Under the pieces are notes generated by a model that saw only the letters and a list, made by a program, of their open reading frames with translations, was not told the DNA's origin and did not search any database. The position numbers and the translations under genes were made by a program. A stretch of 64,000 nt of DNA from Methylobacterium brachythecii (GTDB lineage: Bacteria > Pseudomonadota > Alphaproteobacteria > Rhizobiales > Beijerinckiaceae), in contig NZ_JACIDN010000004.1 of NCBI RefSeq assembly GCF_014196345.1, positions 186,001-250,000 on the forward strand, given 5' to 3'. Of the stretch, positions 1-64,000 are shown piece by piece. Numbering within the stretch: the stretch's first letter is position 1; every line of letters begins with the position of its first letter.

Positions 1-66
1 TAATGCTTAACAGATCGTAAATCGTTGGTCAGAGTGCCTGTCTCTTCTTGTTGGAGATGGTGCGTC

Positions 67-396
67 ATGACCGTCAGCCCCGCTGCCGCCGAATCCCTAC
101 AGACCCTCATCGTAGGCCTCGCGCTGGCCGGGCTACTGGCGAGCGCATTCGAGCTGTTCACCGATCGCAAGGCGAGCTTCAAGCTGCTGGAAGCGGGCGG
201 CGTCTCGGCGTTGGCGGCGGTGCCGATGCTGGCCTTCACGGCGCCGTTCATCATCCTGCGCAACACCCTGCGCGGACGCCGCCTGGAGCACCGGCCGATC
301 CCCTTCGTGATGATCGCGACCATGGTCGCCTGCGGCTGGAGCCTGCTCTCGGGCCGCGTCGCCGTCGATCTCGCCAGCCTCATGGTCGGCGGCTGA
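67..396 (+). CDS. Small integral membrane protein (DUF6949-like)
   Basis: A 109-residue protein with about three hydrophobic segments (near residues 10-28, 40-60 and 78-95) and a basic loop around RNTLRGRRLEHR. It is probably an inner-membrane protein of unknown role. The ATG at 67 follows a GGAG-type ribosome site and begins MTVSPAAAES; an upstream in-frame start would add only unlikely residues. It resembles small membrane proteins I remember as DUF6949 in Methylobacteriaceae and Bradyrhizobiaceae, but that name is from memory. It converges with the minus-strand peptidase gene ending at 413, so it is probably monocistronic. Confidence 0.7.
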   Translation: MTVSPAAAESLQTLIVGLALAGLLASAFELFTDRKASFKLLEAGGVSALAAVPMLAFTAPFIILRNTLRGRRLEHRPIPFVMIATMVACGWSLLSGRVAVDLASLMVGG

Positions 397-412
397 GACG
401 GGTCGGGCAGGA

Positions 413-1093
413 TCAGCGGTTCGCCGTCGTGGCCGGCGACGTGCCATTGTTGAGCGAGACCCAGGCCTGTCCGTCCTGGCCCTCGCGCTTGACGAAGCTG
501 TAGCCGGTGCGCTGCCAGGGCAACACGGCGTTGGTCTTGTTGTCGAGGATCAGGTCGCCGCGGTCGGTGCGCACCATCAGCACCGCATGCCCCTCGCCGA
601 TCTCGTCGATCACCACCGTCATGCGCAGGACCCGGCGGGGCAGGTGACGCTGCACCAGCATGCGGCGCTTGAGCAGCTGGATGTCCTCGCAATCGCCGAA
701 GCCGTCATCTGGATAGTCCCAGCGGTCGACGACGCCCCAATGGGCCATGTCGGTCACCGGCTTGATGCGCTGGTTCACGCGGCGGTTGATGCTGGAGAGC
801 AGGCGCCAGACCGAGGGGGTCAGGGCGATCTGCGTCGGTTCCGACAGGTCCACGGTGCACTCGCTCGGCATGCGGGCGCAGAAATCGTTCCAGGCGGCGA
901 CGGGCCGGGCCGGCTGGCCGTACTCGACGGGCGTGCCGATCTCGGGAAGGCGGACAGAGGGACGGGCTTGCGAGGCGGCCCCGCCGAGCAGCAGCGTCGC
1001 GCCGACGATCGAGAGGTGGGCCATCTGGCGCAGGTGGCGGCGCGCCGAGACGCGGACGACCGCAGACCCGCCGTCCCAAACCGCGTACCGCAT
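413..1093 (-). CDS. Transglutaminase-like cysteine peptidase, copy 1 (BTLCP/DUF920)
   Basis: Bacterial transglutaminase-like cysteine proteinase (COG3672), an exported papain-fold enzyme. The active-site set is visible: Cys in GDCEDIQLLKRR, His in GEGHAVLMV and Asp in RGDLILDNKT. A hydrophobic stretch (MAHLSIVGATLLLGG) acts as a signal peptide. The start is uncertain: ATG at 1093 (MRYAVWDGG, with AAGG/GAGG upstream) or ATG at 1024 (MAHLSIV, without a clear ribosome site). The next gene upstream on the same strand is a paralogue with the same architecture, so the pair is a tandem duplication. The substrate is unknown; some family members process surface adhesins, but no LapA or LapD-like gene is nearby. 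Confidence 0.85.
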   Translation of the reverse strand: MRYAVWDGGSAVVRVSARRHLRQMAHLSIVGATLLLGGAASQARPSVRLPEIGTPVEYGQPARPVAAWNDFCARMPSECTVDLSEPTQIALTPSVWRLLSSINRRVNQRIKPVTDMAHWGVVDRWDYPDDGFGDCEDIQLLKRRMLVQRHLPRRVLRMTVVIDEIGEGHAVLMVRTDRGDLILDNKTNAVLPWQRTGYSFVKREGQDGQAWVSLNNGTSPATTANR

Positions 1094-1249
1094 GACCTCG
1101 AAGCCTTGCCGCAATGACCCAACGGCGAAGCTCGCATGGGCGAGGCCCAGGCTCAACAGCAAAGTTAAGCGTAAGTAAATCGATCGCGGGATTTCGCGTC
1201 CCGGATCGAGACGTCGCCAGCCCGGCTTGCAGCCGGGCCACACGAGTCC

Positions 1250-1900
1250 TCAGCGGTTGGCGGTGACCATCGGGGAGGTGGCGCCCCCGAGGGACACCCA
1301 GGCCACCGCATCCTGACTCTCGCGCTTGATGTAGGTGTAGCCGGTCTCGTACCAGGCCATGACGGTGCTGGTCTTGTTGTCGAGGGCGAAGTCGCCGCGA
1401 TCGGTGATCAGGGTGAGCACCGCATGGCCCTCGCCCTTCTCGTCGATGACCACGGTCATCCGCATTGCCCGGCGCGGCAGGCCGGCCTCGGCGAGCAGGC
1501 GCCGCTTGAGCAACTGGTAGTCCTCGCAATCGCCCACGCCGTCCTCGGCGAGATCCCAACGGTCCGGCACGCCCCAATGCTCCTGGTCGGTCCGCGCCTG
1601 GATGCGGTCGTTCACGCGGCGGTTGACGGAGGTGACGAGGGACCAGACCGACGGGGTCAGGGTGATGCGGGTGGGCTCGTTCGTGTCGACGGCGCATTCG
1701 GCCGCGTAGGACTTGCAGAACTCGGTCCAGGCCAGGATCGGACGGGCGGTGCCGACGGGCGTGGCGCCTGCGGAGGCCCGGGGCAGGGCGCCGCCGGCCT
1801 GCTCGCGGGCCGTTGCCTGCGTGGCGCCGACGAGGAGCGTGAGGCCCAGAGCGAGCCCCGTGATCCCTGCCTTGATTCCAGCGCTGCGCATCGCGGCCAT
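1250..1900 (-). CDS. Transglutaminase-like cysteine peptidase, copy 2 (BTLCP/DUF920)
   Basis: Paralogue of the neighbouring downstream gene, 216 residues. An N-terminal signal peptide (MAAMRSAGIKAGITGLALGL, cleavage probably near ATA-RE) precedes the papain-like domain. Catalytic Cys is in GDCEDYQLLKRR, His in GEGHAVLTL and Asp in DFALDNKTS. The two copies share the blocks SEPTQIALTPSVW/NEPTRITLTPSVW and RRVN(Q/D)RI. About 150 bases separate the two coding regions and the downstream copy may have its own promoter. It is likely exported to the periplasm. The role is unknown beyond the family assignment. Confidence 0.88.
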   Translation of the reverse strand: MAAMRSAGIKAGITGLALGLTLLVGATQATAREQAGGALPRASAGATPVGTARPILAWTEFCKSYAAECAVDTNEPTRITLTPSVWSLVTSVNRRVNDRIQARTDQEHWGVPDRWDLAEDGVGDCEDYQLLKRRLLAEAGLPRRAMRMTVVIDEKGEGHAVLTLITDRGDFALDNKTSTVMAWYETGYTYIKRESQDAVAWVSLGGATSPMVTANR

Positions 1901-2086
1901 CCCTTTGAACGAGGGCCATCGTGCAGCCGCATCTGCTCCGGGGCGCTGAAGCGAATACGCGCAATTTTACGCAATTCCCGACGGCCCGTGCCGACCACGA
2001 GGCAGGCCGAATCGTCGAATGAGGAATTGCGCCAATTCGTCGGGGTTTCGTTAGGCTGGGGGTAACCCTGTCTTCCCTGCGCGCAT

Positions 2087-2117
2087 GAAAAAACGGCGGC
2101 AGGAGCGCTGCCGCCGT
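2087..2117 (-). terminator. Rho-independent terminator of the PilZ gene
   Basis: Read on the minus strand, a 9-bp perfect GC-rich stem (ACGGCGGCA with its complement, 2093-2101 and 2109-2117, 7-base loop) is followed directly by a run of six T. It lies 26 bases after the stop codon of the double-PilZ gene, so it terminates that transcript. Confidence 0.85.
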
Positions 2118-2142
2118 CGTTCGTGCCGTCCTGGGCGGTCTT

Positions 2143-2772
2143 CTAGAGGCGGATGCCTTCGTGGAAGCGGTCGGCGGAGATTGGCAGCATGAACTGAGCG
2201 CCGATGCCACCCTCGAAGTAGCGCACCACGCGGCTCGGCGTGCTGCCGACCATCAGGCTGGTGCCGAGCGGCGGGGTCGTCTCGGTGGCGATCGCCACGC
2301 CCGACATCGAGATGTCGATCACCCGTGCGGTCAGTTCGCGTCCGCTCTCGAGACGCAGGGTCACCACGGGGTTGTTCGGCGTCAGGCGCTCGTGCGTACG
2401 GCCCTCGGGCAGGCCGAGATGCTCGCGGTTGGCGAGCCAGGTGAGCTGCGAGGCGATCTTGTCGCGCTTGCGCGGGGAGGCGGTGAACTGGGCCGCGAGG
2501 GTGCCGGACCCCGGATGGCGCGCGATGACGCCTTCGACCCGGCCGATCTGCTCGAGATAGAACACCACGCGCTCGCCGATCTGGCCGAGCACCGCGCAGG
2601 TCACCTTGATGCCACCCGGCGACATGTCGACGGTCTGGCAGGGATACTCACGGCGGTCTGACAGCATGTAGCGCCCGAGCAGGGCGACCCGCACGCGCTG
2701 GTGACGACGCAGCTCGGGGCCACGGGCAGGACGAGCCTCGACGGACTCGGCTCTCGCGGCGGCCTCGCTCAT
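2143..2772 (-). CDS. Tandem PilZ domain protein
   Basis: A 209-residue cytoplasmic protein with two PilZ-like halves. The first (about residues 20-110) has the RRHQRVRV arginine motif and DMSPGG. The second (about 120-205) has RTHERLTP and DISMSG. The RxxxR plus (D/N)xSxxG pattern is the cyclic-di-GMP signature, so both halves might bind the nucleotide. The duplication suggests a stand-alone sensor acting on motility, surface or polysaccharide functions. It is monocistronic, followed by a strong terminator, with a 150-base gap from the PAS gene. No target is visible nearby. Confidence 0.85.
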   Translation of the reverse strand: MSEAAARAESVEARPARGPELRRHQRVRVALLGRYMLSDRREYPCQTVDMSPGGIKVTCAVLGQIGERVVFYLEQIGRVEGVIARHPGSGTLAAQFTASPRKRDKIASQLTWLANREHLGLPEGRTHERLTPNNPVVTLRLESGRELTARVIDISMSGVAIATETTPPLGTSLMVGSTPSRVVRYFEGGIGAQFMLPISADRFHEGIRL

Positions 2773-2923
2773 GTCCTCATGTCGTCCGGGAATCGTGGAA
2801 TCGGGACTCCAGCTTTAGTGACCGAGGGTTACGAAAGCCTTGTTACGCCTCCTGACATGCACGCAAAACACGGGTCAACGCGTCAACTCGCAACTTTAGG
2901 TAGAAGCAGGGACGTCATCTAAA

Positions 2924-3535
2924 TCAGAGGCGGCCGCCCTCGTGCACCAACAGGTGACCCCGCCGGACGGGGAGGGGGTCGTTGGCCGGCATCGGCATGT
3001 CGGGCGGCAGCCGCGATGCATCCGGGACCGTTGCCGGTCCGAGAACGCGCAGGGAGTTCACCTCCAGGCTCAGCACCGGGTGCAGGCCGAGCCAGGCCGG
3101 CACGCAATGCGGACTGAGCGCACCGAGCACCCGCGCCTGGGTCCGCCCGCGATGGCGCAGCGGCAGCAGCAGCAGTTCGAGTTCGATGATCTCGTCCTTG
3201 GCCGTCAGCCCCTTGAGTCCGGCGACGACGCCAACGGTGTCCATCGTCACCGTCTCGACGAGGCGCCAGGCCCCCTCGGCGGGATCACCGTTCGTCCCGT
3301 CCCACAGCTCCGAGAAGGCCGCTCCGCGCAGCTCGCGCCCGAACAGGGCGCAGAGGCGGGTGCCGGCGAGCCGGAAGACCGCCTGGCGCCGCTGCGGCTC
3401 GATCTCCAGGATCAGGCTGTCGGCCAAGAGGTTGCGGATTTCGCCGGGCTCGATCTCGCTGCGCTCCGGCGCGGCGCGCTCTCCGCGCAGGCGGTCCCAA
3501 TAGGCATGGAGCAAGCGGCTCGTCGGGTGCTTCAT
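2924..3535 (-). CDS. PAS domain protein (PAS_5 family)
   Basis: A 203-residue protein matching the PAS_5 (PF07310) pattern of alphaproteobacteria: LLHAYWDRLRGERAAPERSE, then LADSLILEIE and FRLAGTRLCALFGREL. It is probably a cytoplasmic sensory or regulatory module; it has no obvious output domain. The ATG at 3535 (MKHPTSRLL) is preferred because the family begins close to this point; an alternative ATG at 3589 adds a low-complexity leader. It neighbours the PilZ gene but is separated by about 150 bases. Confidence 0.82.
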   Translation of the reverse strand: MKHPTSRLLHAYWDRLRGERAAPERSEIEPGEIRNLLADSLILEIEPQRRQAVFRLAGTRLCALFGRELRGAAFSELWDGTNGDPAEGAWRLVETVTMDTVGVVAGLKGLTAKDEIIELELLLLPLRHRGRTQARVLGALSPHCVPAWLGLHPVLSLEVNSLRVLGPATVPDASRLPPDMPMPANDPLPVRRGHLLVHEGGRL

Positions 3536-3845
3536 GTGTGTTCCGGATCGGTACGGCTGGGCTCGGCCTGTCTCGGGATCGTTGATCACCGGGTCGGGCC
3601 GACCCGAGACGGCGGCGTTGGTCGAGCCCGGCGCATACCCTATGCCGGTCCAAGCCGACGGGCTCGTTTAAGCTTTCGTTAAGGTTAAGAGATGGTTGCG
3701 ATTGCGTCCGAGACCGCGCTCGGCGAGGATGAATGCGTCGGATCGAGACCCGCCGCTCCCCAGCGGCACCCCGTCCCTTAGCGGTCGCGATCCACAGCTT
3801 GCGATGTGAAACTTGAGGACTCGGACCTTCTCGATACGAGGCCCT

Positions 3846-3930
3846 GGCGCGCTCCGGCGCGCCGCCCCGCGGACGAGGTATGATCTCCTTTTTTGAGGGG
3901 AGGGCGGTAACGCTCTCCCCTTTTTTCTTT
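3846..3930 (+). ncRNA. Candidate small RNA ending in an orphan terminator
   Basis: No plus-strand gene lies within the preceding 3 kb, yet a strong plus-strand terminator occurs here. Upstream are a weak promoter-like pair (TTGAGG at 3813-3818 and TACGAG at 3835-3840, 16-base spacer), a GGCGCGC hairpin (about 3846-3864) and an unpaired stretch with TCTCCTTTTTT, which could pair with ribosome-binding sites. The predicted transcript is about 80 nt. It could instead be an attenuated leader of the rhomboid gene starting at 4007. The rest of the 3536-4006 interval shows nothing recognisable. Confidence 0.4.
3896..3926 (+). terminator. Strong rho-independent terminator
   Basis: An 11-bp stem (AGGGGAGGGCG at 3896-3906 with CGCTCTCCCCT at 3911-3921, one G-U pair, GTAA tetraloop) is followed by TTTTTTCTTT. 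It acts on the plus strand; on the minus strand there is no T run. Confidence 0.8.
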
Positions 3931-4006
3931 TGCGCCATACGCCTCGTCGACACGCTGACCCGCCGGCCACTTGCGGCGAGCCGGCAAGCCCCGACATGGT
4001 GGCGGC

Positions 4007-4831
4007 ATGGATGCCTCCCCCGATCTTCCGCCCCGGCAGCGCGTGCCCGTCTTCAACCTGCCGGGCATCGTAACCGCCTCGATCGCGGTGCTCGTCGTCA
4101 TCCACGCGCTGCGGCAGTTGCTGCCGGACGTATGGGACGTCCAGGCGCTGATCGACCTGTCCTTCATCCCGGCGCGCTGGACGGTGGCCTTCGATCCCGC
4201 CAAGGCGCAGGCCATCGTGCAGGCGGCGGGCGAGGGCGTGGGCGACCCGGCCACCGCCGCGGCCCGGCAGGATTTCGCGCGGGCGCTGGTCGCGGAAGCC
4301 GCGCCGATGCCCTGGACCTTCGCCAGCTACGGGCTTCTGCACGGTTCGTGGACGCATGTGATCTTCAACGTGGTCTGGCTCGCCGCCTTCGGCTCCCCTG
4401 TGGCGCGCCGCTACGGGCCGTGGCGTTACGGCGTGCTGGCCCTGGCCGGCATCGTGGCGGGCGCCGTGCTTCACCTTCTGATCGATCCCTTGAGCGCGAT
4501 GCCGCTCGTCGGAGCCTCGGCCGGCATCGCGGCGCTGATGGCTGCGGCTGCCCGGTTCGTATTCCAGCGGCCACCGGCCTATCGCCCGGCCATGGCCTGG
4601 CAGATCGCGCCTCCGCCGCGGCTGGAGACGATCCCCGAGCTCATGCGCAACCGGAGCGCGGTGCTGTTCCTGGTGATCTGGCTCGCCACCAACCTGCTGT
4701 TCGGCCTGATCTCGCTGCCGCTCGGCGCCGGTGACGGCCCGATCGCCTGGGACGCCCATCTCGGCGGGTTCCTCGTCGGATTCTTCCTGCTGCCGCTGCT
4801 GGAGCCGCGCCGCCAGCCGGAACAGGGATGA
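4007..4831 (+). CDS. Rhomboid-family intramembrane serine protease
   Basis: A 274-residue polytopic membrane protein. The rhomboid catalytic pair is visible: Ser in GASAG (VGASAGIAALM) and His in the last segment (WDAHLGGFLVGFF). The upstream HGSWTHVIFN corresponds to the conserved HxxxxHxxxN-type segment of the family. About six hydrophobic helices are present. It probably cleaves transmembrane substrates in the inner membrane; the substrate is unknown. ATG at 4007 (MDASPDLPP) is preferred to an in-frame TTG at 3971. It is preceded by a strong terminator and followed by a 213-base gap. Confidence 0.9.
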   Translation: MDASPDLPPRQRVPVFNLPGIVTASIAVLVVIHALRQLLPDVWDVQALIDLSFIPARWTVAFDPAKAQAIVQAAGEGVGDPATAAARQDFARALVAEAAPMPWTFASYGLLHGSWTHVIFNVVWLAAFGSPVARRYGPWRYGVLALAGIVAGAVLHLLIDPLSAMPLVGASAGIAALMAAAARFVFQRPPAYRPAMAWQIAPPPRLETIPELMRNRSAVLFLVIWLATNLLFGLISLPLGAGDGPIAWDAHLGGFLVGFFLLPLLEPRRQPEQG

Positions 4832-5045
4832 CGCGGGCGCGACGATCGCGCCTCGTCCGAAGCATGCGGTGACATCTCCACCGACGTCCCGGTCTTTTCG
4901 GCAATCGGGAAACCTTGCCCGGTCGAGCACGCTTGCCATGTCGAGGCGAGCGCCACAGTATTGAGTCGAGAGCCGCGACCAACCCGGCCCGGAAAACCTT
5001 CACAGCGCCGCGGGCTGACGGCGCGTCCTGGGAGGACAGCAAACG

Positions 5046-5477
5046 ATGACCGTTGCACGTATTCTTGCCGAGAAGGGCACCACCGTCGCGACGGTGGCCC
5101 CGAACCGTACGATGGACGAGGCGATCCACCTGCTCGCCGAGAAGCGCATCGGTGCGGTGGTCGTCAGCGACGATCAGGGGAAGGTGATCGGCATCCTGTC
5201 CGAGCGCGACGTGATGCGGGCCCTCGCCGAGGCGGGCGCTGCCGCCTTCGACGCCCCGGTCTCCCGCTACATGACCGCGAAGGTCACGACCTGCACCCGC
5301 TCCACCACCATCGAGGAAGTGATGCAGGTGATGACCGAGGGCCGTTTCCGCCATCTGCCGGTGGTGGAGGACGGGCAGCTCACCGGCGTCGTCTCCATCG
5401 GTGACGTGGTGAAGCGGCGCATCGCGGCCGTCGAAGCCGAACACCAGGCGATGCGCGACTACATCACGATGGCCTGA
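5046..5477 (+). CDS. CBS domain-pair protein
   Basis: A 143-residue soluble protein made almost wholly of two CBS motifs (about residues 10-65 and 75-130), with the typical HLLAEKRIGAVVV and HLPVVEDGQLTGVVSIGD blocks and ISERDVMR-like ILSERDVMRAL. Such pairs bind adenosyl ligands and act as energy or redox sensors. A good ribosome site (GGGAGGAC) precedes ATG at 5046. It is a stand-alone gene convergent with the patatin gene; the partner protein cannot be inferred. Confidence 0.9.
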   Translation: MTVARILAEKGTTVATVAPNRTMDEAIHLLAEKRIGAVVVSDDQGKVIGILSERDVMRALAEAGAAAFDAPVSRYMTAKVTTCTRSTTIEEVMQVMTEGRFRHLPVVEDGQLTGVVSIGDVVKRRIAAVEAEHQAMRDYITMA

Positions 5478-5500
5478 ACGGGCCAGGCGGCCGCACCGGA

Positions 5501-6544
5501 TCAGACCCGCGCGGCCGCTCCCTCGACCATCCGGCGGATCTCCGGCAGCGCTGCCCGTGCCGCCTCTCGGCCGAGCGCGATGCCTTCGGCCGCGCGGTGG
5601 AACTCGAACAGTCCCATGGCGGCGAGCCGGGGGGAGACCATCACGTCCGGCGGGTCCGAGGCGAGGCGTGCCCGCGAGATACGGTCCTGCGTAATATTGA
5701 ACGCGTCGAACATGACGCGGGCCGCACCGGGCGCGCCCGTCTTGTCGACGGCCTTCGCGATGGCGCCGTCGCGCGCGGGGCGACGCCCGACGATGCGCAG
5801 TCCGGCGCCGCGCAGCAGCGCCCAGCGGCTGCGCGCCTCGACCGCCTGCTCGATCTGCCCTTCGAGATCCTCCTCCCCGGCCGGCGGAGCCTCGTGCCAG
5901 ACCAGGGAGCCGCGGACCCGGGGGTCGCAGGCGAGGTTGACGCAGATCACGACGTCGGCGCCGAGTTCGCGGGCAAGCCGCACCGGGACCGGATTGACCA
6001 GCGTGCCGTCCATCAGCAGGCGGGTGTCGAGCGAGACCGGAGGGAACAGGCCGGGGATGGCGTAGGAGGCGCGGATCGACTCGACCAGCGGTCCATTGGT
6101 CAGCCAGACCTCGTGGCCGGTCCCGAGCTCGGTAGCGACGCAGGCGAAGGCGACCGGCAGCGCCTCGATCCGCTGGCCGCCGAGTTCCTCGACGAGTCGG
6201 CGGGCGAGGCGCTCGCCGCCGATCAGCCCGGACCCGGTCAACTTCAGATCGGCGAGCCCCATGACGCCGCGTTTGGTCAGAGAGGTGGCGAACCCCTTTA
6301 GCTTATCGAGCTTGCCCGCCGCATAGGCACCCCCGACCACCGCGCCGATCGAGCAGCCGGCGACGACCTCGGGGGAGATGCCGGCATCCTGCAGCGCCTC
6401 GATGACGCCGATATGCGCCCAGCCGCGCGCCGATCCCCCGCCCAGAGCCAGGCCGATCCGCGGCGCGCGCCGAAGCGGCGCTTCGACGGGCTCGACGGCC
6501 CCTTCGGGAAAACTCTCGAGCTGACGGGCGGCGCGCGGACTCAC
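5501..6544 (-). CDS. Patatin-like phospholipase
   Basis: A 347-residue RssA/YchK-like patatin protein. The oxyanion-hole GGGSARG ([16 protein letters not shown]), the nucleophile GCSIG ([13 protein letters not shown]) and the catalytic Asp in [10 protein letters not shown] are all present. It probably hydrolyses phospholipid or lysophospholipid esters. The start is set at GTG 6544, whose last two bases overlap the hisI stop (GTGA arrangement), implying translational coupling; earlier in-frame starts would lie inside hisI. It is the third gene of a folE-hisI-patatin unit. Confidence 0.88.
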
Positions 6545-6954
6545 CGTTCGGACGAGACGAGGCGAGCCCCGGTCCCTGAACCGAGCGCGACGCTGCGGTA
6601 GAAGCAGGAGCGGCGTCCGGTATGACAGCAGCTGCCATCGCCGCCGACCTCGACCCGGATCAGCACGGCGTCCTGGTCGCAATCGACCCGCATCTCGACG
6701 ACGCGCTGGATCTGTCCGGAGGTGGCGCCCTTGTGCCAGAGTTCGCGGCGCGAGCGGGACCAGTACCAGGCCTCGCCGGTCTCGATGGTGCGCGCCAGCG
6801 ATTCAGCGTTCATGTGGGCGAGCATGAGGACGGCGCCGTCATGCGCATCCACCGCGATGCAGGCGACGAGTCCGTCCGCGCCGAAGCGCGGCATCAGAAC
6901 GTCGCCTTCCTCGATCTCGGCCCGCGTTCCCGGCGCCTCGAAGTCCTTGGTCAT
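6541..6954 (-). CDS. hisI: Phosphoribosyl-AMP cyclohydrolase
   Basis: Third enzyme of histidine biosynthesis, opening the adenine ring of PR-AMP. It is the stand-alone HisI form (137 residues) without a HisE domain. The metal/catalytic motifs are visible: [21 protein letters not shown] and the zinc cysteines in [12 protein letters not shown]. It is not with other his genes but 28 bases downstream of folE, an arrangement usual in Rhizobiales. Its stop overlaps the patatin start. Confidence 0.95.
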
Positions 6955-6982
6955 GTGCGTGTCGGCGCGAAGAGCTTCGGCA

Positions 6983-7708
6983 CTAGGGCTTGTTGCGCAC
7001 GAGCGTCAGGAAGCGGACCTGCTCCGACGCATCGTCCTTGTAGACGCCGCGGAACTGGGTGGTGATCGTCGATACGCCGGCCTTCTGTACGCCGCGCATG
7101 GCCATGCAGAGATGCTCGGCTTCGATCATCACGGCGCAACCGCGGGGCTTGAGGATCGACTCGATGGTGTCGGCGATCTGCGCCGTCATGGTCTCCTGCG
7201 TCTGCAGGCGCTTGGCGAAGACGTCGACCACGCGGGCGAGCTTCGACAGGCCGACGACGCCCTTCGACGGGTAATAGGCGACGTGCGCCAGACCCATGAA
7301 CGGCACCATGTGGTGCTCGCAATGCGAGTAGAACGGGATGTCGCGCACCAGCACGACGTCGGAATAGCCCTCGACCTCCTCGAAGACCCGCTCGAGCAGC
7401 ACGTCCGCGTCGACCTTGTAGCCGGAGAAGAGCTGTTCGTAGGCCTTGGCGACCCGCGCCGGCGTGTCGATCAGGCCCTCGCGGGTCGGGTCGTCGCCGG
7501 CCCAGCGCAGCAGAGTGCGCACGGCGGCCTCGGCTTCCTGGCGGCTCGGGCGGCCAAGCGCGATCTCGTTCGGGACGCGTTGCGCCGAATCCGGGATCGG
7601 CGCGATGTCGGCCTGGGCGTCGTTGTCGTTACGCATCAAGGCTGCCGCATCCTGGCGCCGGTTCTCTTCGCTCATGCCGTAGGACAGGGATTTGAGCGCG
7701 GCATCCAT
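6983..7708 (-). CDS. folE: GTP cyclohydrolase I
   Basis: Converts GTP to 7,8-dihydroneopterin triphosphate, the first step of folate (and in methylotrophs also methanopterin-type) pterin synthesis. Motifs include [12 protein letters not shown] (zinc Cys and His), [18 protein letters not shown] and [17 protein letters not shown] with the second zinc Cys. ATG at 7708 has GGGAG five bases upstream, so it is preferred over ATG at 7768. The N-terminal 40 residues before the core are longer than in E. coli. It leads the folE-hisI-patatin group and is divergent from the Fe-S scaffold gene. Confidence 0.95.
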
Positions 7709-7951
7709 GGCATCTCCCGCCCGCGCGACACGGGTCTTCATCGTAGTGCTGTCGGGCTTCGCGTACATCGTCGGGTCCCGCCGGCATCCCTCGATCCAGA
7801 TGCCGGTGCCCCTCTTGATCCGGCGACGCCGGCCGGGGCACGACCTGAAACGACGGGCCGTCCTCGCGGAACGGCGGCTCCGAGCCTATATCGGCGTTAT
7901 GGGGCGTTCGCGCAATGCACATCACGCGGATCGGGTTTCCGGCAGAGTTCT

Positions 7952-8407
7952 ATGCTCGACGACATCTACAATCGCCGTATTCTCGAACTCGCCGCCGACA
8001 TTCCGCGGCTCGGCCGGCTCGACGCGCCCGATGCGAGCGCGAGCGCCCATTCGAAGCTCTGCGGCTCGACGGTGACGGTGGATCTCCTGACCGACGAGGC
8101 CGGTGCCGTCGTCACCGACTTCGCGCACGAGGTGAAAGCCTGCGCGCTGGGCCAGGCCTCGTCCTCGCTGATGGCGCGGCATGTGGTGGGCGCTAGCGCG
8201 GACGAGCTGCGGCAGATCCGCGAGCGGATGCGCGCCATGCTCAAGGAGAACGGACCGCCGCCGGATGGCAAATGGGCCGACCTCGCCGTGCTGGAGCCGG
8301 TGCGGGACTTCCGCGCGCGCCACGCCTCGACGCTGCTCACCTTCGACGCGGTCGTGAACGCCCTCGACCAGATCGCGGCCCGCAAGGCTCCCCAGGCCGC
8401 CGAGTAG
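7952..8407 (+). CDS. NifU/SufU-like iron-sulphur cluster scaffold protein
   Basis: A 151-residue member of the U-type scaffold family beginning MLDDIYNRRILELA. Two of the usual ligand cysteines are seen, in KLCGSTV and KACALGQASSSLM. Where classical IscU has a third Cys the sequence reads RARHASTLL, without one, and the Asp after the first Cys is Ser. From memory this variant is usual in the alphaproteobacterial orthologues, so it is a subfamily trait rather than decay. It is followed 18 bases later by yidD; the two are probably co-transcribed. Confidence 0.88.
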   Translation: MLDDIYNRRILELAADIPRLGRLDAPDASASAHSKLCGSTVTVDLLTDEAGAVVTDFAHEVKACALGQASSSLMARHVVGASADELRQIRERMRAMLKENGPPPDGKWADLAVLEPVRDFRARHASTLLTFDAVVNALDQIAARKAPQAAE

Positions 8408-8425
8408 GGTGGCGCGGGGGTGTCG

Positions 8426-8773
8426 ATGATCCTGCGCCGAGCCGCCCATTACGCGATCCGCGCCTACCAGCTCACGCTCTCGAGCCTGATCGGCCGCCAG
8501 TGCCGGCACTGGCCCTCCTGCTCCGAATACGCGGACACGGCGATCGCTCGGCACGGGATCTGGGCCGGCGGCTGGATGGGGTTTTCGAGGATCTGCCGTT
8601 GTGGACCGTTCGGGACGAATGGCATCGATCTCGTGCCTGACAACCTCGCCGAGCGGGCGCGCTGGTGGCTTCCCTGGCGCTACGGCCGCTGGCGGGGTGT
8701 TCAGGGGCCGCCGCCTTCTCCGTTTCGCTGCGACGCCGTCGACGAGCGGGCGCGGGGCGGCTCTTCGACCTGA
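8426..8773 (+). CDS. yidD: Membrane protein insertion efficiency factor YidD
   Basis: Small amphipathic membrane-associated protein thought to help YidC insert proteins. The family pattern is clear: YQLTLSSLIGRQCRHWPSCSEYA, then RHGIWAGGWMGFSRICRCGPFG. It has a C-terminal extension to about 115 residues. ATG at 8426 follows a GGGGG ribosome site; an in-frame GTG lies at 8420. The last 73 bases overlap, on the opposite strand, a small lipoprotein gene. Confidence 0.92.
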   Translation: MILRRAAHYAIRAYQLTLSSLIGRQCRHWPSCSEYADTAIARHGIWAGGWMGFSRICRCGPFGTNGIDLVPDNLAERARWWLPWRYGRWRGVQGPPPSPFRCDAVDERARGGSST

Positions 8774-8955
8774 CGAGAGTGGCAGGAGGTCGGAACCAAG
8801 ACGCCGAAGGAAGCGGGCGTTCTCGTCTCGCAGATCTTTTCCGCAGGCAGCGTCTCGGCGGTCCGGCAGGCCGCCAAAGCGCCAAGGAAGAGCGAGCCGA
8901 CGAGCAGCTGGAGCGATACGATGCTCCTTCCCCGTTCCGGCCGGGTGAAGGTCAT
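8701..8955 (-). CDS. Small predicted lipoprotein coupled to the oxidoreductase
   Basis: An 84-residue ORF starting MTFTRPERGR with a hydrophobic segment ending in a perfect lipobox LAAC (LFLGALAAC, Cys near residue 30). Its ATG overlaps the stop of the upstream oxidoreductase as ATGA, the usual sign of translational coupling. The mature part is about 54 residues with few features (ICETRTPASF, then a Ser/Arg-rich tail). The 3' end runs antisense over the end of yidD. I recognise no family. The lipobox and coupling are what argue for a real gene. Confidence 0.5.
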   Translation of the reverse strand: MTFTRPERGRSIVSLQLLVGSLFLGALAACRTAETLPAEKICETRTPASFGVLVPTSCHSRQVEEPPRARSSTASQRNGEGGGP

Positions 8956-10178
8956 GCAGTGCTGTCCTTCCGTCCGAAGGCGAACAGCTCGGCATCGGTG
9001 TCCCGGCCGCCCGCGATCGTCGTTGCGACGAGCTCCGACGCGATTTGGGAGAAGGTGATGCCGTTTCCGCCGTAGCCCTGCACGGCAAAGACGCGCGGCC
9101 TGCCCGGCAGCGGCCCGATCGACGGCAGGCCCGTCGTCGTGCTCCCGAAGCTTCCGGCCCAGGCGAAGTCCGGCTTCGTGTCAAGCTGCGGAAAGAGCTG
9201 TTTCAGCTTCTTGGCAAGCCGCTCCGTCTTGGCCGGGATCAGGGCGTCGCGCCGATCCTCGTCTTGGAACTCCTCGTCTTCACCGCCACAGATGACCCGC
9301 CCGTCATGGGTGGCGCGCATGTAGAGATACGGGTCCGAGGCCTCCCAGATGAAGGCCGCGCCAGGCCACAGCGACGCCTTTTGCGGTTTCGTCGCAATCA
9401 CGTAGGTCGAGATGATCGAGTGGGTGTCGGAGGGGGCGACGTCCATTAGCTCATAGCCCGTGGCCAGCACCACGTGTCCGGCCGTGATCGTTCGCCCCTG
9501 CCGGGTCTCGGCGACCACATCGCTCGCGTGATGGACCAGGCGCGTGACTTCGACGGGTGCGTAGAAGCGGGCCTTGCGACGGGCGGCTACGCGCAGGAAT
9601 CCGGCGGTCAGCTTGAGCGGGTCGAGCGCCAGATTATTGTCGCTGAGGATCGCGCCGGCCCGATCGATGCCGAAGTCTTCTTTCAGCGCCAACGCGGTCA
9701 GATAGGTGGCGCGCAGGCCGGCTGCGGCGCGTGCTTGAGCTTCTTCTCTTAGCATGCCGGCACCGAGGACGTTCCCCGCGATGAAGAGCGAGGAGCGCGT
9801 CTCCGGTCGGCAGGCGATCCCGAGCTGCTCGATCCGCCCGCGCAGATTGGTCACGGCCAATCGCGATCGGCGCCAAGCCTGCTCGGCCTTCGCCTGCCCG
9901 ATCTTGCCGCTCAGACTGGTGATGGGTTCGTCGATCTCGAACTGGACGAGCGCCGTGGTGCTGCGGGTCGAGCCGCACATCGGGCCGCGACGATCGACGC
10001 CGATGACGGACAGGCCCTGCGCCGTCAGTGCCTCGGCAACCATCGCACCGCTGATCCCGAGGCCGACCACGAGGACGTCGCAGGCGACGTCTCTGGTCAG
10101 CGGGGCGGCTTGAACATGAGGCGCGCGGTAGGCCGACCAGACCGGCGTTCCGGTGTCGAGATCCAGTTTCCGGCCCAT
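8952..10178 (-). CDS. FAD-dependent oxidoreductase (DAO superfamily)
   Basis: A 408-residue flavoprotein of the D-amino-acid oxidase superfamily. The dinucleotide fold VLVVGLGISGAMVAEAL starts near residue 35; GQGxxG-like elements recur near the C-terminus (VFAVQGYGGNGITFSQ, typical of this superfamily). It begins with a 30-residue leader (MGRKLDLDTGTPVW) instead of a signal peptide, so it is probably cytoplasmic. The substrate is unknown, probably an amino or imino acid. It is followed by the coupled lipoprotein gene, and sits between yidD and thrS, which I remember as neighbours in many Rhizobiales. Confidence 0.85.
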   Translation of the reverse strand: MGRKLDLDTGTPVWSAYRAPHVQAAPLTRDVACDVLVVGLGISGAMVAEALTAQGLSVIGVDRRGPMCGSTRSTTALVQFEIDEPITSLSGKIGQAKAEQAWRRSRLAVTNLRGRIEQLGIACRPETRSSLFIAGNVLGAGMLREEAQARAAAGLRATYLTALALKEDFGIDRAGAILSDNNLALDPLKLTAGFLRVAARRKARFYAPVEVTRLVHHASDVVAETRQGRTITAGHVVLATGYELMDVAPSDTHSIISTYVIATKPQKASLWPGAAFIWEASDPYLYMRATHDGRVICGGEDEEFQDEDRRDALIPAKTERLAKKLKQLFPQLDTKPDFAWAGSFGSTTTGLPSIGPLPGRPRVFAVQGYGGNGITFSQIASELVATTIAGGRDTDAELFAFGRKDSTA

Positions 10179-10382
10179 GTCCTACCGCTCGAGGGAGATT
10201 GCTCGCTTCTCGCACGATCGGATGGCCGGCGTCCCGCCCGAGGGCCGCCGTTGCGGCGTCGCCCCCAAGGCGTTTTCCTCGGCGACCAAATCGGTCTAAA
10301 CCGCGCCGCCGCGCTTCGACGCGAGCCTCCCGCCCCCGCTTACCTGCCTCGTTTGCAGGAGTGAGCAAGGAAACGAAGAAAA

Positions 10383-12410
10383 ATGCCCATCCTGACATTT
10401 CCCGATGGCAATACGCGCGCCTTTGACGCTGCCGTGACCGGCCGTGCCGTGGTCGAAGGCATCGCCAAGTCGCTGGCCAAGCGCACCGTCGCCATGGCGC
10501 TGGACGGCACGGTCCACGATCTCGACGACACGATCGAACGGGATGCCGCCATCGAGTTCCTGGGCCGCGACGACCCGCGCGCGCTGGAGCTGATCCGCCA
10601 CGATTGTGCGCACGTGCTGGCCGAGGCCGTGCAGGCGCTCTGGCCGGGCACGCAGGTCACCATCGGGCCGGTGATCGAGAACGGCTTCTATTACGACTTC
10701 GCCAAGAACGAGCCGTTTACGCCCGAGGACTTCCCGAAGATCGAAGCCAAGATGCGCGAGATCATCGGGCGCGACGCGCCGTTCACGCGGGAGGTCTGGA
10801 AGCGCGACGACGTGCGCGCCCTCTTCGCGGAGAAGGGCGAGGCCTACAAGGTCGAGCTGGTGGATGCGATCCCTCCGGGTGAGGACCTCAAGATCTATCG
10901 CCAGGGCGAGTGGTTCGACCTTTGTCGCGGCCCGCACATGACCTCGACGGGCAAGGTCGGCACCGCTTTCAAGCTGATGAAGGTTGCTGGCGCCTATTGG
11001 CGGGGTGATTCCAACAACCCGATGCTGACGCGCATCTACGGTACCGCCTGGGCCACCAAGGAGGATCTCGACGCCTATCTCCACCGCCTGGAAGAGGCCG
11101 AGCGCCGCGACCATCGCCGCCTGGGCCGCGAGATGGACCTCTTCCACTTCCAGGAGGAGGGGCCCGGCGTCGTGTTCTGGCACGCCAAGGGCTGGACGAT
11201 CTTCCAGGAGCTGATCGCCTATATGCGCCGACGCCTGAAGGGCGACTATGCCGAGGTCAACGCCCCGCAGATCCTCGACAAGGCGCTATGGGAGACGAGC
11301 GGACACTGGGACTGGTACCGCGAGAACATGTTCGCGGCCCAATCCGCCGGCGACGAGGCCGAGGACAAGCGCTGGTTCGCCCTCAAGCCGATGAACTGCC
11401 CGGGCCACGTGCAGATCTTCAAGCACGGCCTGAAATCGTATCGCGACCTGCCGCTGCGCATGGCCGAGTTCGGCGTCGTGCACCGCTACGAGCCGTCCGG
11501 CGCCATGCACGGGCTGATGCGTGTGCGCGGCTTCACGCAGGACGACGCGCACGTGTTCTGCACAGAGGACCAACTCGCGGCGGAGTGCCTCAAGATCAAC
11601 GACCTGATCCTCAGCACTTACGCCGATTTCGGCTTCGACCGGATCGTGGTGAAGCTCTCGACGCGTCCGGAAAAGCGCGTCGGCTCCGACGCGCTCTGGG
11701 ATCACGCCGAGGAAGTCATGACCCGCGTCCTCGCGCAGATCGAGGAGCAATCGGGCGGCCGTATCACCACGGCGGTCAATCCGGGGGAGGGCGCTTTCTA
11801 TGGGCCGAAATTCGAATACGTGCTGCGCGACGCCATCGGCCGCGACTGGCAATGCGGCACCACGCAGGTCGACTTCAACCTGCCGGAGCGGTTCGGTGCC
11901 TTCTACATCGATGGCGAGAGCAACAAGATCCCGCCGGTGATGGTCCACCGCGCCATCTGCGGTTCGATGGAGCGCTTTACGGGGATTCTGATCGAGCATT
12001 TCGCTGGTCATTTCCCGCTCTGGCTTTCGCCCGTGCAGGTGGTGGTGGCGACGATCACCAGCGAGGCCGACGACTACGCCCGCGACGTCATCCGAGCGCT
12101 GACGCGCGCCGGGCTGCGCGTCGAAGCCGACCTGCGCAACGAGAAGATCAACTACAAGGTCCGCGAGCACTCGCTCGCGAAGGTGCCGGTCCTGCTCGCC
12201 CTCGGCCGGCGCGAGGCCGAGGAGCGCACCGTCTCGATCCGCCGCCTCGGCAGCCAGCACACCAAGACCCTGCCGCTCGCGGACGCCATCGCGGCCTTCG
12301 TCGAAGAGGCGACCTCGCCCGACATCCGCCGGGCGGAAGCTGTGGCCGATGCAGTCCCGAGCGAGAACGCGACGCTCGACGGGCGGCACGTGGAAGTGGC
12401 TGCCCCGTAG
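10383..12410 (+). CDS. thrS: Threonyl-tRNA synthetase
   Basis: Class II aminoacyl-tRNA synthetase of 675 residues, a normal length. The N-terminal TGS domain (1-60) is followed by the editing domain with HDCAH at 73-77, then the catalytic core with the zinc Cys in MNCPGH and motif 2 in [19 protein letters not shown]. Motif 3 lies near [13 protein letters not shown], then the C-terminal anticodon-binding domain. ATG at 10383 follows AAGGAAACGAAG. No leader structure of the bacillary T-box kind is present; only a weak CCTGC/GCAGG hairpin lies upstream. Confidence 0.97.
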
Positions 12411-12428
12411 CCTTCGGGATGGAGGGTG

Positions 12429-13838
12429 CTACCCCTCCATCGCCTCCGCCAGCACGTCGAAGACCCGCTTATCCGCACATTGGGCGACGTTGAAGCGCAG
12501 GTGGTCGGCTGCGTTCTGGCCGAGGCTGAAGACGTTGCCGGGCGCCAGCACGACACCGCGCCGGAGGGCGCGGCGGGAGATCTCCGCCGCATCGAGGCCG
12601 TCGGGCAGGCATGCCCAGAGGAACATGCCGGCCAAGGGCACGTAGGGGACGCCGAGGCCGGCCGTGGCGAGACGCTTCAGGGTGGTGCCGCGCATGTCGG
12701 CGAGGCGGTTGCGCATCGTCTCGAGGTGATGCCGGTAGCCGCCATCGGTGAGCAGCCGGTGGACCAGGACCGCGTTGAGGTGACCGCTGCCGACGCTGAC
12801 CGCGAGCTTGAGGTCGACGAGGCGCTCGATCCAATCCGAGCGGATCGCGATGACGCCGATGCGGGCGGCGGCCGAGAGCGTCTTCGAGAAGCCGCCGATA
12901 TGGACGACGCGGTCGAGGCCGTCGAAGCCGGCCAGGCGCGGGCCCGGTTCGACCTCGAAATCGGCGTAGATGTCGTCCTCGACGATCACGGTGTCGTGGG
13001 CCTCGGCGAGCCGCAGCACCCGGTGCACGACGGCCGGTGTCAGCGAGGCCCCCGTCGGGTTGTGAAGGCCGGAATTTGTTAGGTAGAACCGGGGCTTATG
13101 CTCCTTGAGGGCCTGCTCGAACGCCGCGAGATCCGGGCCGCCCACGCCGAAGGGCACGCCCACCACCTTGAAGCGATAGGCCCGCAAAAGGGCGTGGAAG
13201 TTGAAGTAGCAGGGGTCGTCGACCAGCACCGTGTCGCCCGGCTCGGCGAGGAACCGGCAGATCAGGTCGAGTGCCGCGGTGGCCGAGTCCGTCAGGACGA
13301 TCTGCTCGGGATGGGCGAGGATGCCGCGCTCCGTCAGGCGTCGGGCGAGCTGCTGGCGCAACGGCGTATAGCCGAGCGGCGTGTCGTAGCGGGTCAGATT
13401 GACCTCACGATCCCGGGCGACTTGGCGCAAAGCCCGGCGAATACTCTCCTCCGGCATCCAGGCCTCCGGCATCCAGCCGCAACCGGGCACCAGCATCTCG
13501 GCAGTCGCCTCCAGTGATTGACGCGCGATCCAGAGGGGATCGACCTCGCGGTCGAGACGTGGGCCGATCGAGGCGAGGCTGAGCGGCTGCGCCTTGGCGG
13601 CAACGTAGAATCCCGATCCGGGCCGCGACACGATCGAGCCCTGGGCCAGGAGCCGGTCATAGGCCTCCACCACCGTCGATTTCGAGACCTGCATGGTATC
13701 GGCGAAGGCGCGCACGGAGGGCAGCCGTGTGCCCGCGGTCATGGCCCGCCCCTCGATGCGCCGCTCGATGGCCGTCATCACCGTCTCGACGCGGCTCAGG
13801 CCGGGCTCGTGGCCGGCCTCGATAATGCCCTCCGTCAT
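12429..13838 (-). CDS. MocR-type (GntR/aminotransferase) transcriptional regulator
   Basis: A 469-residue fusion of an N-terminal winged helix (residues 1-80, RLPSVRAFADTMQVSKSTVVEAYDRL) and a fold type I aminotransferase domain. The PLP lysine is in GGFSKTLSAAARIG; the Asn/Asp/Tyr PLP contacts are in NPTGAS and VEDDIYADFE. MocR proteins usually regulate a divergent gene in response to PLP or amino compounds. Here the divergent unit is a 39-residue peptide and an EamA transporter, so it probably controls export of an amino compound. It converges with thrS; a GATGGAGGG hairpin at 12418-12441 covers both gene ends. Confidence 0.92.
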   Translation of the reverse strand: MTEGIIEAGHEPGLSRVETVMTAIERRIEGRAMTAGTRLPSVRAFADTMQVSKSTVVEAYDRLLAQGSIVSRPGSGFYVAAKAQPLSLASIGPRLDREVDPLWIARQSLEATAEMLVPGCGWMPEAWMPEESIRRALRQVARDREVNLTRYDTPLGYTPLRQQLARRLTERGILAHPEQIVLTDSATAALDLICRFLAEPGDTVLVDDPCYFNFHALLRAYRFKVVGVPFGVGGPDLAAFEQALKEHKPRFYLTNSGLHNPTGASLTPAVVHRVLRLAEAHDTVIVEDDIYADFEVEPGPRLAGFDGLDRVVHIGGFSKTLSAAARIGVIAIRSDWIERLVDLKLAVSVGSGHLNAVLVHRLLTDGGYRHHLETMRNRLADMRGTTLKRLATAGLGVPYVPLAGMFLWACLPDGLDAAEISRRALRRGVVLAPGNVFSLGQNAADHLRFNVAQCADKRVFDVLAEAMEG

Positions 13839-13865
13839 GGCCTCTGTCCTCGCTCTAGCCGCGCG

Positions 13866-13911
13866 ACTGTACCAATCATTGTCCCGTACAGTTCAGTCGA
13901 ATCGTACTGTA
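13866..13911. promoter_or_regulatory. Candidate MocR operator repeats
   Basis: In the divergent promoter region there are three copies of one motif: ACTGTAC at 13866-13872, its inverse GTACAGT at 13886-13892, and ACTGTA at 13906-13911. The first two form an inverted repeat, the first and third a direct repeat spaced 40 bases (about four helical turns). Inverted plus direct arrangement is what is described for MocR sites. Confidence 0.6.
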
Positions 13912-13979
13912 ACCGTCCCTGTCGGGGAAGCGCCGAAACCGGCATGGTCCCGTCACCAAGACAACCAAGGGGAATTACC

Positions 13980-14099
13980 ATGTCACAGACCCGGACCGTT
14001 TCATCTCGCCGCTCGCCGCTCGTCCGTTACGCAGCCGATGCCCTGATCCTCGCTGCGGGATTGGCCCTGGCGCTGCCGCTGATCCTGCCCTTCTCGTAA
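13980..14099 (+). CDS. 39-residue single-pass membrane peptide before the exporter
   Basis: A short ORF starting MSQTRTVSSRRSPLVRY with a single hydrophobic helix (LILAAGLALALPLILPF) at the C-terminus and a basic N-terminus. A good ribosome site (AAGGGGAATTACC) precedes ATG at 13980. The stop is one base before the ATG of the EamA transporter, so the two are translationally linked. It may be a small accessory subunit of the exporter or only a leader peptide. No family is recognised. Confidence 0.6.
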   Translation: MSQTRTVSSRRSPLVRYAADALILAAGLALALPLILPFS

Positions 14100-14100
14100 G

Positions 14101-15012
14101 ATGCAGGCGCAAGGGGTCGGCGCGCCGACGGCGCAGCCTGCGGCAGCCCCGATCCCGTCCGCGCCGAGCGGACTGCTCGACGGGCTCGTCGGCATCCTGA
14201 TCTTCAGCATCTCGTTGCCGGCGACCCGCCTCGCGCTCGCCGGCTTCGACCCGTTGTTTCTCACCGCGGCCCGGGCGGCGATCGCCGGCATCGCGGCGGG
14301 CGGGCTCCTGCTCGCCTTGCGTCAGAAGCGGCCGGAGCGCGGCGATCTCGCATCCCTAGCGATCGTGGCGTCCGGCGTGGTGATCGGCTTCCCGTTGCTC
14401 ACGGCCCTGGCGCTTCGGCATGTCGGTGCCGCGCATGCGGCGGTGTTCGTCGGATTGCTTCCGCTCGCCACGGCGCTGTTCGGTGCGGTGAGGGCAGGGG
14501 AGCGACCCTCGCGCGCCTTCTGGATCCTGTCGGTGCTCGGCAGCGCCGTCACCATCGCGTATGCCGCGCGTGCCGCCAACGGCCTCTCCGCGATGGGCGA
14601 CGGGCTGATGCTCGCCGCGGTCCTGATCTGCGGGCTCGGCTATGCCGAGGGCGGCCGCCTCGCACGGCGGCTCGGCGGCTGGCAGGTGATCGCCTGGGCG
14701 GATCTGCTCGCGCTGCCCGTGAGCCTGCCGCTCGTGCTGCTCTGGATACCGGCGGCCCCGCTGGCGGCGCCGTCCTCGGCTTGGGCCGGCCTCGCCTACG
14801 TCTCGTTGTTCAGCATGCTGATCGGCTTCGTGTTCTGGTACCGGGCGCTCGCCCGCGGCGGCATCGCCAAGGTCGGCCAGTTGCAGCTGCTGCAGCCGTT
14901 CCTCGGCTTCGGCTTCGCGGCCCTGCTTCTCGGCGAGCCGATCGAGCCGGCGATGCTGGCAGCTGCCGCCGCGGTCGTCGCCTGCGTGGCGGGCGCGCGC
15001 CGCCTGGCCTGA
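14101..15012 (+). CDS. EamA/DMT-family transporter
   Basis: A 303-residue protein with ten predicted membrane segments in two EamA repeats. The conserved pattern RAAIAG near the end of the first pair of helices and LQLLQPFLGFGFAALLLGEPIEP in the second half are typical. Members export amino acids and metabolites. Control by the divergent MocR gene is likely given the operator-like repeats. It follows directly after the 39-residue peptide gene. Confidence 0.88.
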   Translation: MQAQGVGAPTAQPAAAPIPSAPSGLLDGLVGILIFSISLPATRLALAGFDPLFLTAARAAIAGIAAGGLLLALRQKRPERGDLASLAIVASGVVIGFPLLTALALRHVGAAHAAVFVGLLPLATALFGAVRAGERPSRAFWILSVLGSAVTIAYAARAANGLSAMGDGLMLAAVLICGLGYAEGGRLARRLGGWQVIAWADLLALPVSLPLVLLWIPAAPLAAPSSAWAGLAYVSLFSMLIGFVFWYRALARGGIAKVGQLQLLQPFLGFGFAALLLGEPIEPAMLAAAAAVVACVAGARRLA

Positions 15013-15018
15013 CGGGCA

Positions 15019-15393
15019 TCAATCCGCCGCGCAGTTGGTCCGGTAGAGCTCGATGGTGCGCTGCATCGCCTGATACTGCGCCATGCTCGACGGATGGCGC
15101 AGCTCCGGCGCATCGGGGAGGATGCCGCCGAAGGCCGCCTTCGTGTCCGCGACGAAGGAGCGTGGCCCCGTATGCGTGCCCATCCGATTGGTGGCGTCGA
15201 CCTCACCGCACGCCGCGCCGGCCCGTCCATGCCTCAGCCGCGAGTAGAGGGCGGAGGAGGGGGCCTTCATTCCTTGGCCGACTAAGGCGATCGTGGCTTT
15301 CGACTCGTCCAGACCAAGCACCGAATCCGATCCATCCGTCACGGTCTGCGCATAGGCATGGTCCCATGACAGCAGACATGCAGCGATGATTGC
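15019..15393 (-). CDS. Secreted protein of unknown function
   Basis: A 124-residue protein starting MAIIAACLLSWDHAYAQ, a signal peptide with cleavage near AYA-QT. The mature part contains three cysteines (AACGEV and the C-terminal NCAAD) and a conserved-looking HPSSMAQYQAMQRTIELYR helix. ATG at 15393 gives the shortest signal; a longer in-frame ORF reaches 15558 but has poor coding character. It converges with the EamA gene and is divergent from the caspase-like gene. No family recognised. Confidence 0.6.
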   Translation of the reverse strand, partial: AIIAACLLSWDHAYAQTVTDGSDSVLGLDESKATIALVGQGMKAPSSALYSRLRHGRAGAACGEVDATNRMGTHTGPRSFVADTKAAFGGILPDAPELRHPSSMAQYQAMQRTIELYRTNCAAD

Positions 15394-15638
15394 CATTGTG
15401 GTAAACCGGGCCACGCGCAATCTTTCTTCATTTGCTGTTTCGGCAGTGATCGACCGTTCTGCTTTTCGCTCGACAGATGGCGGGAGGGCCACACTGCTAC
15501 AAAAATTTACCGCAATCCCAGGAAGGAGTGTCTCGGACAGTTGATCGAGGCCGGACACATCCGCGATGGTCTCGGCGCTTTACCGCGGTGCGGCTCATGC
15601 GGCCGACCCCGCTCACGAAAAATGAGGGGCATCGAGGC

Positions 15639-17156
15639 ATGAGGGGCTTATTCGATCGCTGGCGGGGGCTGACCGCTCGCTCCCTCATGGGTGGCATGGC
15701 CCGGGCCTCCGTCCTGATCCTGGCGATGGGCGTGACGCTGGCCGAGGCCGCCACGGCCGACCGCCGGGTCGCCCTGGTAATCGGCAACGGCGCCTACGAG
15801 AACGTTCCTGCGCTCGACAATCCGCTCACCGATTCCAAAGCCATCGCCGCGGCCCTGAAGCGCATCGGCTTCGACGTGGTCGAAGGCTACGACCTCAAGC
15901 TCGACGGCATGCGCAGCCTCGTCGGCCAGTACGCCTCGAAGCTCGACGGGGCCAAGGTCGCCTTCGTCTACTATGCCGGCCACGGCGTGGCGGTGGCGGG
16001 CGACAACTACCTCCTGCCCACCGACACCGTCCTGAAGAGCGAGGCCGATCTCGACTTCAAGACCATGAACGTCAATCTCGTCCTCCGGCAGATGCAGCGC
16101 GAGGACCGCGTCAACGTCGTGATCCTCGACGCCTGCCGCGACAATCCCTTCGCCAAGGAACTCGCGCGCTCGCTCAAGACGCGCTCGGCCTCGGTGGCTT
16201 CTGGCCTCTCCGAGATCACGGTAAATTCCGCGGCCGGCACGATGATCGCGTTCGCGACCGATCCGGGCAAGACTGCCCTCGACGGCTCCGGCAGCCACAA
16301 CAGTCCCTTCACCACCGCGCTCCTCAAGCACATGGAGACGCCCGGCGTTTCGATCAGCACGGTGATGGACCGGGTCCGCGAGGACGTCTGGCGTTCGACC
16401 GGCGAGCGTCAACGGCCCTGGGTCAACACCTCGATCATCGGGGAATTCTACCTCAACCCGGCTCCCGCCGCCGCCGTCCAGGTCGCCGCGGCGGAGGTTC
16501 CCGGCGTTCCGTCCGCCAACCCGGCCATGGCCGCGGCGGGTCCGCAGGCGCTGGAGATCAAGCTCTGGGAGTCGGCCGAGCGCTCCGGTGCGGCCGAAGA
16601 TTACAGGGCCTATCTCGACGCGCATCCGAACGGCTACTTCGCGCAGATCGCCCGCAACCGGATCGCGCGCGGGGCGCCGGCCGGCCGTTCGATCCAGTCG
16701 GAGGCCGAGTTGAAGGAGCCCGGCACCACGCAGACCGAGTCGGGGCTCGCCCTGTCCGTGAAGGATCGGATCGAGGCGCAGCAGCGGCTGCGTGCCATCG
16801 GCTTCGATCCCGGCGGCACCTCGGGCACCTTCGGCCCCGGCACCCGGCGCGCGCTGACGAACTGGCAGAAGACCAAGGGCCTGCCGGATTCCGGCTTCCT
16901 CACCAAGGCGCAGCAGGTCGCCCTGTGGGAACAGAGCGAGACGGATTACCAGAAGGCGATCGCGCGTCCGCAGGCCGAGCGTGCGGTGCGGGCGGCCGTG
17001 CCGCGTCCGCAGCGCCCGGCTCCCGCACAGGCCCGCGCCATGCGCGAGCCGGCGCCGTATCCTCAACAGGCGCCGCCTCAGCGCGGACCGTCGCTCGGCG
17101 AGATGGGCAACTTCCTCGGCGGGGTCGGCAACCTCGTCGGCAGCATGCGGCGCTGA
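15639..17156 (+). CDS. Exported caspase-like (C14) protein with peptidoglycan-binding domain
   Basis: A 505-residue protein. A hydrophobic signal segment (residues 20-38) precedes a metacaspase-like p20 domain: RVALVIGNGAYENVPAL, His115 in YYAGHG and Cys166 in LDACRDNP. The middle carries Ala-rich linkers; near residues 375-435 is a peptidoglycan-binding-1-like repeat (IEAQQRLRAIGFDPGGTSGTFG), and the tail is proline- and glutamine-rich ending GNLVGSMRR. Family members cleave after basic residues. The mix suggests a cell-wall located protease. ATG at 15639 with AGGGG upstream is used. Confidence 0.87.
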   Translation: MRGLFDRWRGLTARSLMGGMARASVLILAMGVTLAEAATADRRVALVIGNGAYENVPALDNPLTDSKAIAAALKRIGFDVVEGYDLKLDGMRSLVGQYASKLDGAKVAFVYYAGHGVAVAGDNYLLPTDTVLKSEADLDFKTMNVNLVLRQMQREDRVNVVILDACRDNPFAKELARSLKTRSASVASGLSEITVNSAAGTMIAFATDPGKTALDGSGSHNSPFTTALLKHMETPGVSISTVMDRVREDVWRSTGERQRPWVNTSIIGEFYLNPAPAAAVQVAAAEVPGVPSANPAMAAAGPQALEIKLWESAERSGAAEDYRAYLDAHPNGYFAQIARNRIARGAPAGRSIQSEAELKEPGTTQTESGLALSVKDRIEAQQRLRAIGFDPGGTSGTFGPGTRRALTNWQKTKGLPDSGFLTKAQQVALWEQSETDYQKAIARPQAERAVRAAVPRPQRPAPAQARAMREPAPYPQQAPPQRGPSLGEMGNFLGGVGNLVGSMRR

Positions 17157-17184
17157 GTCGAAGTTCGGCGCCCTGCCTTCCGGT

Positions 17185-18096
17185 TCAGGACGCCTTCGCC
17201 ACGACCTCGATGTCGCGGTCGAGGCCGCTCTCGACCTTGAACTCGCGCGTGTAGACCTGCCCCTCGTGGCGGGCGATCAGCACGTAGTCGCCCTCTGCCA
17301 GCGTCACGGACGGAAACGCGCCGATCGCCTCGCGGATGGTATCGCCGCCGGGGGTCAGCACGCTGAAGGCGGTGCCGGCGAAGGCCTCCGAGCCGGGGGC
17401 TGCGACGAGCTTCAGCGTGACGGTCGCGGCCCGGTGGTTCAGCGTGGCGTCCGTCACCTTGCCGTTCTCCACCTTGAGGTCGGCGCGCTGGATCGCGTTC
17501 GATTCCCCGTAGGTCGAGACCACGTGATAGGTGCCCTCCGGCAGCCGCACGACCTCGCCCGCCTTGACGCCGCTCCTCACGAGACGGCCTTCCGAATTGG
17601 CGCCGATGGGCACGAAGATCGAGAAGGCGAGCTGGTTGGGAGCGATCTTCTGATTGCCGATGGAGCCGGACAGCTTGAGCGCGCCGGCGCTGATCTTGAT
17701 GTCCTCGCTCGTCGCGCTGCCCGACATCGTCACGCGCTTCGAGGCGCTGGCGAAACCGTAGGTGACGGTGGCGACGTAGGAGCCCGGAGGCAGCCGGAAG
17801 CTCGGCGTGGCGTCGGTCGAGCGGGCGACGATCGCCGGCTTGCCGGCCTCGGCCTTGTCCTCGTAGACGCGCCAGGCGAGCCCGGAGCGCAGCCGCTGGC
17901 CGCCGCCGACGAGCGTCGCCGAGAGCGACAGATCCGCCTCGCTTTCGGCAGGTGCCGGCTGCGGCAGGATCGGGCTGGTGATGCCGGGCGAGGGCAGGGG
18001 GCCGCCCACGGGATTGTCGAAGGGACTCTGCGCCCGCGCGCCGGCCGCCGTCGCAGCGAGGATCGCGATCACCCGCCAGAGCCCCACTTCACGCAT
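17185..18096 (-). CDS. Secreted beta-rich protein of unknown function
   Basis: A 303-residue exported protein. The signal peptide is MREVGLWRVIAILAATAAGA with cleavage near ARA-QS. The remainder has several similar beta-sandwich-type units: FRLPPGSYVATVTYGFASAS, VRLPEGTYHVVSTYGESNA and VTLAEGDYVLIARHEGQVYT. Three copies of the pattern (LPPGxY/LPEGxY/LAEGDY) indicate an internal repeat, probably of PEGA-like type. It is located between the caspase-like gene (convergent) and the nitroreductase gene (divergent). Its function is unknown. Confidence 0.72.
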   Translation of the reverse strand: MREVGLWRVIAILAATAAGARAQSPFDNPVGGPLPSPGITSPILPQPAPAESEADLSLSATLVGGGQRLRSGLAWRVYEDKAEAGKPAIVARSTDATPSFRLPPGSYVATVTYGFASASKRVTMSGSATSEDIKISAGALKLSGSIGNQKIAPNQLAFSIFVPIGANSEGRLVRSGVKAGEVVRLPEGTYHVVSTYGESNAIQRADLKVENGKVTDATLNHRAATVTLKLVAAPGSEAFAGTAFSVLTPGGDTIREAIGAFPSVTLAEGDYVLIARHEGQVYTREFKVESGLDRDIEVVAKAS

Positions 18097-18281
18097 TCCT
18101 GAAACGACCCTGTCGCGCGGGCGCTGTGCCCGCAATTGCCAATCCGGCGACGCTGCGCCATGACGGGCGCTACGACCGGACGATGGCGGCGCGATGGCGC
18201 TGCCGACAGGATGCAGGATCGCGCACCGCAGCCCTCGCGTCCACCGCCGGTCGCCTGCTGGAAGCCGTTCCCCGGATCCCC

Positions 18282-18845
18282 ATGAACGCCACCCTCGACA
18301 TGCTCCGCGTCCGCCGCTCGGTGCCGCCCGTGCGGCTCGAAGGCCCCGGCCCGTCCCGCGAAGAACTCGACGACCTGCTGACCATCGCCGCGCGTGTGCC
18401 TGACCACGGAAAGCTCGCGCCCTGGCGCTTCCTCGTCATCGAAGGAGAGGCGCGTCTGACCGTCGGAGAGGCCATCGCCAAGACCCATGCGGCCGACTTC
18501 CCCGATGCCGATGCAGGCCGGCTCGACCTCGAGCGCAAGCGGCTCGCCCATGCGCCCTTGGTCGTTGCCGTCGTCTCCCGCGCCGGCCCGCATGTGAAGA
18601 TCCCCGAATGGGAGCAGGTGCTCTCGGCCGGCGCCGTCTGCACCAACCTCGTGATCGCCGCCAACGCCGCCGGATACGCCACCTCCTGGCTCACCGAGTG
18701 GTTCGCCTACGACCGGCGCATTCTCGACATGCTCGGGCTGGAGCCGTCGGAGAAGATCGCCGGCTTCATCCATATCGGCCGCCCGCAGGAGGTGCCAAGC
18801 GACCGGCCGCGTCCCGTGCTCGCCGAGATCGTCACCCGGCTGTAG
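18282..18845 (+). CDS. Nitroreductase-family protein (YdjA-like)
   Basis: A 187-residue flavoenzyme. RRSVPP near the start and the PDHGKLAPWRFLVIEG block are typical of FMN-binding YdjA-like nitroreductases. GIP-like C-terminal contacts appear in GYATSWLTEWFAYD. It probably uses NAD(P)H and FMN; the natural substrate is unknown. ATG at 18282 is preferred; an earlier frame from 18126 overlaps the divergent gene. Next is a flavin reductase gene 10 bases downstream, so the two form an operon. Confidence 0.9.
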   Translation: MNATLDMLRVRRSVPPVRLEGPGPSREELDDLLTIAARVPDHGKLAPWRFLVIEGEARLTVGEAIAKTHAADFPDADAGRLDLERKRLAHAPLVVAVVSRAGPHVKIPEWEQVLSAGAVCTNLVIAANAAGYATSWLTEWFAYDRRILDMLGLEPSEKIAGFIHIGRPQEVPSDRPRPVLAEIVTRL

Positions 18846-18855
18846 GGCCAGAACA

Positions 18856-19455
18856 ATGCATTACTCCGCAGACGAGCGCACCCTGCCGCACAATCCGCTG
18901 AAGGCGATCGTCGCGCCGCGCCCGATCGGCTGGATCAGCAGCATGGACAAGATGGGCCGGCTGAACCTCGCGCCGTACTCGTTCTTCAACGCCGTCGCCG
19001 ATGACATGGTCATGTTCTCCTCGACTGGCCGCAAGGACGCGCTGACCTTCGCGGAGGAGGGCGGTGAGTTCGTCTGCAGTCTCGCCACCTACGAGTTGCG
19101 CGATCACATGAACGCCACCTCGGCGCCGCTGGAGCGTGGGCACAGCGAATTCGAGCATGCCGGGCTCGAGATGGCGCCATCCCGGAAGGTCCGGCCGCCG
19201 CGTGTGGCTGCAGCGCCGGCCGCCATCGAATGCAGATGGCTGCAGACCGTACCGCTAGTGCCGCTCGGCGGCGGTTCGCCAACCAACCACATGGTGATCG
19301 GGCAGGTGGTCTCGATCTATGTCGATGAGCGCTTCGTGCGTGACGGCCGCGTGGACACGGCCGCCATGAGCCCGATCCAGCGCGGCGGCTATTTCGACTA
19401 CTTCGCCATCGCGGCGGAGCAGCGTTTCGAGCTGGTCAGGCCGAAGGGCGGCTAG
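18856..19455 (+). CDS. Flavin reductase-like protein (FMN-binding split barrel)
   Basis: A 199-residue protein with the split-barrel pattern: KAIVAPRPIGWISS (FMN-binding start), LAPYSFFNAVADD and FVCSLATYELRDHMNATSAP. It probably reduces or carries FMN. It is separated by 10 bases from the nitroreductase gene and is probably co-expressed. Conserved residues are intact and length is normal. The partner and physiological reaction cannot be stated. Confidence 0.88.
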   Translation: MHYSADERTLPHNPLKAIVAPRPIGWISSMDKMGRLNLAPYSFFNAVADDMVMFSSTGRKDALTFAEEGGEFVCSLATYELRDHMNATSAPLERGHSEFEHAGLEMAPSRKVRPPRVAAAPAAIECRWLQTVPLVPLGGGSPTNHMVIGQVVSIYVDERFVRDGRVDTAAMSPIQRGGYFDYFAIAAEQRFELVRPKGG

Positions 19456-19473
19456 ACCGAAACGCGGCGATCC

Positions 19474-19689
19474 TCACCGCGCGAGGTCGCCGATCGTGCT
19501 CGCCAAGGGTCCCAGGGCGCCCCAGAGCGCGATCGCGCTCATCAGAACCCGCGCAACCGTCTTCGAACCGGCGGCCTTGCGCGCCAGCGGACCCATCGTG
19601 TCGAGCACGAGTCGAGCCGGGCCGAGCGTCACGGCGGCCGTCAGGCCGGGGTAGGGGCGGTGGATGCTGGCAATGGCCGCGGCGGACAT
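19474..19689 (-). CDS. Small hypothetical membrane-like protein
   Basis: A 71-residue ORF (MSAAAIASIHRPYPGLTAAV) with a hydrophobic C-terminal helix (RVLMSAIALWGALGPLASTI). A ribosome site AAGAGG is placed five bases before the ATG. It converges with the flavin reductase gene and is divergent from the LysR regulator, which may control it. No family recognised. Confidence 0.55.
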   Translation of the reverse strand: MSAAAIASIHRPYPGLTAAVTLGPARLVLDTMGPLARKAAGSKTVARVLMSAIALWGALGPLASTIGDLAR

Positions 19690-19856
19690 GGGAGCCTCTT
19701 CAGTCGAGGGCAGGGGGATCGCGGCGACCGCCCTGGAGCGATCGCGCCGAGCCAGAGTGCGCCCTCACCTTCGATCTGCAAAACGCATAGTTCGTATCGA
19801 TATAATCTGATTTTCTGCTAGATCGGGTGGCCATCTCCTCGCCCCTGCACCGATCC

Positions 19857-20735
19857 ATGCGCCATCCCGATCTCGAACTCGACCTGCTCCGCGCCTTCGT
19901 GGCCGTTGCTGAGACCGGCAGCTTCACGGCTGCTGCCAGCGTGGTGCATCGCTCTCAATCGGCGGTGAGCCAGAAAGTCTTGCGCCTCGAAGAGATTCTC
20001 GGGCGGCGCGTCTTCGATCGTACGAGCCGCATGCTCGGCCTGACGGCGGATGGCGAACGGCTGCTCGTCAGTGCGCGCCAGATGCTCGAACTGAACGACA
20101 GCATCATGCGCAGCTGGCGCGAGCCGCCGGCCAGCGGCACCCTGCGGCTCGGCGTGTCGGACGATTTCATCCCGGGCGAGCTGCCGAAGCTCCTAGCGCG
20201 ATTCGGACGGCTCTATCCGGGCGTGCATGTCGACCTGATGACCGGCCTGAGCCTCAGGCTCCTGGAGGCCTACGACGCCGACCGGCTCGATGCGGTGATC
20301 GCCAAGCGCACCGCCGCGCAGGCCCGGGGCAGGGTGATCTGGCGCGAGCCGTTGGTCTGGCTGGCCTCTGCCGATTACCAGCTCGATTTCAGCCGGCCTG
20401 CCCGGCTGGTGATGATGGTGCCGCCCTGCAGCTACCGCGAGATGACGATCGCTGCGCTCGACTCGGTGCGCCGGGAATGGACCGCCGTCTGCACAGCGAG
20501 CAGCCTGATGGGCGTCCAGGCGGCCGTCGCAGGCGGTCTCGGCGTGACGCTGCTCGGTCGCTCCTTCGTCCAGGAGGGCATGCAGATCCTGCGCGCGCCG
20601 GAGCTGTGGCCGGCTCTGCCGCTCAGCGAGGTGATCGTGCTCGGCGAGGATCGCTCGCCGGATCTCGTCGCGCCGCTGATCGCCTTTCTCAGCGAGAGCC
20701 TTGCGGGACACAAGGCGCTGACGCCGGCGGCTTGA
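19857..20735 (+). CDS. LysR-family transcriptional regulator
   Basis: A 292-residue regulator. The N-terminal helix-turn-helix is clear (LDLLRAFVAVAETGSFTAAAS, then HRSQSAVSQKVLRLEEILG), followed by the periplasmic-binding-protein-like effector domain. ATG at 19857 (MRHPDLELDLL) is preferred; a GTG at 19827 would add ten residues. Upstream at 19795-19810 a short AT-rich tract holds a TATAAT and the palindrome TATCGATA, perhaps a self-regulatory site. The target may be the small divergent gene. The effector is unknown. Confidence 0.9.
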   Translation: MRHPDLELDLLRAFVAVAETGSFTAAASVVHRSQSAVSQKVLRLEEILGRRVFDRTSRMLGLTADGERLLVSARQMLELNDSIMRSWREPPASGTLRLGVSDDFIPGELPKLLARFGRLYPGVHVDLMTGLSLRLLEAYDADRLDAVIAKRTAAQARGRVIWREPLVWLASADYQLDFSRPARLVMMVPPCSYREMTIAALDSVRREWTAVCTASSLMGVQAAVAGGLGVTLLGRSFVQEGMQILRAPELWPALPLSEVIVLGEDRSPDLVAPLIAFLSESLAGHKALTPAA

Positions 20736-20991
20736 GGGAGGGTCCAAAGGCCCCCTCACGACCCCATCCAGCGTTCGCATAAGATATATTATGGAACCTG
20801 ATCACGTGATTTCCTGGGGCAGGGGTCCTGGATCGATCCCTCCGGGGCCTGTCGCCGTCCAGGCACAGGCTCGTGGCAAAACGCTCGTGCGACATTGATC
20901 ACGGGCGCGCTGTGGCCGTCGCTCGCGGTAAGGTCACAATGTTTCGCTACGTTTCCCGCTTTCCTGCATCGCGTCTTCAGCCCTCTTTCCC

Positions 20992-21798
20992 ATGTTCCAG
21001 CGCTTCTCACGCCTCGGTCTGGCCCTGCTCGCCGTCGGTCTCGGCTATCCGGCCGTGGCCCAACCCGATCTGGCGCCACAGGCAGCGACGCAGCCGATGG
21101 GAAGCCAGCCCGGCAAGTCAGCGCGGCCTGCGCTCAAGTTGGCGCGTTTGGCCTCGCTCCTCGGCAAGGATGGCGACATTCGCATCGTGGCTTTCGGTTC
21201 GTCCTCGACGCAGGGCATCGGCGCCTCCTCGCCGGCAGCCACCTACCCGGCCCTGTTGGAGACCGATCTCGAGGAAAGCTTGCAAATCGGCGCGTCGAGC
21301 CGGCGCTCGGTCACGGTGATCAACCGCGGCAAGGGCGGCGACGATTCCCGCGACATGGCTCAGCGGCTGGACCGCGACGTCATCGCCGAGCATCCGGACG
21401 TCGTGATCTGGCAGACCGGCAGCAACGATCCGCTGAAAGGTGTGCCGGTTGAGCGCTTCAAGGAGCTGACCCGCGAGGGCATCCTGGCGATCCGCGCGAC
21501 TGGCGCCGACGTGGTGCTGATGGACCAGCAGTGGTGCCAGCGGCTCAGTGGTGTCGCCAATGCCGCGCAATACGGCGATGCGCTGCACGAACTCTCGGCC
21601 GAGCTCGGCGTGCCGGTGATCCAGCGCCATGACATGATGCTCTCCTGGATCACGCGCGGGCTGATGACGCCCCAGCAGATGATCGGCCCAGACGGCCTGC
21701 ACATGACTGATGCCGGCTACAGTCGGCTCGCAAAATCCGCGGCAGCTCAACTCTTGGCCAGCGCCGGCTTGGCCCAGCCGTCGCTCGTCCGGAACTGA
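20992..21798 (+). CDS. Exported SGNH/GDSL-type hydrolase
   Basis: A 268-residue protein with a signal peptide (MFQRFSRLGLALLAVGLGYP, cleavage near AVA-QP). SGNH blocks: Ser in AFGSSSTQGIG (residues 68-78), Gly/Asn in GSND, and the Asp-His pair in DGLHMTDAGY. It is probably a periplasmic esterase, acting for example on acetylated polysaccharide. The 256 bases before it hold the 10-bp palindrome ATCACGTGAT (20801-20810) and no other gene. Confidence 0.88.
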   Translation: MFQRFSRLGLALLAVGLGYPAVAQPDLAPQAATQPMGSQPGKSARPALKLARLASLLGKDGDIRIVAFGSSSTQGIGASSPAATYPALLETDLEESLQIGASSRRSVTVINRGKGGDDSRDMAQRLDRDVIAEHPDVVIWQTGSNDPLKGVPVERFKELTREGILAIRATGADVVLMDQQWCQRLSGVANAAQYGDALHELSAELGVPVIQRHDMMLSWITRGLMTPQQMIGPDGLHMTDAGYSRLAKSAAAQLLASAGLAQPSLVRN

Positions 21799-21815
21799 CG
21801 GGGGCACGGGTGTTG

Positions 21816-22226
21816 ATGCCCCCTCCCCGCGCCCGGTTGGAGGCGCTGACCGAGGACACGCTCGGCATCTTCCTCGACGGCTTCTACGCGAAGGTCCGGC
21901 GTGACGACGTGATCGGGCCGGTCTTCGCCGCGCGGATCGCGGACGAGGATTGGCTACGCCATCTCGCGACGATCCGGGATTTCTGGTCCTCCGTGCTGCT
22001 CAAGACCGGACGCTACAAGGGCAATCCGTTCGGCAAGCACGTGGCGATCGAAGGGATCGGCATGGCGCATTTCGAGCGCTGGCTCGGGCTGTTTGGCCAG
22101 ACCGCGTCGGAGACGTTTGCGCCCGCGATCGCCGAGGCGCTGGTGGAGCGCGCTCATCGCATCGGCGACAGCCTCAAGGCCGGGCTGTTCTTCCGGGCCG
22201 AGCTGCTCCAGCCGGCCAGGTCCTGA
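21816..22226 (+). CDS. Group III truncated haemoglobin
   Basis: A 136-residue 2-on-2 globin. Features are YAKVRRDDVIGPVF near helix B/C and the proximal His in GMAHFERWLGLFG (helix F). Group III globins bind O2, NO or peroxide; in alphaproteobacteria they may protect from nitrosative stress. Start options are GTG 21810 or ATG 21816. It follows the SGNH gene by 17 bases and could be co-transcribed with it, then converges with the MBL hydrolase gene. Confidence 0.9.
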   Translation: MPPPRARLEALTEDTLGIFLDGFYAKVRRDDVIGPVFAARIADEDWLRHLATIRDFWSSVLLKTGRYKGNPFGKHVAIEGIGMAHFERWLGLFGQTASETFAPAIAEALVERAHRIGDSLKAGLFFRAELLQPARS

Positions 22227-22230
22227 GCGA

Positions 22231-23034
22231 TCAGAGATCGACGCCGACGGCGAGTCCGTCATAGGCCGGAACCACGCCCCGCGGCAGCTTTTTGGCCAGC
22301 GTCTCGTAGTCGAGATCGGTGTGCAGGTTGGTCAGGATTGCACGCCGGGGCGCGACCTCCTCGATCAGCGCGAGGGCATCCGAGACCGAATAATGCGACG
22401 GGTGAGGGGTCTCGCGCAGCGCATCGATGATGAGAAGGTCGAGGCCTTTGAGCCGCGACTTGGCGGCGTCGGGCATCACGCTGACATCGGGCGCATAGGC
22501 TGCAGGGCCGAAGCGGAATCCGTAGGCCGCCTCGTTGCCGTGCTCCATGGCGAAGGGCAGGGCCTCGATTGCGCCTCCCTCCCCGGTGACCGTCACGACA
22601 TCGGCCTCGGTGAAGTCGTGCAGGTCGAGGATCGGCGGATAGAGGCTACCCGGCGGGGTCTCGAAGGCGTAGCCGAAACGCACCGAGAGCAGCTTTCCAG
22701 TCAGGGCATCGGCATGGACCGGGATGCGCCGGCGCATGGTCAGCACCAGTGGCCGCAGGTCGTCGATCCCGTGGGTATGATCGGCATGGGCGTGCGTATA
22801 GAGCACCGCGTCGAGCCGATCGACGCCCGCATCCATGAGTTGCTCGCGCAGATCCGGCGAGGTGTCGACGAGGAGGCTGGTGGTGCCGGCGCCGTCCAGC
22901 CGCTCGACGAGGATCGAGCAGCGGCGGCGGCGGTTCTTCGGCTCGTTCGGGTCGCAGGCGCCCCAGCCATAGCCGACCCGCGGCACGCCACCCGACGAGC
23001 CGCAGCCGAGAATACGCAGGTTCAGGGACGGCAT
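22231..23034 (-). CDS. MBL-fold metallo-hydrolase (PhnP-like)
   Basis: A 267-residue zinc hydrolase with the HxHxDH signature YTHAHADHTHG at residues 80-89, and later His in MEHGN and the Asp in LIIDALRETPH. It begins LRILGCGSSGGVPRVG, as in PhnP (phosphoribosyl cyclic phosphodiesterase)-like proteins. It is the last of the eleven-gene minus-strand block, following tatD. No phn genes are nearby, so the physiological role is probably different from phosphonate use. Confidence 0.88.
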   Translation of the reverse strand: MPSLNLRILGCGSSGGVPRVGYGWGACDPNEPKNRRRRCSILVERLDGAGTTSLLVDTSPDLREQLMDAGVDRLDAVLYTHAHADHTHGIDDLRPLVLTMRRRIPVHADALTGKLLSVRFGYAFETPPGSLYPPILDLHDFTEADVVTVTGEGGAIEALPFAMEHGNEAAYGFRFGPAAYAPDVSVMPDAAKSRLKGLDLLIIDALRETPHPSHYSVSDALALIEEVAPRRAILTNLHTDLDYETLAKKLPRGVVPAYDGLAVGVDL

Positions 23035-23055
23035 GAGACCGCCCCCTTGGCATTC

Positions 23056-23157
23056 TCCCCGTCATTGCGAGCGCAGCGAAGCAATCCAGGGCCACGCACG
23101 CAAAGTCGGCATGTTAGCCCTGGATTGCTTCGCCTGCGGCTCGCCATGACAGGGGAG
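23056..23157. repeat. Palindromic intergenic repeat (REP/MITE-like)
   Basis: Arms at 23056-23092 and 23117-23157 are near-perfect inverted copies, read as CTCCCC-GTCATTGCGAG and the complement, with AAGCAATCCAGGGC (23079-23092) paired to GCCCTGGATTGCTT. Two single-base differences and a short offset occur in the arms, and the centre is 24 bases. It fills the tatD-MBL gap. Such 'GTCATTGCGAGCGnAGCGAAGCAATCCAGG' type elements are widespread in Rhizobiales genomes from memory. As RNA it folds into a large hairpin that could stabilise or attenuate the operon mRNA. Confidence 0.85.
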
Positions 23158-23161
23158 GGTC

Positions 23162-23959
23162 TCATACCGCGCTGCCCTCCAGCGCGGCCGCCTTGTCGAA
23201 CAGCGTGAAAAAGTTGTCGGTCGTCTGCGTGGCCAGCGTCTCGAAGGGCAGGTCCAGGGTCTTGGCCAGGACGCGAGCGGTGTCGGCGGTATAGGCCGGC
23301 TCGCAGCGACGGCCGCGATGCGGCTCGGGCGCGAGGAACGGCGCGTCGGTCTCCACCAGCATCCGGTCGAGCGGCACGGCGGCGGCGATCTCGCGCAATT
23401 CGGTCGAGCGGCGGAAGGTCACGATACCGGAGAACGAGACATAGAGGCCGAGCTCGACCCCGACCTGGGCCAGTCGGGCGCCTGACGAGAAGCAGTGCAG
23501 GATCGCCTTGAACGGGCCACGCCCGACTTCGTCGGTGAGCACCGCTTCCATATGCGCGTCGGCGTCGCGCGAATGGATCACGAGGGGCAGGCCGGTGGCG
23601 CGGGAGGCTGCGATATGGGCGCGGAACACCCGCTCCTGGACGGCTTGCGGGGCGGCATCCTCGTAGTGGTAGTCGAGCCCCGCTTCGCCGATGCCGATGC
23701 AGCGCGGATGATCCGTCAGGCCGATGATGGTCTCGGCCGGCACGTCGGGTTCCTCGGCGGCGCCGTGAGGGTGGGTACCCACAGTGCACCAGACCTGAGG
23801 ATGCGCCTCGGCGATGGCCCGGTAAGACTCGGCCTTGGCGACCCGCGTCGCGATCGTGAGCATCCGCGTCACGCCAGCCGCCTCGGCGCGCGCGATCACG
23901 CCGGGGATGTCCTCGGCGAAGTCCGGAAAATCCAGATGGCAGTGGCTGTCGACCAGCAT
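23162..23959 (-). CDS. TatD-family metal-dependent hydrolase
   Basis: A 265-residue TIM-barrel amidohydrolase-like protein. The N-terminal HxH metal site is in DSHCHLDF, the bridging Glu in GIGEAGLDYHYED, further metal His in VIHSRDAD and LHCFSSG, and the terminal Asp in VETDAPFLAP. TatD proteins are 3'-5' DNA exonucleases/quality-control nucleases. It follows metG by 34 bases in the conserved metG-tatD-MBL order. Confidence 0.93.
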   Translation of the reverse strand: MLVDSHCHLDFPDFAEDIPGVIARAEAAGVTRMLTIATRVAKAESYRAIAEAHPQVWCTVGTHPHGAAEEPDVPAETIIGLTDHPRCIGIGEAGLDYHYEDAAPQAVQERVFRAHIAASRATGLPLVIHSRDADAHMEAVLTDEVGRGPFKAILHCFSSGARLAQVGVELGLYVSFSGIVTFRRSTELREIAAAVPLDRMLVETDAPFLAPEPHRGRRCEPAYTADTARVLAKTLDLPFETLATQTTDNFFTLFDKAAALEGSAV

Positions 23960-23993
23960 GGAGCGGATTGTCTCGGTTCCTATGCGGGCGGTG

Positions 23994-25556
23994 CTAGACC
24001 GCCTCCGGCTTCTCGAAGCGCGGGAAGATCGGGCTCGGTGCCGGCAACGGCGTGCCGGCCTTCAGGCTATGACCCCCTCCGGCATGCGCGAACTGGCGCT
24101 CCAGCGTCGGCACGGCCAGCAGGTCGAGCAGAACGCCGGCTGCGGTCGGCATGAATGGCTGCACTGGAATCCCGACGCGGCGCAGGGTCTCGATCGTCAC
24201 GTAGAGCACGGTGTTCATGCGCGCTGGATCGCTCTTCTTGAGCTTCCAGGGCTCTTCGGACGCGAAGTAGCGGTTCGCATCGGCCACCACCGTCCAGATC
24301 TCGGCGAGGATCTGGTGGAGAGCGAGATTCGTCATCAGCCCCCTCGCCTTTTCCGGCAGGGCGGCGGCGGCGTTCAACAGCGCCGTGTCGGCCTCGGTGA
24401 AGGCGCCCGGCTCCGGAACGGCGCCGTCGCTGTTCTTGGCGATCATGCTCAGCGAGCGCTGGGCGAGGTTGCCGATATCGTTGGCGAGGTCCGCGTTGAT
24501 GCGGTTGATGATCGCCTCGTGGCTGTAATTGCCGTCGCCGCCGAACGGCACTTCGCGCAGCACGAAGTAGCGCACCGGGTCGACGCCGTAGGTCGAGACG
24601 AGGTCCATCGGGTCGACGACGTTGCCGAGCGACTTCGACATCTTCTCGCCCTTGGAGAGCAGGAAGCCGTGGCCGAAGACGCGACGCGGCAACGGCAGGC
24701 CGGCCGACATCAGGAAGGCCGGCCAGTACACCGCGTGGAAGCGCACGATGTCCTTGCCGATGACGTGCAGATCGGCCGGCCAGTATTTTTTCCGCGGGTC
24801 GGATCGGTCCGGAAAGCCGGTGACGGTGAGATAGTTGGTCAGCGCGTCGACCCAGACATACATGACGTGGCCGGGCTTTTCGGGCACCGGCACGCCCCAG
24901 TCGAAGGTGGTGCGGCTGACGGAGAGATCCTTCAGCCCCGAGCGAACGAAGCTCGCGACCTCGTTCATGCGAGTATCCGGCCCGAGGAAATCCGGCTGCT
25001 CGGCATAGAGCTTCAGCAGCTTGTCCTCGTAGTTGGACAGCCGGAAGAGGTAGTTCTCTTCCTCCATCCACTCGACCGGCGTGTCGGTCTTGGCGCTGCG
25101 GCGACTGCCGTCCGGCGTGAGGATCGTCTCGGCCTCGTCGTAATAGGCCTCGTCGCGCACCGAGTACCAGCCGGCGTATTTGGCGAGATAGATGTCGCCG
25201 TTCGCCTCCATGCGCCGCCAGATCTCCTGGGCCGCGGCATAGTGCTCGGGCTCCGTGGTGCGGATGAAGCGGTCGTAGGAGCAGTGCAGGGCGTCGGCCA
25301 TCGCCTTGAAGCGCGCGGCCATGTCGTCGACGAAGGCCCGCGGCGTGGTTCCGGCCTTGGTGGCGGTCTGCTGGATCTTGAGGCCGTGCTCGTCGGTGCC
25401 CGTCGAAAAATGCACGTCGTAGCCGTCGAGGCGCTTAAAGCGCGCGATCGCGTCCGTGGCGATCACCTCGTAGGCATGGCCGATATGCGGCATCCCGTTC
25501 GGATACGAGATCGCCGTGGTGATGCTGAAGGTGCGCTGCGCGGTGTCGCTGGCCAT
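23994..25556 (-). CDS. metG: Methionyl-tRNA synthetase
   Basis: Class I synthetase, 520 residues. HIGH is at residues 24-27 ([10 protein letters not shown]) and KMSKS at 305-309. The region between lacks zinc-knuckle CxxC pairs, so it is of the short MetG type without the C-terminal dimer domain. It attaches methionine to initiator and elongator tRNA. It sits 90 bases after holB. A normal-length, essential gene. Confidence 0.97.
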
Positions 25557-25646
25557 CAGGTCGAGGGGGCTTTCCGCAGGGGATCGGATCTGGCCTTGTT
25601 GCGCGACAGCCGGCGCGACGCAACCGACGAACGGCGGTGCAGCAGA

Positions 25647-26711
25647 TCAGAGGTGGCGCAGCGCTCCGGCCACCTCGCCGAACAGCGACAGCACCAGCGG
25701 CCGGCGATCGAGATTATAGACCGCCGCCTCGCGGGTCTTCTCAACGATCCGGTCGGCGGCCTCGACCAGCCCCAGCAGTTGCGCGGCCCCCTCCCCCTTC
25801 CGGCGGTCGATCTCCGAGGAAAGGAAGCGCTGCAGCGTATCGAGGGCGGCCCCGAAGAGTTCGTCGGCATCCCGGCCGGAGACCGTGTCGGCGAGCTTGA
25901 GGACGCGGTGCCAGTCGGGATCGTGCGGGTTCGAGAGCAGCATGCGGACCTCGCGCACCACGCCCGCCGTTGCGGAATCGAGGAACGAGACCGAGCGCGA
26001 CACCGACCCCTCCCCGAGCGCGGCGGCGCGAGCGACGTCGTCGGCGGCGGGCTGGACGAAAGGCGGCGGAAAGCCGTCGATCACCGTTTCGACCTGCTCC
26101 TCGTCGAGGGGCCGTAGCGCGAGTTTGCGGCAGCGTGAGCGGATCGTCGGCAGGAGGCGCCCCGGCGCGTGGCTGACGATCAGGAAGAGCGCGCGCGGCG
26201 GCGGCTCCTCGATCATCTTGAGCAGGGCGTTGGCGCTGTTGGCGTTGAGGTCCTCGGCGCTGTCGACGATGCAGACGCGGTGACCGCCCTCCCCGCCCGC
26301 GGTCTCGGCGAACAGGTCCAGCGCCTTGCGCGCGGCATCGACGGAGATCTTGGTCGGCAGCGTCTTTGCGCCGGGCGCCTGGACGCGGCGCAGGGCCACC
26401 AGGTTCGGATGCGACAGCGCCGCGACCTGCCGGGCGACGGGATGCTCCGGCGGCACGTCGAGGCCGTCGGGGCGAGGCAAGCTGCGCGGGTCGGCGACGA
26501 GGCGCCGCGCGACCCGGTAGGCGAGCGTCGCCTTGCCGATGCCGCGCGGGCCGCCGATCAGCCAGGCATGGTGCAGCCGGCCGGAGCGAAGGGCTTCGAC
26601 GAAGGCAGCCTCCGCGGCCTCGTGTCCGACGAGGCGGTTGTGCTCGCGGGGCCGGGGGATGTTGGCGAGATCGCCCGCTTCCGCGGTCTCGCGCGGGTGG
26701 TCAGGCGGCAT
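25647..26711 (-). CDS. holB: DNA polymerase III subunit delta-prime
   Basis: Clamp-loader AAA+ subunit, 354 residues. The Walker-A-like GGPRGIGKATL and sensor region VCIVDSAEDLNANSANALLK are visible, followed by PPPRALFLIVSHAPGRLLPTIRSRC (arginine finger region). It acts with gamma/tau and delta to load the beta clamp. ATG at 26711 overlaps the end of tmk by 11 bases; an upstream frame to 26855 lies inside tmk. Order tmk-holB-metG is as in other alphaproteobacteria. Confidence 0.94.
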   Translation of the reverse strand: MPPDHPRETAEAGDLANIPRPREHNRLVGHEAAEAAFVEALRSGRLHHAWLIGGPRGIGKATLAYRVARRLVADPRSLPRPDGLDVPPEHPVARQVAALSHPNLVALRRVQAPGAKTLPTKISVDAARKALDLFAETAGGEGGHRVCIVDSAEDLNANSANALLKMIEEPPPRALFLIVSHAPGRLLPTIRSRCRKLALRPLDEEQVETVIDGFPPPFVQPAADDVARAAALGEGSVSRSVSFLDSATAGVVREVRMLLSNPHDPDWHRVLKLADTVSGRDADELFGAALDTLQRFLSSEIDRRKGEGAAQLLGLVEAADRIVEKTREAAVYNLDRRPLVLSLFGEVAGALRHL

Positions 26712-27411
26712 TCTCTCTCGCGTCCTTCTCGGCCTCGGAGAGCAGGGCGGGTAGCCGAGTGGCGACGGCGGCGCGGATCGCGGCCTCGACGGAATCGGGC
26801 GCGGCATCGGCATCGATGACGACGCAGCGCTCCGGTTCGGCTTCGGCGATAGCACTGAAGGCCGCGCGCAGGCGCTGGTGGAAGCCGAGCGCCTCGGCCT
26901 CGAACCGGTCAGCCTCCCCCTCCCCGCCTCCGGCCCGCTGCCGGGCCCGCGCGAGCCCGGTTTCCGGCGGCAGGTCGAGGATGAGCGTGAGACGCGGCCG
27001 GGTCGGCCCGACGACGACGCGCTCCAGTGCCAGCAGGTCGGCTTCGCCCACGCCTCCGGCCGCGCCCTGATAGGCGCGGGTCGAATCCGAGAAGCGGTCG
27101 CAGAGCACCACGGCGCCTTTGGCGAGTGCCGGGCGGATGAGCTGGTCGAGATGGTCGATGCGCGCGGCGGAAAACATCAGCGCCTCGGCGAAGGCACCGT
27201 AGGGCTTGGCGACACCGGCGAGCACCGCCTCACGGATGGCTTCGGCCTTGGGCGTGCCGCCGGGCTCACGAGTGGTCACGACCTCTCGGCCGGACCGGGC
27301 GCGCAGATGCGCGGCGAGGCGGAGGATCTGTGTGGATTTCCCGGCCCCCTCCCCGCCTTCGAAGGTGATGAAGACGCCCTCGGGTGCGGCTTCTAGCGTG
27401 TCGGTCGTCAT
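26701..27411 (-). CDS. tmk: Thymidylate kinase
   Basis: A 236-residue dTMP kinase. The P-loop GGEGAGKST lies near residues 19-27, the DR(F/Y) motif is in LCDRFSDSTRAYQG and the LID region is ARARQRAGGGEGEADRFE. It makes dTDP for DNA synthesis. It overlaps holB by 11 bases and follows dacF by 48 bases. Confidence 0.95.
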   Translation of the reverse strand: MTTDTLEAAPEGVFITFEGGEGAGKSTQILRLAAHLRARSGREVVTTREPGGTPKAEAIREAVLAGVAKPYGAFAEALMFSAARIDHLDQLIRPALAKGAVVLCDRFSDSTRAYQGAAGGVGEADLLALERVVVGPTRPRLTLILDLPPETGLARARQRAGGGEGEADRFEAEALGFHQRLRAAFSAIAEAEPERCVVIDADAAPDSVEAAIRAAVATRLPALLSEAEKDARENAA

Positions 27412-27459
27412 GCCGAGGGGCCTAGCATGACCGGGATCGCGGGGCGACGGTCCTAGGTT

Positions 27460-28677
27460 TCAGGAAGCGCTACCCGCTTCCTTCCCACCGCCCCGGGCTT
27501 TGTCGAAAGCCTTGCGCACGAGATCGCCGCCGACTTCGAGCGCGGCATCGAAGGCGCGCTGGGTCAGCGTGCCGGTGGCCACGGGCTCGGCCGCGTAGAG
27601 CGGTTGGTCGAGCGCGATCGAATCGCCACGCATCACCCGCAACGTGCCGACCTGCTGACCCTGCTCGATCGGTGCGACGAGCGGTCCCTTGTAGACCACA
27701 CGCGCGCTCATCCGCTCGGACGAGCCGCGCGGCTGCAGCAGGCGCACCGTCTTCTTCGCCACGACGGCGACCGAGCCCTTGTCGCCGCCATAGACGGGCA
27801 CCTCGGCCACGGTTTCGTTGGCTTGGAAGATCTGCCGGTTGTCGAAGGCGCGCAGGCCCCATTCCATCAGCTTGCGCGATTCCGATGCCCTGTCGCGGGC
27901 GGTCTTCAGGCCCGAGAGCACCATGATCAGGCGTTGGCCGTTCTGCACGGCCGAGCCGGTGAGCGCGTATCCGGATTCCTCCAGGTAGCCGGTCTTGAGG
28001 CCGTCGGCGCCGATGTCGAGGGTGAGCAGCGGATTGCGGTTCTGCTGCTTGATCTTGTTCCAGGTGAATTCGCGTTCGGCGAAGATCTTGTAGAGGTCGG
28101 GATAGGTGTCGATGATGTGCTGGGCGATCTTCGCCATGTCACGGGCGGTGACCTTCTGGTCGGGCGCCGAGTAGCCGGTGGCGTTGCGGAAGGTCGAGCG
28201 CGTGAGCCCGATCTCCTTGGCCTTCTGGTTCATCAGCCCGGCGAAGGCCTCCTCGGTGCCGGCCATGTTTTCCGCGATGGTGATCGCGGCATCATTGCCG
28301 GACTGGACGATCAGGCCGCGCAGCAGGTCGGACATTTTGATGCGGCTGTTGACCTGAGCGAACATCGAGGAGCCGCCGCCGCCTGCCCCTCCCCGTTTCC
28401 AGGCGTCCTCGGTCACCGTGAACTCGGTATCCATGGTCAGGCGCCCTTCCTTCAGGGCGCTGAACACGATCTCGGTGGTCATCAGCTTGGCCATGCTGGC
28501 CGGGGAAAACAGCTCGTCGGCCGCCTTCTCGAACAGCACCGCGCCGGATTCCGCATCGAGCAGGATCGCGTGGGGCGCGGCGGTCTGGAAGGTTTGGGCG
28601 GTCACAGCCCCTGCCGACAGGGAGAAAACGGCAGCGAGAATAGTGGCCGCGCGAAGGATCGCTCTCGAAGCCCGCAT
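27460..28677 (-). CDS. dacF: D-alanyl-D-alanine carboxypeptidase (dacF-like, class A low-molecular-weight PBP)
   Basis: A 405-residue periplasmic penicillin-binding protein. After a signal peptide (residues 1-27, cleavage near TA-QTF) come SxxK at 61-64 (SMAK), SGN in VQSGNDAA and KTG in LKTGYLEESG. The C-terminal domain (VAPIEQGQQVGTLRV) is that of PBP5/6-type carboxypeptidases. It trims terminal D-Ala from stem peptides. ATG at 28677 was chosen because it begins the signal peptide; the reading frame continues upstream without merit. It precedes tmk. Confidence 0.94.
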   Translation of the reverse strand: MRASRAILRAATILAAVFSLSAGAVTAQTFQTAAPHAILLDAESGAVLFEKAADELFSPASMAKLMTTEIVFSALKEGRLTMDTEFTVTEDAWKRGGAGGGGSSMFAQVNSRIKMSDLLRGLIVQSGNDAAITIAENMAGTEEAFAGLMNQKAKEIGLTRSTFRNATGYSAPDQKVTARDMAKIAQHIIDTYPDLYKIFAEREFTWNKIKQQNRNPLLTLDIGADGLKTGYLEESGYALTGSAVQNGQRLIMVLSGLKTARDRASESRKLMEWGLRAFDNRQIFQANETVAEVPVYGGDKGSVAVVAKKTVRLLQPRGSSERMSARVVYKGPLVAPIEQGQQVGTLRVMRGDSIALDQPLYAAEPVATGTLTQRAFDAALEVGGDLVRKAFDKARGGGKEAGSAS

Positions 28678-28805
28678 CGTCGTCTCTCGCGCGTCGCCTG
28701 CCGGGGCAGGCCTCCCATGAGCTTGACTATATCCCGAACTGCGGTGGCGATCGAATCCAACCTGTTGGAATGATGAAGCCTGCGGCGACGTGCCCGGTCC
28801 GTTCG

Positions 28806-30113
28806 TCAGCGCTGCGCCGCCTGCATCGGCTTGCCGTCGCCCTTCTCGGGTTGAATCTCGATCTTCTGCCCGTCCTTCAGGTCGGGCGGCGGACTGAGGA
28901 CGAGGCGCTCGCTGCCGTCGAGACCCTGGTCGAGTTCGAGGAAGGCTCCGAGATCGCGGCGGATGCCGATGCTGCGCCACGAGGCGGTCCCGTCGGGATT
29001 GGCGATGGCGACCTGCGTGCCGCGCTGATTGAACACCATCGCCTCGGCAGGGATGCGGATGGCGGGAGCGGCGCGCGGAATCTTCAGCGTCACGTAGACG
29101 TAGAGGCCGGCCTGCAACGTGAAATCCTTGTTCGGAACGTCGACCTGCGTCGTCAGCGTGCGCGAGGCCGAGAGCAACGCGACCGAACTGCGCTCGACCG
29201 TGCCGGAGAACGACCGACCCGGCATCTGCGGGACCTTGATCACAGCATCGATGCCCGGCTGGACACCGACCGAGGCGTTCTGCGGCACGTTCACCGAGAT
29301 GCGCAGCAGGTCGTCCCGCGCCATGGCAAGAAGAGGCGTGCCGCTGCCGGCATCGGCCGTGACGAGATCGCCGACATCGACACTGCGCGTCGTGACGACG
29401 CCGTCGAACGGCGCGGTTACGATCTCGAAACCGGTCAGCGCCTTGAGCCGGTCGACGGTGGCCTGCTGCGCCTTGATGTTGGCCTCGGCCACCTTAACGT
29501 CGGCCTCGGCCGAGGCCAGGTTGGCGGATTGGCTGAGCACGCCGGCCTGGGTGTTGTCGGCATTCTGCTTCGAGGCCCAGCCCTGGCCGGCGAGCGTCGA
29601 GGTGCGCGAGTTGGTGACCTGCGCGAGGCTCACATTGGCCTTGGCCTGATCGACCTGCGCCTTCGCCCGCAGCAGCTGCGCCTGGAGCTGGCCGAGTTGG
29701 GCCTGGGACTGGGCGAGCTGCTGGTCGAGATCCGGCGCGGCGATGCGCAGGAGCCGGTCGCCGGCCTTCACCCGCGAGCCGATATCGACGTTGCGCTCGG
29801 CAATGTAGCCGGTCGCGCGGGCGAAGATGCGCGCCGTGGCGAAGGCCTCGGTCTGGCCCGGCAGCGTCAGCTCGACGGGTGTCTCGACGCGCTCCGAGTT
29901 GACGGCGCGAACCTTCGGCACCTGTTCGATGACCTTGCGCTGCGACTCGGCGGCGGCGGCATCGCGTCGCCAATGGCCGTAGCCGCCCCAGCCGAGCAGG
30001 CCGACCGCCACCAGGGCGACGAGCACGAACAGCCCCTTGCCCGGCGGCGGGGGGATGTCCTTATCGGAAGCTGGCTGGTCGGGCTGGCTCACAGTCACCT
30101 TGTCTCGGCCCAT
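28806..30113 (-). CDS. RND efflux periplasmic adaptor subunit
   Basis: A 435-residue membrane-fusion protein: short cytoplasmic N-terminus, one membrane anchor (KGLFVLVALVAVGLLGWGGY), then lipoyl-like halves (FARATGYIAERNVDIGSRVKAGD and VVTTRSVDVGDLVTADAG) around a coiled-coil hairpin (DQQLAQSQAQLGQLQAQLL). It connects the RND transporter to an outer-membrane channel. Here it lies downstream of the transporter gene, the reverse of the common order. No TolC-like gene is adjacent, so it must borrow one. No specific substrate can be read. Confidence 0.92.
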   Translation of the reverse strand: MGRDKVTVSQPDQPASDKDIPPPPGKGLFVLVALVAVGLLGWGGYGHWRRDAAAAESQRKVIEQVPKVRAVNSERVETPVELTLPGQTEAFATARIFARATGYIAERNVDIGSRVKAGDRLLRIAAPDLDQQLAQSQAQLGQLQAQLLRAKAQVDQAKANVSLAQVTNSRTSTLAGQGWASKQNADNTQAGVLSQSANLASAEADVKVAEANIKAQQATVDRLKALTGFEIVTAPFDGVVTTRSVDVGDLVTADAGSGTPLLAMARDDLLRISVNVPQNASVGVQPGIDAVIKVPQMPGRSFSGTVERSSVALLSASRTLTTQVDVPNKDFTLQAGLYVYVTLKIPRAAPAIRIPAEAMVFNQRGTQVAIANPDGTASWRSIGIRRDLGAFLELDQGLDGSERLVLSPPPDLKDGQKIEIQPEKGDGKPMQAAQR

Positions 30114-30147
30114 AGGCGAACGGCCGCGCGCCGCAACGTGTTCCGGT

Positions 30148-33100
30148 TCATAGGTAATCCTCGACCGGATGGACGGCTCCGCGGCGCAACAGGCTGTAGA
30201 GAAACGGCACGAAGAGCAGCGTCGCCGGCGTGCCGATCGCGATGCCGCCCATCACGGCGCGGGCGAGCGCCGCGTTCTGCTCGCCGCCCTCCCCCGATCC
30301 GATCGCCATCGGGATCAGGCCGAGAAACATTGCGCCCGCCGTCATCAGGACCGGCCGCAGGCGCGTGTCTCCGGCCTTGATCGCCGCTTCGATCGCCGAG
30401 CAGCCCGTGGCCTCGCGGTGTTCCTTGGCGAAGGTCACGAGCAGGATCGAGTTGGCGCTCGCGATGCCGACCGACATGATCGCCCCGAACAGCGAGGGGA
30501 TCGAGAAGGTGGTGCCGGTGATGAACAGGCTCGCGGTGATGCCGCAGAAGGCGAGCGGCAGCGCGGCGAGCACCACGAAGGGATCGCCCCAGCTCTGATA
30601 GTTCACGGCCATCAAGAGGTAGACCGCAATCAGCGCGATGCCGAGGCCGACCTCCAGCCGGAAGAAGGCCGAGCGCATGTTCTCGATCTGCCCGCGCACG
30701 GTGATCTTGTCCGGTGCCGGCAGCGCCTTCTGCTCCTCCTGGACGATCCGGTCGATCTCGCCGGCCACCGAGCCGAGATCGCGATCCTGCACGGCGGCGT
30801 AGACGTTGAAGGTGGGCTGCGTGTTGACGTGGTTGATCACGGTCTGGGTCGGCGTGCGCTTGATCGACGAGACGCTGGAGAGCAGCGTCAGCACGCCCGG
30901 CCCGTCGCGGCCGCCGCCCTGGACCAGGATCGGCGTGTTCTGCAACTCGGTAAGGCTGTCGTTGCGGTATTCCGGCGTCTGTACCCAAAGCTGATAGGGG
31001 ATGCCGGATTTCGGGTCGGTCCAGAAATTCGGGTTCACCTGGAAGGAGCCCGAGAGCGAGACGTTCAGGCTCTGCGCCACCTGCTGCTGCGAGAGGCCGA
31101 GCTCGGAGGCCTGGCGCCGGTCCACGTCGACGTAGAATTGCGGCTCGTTGACGATCTGGTGGAGATGGACGTCGACGAGGCCCTTGGTCTGCTTGAGGCG
31201 TGAGACAATGCGCTGCGCGACCTCGAGGTCCTTCTCGATATTGCGGCCCGAAATCTGGACGTCGATCTGTGCGAGCACGCCGAAATTCAGGATCTGCGTG
31301 ATGATGTCGGAGGGCTGCACATAGACCGTGAGGTCGGGGAAGCGGTCCCGCAGGGTCTCGCGCAGGGCCTTGGTGTAATCCGCGACCGGCCCATGCCCTT
31401 CCTTGAGGCTGACCAGCATCTGGCCGTCGTTGTAGGAGACGAACGAGCCGTCGGAGAAGGCGAAGTTGTAGTTGTTCGACGGGATGCCGATGTTGTTGAG
31501 GACGAGTTCGATCTCGCCCGGCGGGATCACCTCCCTCACCGTCTTCTCGACCTGGCCGAAAACCTGATCGGCGGTCTCGATGCGCATGCCGGTGCGGGTG
31601 CGCAGATGCAGGGTGATCTGGCTGGATTCGACCTGTGGGAAGTAATCCTGCCCGACGAAGGTGAAGAGAACGCCCGTTCCGGCGAAGATCAGGCCGACCA
31701 CGGCGAGCGTCGCCACCCGCCGCGCCAGCACCACGTGCAGCAGCCCGAGATAGCTGCGGTGGAAGCGGGCGAAGCGGGCCTCGAAGCCATGACGGAAGGC
31801 GCCGGCGAGGCGGAACACCGGCTTCATCGGCCATGACAGGGCGCGGCGCAGACGTCCGCTCTTCGGCTGCTCGTGCTCCTCGCCGTGATGCTGGGCGTAT
31901 TCGCGCGCCACGAGCACGTCGATCAGCAGCGGCACCAGCGTGCGCGACAGCAGGTAGGAGGTCAGCATCGCGAACACGACCGCCATCGCCTGCGGCGTGA
32001 ACAGGTATTTCGGGATGTCGACGAGGGCGAACACCGAGACGAAGGCGGCGCAGATCGAGAGCGTCGAGATCAGCGCCGGCTTGGCGATGCCGGCCGCACC
32101 GTGGACCACGCTCTCGCGGAACGGCTTGCCCTCCTCGAACAGCCGGTAGGTGTTCTCGATCGCCACCGTGCCGTCGTCGACCAGGATGCCCACCGCGAGC
32201 GCGAGGCCGCCGAGGGTCATCACGTTGATGGTCTGGCCGAGCGCCGCGAGCACCGCGAGCGAGGTCAGGATGCACAGGGGGATCGAGATCAGCACGATCA
32301 GCGTCGAGCGCCACGACCCGAGGAAGAGCAGGATGGTGAGGCCCGTCAGGCAGGAGGCGATCAGTGCCTCCTCCAGCACGCCGTGAATGGCGTTCGAGAC
32401 GAAGACCGACTGATCGAAGAGCGCCTTGATCGACATGCCCTCCGGCGCTGCGGCGCGGATATCGGGCAAGGCGGCCTTGAGATTGTTGACGACGTCCAGC
32501 GTCGAGGCGGTGCCGTTCTTGAGCACCTTCATCAGCACGGAAGGCGAGCCGTCGCCGCGCACGATGTTGACCTGCGGCGGCCCGCCGTCGCGCACATGCG
32601 CCACGTCACGCACCAGCACCGGCTGACCGGCGACCACCTTAATCGGGATGTCGTTGAGCTCGGCGATGGTGTCGGGGGTGGCGTTGAGCTGCACCGGATA
32701 TTGCTGCTCGCCGAACTTGGCGAGGCCCGAGGGGATGGTCAGGTTGCCGGCGCCCACGGCGTTGGTGACTTCGAGCGGCGTGATGCCGAGCGCCTGGAGC
32801 GCGCGCAGGTCGAGATCGACCATCACCTGACGGGGCGCGCCGCCGAAGGGCGACGGCAGCGTCGTGCCCGGCACCGTCGTGAGGCGCTGGCGGATGCGAT
32901 ACTGGCCGTAATCGAAGACCTTAGTGAGCGCGTCCTTGGTCGAGGTCAGTGCCAGCTGGATCACGGGCACCGACGAGGCTGAGAACCGCACGATCACCGG
33001 CGGCTGGACGCCCGGCGGCATCAGGGCGCGGATCGAGTTCGTCGAGGAGACGACCTGAGCGATGGCGAGGTCGATGCTGACCGACGGGTCGAAATAGATC

Positions 33101-33378
33101 TTGAGCACCGCCGTACCCTGGAGCGTGGTCGACTCCATGCGGGCGATGTTATTGACGTTGTTGGAGATTCCGAACTCGGAATAGGTCGTGATCCGCTTCT
33201 CCACCTCGGGTGCGGAGAGGCCGGTATAGGTCCAGACGACGACGACGACGGGGATGTCGACGGTGGGCAGCACGTCCTTCGGGGTGACGATGATCGCCCC
33301 GGCGCCCCCGAGCATCATCAGCACGGCGAGGACGTAGGTCGTGATGCGAAATTTCAGAGCGTACTGGACGAGCTCCAT
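30148..33378 (-). CDS. RND-family efflux transporter permease (AcrB/HAE1-type)
   Basis: A 1076-residue proton-driven inner-membrane pump. Twelve membrane segments in two halves are interrupted by large periplasmic loops; the proton-relay Asp pair is in GILVDDGTVAIENTYR. The C-terminal half has GLIPMAIGSGEGGEQNA, as in HAE1 transporters. It probably expels hydrophobic compounds. The gene and its adaptor separate rlpA from dacF, which I remember as neighbours in Rhizobiales. Confidence 0.94.
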   Translation of the reverse strand: MELVQYALKFRITTYVLAVLMMLGGAGAIIVTPKDVLPTVDIPVVVVVWTYTGLSAPEVEKRITTYSEFGISNNVNNIARMESTTLQGTAVLKIYFDPSVSIDLAIAQVVSSTNSIRALMPPGVQPPVIVRFSASSVPVIQLALTSTKDALTKVFDYGQYRIRQRLTTVPGTTLPSPFGGAPRQVMVDLDLRALQALGITPLEVTNAVGAGNLTIPSGLAKFGEQQYPVQLNATPDTIAELNDIPIKVVAGQPVLVRDVAHVRDGGPPQVNIVRGDGSPSVLMKVLKNGTASTLDVVNNLKAALPDIRAAAPEGMSIKALFDQSVFVSNAIHGVLEEALIASCLTGLTILLFLGSWRSTLIVLISIPLCILTSLAVLAALGQTINVMTLGGLALAVGILVDDGTVAIENTYRLFEEGKPFRESVVHGAAGIAKPALISTLSICAAFVSVFALVDIPKYLFTPQAMAVVFAMLTSYLLSRTLVPLLIDVLVAREYAQHHGEEHEQPKSGRLRRALSWPMKPVFRLAGAFRHGFEARFARFHRSYLGLLHVVLARRVATLAVVGLIFAGTGVLFTFVGQDYFPQVESSQITLHLRTRTGMRIETADQVFGQVEKTVREVIPPGEIELVLNNIGIPSNNYNFAFSDGSFVSYNDGQMLVSLKEGHGPVADYTKALRETLRDRFPDLTVYVQPSDIITQILNFGVLAQIDVQISGRNIEKDLEVAQRIVSRLKQTKGLVDVHLHQIVNEPQFYVDVDRRQASELGLSQQQVAQSLNVSLSGSFQVNPNFWTDPKSGIPYQLWVQTPEYRNDSLTELQNTPILVQGGGRDGPGVLTLLSSVSSIKRTPTQTVINHVNTQPTFNVYAAVQDRDLGSVAGEIDRIVQEEQKALPAPDKITVRGQIENMRSAFFRLEVGLGIALIAVYLLMAVNYQSWGDPFVVLAALPLAFCGITASLFITGTTFSIPSLFGAIMSVGIASANSILLVTFAKEHREATGCSAIEAAIKAGDTRLRPVLMTAGAMFLGLIPMAIGSGEGGEQNAALARAVMGGIAIGTPATLLFVPFLYSLLRRGAVHPVEDYL

Positions 33379-33529
33379 CCGCCCTGCCCTCGCCTTCGCA
33401 ACCTCGCTTCGGAGGCTGATCTAGGACGGCGGAAATGTTTCCGGCAAATGTCTCGATGGGTGCTACGCCACATACGCGCGCCCATGCCGCACTTATCGAC
33501 AGCGTATCGCGATCCGCCCGAAGGCGGCG

Positions 33530-34906
33530 TCAGTATACGCCGGCGACGTGAGAGCGGCGGCCGCCGGTCGACGCGGCGGGCTTGCCGTTCGAGGCCGCCG
33601 CGAGGCGCGCCATCGCGCTCTTCGCATCCGAAGGCATGGCGGCGGCGCGGGAAACCGGGCCGGCCTTCCCCGTCGCGAGCGTCTTGCCCATCGTGGCCTG
33701 GGCGACCTGAAGCTTCGGCGCGAGGCTCGGCTGGGCGAATTTGGGCTGTCCGAACTTTGTCTCGGCAAACTTGGCTTGCGCGGGTTTGCCGGGCGCGAGC
33801 GCGGCGTGGGCGGCGCGGTTGCCGGTCTCGCGGACCGAGGGAGCGGCTGACGGCTCGCGCATCGCGCCGGCGAGCCGCATGGGCGGGGGTGCGAGGCTGA
33901 GCGGTGCGTGGCCTCGTGCTGGCTCTCCAGCGGAAGCCAGACGGCTCGCCGGGGCGCCATGGGTCGAGGGATTGAGGCCGGCGACCGGCATCGGCTTGAA
34001 CGCCGCGCCACGGGCCGCGGTCGGCTGGACGGCGGCGGGCACGGCGACGCTGGCGGCGCTCGCCAGCACGATCGGCGCGGCGCGCTGCGGGCGTGCGATG
34101 GGCGCTGCCTCGGGCGCATCCTCGTCCGAGCTCGCCGGCTTGTAGGCCAATGTCGGGCGCGAGGTCCGGGAGAAGCGCTCATGCGCGGGCTCCTCGCGGT
34201 CGGGGCCGAGATCGGCCACCATCACCGGCGAGCCCGAGCCGGTCGAAGCCGGGCGCCCATCGGTGCGCAGGCTGGCGAGGAGCTTGCGGTCGTCGCTGCC
34301 GGCCACCGAGGCCTTGCCGACATACTCGACGCGCACGCGCTCGGTGCCCTTGCGGTGAAAGTCCAGCGCCCGGGCCGCCTCCTCCGAGAGATCCATCACG
34401 CGGCCGGCATGGTATGGCCCGCGATCGTTGACGCGCACCACCATCGAGTAGCCGTTCGAGAGATTGGTGACGCGGGCATAGCTCGGCAGCGGCAGCGTCG
34501 GATGCGCGGCGGCGATGGAATGACGGTCGAAGACCTCACCATTGGCCGTCATGCGGCCGTGGAAGGCGGCGCCGTACCAAGAGGCGAGGCCCTCGCGGAC
34601 ATAGCCCCTCGCGTCGTCGCGCGGCACATAGGTCTTGCCGGCCACCACGTAGGGCTTGCCCGAGAAACGGCGTCCGCCGCCCTTCGGGATCACGTCGCCC
34701 TCGTTGTAGAGGCGCTTGGAGGCCTTCACGCCGTATTTCGGGTCGATGTCGCTGCCCGATCCGCCGCCCGCGAATTTCTGAGTGTTGCCCGCGCAGTTGG
34801 CGGTGGTGAGCGCCACGGCGCAGACGCCGAACAGGCGCCAGAGCGGCCAGACGCGCGTCGATGCGCCCAAAGCCGGAACCGATCCGGCCGTCGTGATCCG
34901 CGCCAT
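33530..34906 (-). CDS. rlpA: Septal ring lytic transglycosylase RlpA-family protein
   Basis: A 458-residue exported protein. A hydrophobic N-terminal segment (LWRLFGVCAVALTTANC) could be a lipoprotein signal, though TANC is a poor lipobox. The double-psi beta-barrel domain (about residues 100-205) shows GLASWYGAAFHGRMTANGE, RVTNLSNG and VRVNDRGPYH, including the catalytic-type Asp and His. The C-terminal half is low-complexity, Ala/Pro-rich, with repeats such as FAETKFGQPKFAQPS; no SPOR domain. RlpA cleaves naked glycan at the septum. ATG at 34906 is used. Confidence 0.9.
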   Translation of the reverse strand: MARITTAGSVPALGASTRVWPLWRLFGVCAVALTTANCAGNTQKFAGGGSGSDIDPKYGVKASKRLYNEGDVIPKGGGRRFSGKPYVVAGKTYVPRDDARGYVREGLASWYGAAFHGRMTANGEVFDRHSIAAAHPTLPLPSYARVTNLSNGYSMVVRVNDRGPYHAGRVMDLSEEAARALDFHRKGTERVRVEYVGKASVAGSDDRKLLASLRTDGRPASTGSGSPVMVADLGPDREEPAHERFSRTSRPTLAYKPASSDEDAPEAAPIARPQRAAPIVLASAASVAVPAAVQPTAARGAAFKPMPVAGLNPSTHGAPASRLASAGEPARGHAPLSLAPPPMRLAGAMREPSAAPSVRETGNRAAHAALAPGKPAQAKFAETKFGQPKFAQPSLAPKLQVAQATMGKTLATGKAGPVSRAAAMPSDAKSAMARLAAASNGKPAASTGGRRSHVAGVY

Positions 34907-34912
34907 ACGCAA

Positions 34913-35247
34913 CTCGCCCGGCTCAATGGCGACCGCTCGATGCCCTCCAGGAACGCGGAAGGCCGAGGCCGCTCGATACGCTACACGTGACGATCGGGGA
35001 CTTTTCGTCCCGTCACGATCGCGAGGATTGTCCGGACGGCGTAAATGAACGCTGAACGACGGTGCCGGCCCAGGCGGATTCCCCGCTGGGCTGTTGAATC
35101 TGCGAATGAAGTCGCGGTGCTAAGCCGAGGTTCAGAAACGCGAATTCCGCCTTCGTCGGTCCCGATGGCGAAAATGCAGGCAGCCGTCCTCGCGCGATGC
35201 ATGAGCATCGACGATCAAGCCGCTGACAAAACTAAGAAAACGGGAGC
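34913..35247. other. Intergenic region before rlpA with a bulged hairpin
   Basis: No gene is seen in these 335 bases. At about 34986-35020 a hairpin, GTGACG plus GGGGAC paired with GTCCC plus GTCAC around a TTTTC loop, lies 80-110 bases upstream of the rlpA start and would sit in its leader. The remaining sequence is ordinary GC-rich intergenic DNA. Confidence 0.4.
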
Positions 35248-35553
35248 TTAGCGGCCCTCGGCCTCGTTGATCTGCTCGATGGAGCGGGCGCCGCGCTGCT
35301 TGAACAGCAGGTCGAGCGCTTCGAGCATGAGCGCGTGCATCTTGGTGCGCTCGGTATGGGCGAGATCGCGCAGCTGATCGTAGACCGGAGGCTCAAGATA
35401 GACCGACATCTGCCGGGCGCGCTCCTTGAGGGTCGCGGCCGGTTTCGCGCGCGGCGCCGGAACGTCGAGCTGGACGATATCCGCGCTCTTGCGGGTCGGC
35501 GGCGTCGCGGCGGCGACGATCGCGGCGAGGTCGAGCTTAGGCGGCCTTGACAT
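35248..35553 (-). CDS. Ribbon-helix-helix partner of ParA
   Basis: A 101-residue protein. The C-terminal half, SVYLEPPVYDQLRDLAHTER followed by a second helix (MHALMLEALDLLFKQRG), has the beta-strand/helix/helix pattern of ribbon-helix-helix DNA-binding proteins. The N-terminal 45 residues are flexible (TPPTRKSADIVQLDVPAPRA), as expected for an arginine-finger/partner tail. It overlaps the end of parA by 17 bases. ParA plus a small RHH protein is the type Ib partition arrangement. The ATG at 35553 is preferred to one at 35568. Confidence 0.8.
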   Translation of the reverse strand: MSRPPKLDLAAIVAAATPPTRKSADIVQLDVPAPRAKPAATLKERARQMSVYLEPPVYDQLRDLAHTERTKMHALMLEALDLLFKQRGARSIEQINEAEGR

Positions 35554-36193
35554 GTTTGCCCGCCCCAATGCCTCGACCCTGCTGCATGCGGCGCTCGATC
35601 CAGGACCAGAGGCGACGGACTTCGCCGGCAGCCTGACCCTTCGGATTGAACTCGGTGACGCCCTGGCCGACGCCGATGGCGTCCTGGTGGTCGGTGCGTG
35701 CGACGATGTTCACGTCCGGCAGGATGCCGAGCACGGCGAGACCGTCGGCGGCATCGCGGATGCGGTAGGAGCGCGGCGGCGTCTGGTTCAGCACGAAAGC
35801 GAATTTCTTCTCGAGCCGGTAGATCGCGGCGAGCGTCGGCTTGAAGGCGCGCAGATCGGCCGGCGTCGGACGGCATGGGATGATGCAGAGATCGGCGGCG
35901 CGGATCGCCGAGAGCGTGCCGGCGGAATCGACGCCCGGCGTGTCGATGAAGACGTAGTCGTAGGCGGATTCGTGCAGCCGCTCCATCACGGCCTCGATCT
36001 GCGTCGCGTCGATCTGGGCGACCTCCGGGCCGTCGGCGGTGCGGTGGTCGAGCCAATCCGAGACGGTGGCTTGGCGGTCCATCTCGAGGATGCAGACCGT
36101 CTTGCCGGCTTCCTGAGCAGCGACGGCGAGCGAGATGCAGAGCGTGCTCTTGCCGCTGCCTCCCTTCTGCGTGACGAACGTGATGGCCTTCAT
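35537..36193 (-). CDS. parA: ParA/MinD-type ATPase, type Ib-like
   Basis: A 218-residue Walker ATPase with the deviant P-loop KGGSGKST at residues 10-17 and no N-terminal DNA-binding extension; Walker A' ILEMDRQATVSDWL and switch DTPGVDSAG follow. It is the size of plasmid type Ib ParA. It overlaps a ribbon-helix-helix gene downstream, without ParB or parS-like genes. It is not the chromosomal parAB locus, so it probably positions a protein complex or other cargo. It may be a chromosomally captured plasmid gene or an orphan positioning ATPase. Confidence 0.88.
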   Translation of the reverse strand: MKAITFVTQKGGSGKSTLCISLAVAAQEAGKTVCILEMDRQATVSDWLDHRTADGPEVAQIDATQIEAVMERLHESAYDYVFIDTPGVDSAGTLSAIRAADLCIIPCRPTPADLRAFKPTLAAIYRLEKKFAFVLNQTPPRSYRIRDAADGLAVLGILPDVNIVARTDHQDAIGVGQGVTEFNPKGQAAGEVRRLWSWIERRMQQGRGIGAGKHVKAA

Positions 36194-36265
36194 CGCAGTG
36201 AAACCCCTCGAGCCTGCCGGCCTGCCGCTGCGATCGTCCTCGACCGCCTCGCGCCCGTCACGGCG

Positions 36266-36388
36266 TCCTGTGATCCGGAGATGCCTTGATCCCGGATTCT
36301 CTGGCCCCTGGTGTCGCCGATCATGGTTAACCGACGGTTAAGAGCATCGGATCGCCGGATGACACGATCATGGCATCCTGTGATCCGG
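36266..36388. repeat. 13-bp direct repeat near parA
   Basis: TCCTGTGATCCGG occurs at 36266-36278 and 36376-36388, spaced 110 bases, both preceded by GGCG/GGCA. A related TTGATCCCGG lies at 36286-36295. Candidate binding sites for the RHH partner. Confidence 0.65.
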
Positions 36389-36430
36389 GAGGATTCTTTC
36401 GACGAGGGGTGGCTGCCCTACCCTCTGTCG

Positions 36431-36572
36431 TAAACTTGAAGTTTATTTTGGCCGATGGCCCTCGATCGGAGCCGAAACGTTCTGCGCAAGAGCGTGCTTT
36501 ACAGCGGATCGGGCTGCGGCTTAAGGTTTCGTCATGGCAAATGCGGCCTGAAAATAAATCTGAAGTTTATTT
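36431..36572. promoter_or_regulatory. AT-rich palindromes with a shared 12-mer, possible centromere/operator
   Basis: TAAACTT-G-AAGTTTA (36431-36445) is perfect; AAATAAA-N7-TTTATTT (36552-36572) is also perfect. Both contain TGAAGTTTATTT (36437-36448 and 36561-36572), 124 bases apart. In type Ib systems AT-rich repeats upstream of parA serve as centromere and operator, so this is a good candidate. Confidence 0.5.
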
Positions 36573-36641
36573 ATTTCACCTTGCCCGGATCAGCCCTATT
36601 TCCTGGGCTGGTCGTCCCGCCGTGCCGGAGTTCGCATCCGC

Positions 36642-37199
36642 ATGCTGCCCGATCTGCCTTTGCCCGACATGGATTTCGGGGCCGCCCTCGACGGTTCGGC
36701 CTGTCTCGGCGCCTGGACGCACGACCTCGCCAAAGGGCGGCTCCGCCTGGCGCCAGCGCTCTCTCGTGCGTTCGGTCTGGCAGCCGGAGAGGTCGCCGGC
36801 GTCCCCCTGACGCGGGTCATCGCGGCGATCCATGCCGAAGACGGCCCGCGCATCGAGAGCCTGTTCGCGGCGTCCCGGGAGATCGGCGGCCCGTTCGAAG
36901 CGGAATTCCGCACCCGGGGCGGGGATCGCTGGCTGCGGCTGATGGGGCGGACGGATCGCGCCGCGCGGGCCTGCGGCCTCGCCTTCGATCTCACCGAGGG
37001 CAGGCTGGGCGGTGGCGGACCGGCTCACAGGGCGCAATGGCAGGCCAACCAGCTCGCCGAGCACGTGATCGCTATGAAGGGCCTCGTCCCGCCCCTGGAC
37101 AACCCGTCGCTCGCCCGGCTGGTCGACCGGCTCGCGGTGGAGATCGGTTTCGAGCTCGCCCGCCGCCTCGTGCCCGATGCCGGCGACGTTCGGCACTGA
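36642..37199 (+). CDS. PAS domain protein
   Basis: A 185-residue protein with a PAS fold across residues about 20-120 (GSACLGAWTHDLAKGRLRL, LTRVIAAIHAEDGPRIES, WLRLMGRTDRAARACG), followed by a helical tail with no kinase or other output domain. It could be a sensor module for a separate partner. It is divergent from parA and shares its intergenic region. Its function is unknown. Confidence 0.7.
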   Translation: MLPDLPLPDMDFGAALDGSACLGAWTHDLAKGRLRLAPALSRAFGLAAGEVAGVPLTRVIAAIHAEDGPRIESLFAASREIGGPFEAEFRTRGGDRWLRLMGRTDRAARACGLAFDLTEGRLGGGGPAHRAQWQANQLAEHVIAMKGLVPPLDNPSLARLVDRLAVEIGFELARRLVPDAGDVRH

Positions 37200-37308
37200 C
37201 GCCGCATCGAGCAGCGGGTCCATCCCAGGACTACCGGCTTGGTCTGGTCGGCTGTACACCAGAGCGAATGGTCAGGCCCCGATCAGAGGGCCGGCTCCGG
37301 AGGTTCAT

Positions 37309-38373
37309 ATGCCGAAACGCTGGTCGAGGGTCTTTGTAGCGGCTGCCGTGTCGAGTGGCCTCTGGCTCGCCATGGCGGCGTTCGCACCAGCTGTCCGGGC
37401 CGAAGCCTCGGAGATCGTCACCGAGGAGATGATGGTCCCCGCCGCGGACGACGGCATCAGCCTCTACGTTCGCAACAAGCACCCCGCGGGAATGTCCAGC
37501 TTCCGACCGGAGCGGACTCTGCTCTTCGTGCACGGCTCGACCTACCCGGCCGAGACCTCCTTCGACTTACCGCTCGGCGGTCGCTCCTGGATGGAGGAGA
37601 TCGCAGGACAGGGCTACGACGTCTACCTCGTCGACCTGCGCGGCTATGGGCGCTCGACGCGCCCGCCCGAGATGTCGCAGCCTGCCGAGGCCAACGGACC
37701 GATCGTTCGCACCAAGACGGCGGTGAAGGATGTCGGCAGCGCCGTCGACGCCATCCTCAAGCGCCGCGGCCTCCCGAAGCTCGACCTGATGGGATGGTCT
37801 TGGGGCACGACCATCATGGCGAGCTACACGACGCAGTATCCCGACAAGGTCTCACGTCTCGTCCTCTATGCCCCGCAATGGCTCCGCACATCGCAGGGTC
37901 TGATGACGACGGGCGCGGGGCCCCTCGGCGCCTATCGCTCGGTGACGCGGCAGACGGCGCGCGACCGCTGGCTGTCCGGCGTTCCTCAGGACAAGGCGGC
38001 GGGCCTCATCCCGGCGAGGTGGTTCGAGCAATGGGCCGACGCGACCTTCGCCACCGATCCGGACGGCGCGAAGGCCGAACCAGCCGTGCTGCGCGCGCCC
38101 AACGGCACCATCGCCGACGCCAAGGACTATTGGTCCTCGAACAAGCCGGTCTACGATCCCGCCAAGATCGTGGTCCCGACGCTGCTGATTGGTGCGGAAT
38201 GGGATCGCGACTGCCCGGCCGCCCTTCGCCAGGCACTCTTCCCGCTGCTCGTGAATGCGCCGACCAAGCGCTACGTCGAGCTCGCCGAGGGCACCCACAC
38301 GATCCTGATGGAGAAGAACCGGCAGGAGCTTTTCCGGGCCGTCCAAGCCTTCCTCGACGAGGGCTCCCGCTAG
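37309..38373 (+). CDS. Exported alpha/beta hydrolase
   Basis: A 354-residue protein starting MPKRWSRVFVAAAVSSGLWL, a signal peptide ending near VRA-EA. The alpha/beta-hydrolase triad: Ser164 in GWSWG, Asp in AEWDRDCP and His in GTHTIL. HG at FVHGSTYPAE forms the oxyanion hole. It is probably a periplasmic esterase or peptidase. ATG at 37309 follows CGGAGG. An upstream in-frame extension to 37177 overlaps the PAS gene and is rejected. It ends close to a perfect hairpin at 38383-38409. Confidence 0.88.
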   Translation: MPKRWSRVFVAAAVSSGLWLAMAAFAPAVRAEASEIVTEEMMVPAADDGISLYVRNKHPAGMSSFRPERTLLFVHGSTYPAETSFDLPLGGRSWMEEIAGQGYDVYLVDLRGYGRSTRPPEMSQPAEANGPIVRTKTAVKDVGSAVDAILKRRGLPKLDLMGWSWGTTIMASYTTQYPDKVSRLVLYAPQWLRTSQGLMTTGAGPLGAYRSVTRQTARDRWLSGVPQDKAAGLIPARWFEQWADATFATDPDGAKAEPAVLRAPNGTIADAKDYWSSNKPVYDPAKIVVPTLLIGAEWDRDCPAALRQALFPLLVNAPTKRYVELAEGTHTILMEKNRQELFRAVQAFLDEGSR

Positions 38374-38382
38374 GATCATGCT

Positions 38383-38409
38383 GCGCCTTGATTGAACCAA
38401 TCAAGGCGC
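38383..38409. terminator. Bidirectional hairpin between convergent genes
   Basis: A perfect 12-bp stem (GCGCCTTGATTG at 38383-38394 with CAATCAAGGCGC at 38398-38409, AAC loop) lies between the stops at 38373 and 38445. There is no T run, so termination would be factor-assisted; it may serve both strands. Confidence 0.5.
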
Positions 38410-38444
38410 CGAAAGTAACGTCGATACAATGACTAGCTTATGCG

Positions 38445-39767
38445 CTAAGGCGCCGCCGAGGCTTCCAGGGACGGGCGCGGCGCGGCGGCGGGAACGATCA
38501 GGCCGCGCAGCGCCGCAGCCGCCACGTGCCGGGGGAGCGACAAGGCCTTCGCATAAACCGCACGCAGGGATGCGCAATCGGCGGGGGCCGAGGCCAGCAT
38601 CGGCCGCAGTACGTCTGCGGCGAGTGCCATGGTGTCGGGCGCAGGGCTTGCGTCCTCTCTCTGCGCGAGACTCCGAAGGATCAGGGTGCGCAGTGCGAGG
38701 TCCGCCGCCGCGTCCTGGCCCTCGCCCGCATGAAGGGCCTGATGGGCGAGGACGAGGTCGGCATCGGTGCCGATGGCGGTGCAGGTCGCCGGGCTCGTCC
38801 CGGCCATCTCCATGGCCTTCAGGAGATGGCGGCCGAGGGCGACGATGCTGCGGTCGTCGGCGTTGCGCATCGCCCGCGAGACGGCGCGGGCGGCGAGCCG
38901 CTTCAGGCCCTCGAAGGCCTCGGCCTCGGAGCGGCCGCTGCGATAGCCGTCGAGATACCAGGCGGCGATGCCGTCGACGATCTGCGGCGCCCGCTCCTCG
39001 AAGGCCTGAAGCAGGTCGAGGTTGCGCAGCACGGTTGCGCGGGCATGGGCCGCGTCGTCGCCGTCGTCGAGGGTCGAGTCGGGGAAATGCCCTGCATCGA
39101 CGATCCGGTTCGCGACATGGGCCGCGATCAGCCGGTCGGCATCGGGAAACCACATGTCCGTCGAGGCGACGTCGAGCGCGGCCTGGGCGAAGTCGGGCGT
39201 GACTCCTGCCGCGACGTAGGCGGCGCGCTCCGGCGATCCGTCCGTGCGGAAGGCCTGGCCGAACAAGCCGGCCTCGTAAGGAGCGTGGAAGCCGAGCCGC
39301 GAAGCCGGCATGATGAAGCGCTCGCGCCCGCGCACGAAGGCGAGCGTGCAGGCGGAGACGCAGTAATCGGGCACGTAGGTGGCGATCCCGTGCCGCGCGA
39401 TCGCCGCGCCGATCGCCTCCCCTTCGTCGACGAGGCCGCCTTCGCTGGTGAGATGGATGCGGGTGACGCGCGGGTTCTCGGCGAGCAACTGCGCGAGCCG
39501 GTCGCCAGCACCCTCGGTCAGCTCTCCGGAGAGCCGGATATCCGTCCCGCCGGGGCCGAGCACGATCCGGGTCTCGGTGGCCGGGAGGTCGGTGCCGAGC
39601 CGCGATTCGAGCTCCAGCGAGAGCCGGGCGTAGATGCCCAATAGGCCGGTCTCGGCCGGTCCCAGCCCACTGCGCAGATGCGCCTGGACCACGCTCGCTG
39701 CGCCGAGGCAACCGAGCGCGATTCCCGCCAGTCCCAATCCGCATACGACGCGCCAGGCTCTCGCCAT
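38445..39767 (-). CDS. Predicted periplasmic ClpP-fold protein (COG3904-like)
   Basis: A 440-residue protein. A hydrophobic N-terminal anchor (VVCGLGLAGIALGCLGAASV) leads to a ClpP/crotonase-like domain: HLTSEGGLVDEGEAIGAAIA, candidate Ser138 in DYCVSACTLAFVRG and His161 in RLGFHAPY, as in COG3904 proteins. A helical Ala-rich second half (about 250-440) has no known domain. It may be an inner-membrane or periplasmic serine protease. ATG at 39767 follows an AGG-type site and starts the anchor. Confidence 0.78.
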   Translation of the reverse strand: MARAWRVVCGLGLAGIALGCLGAASVVQAHLRSGLGPAETGLLGIYARLSLELESRLGTDLPATETRIVLGPGGTDIRLSGELTEGAGDRLAQLLAENPRVTRIHLTSEGGLVDEGEAIGAAIARHGIATYVPDYCVSACTLAFVRGRERFIMPASRLGFHAPYEAGLFGQAFRTDGSPERAAYVAAGVTPDFAQAALDVASTDMWFPDADRLIAAHVANRIVDAGHFPDSTLDDGDDAAHARATVLRNLDLLQAFEERAPQIVDGIAAWYLDGYRSGRSEAEAFEGLKRLAARAVSRAMRNADDRSIVALGRHLLKAMEMAGTSPATCTAIGTDADLVLAHQALHAGEGQDAAADLALRTLILRSLAQREDASPAPDTMALAADVLRPMLASAPADCASLRAVYAKALSLPRHVAAAALRGLIVPAAAPRPSLEASAAP

Positions 39768-39967
39768 GACCTGCCCCCAGATGGCTCGATGGTCGCCAAG
39801 ACCACGGCCAGTCTTCATTGCTGCATCGGCTAAGCAAGGGCCGCGCCGCGACGTTTTCGCGGCCGGACGCACGTCGTGGATGGGCTGTGTCGACTGAGAT
39901 ACGTTTTATCAAACGAACAGATCGTTCTACATGAGGGCCGAGAGAAGATCGCTTCGACGGCGGGCCC

Positions 39968-40723
39968 TTATGTCGCAGGCCGGCTTAGGCGATAGATGTC
40001 CATGATCCAGCCGTGGCGCACCCTCGCCTCTCGGCGCGTGGTGCGAATCAGCTCCGCCACGTCGCCGAGCCGGCCGCTGACCAGCAACTCGTCGGCGGTG
40101 CCCAGATAGGCGCCCCACTGGATGGTCAGGTCCGGGTCGAGCCCGTCGAAATCCACCTTGCCGTCGAGCATCACCACGGTCGCGCCGTCCGCCGACAGGT
40201 CTTGGGCGAGGCGGCGCCCCGTGGTGATCGTCACCGGTTCGCCGATGCCGTTGAGCGGGATCTGGTGGCCGGCGGCGAGCGCCTGGACGCTGGTGATGCC
40301 GGGGATGACTTCGCAGTCGAAGGCGAGCCGGCCGCGGGCGCGGATCCGCGCGATGATCCTGAGCGTGCTGTCGTAGAGCGAGGGGTCGCCCCAGACGAGG
40401 AAGGCTCCGCTCTCGCCCTCGCCGAGATTCGTCTCGATCAGCGTTTCGTAGAGTTCGGCCCGGGCCGCGTGCCAGTCGTCGACGGCCACGCCGTAATCCG
40501 CGGGCGAGCGATCGCGCTCGGGGTCCGAGGCCTCGACGAAACGCGGCGGTTCACCCTCGATGAAGCGCTCGCAGATCTCGCGGCGGATGCGCAGCAGCTC
40601 GGCCTTGGCGTCGCCCTTGTCGATCAGGAAGATCGCATTGGCCGCATTCAGCGCACGGACCGCCTGGAGAGTGACGTGCTCGGGATTGCCGGTGCCGATC
40701 CCGATGACGAGCAGTTTTCGCAA
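39968..40723 (-). CDS. cobF: Precorrin-6A synthase (deacetylating)
   Basis: A 251-residue SAM-dependent corrinoid C-methyltransferase of the aerobic cobalamin pathway; it methylates C-1 of precorrin-5 with loss of acetate. The family SAM pattern is seen in VIGIGTGNPEHVTL and FLVWGDPSLYDSTLRI, then GITSVQALAAGHQIPLNGIG. Only a TTG at 40723 gives the proper length, two bases after the stop of the upstream secreted-protein gene. It is away from other cob genes. Confidence 0.92.
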   Translation of the reverse strand: MRKLLVIGIGTGNPEHVTLQAVRALNAANAIFLIDKGDAKAELLRIRREICERFIEGEPPRFVEASDPERDRSPADYGVAVDDWHAARAELYETLIETNLGEGESGAFLVWGDPSLYDSTLRIIARIRARGRLAFDCEVIPGITSVQALAAGHQIPLNGIGEPVTITTGRRLAQDLSADGATVVMLDGKVDFDGLDPDLTIQWGAYLGTADELLVSGRLGDVAELIRTTRREARVRHGWIMDIYRLSRPAT

Positions 40724-40725
40724 GG

Positions 40726-41085
40726 TCAGCGGCCGAACCAGGAGGCGACCGGATCGACGACGTAGGAGGCTGCCGACGAGATCCAGGCAAGCGCGCGGGT
40801 GGTCAGGCCACGCTTGTGCGCGCCGTCGGACGCGGCGGTGCGCGCCGACAACTCGGCGGCGACATAGGCATCCTCCTCCGTCTTGCAGGCAGCGAGGGCC
40901 GCGCGCTCGGCGGCGCGCTTCTCGATGCTCGGCGCCTGACCGGAGAAATGCTGGCGAACGCAGCGGTGCCAATCCCCACGCAAGCGATCGAGCCCGGCCT
41001 GCTCCTGCGCCAGCACGGGCGAGCCGGCGAGCCAGCCTGCGACGACGAGGGACGCAAGGGGGACGGGCAGTTTCGAGCCTCTCAT
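40726..41085 (-). CDS. Secreted protein of unknown function upstream of cobF
   Basis: A 119-residue protein with a signal peptide (MRGSKLPVPLASLVVAGWLA, cleavage near VLA-QE). The mature part is helical and carries two Cys (HRCVRQHF, AACKTEEDAYVAAEL) that may form a disulphide; the end (ASSAASYVVDPVASWFGR-like) is hydrophobic. The stop is two bases before the cobF TTG start, so they are coupled, although the functions appear unrelated. ATG at 41085 begins the signal peptide. Confidence 0.65.
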   Translation of the reverse strand: MRGSKLPVPLASLVVAGWLAGSPVLAQEQAGLDRLRGDWHRCVRQHFSGQAPSIEKRAAERAALAACKTEEDAYVAAELSARTAASDGAHKRGLTTRALAWISSAASYVVDPVASWFGR

Positions 41086-41588
41086 GACAGGCCTCCTGCG
41101 ATCCGATGGATCAGCACCGAGAGCCGGCTGGTGTTCCCGGCTTGTTCTCAGATCCATGAGAGCAGGCAGTACGTGATTTGGGTAACGAAGGCTGTAACCC
41201 GGATGCGTCAGCCGATCCCGGGATGAGCCAGTGCGCGGGCGTGCCGCGTCAGCCCACGAGCGCCGTGACGCAGGTGCCGAGCAGCGTCACTAGGCCGATC
41301 ATCACGATGAACCTCAGATCCTCGAAGCGCTCTCTCATGACCCTCTGCCCTCTCCTCGAGCGGCACGCTGGCAACCGCTCATCAAGCTCAATGACCGGTT
41401 AGCGGTTTTGCTAAAGTTGCCCCGTGCGCTTCGTCACCAGAACCCACATGGGACTGGGACGAACACTTCGAAACACGGTTGCCGAACGCTGAATCACGGC
41501 TTTGGTTACAGCGGTATCCGCACAGATTACTCCCACTCCCCTCGCCTCATCCTGAGCGTCGCAGAGCTTGGGTGAGATCGTCGCGCCC
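41086..41588. other. Long intergenic region with one tiny ORF
   Basis: 503 bases between the secreted-protein gene and the phosphoesterase gene. It holds the 29-codon ORF described separately and an AACCGCT/AGCGGTT inverted repeat (41373-41379, 41401-41407) followed by TTTT, a weak terminator candidate on the plus strand. Nothing else is recognised. Confidence 0.5.
41249..41338 (-). CDS. Possible 29-residue single-pass membrane peptide
   Basis: Reads MRERFEDLRF, then a helix (IVMIGLVTLLGTCVTALVG) and a TGA stop. The charged head and 19-residue hydrophobic helix are typical of small membrane proteins. A purine-rich GGAGAGGG-type site lies upstream on the minus strand. No neighbour overlap or conservation can be seen from here, so this is a candidate only. 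Confidence 0.4.
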   Translation of the reverse strand: MRERFEDLRFIVMIGLVTLLGTCVTALVG

Positions 41589-42434
41589 CTACCCCACCTC
41601 AACCCGCACTTCGGGCGAAAACGTCTTACCTTCCACGGGGTTGGCCACCCAGCGGGTGCGGCCGACGCGCAGGTCGTGGCCCGCGTGGAAATGACCGGAA
41701 ATCCAGGCCTGTGGACGCAACTCGTCGGGCAGATCCTCCAGCACCGACGTCGCGTAGAAAGCCGGCACCCACCAGGGCACGCCGGGTGCATCGCGAAACG
41801 CGTCGGCGGCGAGCGGGCTCGGCGGGTGATGGGTCACGGCGACCGTCGGGCCGACATGCGGCTCGGCCAACGCTGCCAGCAGAGCCGCCTTCTGTGTGAG
41901 ATGCGCCCGCATGGCGTCCTCCGGCGACCAGGACGAGCCGTCGGCGTTGCGGATCGAACCGCGATATTCGCGCGAGCCGGTGACCGGGTCGGTCATCCGC
42001 GCAGCCGCGTAGGCCACCGGATCCTCCGGGCGATCGGGCGTGTCCGAGTTCAGCCAGCGCCCGGCGAGCGACCAATCGCTCCACAAGGTCGTGCCGACGA
42101 AGCGCATGCCGTCGATCACGACGCTCGCCGCATCCTCCAGCAAGTGCAGGCGGGTTCCCTCGCCAGCCAGACGCGCGACTTCGGCGCGCAGGGCGGCGAG
42201 CAATTCCGGCGCGGTGCGGCCGTCGCCGGTCGGGGCGTAATGCTCGTGGTTGCCCGGGACCAGAACCACGGGCCGGCCCGCAGCGAGCGCCAGCACGGCC
42301 GCGAGCCCCTGTTCGGGATGGCCCTCGAACAGGTCGCCGGCGCAGACCAGGACGTCGAATGGGGCCGAGGGCCGAGGGATCAGGTCGGGCCGGCGGCGTT
42401 CGAGATGCAGGTCGGAGATTGGAAAGAGCTGCAT
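41589..42434 (-). CDS. Calcineurin-like metallophosphoesterase
   Basis: A 281-residue phosphoesterase. Metal motifs in order: SDLHLE (D, H), VCAGDLF (GD), LVPGNHEHY (GNHE), TVAVTHHPPS (H) and ISGHFHAGHD (GHxH). It is cytoplasmic; the substrate is unknown. The ATG at 42434 overlaps the stop of the cation transporter (TGATG), so the two are translationally coupled. A GTG three bases upstream is a lesser alternative. Confidence 0.9.
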   Translation of the reverse strand: MQLFPISDLHLERRRPDLIPRPSAPFDVLVCAGDLFEGHPEQGLAAVLALAAGRPVVLVPGNHEHYAPTGDGRTAPELLAALRAEVARLAGEGTRLHLLEDAASVVIDGMRFVGTTLWSDWSLAGRWLNSDTPDRPEDPVAYAAARMTDPVTGSREYRGSIRNADGSSWSPEDAMRAHLTQKAALLAALAEPHVGPTVAVTHHPPSPLAADAFRDAPGVPWWVPAFYATSVLEDLPDELRPQAWISGHFHAGHDLRVGRTRWVANPVEGKTFSPEVRVEVG

Positions 42435-43033
42435 CACGCGTCCGCCGCAGCCCGACGCTCAGCGCGCGCGGCTTTGAGGATGTCGAAGGCGGAATCGGCG
42501 TTCAGGATCGCGATGCCGATGCCGACGAGGAGATCCGGCCAGGGCGAGAGCGTCGCCGCGGTGGCGAGACCGGCCAGGATGATCGCGATGTTCGCCGCCA
42601 CGTCGTTACGGGCGGAGAGATAGGCCGCCTTGGTCAGGCTGCCGCTCCCGCCGCGGTGGCGGGCGAGCATGACGGCGCAGACGAGGTTGACGAGAAGCGC
42701 GCCGAGCCCGGTGAGCGTCAGCGGTAGGGGGGCGGGCGGCGCCATGTCCGCCACCTTGTTCCAAGCGGCCCAAGCGGCCCCGATCGCCGGCACCAACAAC
42801 ATGAAGGCGAGCCCCGTGCCGAGCCGCGCCCGGTTGCGCAAGCTCCAGCCGAGGCCGGCGAAGATCAGGAGGTTGATCGCCGCGTCTTCGAGGAAGTCGA
42901 GGCTGTCGGCGATGAGCGAGACCGAGCCGATCGTCAGCGCGACGGCGATCTCGATGCCGAAATAGGCGAGGTTCAGACCGGCGACACGGACGACGACCGG
43001 GCGTAGCTCGGCCGCGGAGCCCTGTGCGTCCAT
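42434..43033 (-). CDS. Short cation-diffusion-facilitator-like transporter
   Basis: A 199-residue protein with six hydrophobic segments. IADSLDFLEDAAINL is the DxxxD-type metal site of the second helix; LSARNDVAANIAII corresponds to the fifth-helix site but has Ser-Arg-Asn-Asp rather than HxxxD. It lacks the cytosolic C-terminal domain. Proteins of this short type with the xxRND pattern are a known family, so it is not truncated. It probably moves divalent metals, perhaps zinc. It is coupled to the phosphoesterase. Confidence 0.82.
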   Translation of the reverse strand: MDAQGSAAELRPVVVRVAGLNLAYFGIEIAVALTIGSVSLIADSLDFLEDAAINLLIFAGLGWSLRNRARLGTGLAFMLLVPAIGAAWAAWNKVADMAPPAPLPLTLTGLGALLVNLVCAVMLARHRGGSGSLTKAAYLSARNDVAANIAIILAGLATAATLSPWPDLLVGIGIAILNADSAFDILKAARAERRAAADA

Positions 43034-43080
43034 GGAGGCTTGCCTCGTCCCGGCGGCGCCAGCGCCGCCGGGAGGCCCCT

Positions 43081-43183
43081 AGAGCAGGCCGCGAAAAAGT
43101 GGAAACGGTTTTTCGCTGAGAGCCTGCTCTGGCTGATGGAATCGATCGTCTTGTCCGCGTTTCGATGGAGTCCATCGAAACGC
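43081..43183. repeat. Palindromic intergenic repeat, two stem-loops
   Basis: The first stem pairs AGAGCAGGC with GCCTGCTCT (43081-43089 and 43123-43131 approx.), with AAAAAGTGGAAACGGTTTTTC between. The second is a perfect hairpin GCGTTTCGATGG-AGT-CCATCGAAACGC (43157-43183). Elements of the AGAGCA...TGCTCT type with a central AAAAAG-TGG-AAAC-GGTTTTTC motif are, from memory, common in Methylobacterium and other Rhizobiales. It lies between the cation transporter start and a small secreted-protein gene. Confidence 0.8.
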
Positions 43184-43242
43184 AGTATGATCGAGCGGCC
43201 AGGCCGCCTGGGAGCAATCGCGCTCCGGCGGCGTGGGCTTAC

Positions 43243-43467
43243 TTACCAGCGGCGCCAGCCGGGACGACCGTAGCGGCGCGGGCCGTAACCGCCGTAGTAG
43301 CGCGGGCCGGGCCGCGGGCCGAAGAAGCGCGGGCCATTCGGGCGGCAGACGCCGTAGGGGTTGGGATGGAAGCCGGGGCCGCAGCCGAACCTGGCTTCGG
43401 CGGCGCCGCTGCCGGCCAGCACGGTTCCGAGGGCCAGCAGCCCCAAACCAGCGAATTTCCAGGTCAT
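43243..43467 (-). CDS. GCG_CRPN-type small secreted protein
   Basis: A 74-residue protein: signal peptide MTWKFAGLGLLALGTVLAGS with cleavage near AEA-RF, then GCGPGFHPNPYGVCRPNG, the defining motif of GCG_CRPN proteins, then Tyr/Arg/Gly-rich GPRYYGGYGPRRYGRPGW. The two Cys probably form a disulphide. ATG at 43467 follows GGAG. These proteins are common in Methylobacterium; their role is unknown. Confidence 0.85.
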   Translation of the reverse strand: MTWKFAGLGLLALGTVLAGSGAAEARFGCGPGFHPNPYGVCRPNGPRFFGPRPGPRYYGGYGPRRYGRPGWRRW

Positions 43468-43802
43468 TTCGTTCTCCTCGATGATGGCCACGGACCGGGG
43501 CCGACAGCGCCTTGCGCCTGCGCACTCCCGGCCCGTGTCTCCGGCAGTCGCCGTCGTCCGGAAACCGCCGGGCAGGCACATGGTTCGGTCGGGCGCGAAG
43601 TCGAGGGCTTGACGGCCAAGCTTCTTCGCAAGCGACCGTGCCACCTGGGAGCCGATCCGCGATCCGCGTAGGACTGCGCAATCATGCGCGAATGAAGCCG
43701 CGGCGTCGTACGAATGGCGCACTGGATTTGCGAGGCATCATGTGCGAGGCCAAAGCTTTGCCACGCTCGCATTCTTCGCGGCGGCACAGGAGACACTCAG
43801 CG
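43468..43802. other. Intergenic region before the MaoC gene
   Basis: 335 bases between divergent genes, with promoters of both presumed within. An AGGAG ribosome site for the MaoC gene lies at about 43788. No other feature is recognised. Confidence 0.4.
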
Positions 43803-44276
43803 ATGTTGCCCGAACTTCGTATTCTGTATTTTGAGGATCTGGAGGTCGGGCTCACGGAGACGCTGAAGAAAGAGATCTCGTCCTCCGACGTGGTGGGCTT
43901 CGCCGAGATCACCGGCGACCGCAATCCGATTCACCTTTCCGAGCACTTCGCCGCGCGCACGCCCTTCGGGGCCCGCATCGCCCACGGCCTCTACACGGCC
44001 GGTCTCATCTCTGCGGTGCTCGGCACCCGCCTTCCCGGCCCGGGGGCCGTCTATATCAGCCAGACGCTCAACTTCCGGGCACCGGTGCGCATCGGCGACA
44101 CGGTCGAGGTGATCGTCGAGGTGGCCGAGTTGATCCCCGAGCGACGCCGCGCCCGCCTGTCCTGCACCTGCAAGGTCGGCGACGAGGTCGTGCTCGACGG
44201 CGAGGCCCTGGTGAAGGTGCCGAAGAAGGAAGAATCCGACCCGGCCAGCATGCGCATGGGCGGCGGTAGGGCCTGA
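43803..44276 (+). CDS. MaoC-family (R)-specific enoyl-CoA hydratase
   Basis: A 157-residue hot-dog protein with the hydratase 2 motif FAEITGDRNPIHLSEHFAART and GARIAHGLYTAG, where the Asp and His are catalytic. It hydrates trans-enoyl-CoA to (R)-3-hydroxyacyl-CoA. In Methylobacterium this could serve polyhydroxybutyrate precursors or the ethylmalonyl-CoA pathway, but the substrate is not visible. It starts at the ATG at 43803, ten bases after AGGAG. Confidence 0.88.
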   Translation: MLPELRILYFEDLEVGLTETLKKEISSSDVVGFAEITGDRNPIHLSEHFAARTPFGARIAHGLYTAGLISAVLGTRLPGPGAVYISQTLNFRAPVRIGDTVEVIVEVAELIPERRRARLSCTCKVGDEVVLDGEALVKVPKKEESDPASMRMGGGRA

Positions 44277-44293
44277 TTGGGCTTCATCATCCG

Positions 44294-44336
44294 CCGTCAT
44301 TCCGGGGCTCGCTTCAGAGAGAACCCGGAATGACGG
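44294..44336. repeat. Short palindromic repeat (CCGTCATTCCGGG type)
   Basis: Perfect 13-bp arms CCGTCATTCCGGG (44294-44306) and CCCGGAATGACGG (44324-44336) with a 17-base loop lie between the MaoC and SpoU genes. It is a different family from the repeats at 23056 and 43081. It may fold into the transcript and act as an attenuator. Confidence 0.85.
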
Positions 44337-44361
44337 TGGAGGAGAAAAGGCATCCGCCAGG

Positions 44362-45183
44362 ATGAGCCTAAGCCCCGAAATCTTCATCGACGATCCCGCC
44401 GACCCGCGGCTCGCGCCCTACGCGGCGATCCGTGAGCGGGATCTCGTCGGGCGGCAGGGGCGCTTCATCGTCGAGGGAGAGGTCACCCTGCGGCTGATGC
44501 TGTCGGCCGCCTCGCGGTTCCGGACCGAGTCGATCCTGCTGCTTCCGGAGCGCGTGGCCGGCCTCGCCGATCTCCTCGGCGCCCTGCCCGATCCGCCGCC
44601 GGTCTATTGCGCGGCGCGTGCGATGATGAGCGCGGTGGCGGGCTTTCCGATCCATCGTGGCGTGCTCGCCGTCGGCCTGACCGGGACGCCGCCGGAGCCG
44701 GATGCGCTGATCCCGGCACTGCCCGAGCCGGCGACGGTCCTCGCCCTCGTCGGGTTGACGAACCACGACAATGTCGGCGGCCTCCTCCGCAACGCCGCTG
44801 CCTTCGGGGCGGATGCGGTGCTGCTCGACCCGGAGACCTGCGATCCGCTCTACCGTAAGGCGATCCGCGTCTCGGCCGGCGCGGCGCTGACTGTGCCCTT
44901 CGCCCGCGCGGCCAGCGCAGATGCGCTGCTCGATCTGGCGGAGCGCCACGATCTCGTGCCGCTGGCGATGACGCCGGGCGCCGAGCACGACATCGCCGAT
45001 GCCCCCCTGCCCGCCCGCGCCCTGGTTCTGCTCGGCAGCGAGGGGCCGGGTCTCGCCCCTGCGCTGATGGCGAAAAGCCGGACGATCCGGATCGGGATGG
45101 CGCCGGGCTTCGACTCGCTCAACGTCGCCACCGCCGGCGCCATCGCCCTGCGCGAACTCTGGCGGGCGCGCCGCAGGGTCTGA
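44362..45183 (+). CDS. SpoU/TrmH-family RNA 2'-O-methyltransferase
   Basis: A 273-residue SPOUT enzyme. Motif 1 LTNHDNVGGLLRNAAAFGAD, motif 2 VLLGSEGPGLAPALM and motif 3 IGMAPGFDSLNVATAGAIAL are all present, with an N-terminal substrate-binding region (RERDLVGRQGRFIVEGE). It methylates rRNA or tRNA ribose using SAM. The exact target is unknown. It follows the REP-like hairpin and the MaoC gene. Confidence 0.9.
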   Translation: MSLSPEIFIDDPADPRLAPYAAIRERDLVGRQGRFIVEGEVTLRLMLSAASRFRTESILLLPERVAGLADLLGALPDPPPVYCAARAMMSAVAGFPIHRGVLAVGLTGTPPEPDALIPALPEPATVLALVGLTNHDNVGGLLRNAAAFGADAVLLDPETCDPLYRKAIRVSAGAALTVPFARAASADALLDLAERHDLVPLAMTPGAEHDIADAPLPARALVLLGSEGPGLAPALMAKSRTIRIGMAPGFDSLNVATAGAIALRELWRARRRV

Positions 45184-45306
45184 CGAGCCGGCGAGAGGCT
45201 GCAGCCGAGCGTTGCGTTGTGCGCGACATTGCGCTGCAATTGCCGCAGGGCGGACCGGGACCGAGATCACGCAGGCGAAGGTTGGCTTCGAGGAGGGCGG
45301 ACGACG

Positions 45307-46881
45307 TTGCTTCAATCTGGTGAGGGGTTGCGGAGCCTGTCAGGCCGTCGCGTCGCGGTGGTCGGCGCCGGCCCCGGGGGCCTCGCCACCGCCCTCCTGC
45401 TCGCCAAGGCTGGCCTCCACGTCACGCTGTTCGAGCGCGACGAGGCGGTGGGCGGGCGCACCAAGACGGTCGAGGCGCCCGGCGGCTACCGCTTCGACAT
45501 CGGGCCGACCTTCTTCCTCTACCCGCAAATCCTCGCCGACATTTTTTCCAGTTGCGGCGAGCGGCTCGAGGATCACGTCGAGATGCGGCGGCTCGACCCG
45601 ATGTACCACCTGCTCTTCGAGGGTGAGGACGGGCTGTCGGGCGAGATCCGCGCCACCAGCGACGAGGGCCGGCTCCAGGCCGAAATCGCGCGCATCGCGC
45701 CCGACGATGCCCGCAACCTCCCCGCCTTCTTCGCCGAGAACCGGACCAAGCTCGACCGGTTTAAGCCGGTGTTGGAGCAGGCCTTCGATCGCTTCTGGTC
45801 GATGGTAAGCCCGGCCATGCTCACGGCACTGCCCCATCTCCATCCGAGCCGCAGCGTCGATGGCGACCTCAAGCGCTACTTCGCCGATCCGCGGGTTCGC
45901 CTCGCCTTCTCGTTCCAGACCAAATACCTCGGGATGAGCCCCTTCCGCTGCCCGAGCCTGTTCACGATCCTGTCGTTCCTCGAATACGAGCACGGGGTCT
46001 ATCACCCGGTCGGCGGATGCGGCGCGGTGTCGGAGGCGATGGCCGGGCTCGCCCGGCGGCTGGGCACTGACATCCGCCTCGGCGCACGGGTCGAGCGCGT
46101 ACTCTTCGAGGGCCGGCGCGCCTCGGGCGTGGTGGTTGACGGCGAGACTTTCAACGCCGACGCGGTGGTGCTGAATGGTGACTTTGCCGGAACGATCCGC
46201 GACCTCGTGCCGGAGACGCATCGCCCGCGCTGGCGCGACCGCAAGGTCGAGACGGCGCGTCTCTCCTGCTCGACCTTCATGATGTATCTCGGCATCGAGG
46301 GCGCGATGCCCGAGGGGCTCGGGCACCACTCGATCCTGCTCGCCAAGGACTATCAGCGGAACATCGCCGAGATCACTGGCGGCACGCTGTCGATACAGCC
46401 CTCTCTCTACGTGCAGCATGCCGGCTTCACGGATGGCGGCATGGCGCCGCCCGGCCATACCGCCCTTTACGTTCTAGTGCCGGTACCGAACCTGCGCTCG
46501 GGCATCGACTGGGAGCGCGAACGGCCGGCCTATCGGGCGTTGGTGCTGGAGCGGCTCAAGCTGCTCGGTCTCACTGATATCGAGAGCCGCATCCGCTACG
46601 AGCGTGTGCTCGACCCGCGCGACTGGCGCGAGGAGTTCGCGGTTCACGAAGGCGCGACCTTCAACCTGTCGCACGACCTCGGGCAGATGCTTTGGTTCCG
46701 CCCGCATAACCGGTTCGGGCCGGGGCTCTACCTCGTCGGCGGGGGCACGCATCCAGGCTCTGGATTGCCGGTGATCTACGAGGGCGCGCGGATCTCCGCA
46801 CGCCTCCTCATCGAGGACCTCGTCGGCGCGAGGGCACCTGCCCTCCGGGAATTGCCGGACACCTCGCCGCTGGCGACGTGA
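45307..46881 (+). CDS. Phytoene desaturase-family enzyme (CrtI/CrtN/CrtP-type), copy 1
   Basis: A 524-residue flavoprotein with the N-terminal FAD fold RVAVVGAGPGGLATALLLAK and ERDEAVGGRTK, then the family-typical YRFDIGPTFFLYPQIL and a C-terminal LYLVGGGTHPGSGLPVIYEG. It desaturates or oxidises a carotenoid. TTG at 45307 has GGAGG nine bases upstream, so it is preferred to a TTG at 45217. A second CrtI-type gene, an acyltransferase and a glycosyltransferase follow in the same direction, which suggests a C30 (squalene-like precursor) pigment pathway as reported for Methylobacterium. Confidence 0.86.
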   Translation: MLQSGEGLRSLSGRRVAVVGAGPGGLATALLLAKAGLHVTLFERDEAVGGRTKTVEAPGGYRFDIGPTFFLYPQILADIFSSCGERLEDHVEMRRLDPMYHLLFEGEDGLSGEIRATSDEGRLQAEIARIAPDDARNLPAFFAENRTKLDRFKPVLEQAFDRFWSMVSPAMLTALPHLHPSRSVDGDLKRYFADPRVRLAFSFQTKYLGMSPFRCPSLFTILSFLEYEHGVYHPVGGCGAVSEAMAGLARRLGTDIRLGARVERVLFEGRRASGVVVDGETFNADAVVLNGDFAGTIRDLVPETHRPRWRDRKVETARLSCSTFMMYLGIEGAMPEGLGHHSILLAKDYQRNIAEITGGTLSIQPSLYVQHAGFTDGGMAPPGHTALYVLVPVPNLRSGIDWERERPAYRALVLERLKLLGLTDIESRIRYERVLDPRDWREEFAVHEGATFNLSHDLGQMLWFRPHNRFGPGLYLVGGGTHPGSGLPVIYEGARISARLLIEDLVGARAPALRELPDTSPLAT

Positions 46882-46893
46882 GGGGCCGTGCCG

Positions 46894-47163
46894 CTACTTC
46901 GTCCCGCAGCCGATGCAGATGCCCTTCATGATCTTGTCGTCCCGCTTCATCTGATCGCTGCGCGCCTCGCGGGACTCGGCCCGGTCTGGAGCGGCGGCCG
47001 CGCCGGGCGGCTTGGTCTGGCCGACGGCGCTGGTGTTGGGGGCGGTCAGGGTGGATGCCGGCCCTCCGCCGGTCCCGGTCTGGTCGACGGATTGGGCCAG
47101 GGTTGGTGCAGCCGTCGAGGCGGTGATCAGAAGGAAGGCAGCGGCGATGGATCGCGCGGACAT
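46894..47163 (-). CDS. Small secreted protein inside the carotenoid cluster
   Basis: An 89-residue protein with a signal peptide (MSARSIAAAFLLITASTAAP, cleavage near LAQ). The mature part is Thr/Gly/Pro-rich (GTGGGPASTLTAPN), then a charged helix ending DDKIMKGICIGCGTK with two Cys. It is on the opposite strand between the two desaturase genes, convergent with the first and divergent from the second. It is probably an unrelated insertion. The ATG is at 47163. No family recognised. Confidence 0.6.
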   Translation of the reverse strand: MSARSIAAAFLLITASTAAPTLAQSVDQTGTGGGPASTLTAPNTSAVGQTKPPGAAAAPDRAESREARSDQMKRDDKIMKGICIGCGTK

Positions 47164-47249
47164 CGGAAACTCCTCGTTTCTTCCATCAACGTCCGAGCGC
47201 GGCGGGAAAGTTCCTGCACCCCCGGTCTGATGCGCGGCGGAGTCTCGCG

Positions 47250-47277
47250 TTGACCGGTTCGATTCCGTTTCTAGCTT
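47250..47277 (+). promoter_or_regulatory. Predicted promoter of the second carotenoid unit
   Basis: TTGACC (47250-47255) and TAGCTT (47272-47277) with a 16-base spacer fit the alphaproteobacterial housekeeping consensus. The start site would be near 47284, about 43 bases before the desaturase ATG at 47327. Confidence 0.5.
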
Positions 47278-47286
47278 CGCGTGAGT

Positions 47287-47306
47287 GCCCGGCCGATCGG
47301 CCGGGC
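47287..47306. promoter_or_regulatory. Perfect 20-bp palindrome after the promoter
   Basis: GCCCGGCC-GATC-GGCCGGGC is a perfect palindrome, 20 bases before the ATG at 47327 and just after the predicted transcription start. It may be an operator for a repressor, or an RNA hairpin at the ribosome-binding region. Confidence 0.6.
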
Positions 47307-47326
47307 TCGAAGGGGTGGCCTCGACC

Positions 47327-48865
47327 ATGAGCAGCGGTTCTTCGGTCGCGGTGATCGGCGGCGGTTTGGGCGGTCTGGCCTCGGCCTGTGTCGCGGCGGC
47401 GCGTGGACATCGCGTCACGCTCTACGACAAGAATCCCTGGCTCGGCGGCAAGGCGGCTGTGCTGCACGAAGGCGGTTTCCGCTTCGACATGGGGCCGACG
47501 ATCCTGACCGTGCCCCGCGTGCTGGAGCGGATCTTTGCCGAGGCCGGCCGCAGCGTGCACGATGCCTTGGATCTGCGCCGGCTCGATCCGCAATGGCGCT
47601 GCTTCTTCGAGGACGGCTCCCGCATCGACCTCGTCGAGGACGTCGAGGCCATGGCCGCGTCGATGGACCGTTTCGCCCCCGGCCAAGGCGTCGGCGACGG
47701 TTACAGAAAATTCCTCTCGATCTCCGAGACGCTGCACGGCGTCAGCGAAAGATTCTTCTTCTGGAAGGCGGTGCAGGACCTCTTCGACACGATCGACATC
47801 CGCGCCAACATGAACCCGGCGACTTTGCGCGACGTGCTCTCGCTGCGCATGCATTCCACCGTTGCCGGCACGATCCGCGGCAAGGTGAAAGATGCCCGGC
47901 TCGCGCAGATGCTCGACCATTTCGTGCAGTATGTCGGCTCCTCGCCCTACGGCGCGCCGGCCGTTCTCTGCGCCATCGGACACATGCAGGTCTCCGAGGG
48001 TGTCTGGTATCCGATGGGCGGTACCCGCGCGGTGGCGGAAGCCTTGGCGAAGCTCGCCACCGATCTCGGCGCGACGATGCGGCCGGCCGAAGAGGTGAAG
48101 GGCCTCGACATTCGCGACGGCGTGGTGCGGGGCGTCCGCACGGCCGAGGGGACCACCGCCTACGACGCCGTGATCTCCAACATGGATTCCGTGCGCACCT
48201 ACCGCGAGCTCGTCGGCGGCGATGTCGGCAAGGCTTACGACGCCAAGACGTTCGAGCCGGCCTGCTCGGGCGTGGTGCTCTATCTCGGGCTGAACCGGCG
48301 CTACGAGCATCTCGGCCATCACGACTTCGTCTTCTCCCGCGACCCGGAAGAGGAATTCGACTTCATCTACCGGAAGGGCGAGCCGGCCCCGGATCCGACT
48401 GCCTACCTCGCGGCGCCTTCGCGGACCGATCCCTCCGTCGCGCCCGAAGGCGGCGAAGCGCTCTACGTCCTGGTGCACACGCCATATCTGCGCCCGCACC
48501 ACGATTGGCAAAAAATGTTTCCGGCCTACCGGCAGGTGATCCTGGACAAGCTCAAGCGCTGCGCGGGCATGCCCGACATCGAAGAGCGCATCGTCGTCGA
48601 GCGGCACCTGACGCCGCAGGACATCCACGAGCGCTATCACGTGCTGAACGGCGCGATCTACGGGCTCGCCTCGCACGGGCGGATGATGGGTGCCTTCAAG
48701 CCCGGCAACCGGTCGCGGGAGGTGAAGGGCCTGTATCTCGCGGGCGGCGCCGCCCATCCGGGGCCGGGCATGCCGATGGTGATGATGTCCGGATGGATCG
48801 CCGCCGACGCCCTCGACTCCGACCTGAAGGCGGGCGCCCGGCCGGATCTGCGCAGGAGCGCGTGA
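47327..48865 (+). CDS. Phytoene desaturase-family enzyme (CrtI/CrtN/CrtP-type), copy 2
   Basis: A 512-residue FAD protein, VAVIGGGLGGLASACVAAARG with YDKNPWLGGKAAVLHEGGFR, then GPTILTVPRVLERIF; the C-terminus has GLYLAGGAAHPGPGMPMVM. It belongs to the same family as the gene at 45307 but is clearly divergent, so the two probably act at different steps, for example desaturation and terminal oxidation. ATG at 47327 (MSSGSSVAVIG) is used. Its stop overlaps the acyltransferase GTG start, so it is translationally coupled to it. Confidence 0.87.
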   Translation: MSSGSSVAVIGGGLGGLASACVAAARGHRVTLYDKNPWLGGKAAVLHEGGFRFDMGPTILTVPRVLERIFAEAGRSVHDALDLRRLDPQWRCFFEDGSRIDLVEDVEAMAASMDRFAPGQGVGDGYRKFLSISETLHGVSERFFFWKAVQDLFDTIDIRANMNPATLRDVLSLRMHSTVAGTIRGKVKDARLAQMLDHFVQYVGSSPYGAPAVLCAIGHMQVSEGVWYPMGGTRAVAEALAKLATDLGATMRPAEEVKGLDIRDGVVRGVRTAEGTTAYDAVISNMDSVRTYRELVGGDVGKAYDAKTFEPACSGVVLYLGLNRRYEHLGHHDFVFSRDPEEEFDFIYRKGEPAPDPTAYLAAPSRTDPSVAPEGGEALYVLVHTPYLRPHHDWQKMFPAYRQVILDKLKRCAGMPDIEERIVVERHLTPQDIHERYHVLNGAIYGLASHGRMMGAFKPGNRSREVKGLYLAGGAAHPGPGMPMVMMSGWIAADALDSDLKAGARPDLRRSA

Positions 48866-49677
48866 GCACGCCGTCCCGTCGCGCTCCCGCCCCGATGCGC
48901 TCCGAGCGCGTCTGGCGCTTCATGGCAGCGGTGTTCGCGCGCTTCCTGCGCCGGCACATGAACGCCCTGCGGCTGGCGCGCTGGGGCGCGCCGCGTCGGG
49001 TCGATCATCCCGGACCGCTGGTGATCTACTGCAATCACCCCTCCTGGTGGGATGCCGCGGTGCTGATCCTGCTGGCCGACCGGCTGTTTCCGGGGCGGCC
49101 GATGTTCGCGCCCTTCGATGCGAAGATGCTGGAAAGATACGGCATCTTCCGCCGGCTCGGTGCCTTTCCGGTCGACCTCGAGTCGCGCCGCGGGGCCGCG
49201 CAGTTCCTGGTCTCCGCCCGCGCGGTGCTGGCTGAGCCGGGTCATATGCTCTGGATCACCGCGCAGGGGCGCTTCTCCGACGCGCGCAGCCGTCCGCTCG
49301 ATCTGCGGCCCGGCATCGCGCACCTCGCCGAGATCGCGCCAGAGGCGCTGTTTCTGCCCCTCGCCCTCGACTACGCCTTCTGGGACGAGCGTGGCGCCGA
49401 GGCCTGCTGTGCCTTCGGCGAGCCGATCGCCGCCCGCGATCTGCTGCGGCTCAGCCGCGGCGAGCGGTTGGCCCGGCTCGAAGCCGGGTTGACGGCGACG
49501 CTGGACGCGCTCTCCGCCGACGTCATGGCCCGCGATCCCGCCCGGTTCGTGCCGGTCATCGAGGGCGCGCGCGGGATCGGCGGGGTCTACGACCTCTGGC
49601 GCCGGGCCGTGGCCCTGGCACGTGGCCGGCGCTTCGATCCGGCCCACGGCGCGGCAGAGGCCGAGCGGAACCCGTGA
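48862..49677 (+). CDS. PlsC-like acyltransferase of the carotenoid cluster
   Basis: A 271-residue lysophospholipid-acyltransferase-like protein. The HX4D motif is seen in NHPSWWD, followed by an EGR-equivalent, GRFSDARSRP, and LFLPLALDYAFWD. The start is GTG 48862, overlapping the desaturase stop (GTGA); a later ATG is at 48895. In this setting it probably attaches a fatty acid to a glycosylated carotenoid, as in staphyloxanthin-like pigments. A short membrane-facing helix may anchor it to the inner membrane. Confidence 0.84.
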   Translation: MSTPSRRAPAPMRSERVWRFMAAVFARFLRRHMNALRLARWGAPRRVDHPGPLVIYCNHPSWWDAAVLILLADRLFPGRPMFAPFDAKMLERYGIFRRLGAFPVDLESRRGAAQFLVSARAVLAEPGHMLWITAQGRFSDARSRPLDLRPGIAHLAEIAPEALFLPLALDYAFWDERGAEACCAFGEPIAARDLLRLSRGERLARLEAGLTATLDALSADVMARDPARFVPVIEGARGIGGVYDLWRRAVALARGRRFDPAHGAAEAERNP

Positions 49678-50807
49678 TGCTCTCCCTCGCCCTCCTCTGC
49701 CTCGTCCTGGCGCTGCTGCCGGCGGTTCTGGCCGCCGTGAACATCCGGTGCCTCGCCGCGCCCGAGCCGATGCCGGGCGCGACGGGGCTCGTCTCGATCC
49801 TGATCCCGGCTCGGAACGAGGCGGCGATCATCGCCGGCACCGTCCGCGCGGCGCTGGCGAGCGAGGGCGTCCCGATCGAGGTGCTGGTCGGCGACGATCA
49901 CTCCACCGATGCGACGGATGCGATCGTGAGCGAGATCGCGGCGCATGACACACGCGTGCGGCTCGTGGCGGTACCGGCCCTGCCGGCGGGCTGGACTGGC
50001 AAGAACAACGGGTGCGCCGCCCTCGCCGCAGCCGCACGGGGCGAGCGCCTGCTGTTCATCGATGCCGACGTGACGCTCCACCCTCATGCCGCCGCCGCGC
50101 TTTCGGCTCATGCCGAGCGCAGCGGCGCGGCATTGGTCAGCGGCGTGCCGCGCCAGGTGATGCGGAGCCTGGGCGAGACTCTCACCGTTCCCGCCATCAA
50201 CTTCCTGCTGCTCGGCTTCCTGCCGATCCCGCTGATGCGGCAGCGTCCCGATGTCTCGCTCGCGGCGGCCTGCGGCCAACTCGTGATGGTCTCGGCCGAG
50301 GCCTATCGTCAGACCGGCGGCCACGGCGCGGTACGCGCCTCGTTGCATGACGGCGTGAGCCTGCCCCGCATGCTCCGGGCGGCGGGTTTTCGGACCGACC
50401 TCGTCGCGGGAACGACCTTGGCCGATTGCCGGATGTATTCGCGGTTCGGCCAGGCATGGGCTGGCTTCTCCAAGAACGCCCACGAGGGCATGGCGACGCC
50501 GCGCGCCCTGCCCATCTGGACGATCCTGCTCTTCGGCGGTCATGTGCTGCCCTGGTTTCTGCTCGCGGTGGCGCTGGTTGCAGGGTTGCCGGCGGTCGCG
50601 CTGACGGCGCTGGCCGCGGGCCTCGTCTCCCTCGGAACGCGGGCCGCGATCACACGGGCTTGCGCCGAACCGCTCGCGACGATCCCCCTGCACCCCTTCA
50701 CGATCGCCATGGCGCTGGCGATCCAATGGACGGCTTTGTCGCGGGCGGCGCGTGGCAAGGCGCCGACGGCGTGGAAGGGCCGGAGCTATCCGGTTGGACC
50801 ACGCTGA
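49677..50807 (+). CDS. Family 2 glycosyltransferase of the carotenoid cluster
   Basis: A 376-residue membrane-associated GT-A enzyme: N-terminal helix (LSLALLCLVLALLPAVLAAV), UDP-sugar region SILIPARNEAAIIAGTV, DDHSTDAT and LFIDADVTLHP (DxD), and C-terminal membrane helices (TILLFGGHVLPWFLLAVAL). It is similar to CrtQ-type transferases. The start overlaps the acyltransferase stop (TGATG). It would glycosylate a carotenoid carboxyl group before acylation, by analogy with staphyloxanthin. Confidence 0.86.
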   Translation: MLSLALLCLVLALLPAVLAAVNIRCLAAPEPMPGATGLVSILIPARNEAAIIAGTVRAALASEGVPIEVLVGDDHSTDATDAIVSEIAAHDTRVRLVAVPALPAGWTGKNNGCAALAAAARGERLLFIDADVTLHPHAAAALSAHAERSGAALVSGVPRQVMRSLGETLTVPAINFLLLGFLPIPLMRQRPDVSLAAACGQLVMVSAEAYRQTGGHGAVRASLHDGVSLPRMLRAAGFRTDLVAGTTLADCRMYSRFGQAWAGFSKNAHEGMATPRALPIWTILLFGGHVLPWFLLAVALVAGLPAVALTALAAGLVSLGTRAAITRACAEPLATIPLHPFTIAMALAIQWTALSRAARGKAPTAWKGRSYPVGPR

Positions 50808-50856
50808 AGCGGGCCGCAGCGATCCCGTCGAAGCCGGTCGCGATGGTCCGCGAACC

Positions 50857-50889
50857 CGTCGAAACGCGACCTGAAGCCCCGTTTCGACG
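50857..50889. repeat. CGTCGAAACG inverted repeat after the carotenoid operon
   Basis: Perfect 10-bp arms (50857-50866 and 50880-50889) with a 13-base loop lie 50 bases after the glycosyltransferase stop. The core CGTTTCGA resembles the second stem of the repeat at 43157-43183, so they may be related elements. It could also act as an operon-end hairpin. Confidence 0.6.
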
Positions 50890-50935
50890 ATCGGATTAAG
50901 CAAGCCGTCCCATCCCGCGATCACGCTTCGTCGCG

Positions 50936-51553
50936 ATGATGGGTGGCGCGATGTTTTGGGCTTTGTTCGGATTCAGCGGGCGATTGGGCCGCCTCGCCTT
51001 TTTCGGCTGGAGCATGATCGTCGCCTCGGTCGTCGGGGTCGGCGTCGCTCTCGCGGCGTTGGGTTTCGTCGCCGGCCTCGCAAAAGGCTCCGGCGATACG
51101 CTCGTCGGGACTGGGCTCTGCGTGGCCGTCGGCGTGATCCCGATCGTCTGGATGACCACGGCACTCACCACGAAGCGCCTGCGCGATGCTGGTTTTCCTC
51201 CGAGGCTCGTGCTGCCTTTGATGTCGGCTTTTTCCGCCTACGAGGCGATGGTGTTGTCACCGCAGACAGGTGGCGACGCCCTGCTCTCCGGCATCCTTGA
51301 CGGACATCCGGCCGGCCTCGCGGTCAAAGGCCTCTTCGCAGGGGTCCTGCTGTTTTGGCCGAGCGCGGGGGAGACAGCCGAAGGGGATTCCGGGGCCAAA
51401 CGGCGAAAGGGCGAGGCGTCGTGGCACGAGCGTGCGCTCCGCATCGCCTCCGAGCCGCTGCCGCCGCCGGAACCGGTACGCGTGATCCCGGGGCCTGCCT
51501 CCGCCCCCGCATCGCCCGTCCGCACGTTCGGCCGTCGCGGCGTCGTAGGCTGA
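50936..51553 (+). CDS. DUF805 family membrane protein
   Basis: A 205-residue protein beginning FWALFGFSGRLGRLAFFGWS, a typical DUF805 start, with about four membrane helices in the first 140 residues and the family block TTKRLRDAGFPPRL. The cytosolic tail (about 140-205) is Ala/Pro/Arg-rich. The function of DUF805 is unknown. It is 128 bases after the glycosyltransferase gene and probably not in its operon. Confidence 0.85.
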   Translation: MMGGAMFWALFGFSGRLGRLAFFGWSMIVASVVGVGVALAALGFVAGLAKGSGDTLVGTGLCVAVGVIPIVWMTTALTTKRLRDAGFPPRLVLPLMSAFSAYEAMVLSPQTGGDALLSGILDGHPAGLAVKGLFAGVLLFWPSAGETAEGDSGAKRRKGEASWHERALRIASEPLPPPEPVRVIPGPASAPASPVRTFGRRGVVG

Positions 51554-51555
51554 CG

Positions 51556-51882
51556 TCAGTCCGCGCCGCCGGTCTCGGCCAGGATCCAGGCCGCCGTATC
51601 GGGATCGGCGCCGCTGACCGGCAGATGCAGGATGATCGGCGTCTCGTAAGGATGGCGGGCCTTGAGCGCCGCGCTCAAGGGCTCCGCGAGGCCTTCGCGA
51701 GTTTTCAGGATGGCCACCACCTCGTGCCCGCGCTCGATCGCGCCTTTCCAGGCATAGACCGACTCCATGCCAGGCAGCACGTTCACGCAGGCCGCGAGCC
51801 GTTCGCGCACGAGCGCTTCGCCGATGGCGAGGGCCGTCTGCGTATCCGGCAACGTGGTGTAGACGAGGAGCGGGCGCTCCAT
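51556..51882 (-). CDS. cutA: CutA-family divalent-cation tolerance protein
   Basis: A 108-residue trimeric ferredoxin-like protein. Signatures are [38 protein letters not shown] and [24 protein letters not shown]. It is linked to copper tolerance. It is convergent with the DUF805 gene and divergent from nadK. The ATG at 51882 ([10 protein letters not shown]) is the family start. Confidence 0.93.
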
Positions 51883-51974
51883 GCTATGCCTCTCTTCCAA
51901 GATGCGTCCGGCCGCGAGTGAGACCTCGCGCCTTCCCGGCGTCAACAAGGTTCGAAGGCGGATCGACGGTTTCG

Positions 51975-52745
51975 ATGGCGTCGCGTTTCTCCCGGATCGC
52001 CTTCGTCGCGAGCCCGACGCCCGATGCCCGCGAGGCGGCCGAGGCGTTGATGCGCCGCTACGACCACGTCACGCCTGAGGAGGCCGACGTTGTGGTGGCG
52101 CTCGGCGGCGACGGCCTGATGCTCCAGGTGCTCCACCGCTTCATGGACGGATCCAAGCCGATCTACGGCATGAACCGCGGCACCGTCGGCTTCCTCATGA
52201 ACGAGTTCCGTGAGGACGCGCTGATCGAGCGGCTGGAGAATGCCCAGCGCAGCGTGATCCATCCGCTCTCCATGGTCGTCACCGACACGGAGGGTCGCAC
52301 GCACACGGCGCCGGCGATCAACGAAGTCTACATGCTGCGCCAGACCCACCAGACGGCGAAGCTCCGGATCTCGATCGACGGCAAGGTGCGGCTGCCGGAA
52401 CTCATTGCCGACGGCGTCCTCGTGGCGACGCCCGCCGGCTCCACCGCCTACAATTTCTCCGTCGGCGGTCCGATCCTGCCCCTGAACGCGCAGCTTCTCG
52501 CCCTGACGCCGATTTCCTCGTTTCGGCCGCGGCGCTGGAACGGCGCCCTGCTGCCGAACCACGCGCGCATCCACGTCGAGGTGCTGGAGGCTGCGCACCG
52601 GCCGGTGGCGGCGGTGGCCGACCACACCGAGTTCCGTCGGGTCCGTACCGTCGAGACCTGGCTCGACCACGACACCGACCTCGTGCTGCTGCACGATCCC
52701 GGCCACAGCCTCGACGAGCGGATTCTTCGCGAACAGTTCGGCTGA
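51975..52745 (+). CDS. nadK: NAD kinase
   Basis: A 256-residue enzyme phosphorylating NAD to NADP. The GGDG motif is in [13 protein letters not shown], NxE-like contacts in [11 protein letters not shown] and the substrate site in [21 protein letters not shown]. It is cytoplasmic and essential. The ATG at 51975 gives [14 protein letters not shown]. It ends 18 bases before the convergent DUF2336 gene. Confidence 0.95.
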
Positions 52746-52763
52746 TCGCGTCTGGCCGTGCGG

Positions 52764-54359
52764 TCAGGCGGCCATACGGAGTCGGTCTGTCCGGTAGCTC
52801 GCCATGATGCTCTCGGAGATCAGGCTCTCGACCAGGTCCGGGCCGTCCTGCGCGACGGGTTCGCGCGAGGGAACCGCCACGAGCATTGGCACCTGGGTCG
52901 TCTCCTCGGCCGCTGTCACGAGTTCGACGGCCGGCGCTTTGCCTTGGTCCGGCACGGGCTCGCGACTTGCCAGGAAGCTCGCCATCAGTGCGTCGGAGAG
53001 CCCGTCGAGCACGGCATCCGTCGTCTCGGCCTGGCGGCGCTCCTGCTCTGCGCGATAGCTAGTGATGATCGCTTCGGGCAGTTCGTCGAGGACGCGGGAG
53101 ATCCTGTCCGAGACGGCCGTCTCGTCTGCCGATGGCATCGCGGGAATGGCCACGGCCTCCGGCAGGAAGCCGGCGCTGCGGCGATCGTCGGCCTCGATGC
53201 GCAGCATCTGCTCGCGCTCGGGCTCGTCCGCGAGAGAACGGGCGTGCTGGCGAGCCTCTTCGCGAGCGGCTTCGGCCTCGAAGCGGGCGAGCAGCGCCAT
53301 CAGGCTGCGGCTCTCGGCGAAGGGCATATCCTCGCAGGCCGTCAGAGCGCGCTCGATCATGCGACGCGCCAGTCGGGCGCCCTCGATCTCGGCGCCGCCG
53401 GTCGCGGCCTCGCGCCAGGCCGAGAGCGCCGCCTGGATCGCCGGCAGCAACAGGCTGGGCAGTCCGGCACGGCGGTGCAGGGCGGAAAAGCCGGCGCCGC
53501 GCGGCTCGAACATCAGCCCCGCGACCCGCGCCCGGCTCAGGCCCGAGAGATCGGCGAGCGCGGCCTCGGCGAAGGGCATGCGCAGGGTCAGGATGGCGCG
53601 CAGGATCAGGCCGGCATTGAGCTGTCCCTGCGCCCGCACGTGGGAGACCAGCCGCGCCAGGCCGGCCTCGCCCGCCTCGTCGCTCAACGACAGGGCGGCG
53701 CAGTCGCGCGCCTCGCGATGGACGCGATCGCCGCGCTCGCGGCTGAGCCAGCCGCTGGCGAGACCGAACGAGGACAGGGCCTCGGCGACGCGCGCGGCGA
53801 GCGCATGGCGTACCTCGATGCCGATGCCGGGCCGTGCGAGCAGTGCCTCGCGCAGGCGGGCGTCGTCGCCGTGGCGCTCGACGATGCGCAACAGCGCGGC
53901 GATGCCGACCTTGGCGTAGCCGTTGCGGGCAAGGACGATCAGCGACGGGGCGCCCGCCACCTCGGCCAGTGCGGCGGCCACCGGCATCGTGATGTCGGCG
54001 CGGCCGGCGATGGCGCTGCGGGTCGTCTCGCAGCCGATCGCGGCGCAATCGACGAGATCGGCATCCATCAGAACCGGCGAGCGCGCGAGCACCAGGCAGG
54101 CGATCTCGGGCTGGTCCGAGGCGAGCGCCACGATGAGCGGGCGCGGCGCGGAGGGGGATGCGGCGCAGGCCTCGGCCAGCGCGCGGCGCACCAGGGCCGA
54201 GCCGTCGTCGAGAAGGGCCAACAGGGCGGTCTTGGCTTCCCAGGCGGCCTCGGGGGCGAGGTTGCCGTGGCAATAGGCCCGGCCCAGGGCCGCGGCGGCC
54301 TCGGCGCGGCGTTCGGCAGAGGCGGTCTGCGTCGAGAGCAGGAACTGGCGAAGGGTCAT
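52764..54359 (-). CDS. DUF2336 domain-containing protein
   Basis: A 531-residue alpha-helical repeat protein. The N-terminal HEAT-like repeats (LLDDGSALVRRALAEACAAS, LARSPVLMDADLVDCAAIG, LARNGYAKVGIAALLRIVER) match DUF2336, typical of Methylobacterium and other Rhizobiales. It is probably a scaffold; in a few relatives DUF2336 proteins go with sensory or flagellar functions, but no such gene is near. The ATG at 54359 overlaps the stop of the upstream transglycosylase gene (ATGA), so they are coupled. Confidence 0.86.
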   Translation of the reverse strand: MTLRQFLLSTQTASAERRAEAAAALGRAYCHGNLAPEAAWEAKTALLALLDDGSALVRRALAEACAASPSAPRPLIVALASDQPEIACLVLARSPVLMDADLVDCAAIGCETTRSAIAGRADITMPVAAALAEVAGAPSLIVLARNGYAKVGIAALLRIVERHGDDARLREALLARPGIGIEVRHALAARVAEALSSFGLASGWLSRERGDRVHREARDCAALSLSDEAGEAGLARLVSHVRAQGQLNAGLILRAILTLRMPFAEAALADLSGLSRARVAGLMFEPRGAGFSALHRRAGLPSLLLPAIQAALSAWREAATGGAEIEGARLARRMIERALTACEDMPFAESRSLMALLARFEAEAAREEARQHARSLADEPEREQMLRIEADDRRSAGFLPEAVAIPAMPSADETAVSDRISRVLDELPEAIITSYRAEQERRQAETTDAVLDGLSDALMASFLASREPVPDQGKAPAVELVTAAEETTQVPMLVAVPSREPVAQDGPDLVESLISESIMASYRTDRLRMAA

Positions 54360-55534
54360 TGGCCGTTCCGAAGTCCGAGGGTGGAGAGGAGGTCGAGGAA
54401 GCCGCCGGAGCCTGCCTTGGCGGGCTGGGTGACGGCAGAGGTGTCGGTCGCCGCCTGCTCGTCGGCTAGCGCGGCCGAGGCCGCCGCGACCTGCGCAGGC
54501 GCCGGCTGTGCGCGCTGCTGCAGCTGCAGTGCCGAGGGACGGCGCGGCGGCAGCGGCACGAGGATCGGTGCCGTCGTGGTGGCGGCGCCGGCCGAACCGA
54601 CGGCTCCGATCGAGCCCGTGGTCTCGGGCTCGGAGGAGGCTGTGGTTGCCTCCCCATCGGAGCGCGGGAAATAGGTCGGCGCGCTGCGCGCCGTCTCGGT
54701 GCTCGTACCGCGGCTTTGCCAGAGCTTGGCCACGCCGGCCGAGATCGCGCCCTGGCGCCGGTCGGTCTGGAACAGGCTGCGCAGGCCGTCGTCGAGCGAG
54801 GCATAGGCGGTGGGGGCCTCGGGCACGCTCGCCGTGCCGGCGACCGCGGTCTGGCCTCCCGCGGTGCTGGTGGAGAGCATCGCGTAGAGCTCGGCCGAGC
54901 CGCGCGCGCGGCCCGCCTTGTCGTAGAACAGGTTGCGGTTGGAGGCCGCCGCGTCCGGCAGATCGCTCGCTGCGGCGCGCGCGGGACTGACCTGGGCCGA
55001 GTTGATCAGCGTGGCGGCACCCTTCGCCCCGAGCACATGCGCCGCGTAGAGGTCTCCGCTGGTCGGCTCGCGGCCGAGCGACGCGCCGAGCGTGTCGCGG
55101 TTGCGCTGGGTGAGCGCGCCGGCCATGGCCGTGGCGACGCGCGGATCGCGGCGCAGGTCGAGGATCTGCTGCTTCGTCGCGGCGTCGGCGACGCTGAAGG
55201 TGCCGTCGGGCCGCGCGGTGATCGCGTCGGCATAGGAGGACAGGCCGAGCTTGGCCCCGGCCGCCTTCATGGTGCCGAGCCAGGTCTGGTCGATGAACTG
55301 GAACAGCCCGCTCGCCGAGGAGGTCGCGGCCTTGGCCGTCGGGTCGAGCCCCGATTCACGCTTGGCGGTGGCCAGAAGGTATTCGAAGCCGACGCCGCTG
55401 GATTCGGCGCCGCTGCGGATCGCATCGACCACCGATCCGTTCGCGGTGCTCGCCGTGCCCGTGACCGTGCGGCCGCCGCCGGCGGTCGAGCCGGTGTCGC
55501 GGGTGCCGACGGGGGCATTGGTGAACAGGAACAT
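54356..55534 (-). CDS. Lytic transglycosylase (SLT) domain protein
   Basis: A 392-residue protein with an SLT domain at about residues 40-190: catalytic Glu in AKRESGLDP, then SASGLFQFIDQTWLGTM and AAHVLGAKGAATLINSA. The C-terminal half is Ala/Pro/Thr-rich with no known domain. There is no classical signal peptide; the N-terminus MFLFTNAPVGTRDTGST is short, so export could be through a specialised system. It cleaves peptidoglycan. Coupled to DUF2336. Confidence 0.86.
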   Translation of the reverse strand: MFLFTNAPVGTRDTGSTAGGGRTVTGTASTANGSVVDAIRSGAESSGVGFEYLLATAKRESGLDPTAKAATSSASGLFQFIDQTWLGTMKAAGAKLGLSSYADAITARPDGTFSVADAATKQQILDLRRDPRVATAMAGALTQRNRDTLGASLGREPTSGDLYAAHVLGAKGAATLINSAQVSPARAAASDLPDAAASNRNLFYDKAGRARGSAELYAMLSTSTAGGQTAVAGTASVPEAPTAYASLDDGLRSLFQTDRRQGAISAGVAKLWQSRGTSTETARSAPTYFPRSDGEATTASSEPETTGSIGAVGSAGAATTTAPILVPLPPRRPSALQLQQRAQPAPAQVAAASAALADEQAATDTSAVTQPAKAGSGGFLDLLSTLGLRNGQ

Positions 55535-55645
55535 GGATGATGTGGCCGGGCGGCCTAACGCTGTGCCGCATAACGGACTTTCCTGCCGTTATGGTAAAGG
55601 AAGCTTGAAGATCGGCGGCCGGCCTGCGTCCCGGTTCGGCGCGGG

Positions 55646-56275
55646 ATGGGGCTGGGGAGCGGCGTGCGGGCCTATCTGATCGCCGACGGCATCGACGAGC
55701 CAGATCTCTCGAGCGCCGATGCGTGGGTCGTCGACGTCCGGCTCGCAATGACGGAAGGGGCGCTTGGACAGCGCAGGGTGGCTCTCCTGTTGCGCATCGC
55801 AGGGATCGACCTCGACGGATTGCCGGAGCCGCGCCCCGACGCGATCCTGCTGCCGGCGAGCCATGGGCGCGAGATCGCTCATCTCGGAGCTCGGCTCGCG
55901 GTACACGAGGCCGAGCACGGGCTGGCCGACGGCAGCATCGGCATCGTTGCCCTCATCGACAGTGCCGCCGGCGTCCTCGGCGCGGGGAGTTTCGCAGGGG
56001 CGAGTCCGAGGCTCCGCGGCATCGGCTGGGATGCGGTCCTCGCGACGGAGCTCGGCGCGCAACCGGTCACCGCCGAAGGAGACTGGAGCCCGGTGCTAGC
56101 TCAGGCGCGCGCCATGGTTCGCCTCGCGGCCGCCGCAGCAGGAGTCGAGGCGATCGAGGCGGCGTATCCCGGCGAGAATTCTGGAAAGGTGATTGCCGCC
56201 GCTCGCCGCGACGGTTTCACCGCGATGTTCGCCCGCGACGCGCTCCAAGCCCGACTCATCGGGGCCGGTCCGTGA
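55646..56275 (+). CDS. CitE/HpcH-like lyase-fold protein, shortened
   Basis: A 209-residue protein related to the citrate lyase beta/malyl-CoA lyase TIM barrel: DAILLPASHGREIAHLG, GIVALIDSAAGVLGAGSF and VLATELGAQPVT. The family has about 270-300 residues and a Glu (in LIET) and Asp that bind Mg; here the matching block reads LIDS. Catalytic activity is therefore doubtful; it may be a degenerate or redirected paralogue. The upstream intergenic region is about 110 bases. Confidence 0.6.
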   Translation: MGLGSGVRAYLIADGIDEPDLSSADAWVVDVRLAMTEGALGQRRVALLLRIAGIDLDGLPEPRPDAILLPASHGREIAHLGARLAVHEAEHGLADGSIGIVALIDSAAGVLGAGSFAGASPRLRGIGWDAVLATELGAQPVTAEGDWSPVLAQARAMVRLAAAAAGVEAIEAAYPGENSGKVIAAARRDGFTAMFARDALQARLIGAGP

Positions 56276-56278
56276 GCC

Positions 56279-57283
56279 CTATGCCTCGACGACCTCGTAG
56301 GCGTCCGGGCTCTGCATCAGCGTGGCCACGAAGGCGTAGGTGAGCTTGTGGGTCGGCCGGTGCGCGACGATCCGGCCGACGAGGGGTCGGCCGGCAAGGG
56401 TCAGGTCGCCGAGCAGGTCGAGGGCGTTGTGGCGCACGCGTTCGTCCGGGAAGCGCGCTCCGCCGAGCACCCAGGGTCCGATCTGGATCGCGGCGCGTCC
56501 AGGCCGGACGCCGCGTAGCACCGGCTCGCCGCGCGGATGCGCCATGCCGGCTCGGATCTCGTCGGTGAGCGCCGTCGGCAGATCAGGCCACGCCGCGTTC
56601 GCCGCCGGCTCGCCGGTCCGCTCGACGGCTGTCTGCCGTCCGATCGGCCGCAGCAGCGGTGCCATGAGCCGGTTCGTTACCGGGCCGAAGGTCCAGAGCC
56701 GACTGACCTGGCCCGAGGAGCGGCTGGCCGCCAGCTCCGTGACGAAGACCTTGTCGGTCGGGGAGCCCCGCCAAGCCTGCACGCCGCCCGCGTAGTAGGA
56801 CTCGCAGGTGACGTCGAGTTCCAGCGCCGCTGCCGGCTCGGCCCTGACGAAACGCTGGCCCATCGCCACCTGGATCGGCTGGGTGATGCGGAGCATGCGG
56901 CGCGACGAGGTCTGGATGGCGATGCCGGCCTGGGTGATCGCTGCGCACCAGTCGCGCGCACTGCCGTCGAAGATCGGCATCTCGCGACCCTCGATCCGCA
57001 CCAGCGCGTTGTCGACGCCGAAGGCCGAGAGGCTGGCCGCGAGGTGCTCGATGGTGCGCAGGGTAGTGCCGTCGGGCAGCCTCAGAGCCGTATTCAGCCG
57101 GCTCGGCGCACGGTTCTCGTGCGACAGGCCGACCGCGCCGGCTCCGGCGACGTCGAAACGAATGCCGTGCCCCGGCGGCGCCGGGGCGACGGTGACGCGG
57201 GCGAACCGGTTGGTGTGCAGGCCGCGCCCGGAGACCGAGAACGGCGCCGCCAGGGTCGCCTCGAAACGCTGATCGACGGGCAC
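56279..57283 (-). CDS. lpxC: LpxC-like UDP-3-O-acyl-N-acetylglucosamine deacetylase
   Basis: A 334-residue protein of the LpxC fold. Catalytic/zinc residues are kept: TIEHLAAS (Glu, His), IFDGSA, and RHNALDLLGD (His, Asp), with the general-acid His in RPTHKLT. Compared with E. coli LpxC the Lys in RHKxLD is Asn and the KSGHALN block is altered to RPTHKLTYAF. In Methylobacterium the main lpxC is expected after ftsZ, so this may be a divergent second copy. It would act on lipid A precursors. Confidence 0.8.
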   Translation of the reverse strand: MPVDQRFEATLAAPFSVSGRGLHTNRFARVTVAPAPPGHGIRFDVAGAGAVGLSHENRAPSRLNTALRLPDGTTLRTIEHLAASLSAFGVDNALVRIEGREMPIFDGSARDWCAAITQAGIAIQTSSRRMLRITQPIQVAMGQRFVRAEPAAALELDVTCESYYAGGVQAWRGSPTDKVFVTELAASRSSGQVSRLWTFGPVTNRLMAPLLRPIGRQTAVERTGEPAANAAWPDLPTALTDEIRAGMAHPRGEPVLRGVRPGRAAIQIGPWVLGGARFPDERVRHNALDLLGDLTLAGRPLVGRIVAHRPTHKLTYAFVATLMQSPDAYEVVEA

Positions 57284-57486
57284 TCCGCGCCCCCGTATGT
57301 GTTTGCCTTCGTCTTTATGCGAACCACGCGGTTTGTCGCCTGCGAAAACTGCAGACGACTTCGCGGGTTGACGGTCCGGCCCAACCGGCCGACGTCGTCT
57401 TCGAAGCCCTTCAATGGAGCACGAAGCCCCTGCCCTCTCCGAATCCCTCGCGCCGCCACGCCGATCTCGGCCCGGACTTCTACGAC

Positions 57487-58854
57487 GTGGTCGCCGCCGC
57501 GCGGTTTCCGCAAACCGTCATTCGCTACCGCAACCAGCCCTGGGCGCAGCGTGTCGGGCTCGACGGGCTCCCGGAGGCGGAGTGGATCGCGCATTTCGGA
57601 CGGTTCGAGCCGCTGCCCGGCAGTCTCGAGGCGCCGCTGGCGCTGCGCTACCACGGCCATCAGTTCCGCTCCTACAATCCCGATCTCGGCGACGGGCGCG
57701 GCTTCCTCTACGCGCAGCTCCACGACCTGAGTGACCGGCGGCTCCTCGATCTCGGCACCAAGGGCAGCGGCCAGACGCCGTGGTCGCGCGCCGGAGACGG
57801 ACGGCTGACGCTGAAGGGCGGCGTGCGCGAGGTGCTGGCGACCTCGATGCTCGAGGCGCTCGGCGTCTATACCTCGAAGTCCATCAGCCTGATCGAGACC
57901 GGCGAGGCGCTGGAGCGCGGCGACGAGCCCTCGCCGACCCGCTCCTCGGTGCTGGTGCGCCTGAGCCATTCCCACATCCGCATCGGCACCTTCCAGCGCT
58001 TGCTGGCGCTGGGGGAGACTGGGAACATCGAGCGGCTCGTCGACTACGTGGTGGCCACCTACTACCCGGAGATCCGGGAGGAGGCCCTGGCCGACCAGAC
58101 GATCGCCTTCTTCGACGCGCTGATCGCGCGGGTGGCGCGGATGGGCGCACAGTGGATGGCGGCGGGCTTCGTGCACGGCGTGCTCAACACCGACAACATC
58201 AACGTCACCGGCGAGAGCTTCGATTACGGCCCGTGGCGGTTCGCACCGACGCATGATGCGGGGTTCACCGCCGCATATTTCGACGAGTACGGGCTCTACA
58301 GCTTCGGCCGGCAGCCCGAGGCGCTGTTCTGGAACCTCAGCCGGCTTGCGGAGTGCCTGATTCCGCTCACCGAGCAGGCGAGGCTGGAGGCGAGTCTCAA
58401 GGGCTTCGGTCCGGCCCTGCAGGATGCCTTCGCCGACGCGATCCTGTTCCGGCTCGGGCTGGCTCGCCCGAGCGACGAGCAGACCCTCCACCGTCTGGTC
58501 TCGGCCTTTTGGAGCTTCATGGCCAAGAGCCATGTGCCGTTCGAGCAAGCCTTCTTCGACTGGCGCGGCGGCCTCGCCAGCGAGGCGCGGGCGGCAGCGA
58601 GCCCGGCCGCGTCCTTCTACGCGGGCGACGATTTCAGGCCGGTCCACGCCGCCCTGCAGGACCTGGAGGCGGCGGAGGACGTCCGGCTCGGCCATCCGTA
58701 TTTCGCGGCAAAGCCCTGCACCATGCTGATCGACGAGGTCGAGGCGATCTGGAAGCCCATCGCCGATCACGACGACTGGTCGGCCTTCGTGGCGAAGCTG
58801 GCGGCGATCGACGAGATGGCCGATGCCTACGGCACGCGTCCCGTGCCCGCCTGA
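57487..58854 (+). CDS. selO: SelO/YdiU family protein adenylyltransferase (UPF0061), start uncertain
   Basis: A pseudokinase-fold AMPylator. Motifs: GHQFRSYNPDLGDGRGFLYA, DLGTKGSGQTPWSRAGDGRL, LVRLSHSHIRIGTF and HGVLNTDNINVTGESFDYG. The first in-frame start codon is GTG 57487, but the coding frame with family-like residues (ADLGPDFYDVVAAARFPQ) begins upstream near 57418 with no ATG, GTG or TTG. An ATG at 57414 is one base out of frame. Either the true start is unusual or a base has been gained after an original ATG. Length is 455 from 57487, a little less than typical. Confidence 0.85.
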   Translation: MVAAARFPQTVIRYRNQPWAQRVGLDGLPEAEWIAHFGRFEPLPGSLEAPLALRYHGHQFRSYNPDLGDGRGFLYAQLHDLSDRRLLDLGTKGSGQTPWSRAGDGRLTLKGGVREVLATSMLEALGVYTSKSISLIETGEALERGDEPSPTRSSVLVRLSHSHIRIGTFQRLLALGETGNIERLVDYVVATYYPEIREEALADQTIAFFDALIARVARMGAQWMAAGFVHGVLNTDNINVTGESFDYGPWRFAPTHDAGFTAAYFDEYGLYSFGRQPEALFWNLSRLAECLIPLTEQARLEASLKGFGPALQDAFADAILFRLGLARPSDEQTLHRLVSAFWSFMAKSHVPFEQAFFDWRGGLASEARAAASPAASFYAGDDFRPVHAALQDLEAAEDVRLGHPYFAAKPCTMLIDEVEAIWKPIADHDDWSAFVAKLAAIDEMADAYGTRPVPA

Positions 58855-58958
58855 GGCGGCCTCGGCAGCTTGTGTTTGGGTGGTCCGAAACCGAGCCCGC
58901 ATGCGATAGGTAGACCGAGCTGGCGCGCGAGCACGATCGCGGCTGGAGCGGTCCGACC

Positions 58959-59876
58959 ATGGCGAGCCTTCGCGCACATCTTCTCGATCTGGTGGCCAGG
59001 TTTCGCGTCAAGGCGCGGCTCGGCCACTCACCCGACATCGCCCGTATCCGCGTGGTGTTCGACCAGAACTTCATGCAACCCTCGCCGAGCGCGGTGTTCC
59101 ATCCGGGCGAACTCGGCGGCGTGCCGGGTGAGTGGGTGAGGCCGCGCAAGGACACCGAGGCACGGCGCCCTCACCTGCTCTACCTGCATGGCGGTGGCTT
59201 CGTCGGCGGCTCGCCGCTCACCCACCGCACGGTCACTGCGGCCTTCGCCCGGGCGGATTTCCGGGTGTTCGTGCCGGATTACCGCCTCGCCCCGGAGCAT
59301 CCCTTTCCAGCGGCCCTCGACGACATCGTCGCGGCCTGGACCGCCTTTTCGCACGAGGGACCGGCGGCGGTGGCCGGCGATTCGGCGGGGGGCAACCTGG
59401 CGCTCGCCCTGATCGTCGAGGCGCGCCTTCGCGGTTTGCCGGTGCCGGCCGCCGCCGCCCTGTTCTCGCCGGCCAGCGACCTCCTCGGGCGCGGCGCCTC
59501 GTTCCGGTCTAATCTGCACCGGGACGCGATGTTCACGCCCGGCGTCCTGGCGAGGCTGATTGCGGCCTATCTCGCCGGAGCCGACCCCCGTGATCCGCGC
59601 GTCTCTCCGATCGAGGCCGAATTCTCCGGTTTTCCGCCGCTGCTCGTCCATGCGGCCGAGCGCGAGCTGCTGCGCGACGACGCGATCGCCCTGACGGAGC
59701 GGGCACGTGCGGCCGGCGTGCCGGTCGAGCTCGCGCTCTGGCCCGTCGTTCCGCATGCCTGGCAGCTCGCCGACAACTACGTGCCGGAGGCGCGGCGCTC
59801 CATCGAGACGGCGGCTCGCTTCCTGCGCCGGGAGGTTAGGGCCGCCGCCGCGCTGCCGGAGGAGGCGACGGCGTGA
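58959..59876 (+). CDS. Hormone-sensitive-lipase-type alpha/beta hydrolase
   Basis: A 305-residue esterase. HGGG at residues 77-80 (oxyanion hole), Ser142 in GDSAGG, Asp in RELLRDDAIA and His in VVPHAWQL form a complete triad. It probably hydrolyses short-chain esters. Its stop overlaps the GTG of the monooxygenase (GTGA), so they form one unit; together they might open a cyclic ketone via lactone formation and lactone hydrolysis. Confidence 0.9.
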   Translation: MASLRAHLLDLVARFRVKARLGHSPDIARIRVVFDQNFMQPSPSAVFHPGELGGVPGEWVRPRKDTEARRPHLLYLHGGGFVGGSPLTHRTVTAAFARADFRVFVPDYRLAPEHPFPAALDDIVAAWTAFSHEGPAAVAGDSAGGNLALALIVEARLRGLPVPAAAALFSPASDLLGRGASFRSNLHRDAMFTPGVLARLIAAYLAGADPRDPRVSPIEAEFSGFPPLLVHAAERELLRDDAIALTERARAAGVPVELALWPVVPHAWQLADNYVPEARRSIETAARFLRREVRAAAALPEEATA

Positions 59877-61360
59877 GCGAGCCTCTCGATCTCCTGATCA
59901 TCGGTGCCGGCTTCTCGGGGCTGGCCATGGCGATCCGGGCAGATCGAGCAGGGTTCGCGAATTTTCTGATCCTGGATAAGGGGACGAGCGTCGGCGGGAC
60001 GTGGCGCGAGAACACCTATCCGGGCGCGGCCAGCGACATCCCCTCGCATCTCTACGCGCTCTCGTTTGCTCCGAACCCGGATTGGACGCGGCTCTATCCG
60101 CAGCAGCCGGAGATCGAAGCTTATCTGCAGGGGCTCGTCGCAACCTGCGGCCTCACCGATCGCCTGCGCCTTGGGACCAGCGTGACGAGCGCTCGCTGGG
60201 ATGAGGCTGCAGGGTGCTGGCGTGTCGAGACCAATCGCGGGACCCACGTCGCCCGCATGCTCGTATCGGCGGCGGGGGGCCTGCATCATCCGGCGGTACC
60301 GAATATCCCCGGCCTCGACGGCTTCTTCGGACCGGCCTTCCACACCGCCCGTTGGGACCATTCCTGCAACCTCGCAGGCCGTCATGTCGCGGTGATCGGC
60401 ACGGGGGCGAGCGCCGTGCAGATCGTGCCGGAGATCGCCGGCCGAGTCGCATCGCTCACGCTGTTCCAACGTTCGCCACCCTGGATCCTTCCGCGAGGCG
60501 ACCGTGCCTACACGAACCGCGAGCGAAGGCTCTTCGCCCGGATGCCGCTCGTCCGCCGGCTCTATCGATCCAAGCTCTTCTGGGAGCACGAGATCCTTGC
60601 GTTGCTCGGCTTCGTCAGGGTCTCGTTGATCACGGCTTTCGGCGAGCGGCTCGGGCGCCGGCATCTGCGGCGCTCGGTGAGCGATGCGCGCCTGCGCGAA
60701 AAGCTGACGCCGAGATACCGGCTCGGCTGCAAGCGGGTGCTGTTCTCCGACGTGTTCTATCCCGCCCTGGCGCATCGCAACGTCTGCGTCGTCACCGAGC
60801 CTATCCGTGAGATCCGGCCCCACGGCGTCGTCACTGCGGATGGCTGCGAGCATGCCGCCGACGTCTTGATCCTCGCCACGGGGTTCGACGTCGAGCGCAG
60901 CCTGGCGGGCATCCCCGTCATCGGCCGCGAGGGCGTCTCCCTCGCCGAGGCGTGGCGTTCCGGCATGGATGCCTACCAGGGCATCGCGGTGCACGGCTTC
61001 CCGAACTTCTTCCTGCTGCTCGGGCCGAACACGGCGCTCGGGCACAACTCGGTGCTGCTGATGATCGAGGCCCAGGTCGCCCACATCCTCGATGCGCTGC
61101 GCCATCTCGGGCGAAACCCCGGCCATGTCCTGAACGTACGCCGCGATGCGCAGGAGCGCTTCCGCGCAGCGATCGATGCCCGCATGGCCGACAGCATCTG
61201 GACGAGGGGTGGCTGCCGATCCTGGTACCTCGACGGCGCTGGGCGGAACCGCACGCTCTGGCCGGGCTCCGTCATGGCCTATCGCCGCAGCGTCATGCGG
61301 ATGAAGCCGGCGGATTACGACGCCAGTTCAGGAGAGGTCGGAACGAAAAGGATTCGATGA
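59873..61360 (+). CDS. Flavin-containing (Baeyer-Villiger-type) monooxygenase
   Basis: A 495-residue FAD/NADPH enzyme. The first Rossmann GAGFSG is at residues 11-16, the second in VAVIGTGASAVQIVPEIAG, and the Baeyer-Villiger signature FxGxxxHxxxWD appears as FFGPAFHTARWD (151-162). It inserts oxygen into ketones or oxidises heteroatoms. It starts at GTG 59873 coupled to the upstream esterase. A 90-residue secreted-protein gene follows 59 bases later. Confidence 0.9.
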   Translation: MSEPLDLLIIGAGFSGLAMAIRADRAGFANFLILDKGTSVGGTWRENTYPGAASDIPSHLYALSFAPNPDWTRLYPQQPEIEAYLQGLVATCGLTDRLRLGTSVTSARWDEAAGCWRVETNRGTHVARMLVSAAGGLHHPAVPNIPGLDGFFGPAFHTARWDHSCNLAGRHVAVIGTGASAVQIVPEIAGRVASLTLFQRSPPWILPRGDRAYTNRERRLFARMPLVRRLYRSKLFWEHEILALLGFVRVSLITAFGERLGRRHLRRSVSDARLREKLTPRYRLGCKRVLFSDVFYPALAHRNVCVVTEPIREIRPHGVVTADGCEHAADVLILATGFDVERSLAGIPVIGREGVSLAEAWRSGMDAYQGIAVHGFPNFFLLLGPNTALGHNSVLLMIEAQVAHILDALRHLGRNPGHVLNVRRDAQERFRAAIDARMADSIWTRGGCRSWYLDGAGRNRTLWPGSVMAYRRSVMRMKPADYDASSGEVGTKRIR

Positions 61361-61419
61361 AGCTTCGCCATGCATCTTCTGACCGCTTCGCGAGTTACAG
61401 TGCACACAAGGAGACACCG

Positions 61420-61692
61420 ATGACGATTCTCGCGTCCAAATCCGTGCTTGCGGCGACCGTCGCGGCGAGCGTTCTTCTCGCTGCCGGCTCGGCCTTCGCC
61501 ATGGGCGGCGGCAACAGCAGCAGCGGCAGCGGCCTTTCGCCCTACGCCACGGAGAGCGGAAACGACCGCTCGGCCGGCGTGAACAACGGCAACTACGCCC
61601 CGTCGCGCTACAACTACTACCGCCGCGCCTACGGTCCGCGCGACGTGCCCTACGGCGAGCGCGGCCGCCGTTACGAGGGCTATCCTTACTGA
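61420..61692 (+). CDS. Small secreted Tyr/Arg/Gly-rich protein
   Basis: A 90-residue protein with a signal peptide (MTILASKSVLAATVAASVLL, cleavage near AFA-MG). The mature part is MGGGNSSSGSGLSPYATESG, then Tyr-rich NYYRRAYGPRDVPYG and YEGYPY. AAGGAG precedes the ATG at 61420. It is probably a surface or periplasmic structural/stress protein; no family is recognised. It converges with the glycosyltransferase gene. Confidence 0.75.
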   Translation: MTILASKSVLAATVAASVLLAAGSAFAMGGGNSSSGSGLSPYATESGNDRSAGVNNGNYAPSRYNYYRRAYGPRDVPYGERGRRYEGYPY

Positions 61693-61725
61693 TCGTCCTC
61701 TGCGGCTCGACCGGAAGACCATCGC

Positions 61726-61756
61726 ATCGGGCGCGGCCGTCATTGCCGCGCCCGAT
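61726..61756. terminator. Bidirectional hairpin between convergent genes
   Basis: A perfect 12-bp stem, ATCGGGCGCGGC (61726-61737) with GCCGCGCCCGAT (61745-61756), 7-base loop, lies between stops at 61692 and 61777. It is very stable but has no clear T run, so either strand would use it as a weak or factor-assisted terminator. Confidence 0.55.
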
Positions 61757-61776
61757 TGCGTTGACGGTGCGCCCCG

Positions 61777-63948
61777 TCAGTTCAGCCGGAAGTTCGCTTT
61801 CGCCCGCGACAGGTTGAGGTTGTAGAACGGGTCGCGCGAGAGCTGCTTGCTCCAGCGCTCGACCATCACCTTGGTCTCTCCCTCGAACCGCTTGCGCTTC
61901 TCCGGCGTGTCCTCCTGGCCCCGGCTCTTCGATTCGTGGTGGATCAGCACCGCGTGCGGCGTCCAGATCACCTGATAGCCGGCCTCCGTGGCGCGCAGGC
62001 AGAGGTCGATGTCGTTGAAGGCGACGCTGAGCCGCTCGGCATCGAAGCCGCCGATCTCCTCGAACACGGCCTTGCGCATGGCGAGGCAGGCACCGGTGAC
62101 CGCAGAGACCTGCTGCGCGACGACCATGCGGGCGAAGTAGCCCGGATCCTCGCGCTCGATGCCGAGATGGCTGTGGCCCGCGATCCCGCCGGCACCGAGC
62201 ACCACGCCGCCGTGCTGCAGGGTCCAGTCCGGGTAGAAAAGCTTGGCACCGACCGCCCCGACATGTGGCTCGGCCGCAATCGAGACCAGCTCGCGCAGCC
62301 AGCCCGGCTCGACCACCTCGATATCGTTGTTGAGGAACAGCAGAACCTCGCCGCGTGCGGCCCGTGCCCCCTCGTTCGAGAGCTTCGAGAAGTTGAAGGT
62401 GCCGGGGCTCGGCACGACCCGCACGCGGGGATCGTCGGCATAATGGGCGAACAGGGCCGCCGTCTCGGGCTCCACGCTGCCATTGTCCACGATCACGGCC
62501 TCGATCGCGGCGTAGTCGGTCTTGGTGAGCAGCCCGTCGAGGGCAACGGAGAGCAGCTCCGCCCGGTCGCGGGTCGGGATCACCACCGAGACCAGCGGCG
62601 CGGGCTCGGGCAGGGCACGGATCATGCGGTTGAAGCCGGCCGGCCCTCGCTCGGCCCGGTGGCGCCATCCGCGCCGGGCGATGGTCTCGTCGAGCGCGCG
62701 CAGCCGCGTCGCCTCCGCCGTGGCCAGGGCCGCATCCGAGAAGGTGCCGGAGCCGATCGCCGCGCGCCAGTGATAGAGCACCTTCGGGATGTGCAGGACG
62801 CGGTCCGGCGCCAGGTCGTCGGCGATCCGCATCAGCAGGTCGTGGTCCTGGCTGCCCTCGAAGCCGGCGCGCAGGCCGCCGACGCGCCGGATCAGATCGG
62901 TGCGGATCACCGTGAGGTGGTTCAGGTAGTTCTGAGCGAGCAGCAGCTCGGGATTCCAGTCCGGCTTGAAATGCGGCTCGAAGCGCTTGCCCTTGGCGTC
63001 GACCTTGTCCTCGTCGGAATAGATCAGATCGAGTTCGGGATCGGCGACGATCGCGCGGGCGACTTCCCAGAGGGCGTTTTCCGGCAGCAGGTCGTCGTGG
63101 TCGAGCAAGGCGCAGAACGAACCGGTCGCGCGTTCCAGGGCGCTGTTCGTGGCGCGTGAGATGTGGCCGTTCTCGCCCCGCCGGATCAGCGTGATGCGGG
63201 GCTCGGCGGCGGCGGCGCGGTCGAGCACGGCCGCCACGCCCGCCCGGGTCGACGCGTCGTCGGCGATGCAGAGCTGCCAATGCGGGTAGAGCTGGCTCCG
63301 TACCGAGGCGATCGCCTTCTCCAACACGCCCGGATCGGGGTTGTAGACCGGCATCAGGATCGAGAGGGCCGGCGGCGTGGACCAGCCCGCCATTTCGGCC
63401 TTCATGCGGTCGCGGTCGGCCGCCGTCACCGTGTCGAAGCGGGCGATCCAGTCGTCGTAGCCGGCGAGCGCGCGCGGCTGGACCGCCGCCTCCAGCCGGT
63501 ACTTCGCCCTCAGCCGCTTTCGCACCAGCCGCCACAGGCCGGCCTCGGCGACGAGATGGGGCCGCCGCATCAGCCCCGTGGCGATGAGGCCGCCGAGTTG
63601 GGGCTCGGCGAGTTCGAGGTTCGTCAGCGGCGGCAGGACGTCGTCGAAGGTCGGCGCGAGTTCGAGGTGCCGCACGGTCTTCGGCAGCAGCCCGGTCCAG
63701 CTGAAGCGGCCGTTGCCGTCCGCCGAGAGCGCGAGCTGCGGCTTGTAGCTGCCCTCGCTGAGCCCGGCGCTGAGCGTCACCCGGCTGAAGGCGGCACTGG
63801 TCGGGTCGAGGAAGCTCACGCGCACGAAGCGCAGGCCGAGACCCTGGCCGTCGAGGCCGATGATGAGGCGCAGGCCGCTGCCCTCGACGGGCAGCGTGAC
63901 CGGGGGCAGGCCGCGGCGGATCAGGCGCGCCGTATCGGGGAGGGTCAT
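61777..63948 (-). CDS. Two-domain family 2 glycosyltransferase
   Basis: A 723-residue protein. Residues 1-170 form a beta-rich region of unknown type; residues about 190-370 are a first GT2 domain (ILMPVYNPDPGVLEKAIASV, LLDHDDLLPEN) and about 445-650 a second (VVIPTRDRAELLSVALDGL, LFLNNDIEVV, TGACLAMRK). Such fused enzymes assemble cell-surface polysaccharide with alternating linkages. It follows a gene ending one base earlier at 63950, so it is part of a surface-polysaccharide operon that continues beyond the window. Confidence 0.88.
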   Translation of the reverse strand: MTLPDTARLIRRGLPPVTLPVEGSGLRLIIGLDGQGLGLRFVRVSFLDPTSAAFSRVTLSAGLSEGSYKPQLALSADGNGRFSWTGLLPKTVRHLELAPTFDDVLPPLTNLELAEPQLGGLIATGLMRRPHLVAEAGLWRLVRKRLRAKYRLEAAVQPRALAGYDDWIARFDTVTAADRDRMKAEMAGWSTPPALSILMPVYNPDPGVLEKAIASVRSQLYPHWQLCIADDASTRAGVAAVLDRAAAAEPRITLIRRGENGHISRATNSALERATGSFCALLDHDDLLPENALWEVARAIVADPELDLIYSDEDKVDAKGKRFEPHFKPDWNPELLLAQNYLNHLTVIRTDLIRRVGGLRAGFEGSQDHDLLMRIADDLAPDRVLHIPKVLYHWRAAIGSGTFSDAALATAEATRLRALDETIARRGWRHRAERGPAGFNRMIRALPEPAPLVSVVIPTRDRAELLSVALDGLLTKTDYAAIEAVIVDNGSVEPETAALFAHYADDPRVRVVPSPGTFNFSKLSNEGARAARGEVLLFLNNDIEVVEPGWLRELVSIAAEPHVGAVGAKLFYPDWTLQHGGVVLGAGGIAGHSHLGIEREDPGYFARMVVAQQVSAVTGACLAMRKAVFEEIGGFDAERLSVAFNDIDLCLRATEAGYQVIWTPHAVLIHHESKSRGQEDTPEKRKRFEGETKVMVERWSKQLSRDPFYNLNLSRAKANFRLN

Positions 63949-63949
63949 G

Positions 63950-64000
63950 TCAGGCGTGCGAATAGGCGAGATCGTAGGCGTCGCCCGCCTCGGCGTCCCA
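63950..64000 (-). CDS. C-terminal end of an upstream gene (partial)
   Basis: The last 16 codons of a gene running off the window, reading WDAEAGDAYDLAYSHA then TGA. The stop is one base before the ATG of the glycosyltransferase, so it belongs to the same operon. Too little is seen to name it. Confidence 0.75.
   Translation of the reverse strand, partial: WDAEAGDAYDLAYSHA

Follow-up and report, generated by a model that had tools for sequence, protein, structure and literature searches.

A ParA–ribbon-helix-helix gene pair linked to dif in Methylobacterium and its possible role at the chromosome terminus

What does a gene pair with the layout of a plasmid partition system do on a bacterial chromosome? 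In Methylobacterium brachythecii, a parA gene overlaps a gene encoding a ribbon-helix-helix (RHH) protein, and the pair is preceded by repeated sequences. An earlier interpretation, made from the letters and open reading frames without database searches (the sequence-only reading), considered it a possible orphan positioning system that might place some non-plasmid cargo or might have been captured. We analysed the pair in a window of 64,000 nucleotides (contig NZ_JACIDN010000004.1, positions 186,001 to 250,000), and compared it with related loci in congeneric genomes, sister genera and plasmid-like contigs.

The gene pair and its relatives

The parA gene (35537..36193, minus strand) encodes an ATPase of the ParA/MinD type of 218 amino acids, with the deviant Walker A motif KGGSGKST and without an N-terminal HTH. 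The protein matches the Pfam model AAA_31 at 6e-16, and its best PDB relative by sequence is the plasmid protein ParF (4dzz). Its score with the NCBIfam equivalog model NF041546 (ParA_partition) is 147.4 bits, under the cut-off of 180 bits. The partner gene (35248..35553, minus strand) starts with the ATG at 35553 and encodes 101 amino acids. It overlaps parA by 17 bp, which suggests that the two genes are co-transcribed.

The partner protein matches PF20605 at 1.8e-8; this and a weak match to RHH_4 are its sole matches, and no homology to MatP was detected. PF20605 is present in all 16 aligned members of the family (16/16). In these, the N-terminus carries a conserved motif (consensus MSKPPKLxLASIVA), which is followed by a linker of variable sequence and by a C-terminal RHH domain; by analogy, this would be the layout of a ParA-stimulating partner. 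The AlphaFold model of the monomer is poor (pLDDT 65.5, pTM 0.28).

The sequence-only reading had described a ParA without an N-terminal DNA-binding domain and an RHH partner overlapping it by 17 bases, and had recognised in them the layout of type Ib plasmid partition. All this agrees with our results. The ParA is small, has a Walker A motif of the form KGGxxK[ST] and no N-terminal HTH; the small RHH gene paired with it encodes a putative centromere-binding protein; and the parA promoter contains iterated 8-bp arrays, the candidate RHH sites. What does not agree with type Ib is carriage on a plasmid or stabilisation of one, as the locus is chromosomal, linked to dif, and conserved. Thus the pair may work in a type Ib-like manner, yet it is not a plasmid system. 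It does not resemble a type II toxin-antitoxin module either, as the partner of the RHH protein is a ParA and the next gene, at a distance of 335 bp, is rlpA.

Orthologues of ParA, 85–99% identical, were found in 91 of the 111 congeneric genomes. In the remaining 20, which come mostly from species with large genomes, ParA matches are of at most 49% identity or absent. Orthologues with about 70–85% identity were observed in Enterovirga, Salinarimonas, Faunimonas, and related genera. The RHH gene adjoins parA in the orthologous loci examined, and in most of them rlpA comes next. Judging from this distribution and synteny across Methylobacterium, the pair is a conserved chromosomal one; the capture envisaged earlier, if meant as a recent event, is contradicted by the high identity of ParA in the congeners and by its presence in sister genera.

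More distant relatives are present on small plasmid-like contigs, which encode a ParA of about 51% identity (BLAST) together with a related RHH protein. Chromosomal ParA genes of other genera with 39–44% identity were rejected as non-orthologous; they are not accompanied by homologous RHH and rlpA genes. Loci L090–L106 represent a second chromosomal ParA type (39–44% identity); in most of its members the C-terminal tail is basic and an RHH partner is lacking. TTAA-N7-TTAA boxes are situated just upstream of the second-type ParA at four loci (L090, L097, L098, L106).

The rlpA-family gene downstream of the pair (33530..34912, minus strand; TIGR00413, 2.6e-39) is a conserved neighbour, and its adjacency had been taken as a clue to the function of the system. 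However, rlpA is retained in species that have no parA-RHH pair, and in Faunimonas, where parA, the RHH gene and the CtrA-type box described below are all kept, rlpA is not adjacent to the pair. Therefore we rejected it as a clue to the cargo; it is probably a bystander outside the system. The divergent gene on the other side (36642..37199, plus strand) encodes a PAS-fold protein with a weak match to PAS_3. It was seen in Methylobacterium and Methylorubrum loci, was not detected in sister genera, and probably does not belong to the system either.

Regulatory elements upstream of parA

The upstream region of parA contains a direct repeat of 21 nt at 36258–36278 and 36368–36388, whose copies are 90% identical and both contain the core TCCTGTGATCCGG. 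By itself, the 11-mer GGATCACAGGA is weak evidence, as it occurs three times in the window with at most one mismatch, compared with 0.95 expected occurrences. The repeats are meaningful because they are members of tandem arrays with an 8-bp unit, ATC-N5, i.e. GATC-N4; the sequence-only reading had reported both repeats correctly and had missed the arrays. The upstream array (36345..36384, minus strand) consists of the units ATCACAGG ATGCCATG ATCGTGTC ATCCGGCG ATCCGATG, with one mismatch to the fivefold ATC-N5 pattern. The downstream array (36267..36290, minus strand), ATCAAGGC ATCTCCGG ATCACAGG, occupies the most conserved array position in the relatives.

The period of 8 bp is conserved. In 91 distinct upstream regions, pairs of ATC occur 113 times at lag 8, with 3.0 expected, and 92 and 42 times at lags 16 and 24, respectively, with about 3 expected. 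Among the 64 trinucleotides, ATC has the strongest 8-bp recurrence. Runs of at least three ATC units were found in 45 of the 91 regions, compared with 0.08 in shuffled sequences; in half of the regions the array has fewer than three exact units. The plasmid-like relatives with a ParA of about 51% identity have repeats with a TGAT core and the same 8-bp period upstream of parA. As such arrays are present also at related plasmid-like ParA-RHH pairs, they are likely to be the sites of the RHH protein.

The two arrays stand on either side of a candidate CtrA box (36323..36341, minus strand; TTAACCGTCGGTTAACCAT). It fits the pattern TTAA-N7-TTAACC, the CtrA consensus (in published papers used in the form TTAA-N7-TTAA). 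The pattern was found in 87 of the 91 distinct 300-bp upstream regions, compared with 0.005 in shuffles, whereas for none of the other spacers between 3 and 12 does TTAA-Nx-TTAACC occur more than once in the 91 regions (0 or 1 occurrences each). Thus the promoters have the TTAA-N7-TTAA box of the CtrA regulon, in 87 of 91 cases and with spacing 7 alone.

The genome of M. brachythecii contains 19 matches to TTAA-N7-TTAACC, compared with one in the reversed control. They are situated near fliL, a flagellar rod-protein gene, and genes encoding GGDEF, PilZ and response-regulator proteins, which looks like the gene set expected of a CtrA regulon. We infer that CtrA binds at the parA promoter. A box of this type adjoins a phasin gene (locus L069, G000:C7:99270), a hint that storage granules may be under cell-cycle control.

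Two AT-rich elements with the common sequence TGAAGTTTATTT are located further upstream, at 36431–36448 and 36555–36572, as noted in the sequence-only reading. The first contains an odd palindrome (36431..36445, unstranded; TAAACTTGAAGTTTA), and the second an imperfect one (36555..36569, unstranded; TAAATCTGAAGTTTA). The palindrome TAAACTTSAAGTTTA occurs twice in the window with at most three mismatches, compared with 0.04 expected. However, these elements could not be retained as candidates for the centromere of parA. They are situated towards the divergent PAS gene, their exact sequence is limited to near kin, and no copies were seen in those sister genera where parA-RHH is present and the PAS gene is not. 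They are probably bystanders, and the palindrome at 36431..36445 probably serves some unrelated regulator as an operator close to the PAS gene. The suggestion that the upstream repeats are both centromere and operator is supported for the GC-rich TCCTGTGATCCGG repeats, as part of a conserved 8-bp operator- or centromere-like element, and not supported for the palindromes.

In Methylobacterium, the region preceding the PAS gene (36431–36569 in the window, and the homologous regions) repeatedly contains odd palindromes of the AACTTGAAGTT / TACCTGAGGTA type. In one group they are observed also between the CtrA-type box and parA. We read them as a putative operator of some regulator.

The chromosome terminus and the dispersed arrays

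Within the window, the dif consensus is matched best at 20772..20799 (plus strand; CGTTCGCATAAGATATATTATGGAACCT); this is dif, the XerCD-type site of chromosome dimer resolution. The identical 28-mer is the best consensus match also in the terminus stretch of another genome, G012. The polarity of GGGNAGGG flips at dif both in the window and in G012, and flips in the opposite direction near ori in G012. Thus the window spans the chromosome terminus. The signal of GC skew was too weak for locating ter, and the polarity of GGGNAGGG was used together with the dif scan. Estimates of ter from the positions of exact parS sites were in rough agreement with dif, but G028 was misplaced.

With at most three mismatches, the dif 28-mer was found exactly once in each of 30 genomes out of 40, and its flanks have diverged. 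The same search gave no match in seven tested large-genome species without the pair (G005, G010, G029, G050, G063, G071, G105), where dif has probably diverged.

The distance between parA and dif is 15 kb in the window and 7–10 kb in five genomes of sister genera that were tested; among the 27 placed genomes, 21 have parA no further than 65 kb from dif. In five Methylorubrum-like genomes, parA is 0.47–1.0 Mb from dif. We regard the linkage of parA to dif as ancestral. This linkage, together with the conservation of the pair on chromosomes, supports the earlier proposal of a chromosomal, non-plasmid role.

Two further observations were made in the vicinity of dif. In Methylorubrum-like genomes, CtrA-like half sites, TTAACCAT, occur within about 100 bp of dif (L310, L316, L319, L325, L328). 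In the window, the region 15477–17156, 3.6 kb from dif, encodes a protein with a weak match to a caspase-like (EACC1-associated) domain.

Candidate arrays occur also outside the parA promoter. At a low threshold, the array scan had no excess over Markov sequence (201 compared with 226 matches). We therefore scored arrays with a log-odds model at higher cut-offs, added a period control, and considered arrays with a score of at least 25 as strong. In G012, the 440 kb around dif contain eight strong arrays, and the control regions of 200 kb in mid-arm and 200 kb around ori contain none; third-order Markov sequence yields 0.2 strong arrays on average. In the period control, period 8 had the highest count in the terminus stretch of G012 and a count of zero in the controls.

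In the 11 genomes with mapped dif, 27 strong arrays were found apart from those in the parA promoter; 21 of them are situated within 325 kb of dif, where 11% are expected (nominal p 1.5e-15, kinship of the genomes being ignored). Further, array matches are about four-fold fewer in species without the pair: their density is 1.83 per Mb in genomes with the pair (n=91) and 0.44 in genomes without it (n=20; Mann-Whitney p 2.7e-11, again ignoring kinship). As the genomes are related, these nominal p-values overstate the significance. The 20 large-genome congeners without the pair may form one clade, and thus the presence/absence test may hold few independent events.

In M. brachythecii, arrays of five units are clustered on the contig of parA (C4), at 118.6, 122.4, 135.3 and 141.2 kb and at parA itself; others are on contigs C8 and C2. 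By gene names assigned on inspection of the sequence, most five-unit arrays are situated between genes or at the ends of genes, whereas the array at 122.4 kb is inside mfd. The one Methylorubrum-like genome examined, G013, has one weak array near dif and none near parA; this weak array is inside mfd and may be a product of coding constraint. Arrays flanking dif are situated at recG-sdhE and qor-pncA and upstream of mazG (names likewise from inspection of the sequence); an array directly at dif was seen in only 1 of 30 genomes. There are a few array-like matches elsewhere, including isolated 8-bp arrays such as GATCACAGGATCGCGGGATCGCGGGATC near the parS/ori side in three species (G094, G098 and G042).

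Function of the pair and comparison with known systems

The gene pair, the arrays and their bias towards dif, the linkage of parA to dif, the CtrA-type box, and the correlation of array density with the presence of the pair are all seen in the sequences themselves. The explanation that we favour, and consider fairly probable, is a domesticated plasmid-type Ib system in which the RHH protein marks the terminus and ParA positions or separates the Ter regions under the control of CtrA. RHH dimers would bind cooperatively, one per 8-bp unit, to the GATC-N4 arrays in the parA promoter and in the regions flanking dif, and the bound arrays would double as operator and centromere-like sites. ParA-ATP would bind the nucleoid, and the array-bound RHH protein would stimulate its ATPase activity, probably via the conserved N-terminal motif. 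In this way Ter regions would be positioned or separated at about the stage when dimers are resolved and the cell divides, with CtrA timing the expression of parA and the RHH gene.

A stronger form of this explanation is a second, terminus-specific partition system, in which the RHH protein on the dif-flanking arrays and a dedicated ParA actively position or separate sister termini under CtrA. It would be the first RHH-class and the first Ter-directed chromosomal ParA system in bacteria; we advance it tentatively, as a serious candidate. No description of a dif-linked ParA-RHH system was found in the literature covered, which includes only a minority of subscription papers.

It is possible, though rather unlikely, that the RHH protein binds the arrays mainly as a chromosome-organising or transcription factor, bridging Ter in a SegB- or MatP-like manner, and that ParA only modulates it, without active segregation. 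The arrays are indeed spread over hundreds of kilobases around dif; SegB is known to bridge distant sites and compact DNA (PMC12284271), and MatP structures the 800-kb Ter domain via 13-bp matS sites (PMC3330122). However, the RHH gene is strictly paired with a conserved ParA, and its product has the conserved N-terminal motif before a variable linker; both features point to a ParA-stimulating partner.

We find it less likely still that the arrays at parA are an autoregulatory operator only and the cargo is not DNA but a protein cluster, as for PpfA or McdA, the other arrays being unrelated or belonging to another protein. ParA homologues such as PpfA do position protein clusters (PMC7333895), and the distal arrays are putative RHH sites. 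On the other hand, the distal arrays have the 8-bp period and the GATC core, are biased towards dif, and are depleted in genomes without the pair.

The relatives of ParA (about 51% identity) whose genes are found on small contigs of plasmid-like character, next to 8-bp arrays, could also suggest a captured plasmid partition locus in decay, which persists by chance or because it serves in incompatibility or against plasmids. This is very improbable, as identity of 85–99% over 91 genomes, a conserved CtrA-type box and dif linkage across genera make a pattern unlike decay. Finally, a VirC1/VirC2-like accessory of DNA transfer can practically be dismissed: the ParA scores above the cut-off of the VirC1 Pfam model (39.8 compared with 24 bits) but far below that of the VirC1 equivalog model (40 compared with 313 bits), and the conserved context is dif, rlpA and the CtrA-type box, with no transfer genes among the neighbours examined.

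To our knowledge, the handling of sister termini, that is, their positioning and hand-over to dimer resolution and division, is unsettled outside enterobacteria. A conserved pair close to dif, together with candidate centromere arrays to either side and a promoter that contains a CtrA-type box, would mean that a plasmid-type segregation machine has been re-tasked to the terminus; such systems are not known to have this task in bacteria. If the favoured explanation is true, the system would be a parallel to the archaeal SegAB and would tie the alphaproteobacterial cell-cycle regulator to the handling of Ter. The arrays are exact DNA targets, and thus the claim is directly testable.

The closest analogy in layout is provided by the plasmid systems ParF-ParG (TP228) and delta-omega (pSM19035), which also have a small ParA without HTH, an overlapping RHH gene, and promoter arrays of short RHH sites. 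In the contiguous arrays of plasmid omega, each RHH dimer has one short site. The omega unit WATCACW resembles ATCAC, although its period is 7 rather than 8 bp; at least four contiguous WATCACW heptads are needed for the activation of ParA (PMC9499535). Unlike plasmid type Ib systems, the Methylobacterium pair is chromosomal, conserved and linked to dif, with arrays dispersed around the terminus and a CtrA-type box in the promoter.

Chromosomal ParABS is similar in that the positioning of DNA is driven by ParA, but it has an HTH ParB and parS sites near oriC. The chromosomal partition systems known in bacteria work at oriC by means of an HTH-type ParB, and according to a review every centromere-binding protein of bacterial chromosomes belongs to the HTH class (PMC5002424). 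ZapT of Caulobacter is likewise an alphaproteobacterial terminus-binding protein tied to division, but it belongs to the MerR family and has no cognate ParA (PMC7188993).

The terminus bias itself has a counterpart in MatP/matS of enterobacteria. The matS sites are confined to a Ter domain of hundreds of kilobases (PMC3330122); the arrays are biased towards dif, with a few matches elsewhere, including near ori. The matS sites are single 13-bp sites, MatP has no ParA partner, and no relationship between the proteins was detected. In SegAB of Sulfolobales (archaea), a ParA and an RHH protein are encoded on the chromosome, with sites both near the locus and dispersed (PMC12284271). However, this system is from another domain of life and has no dif or terminus focus, and the SegB motif is a 13-bp palindrome: the pattern TCTAGA-S-TCTAGA is not that of the Methylobacterium arrays, which are GATC-N4 with an 8-bp period. 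An RHH domain is present also in MatP. The parA-RHH pair shares a chromosomal location with SegAB and a bias towards the terminus with MatP/matS, and appears to be a member of neither.
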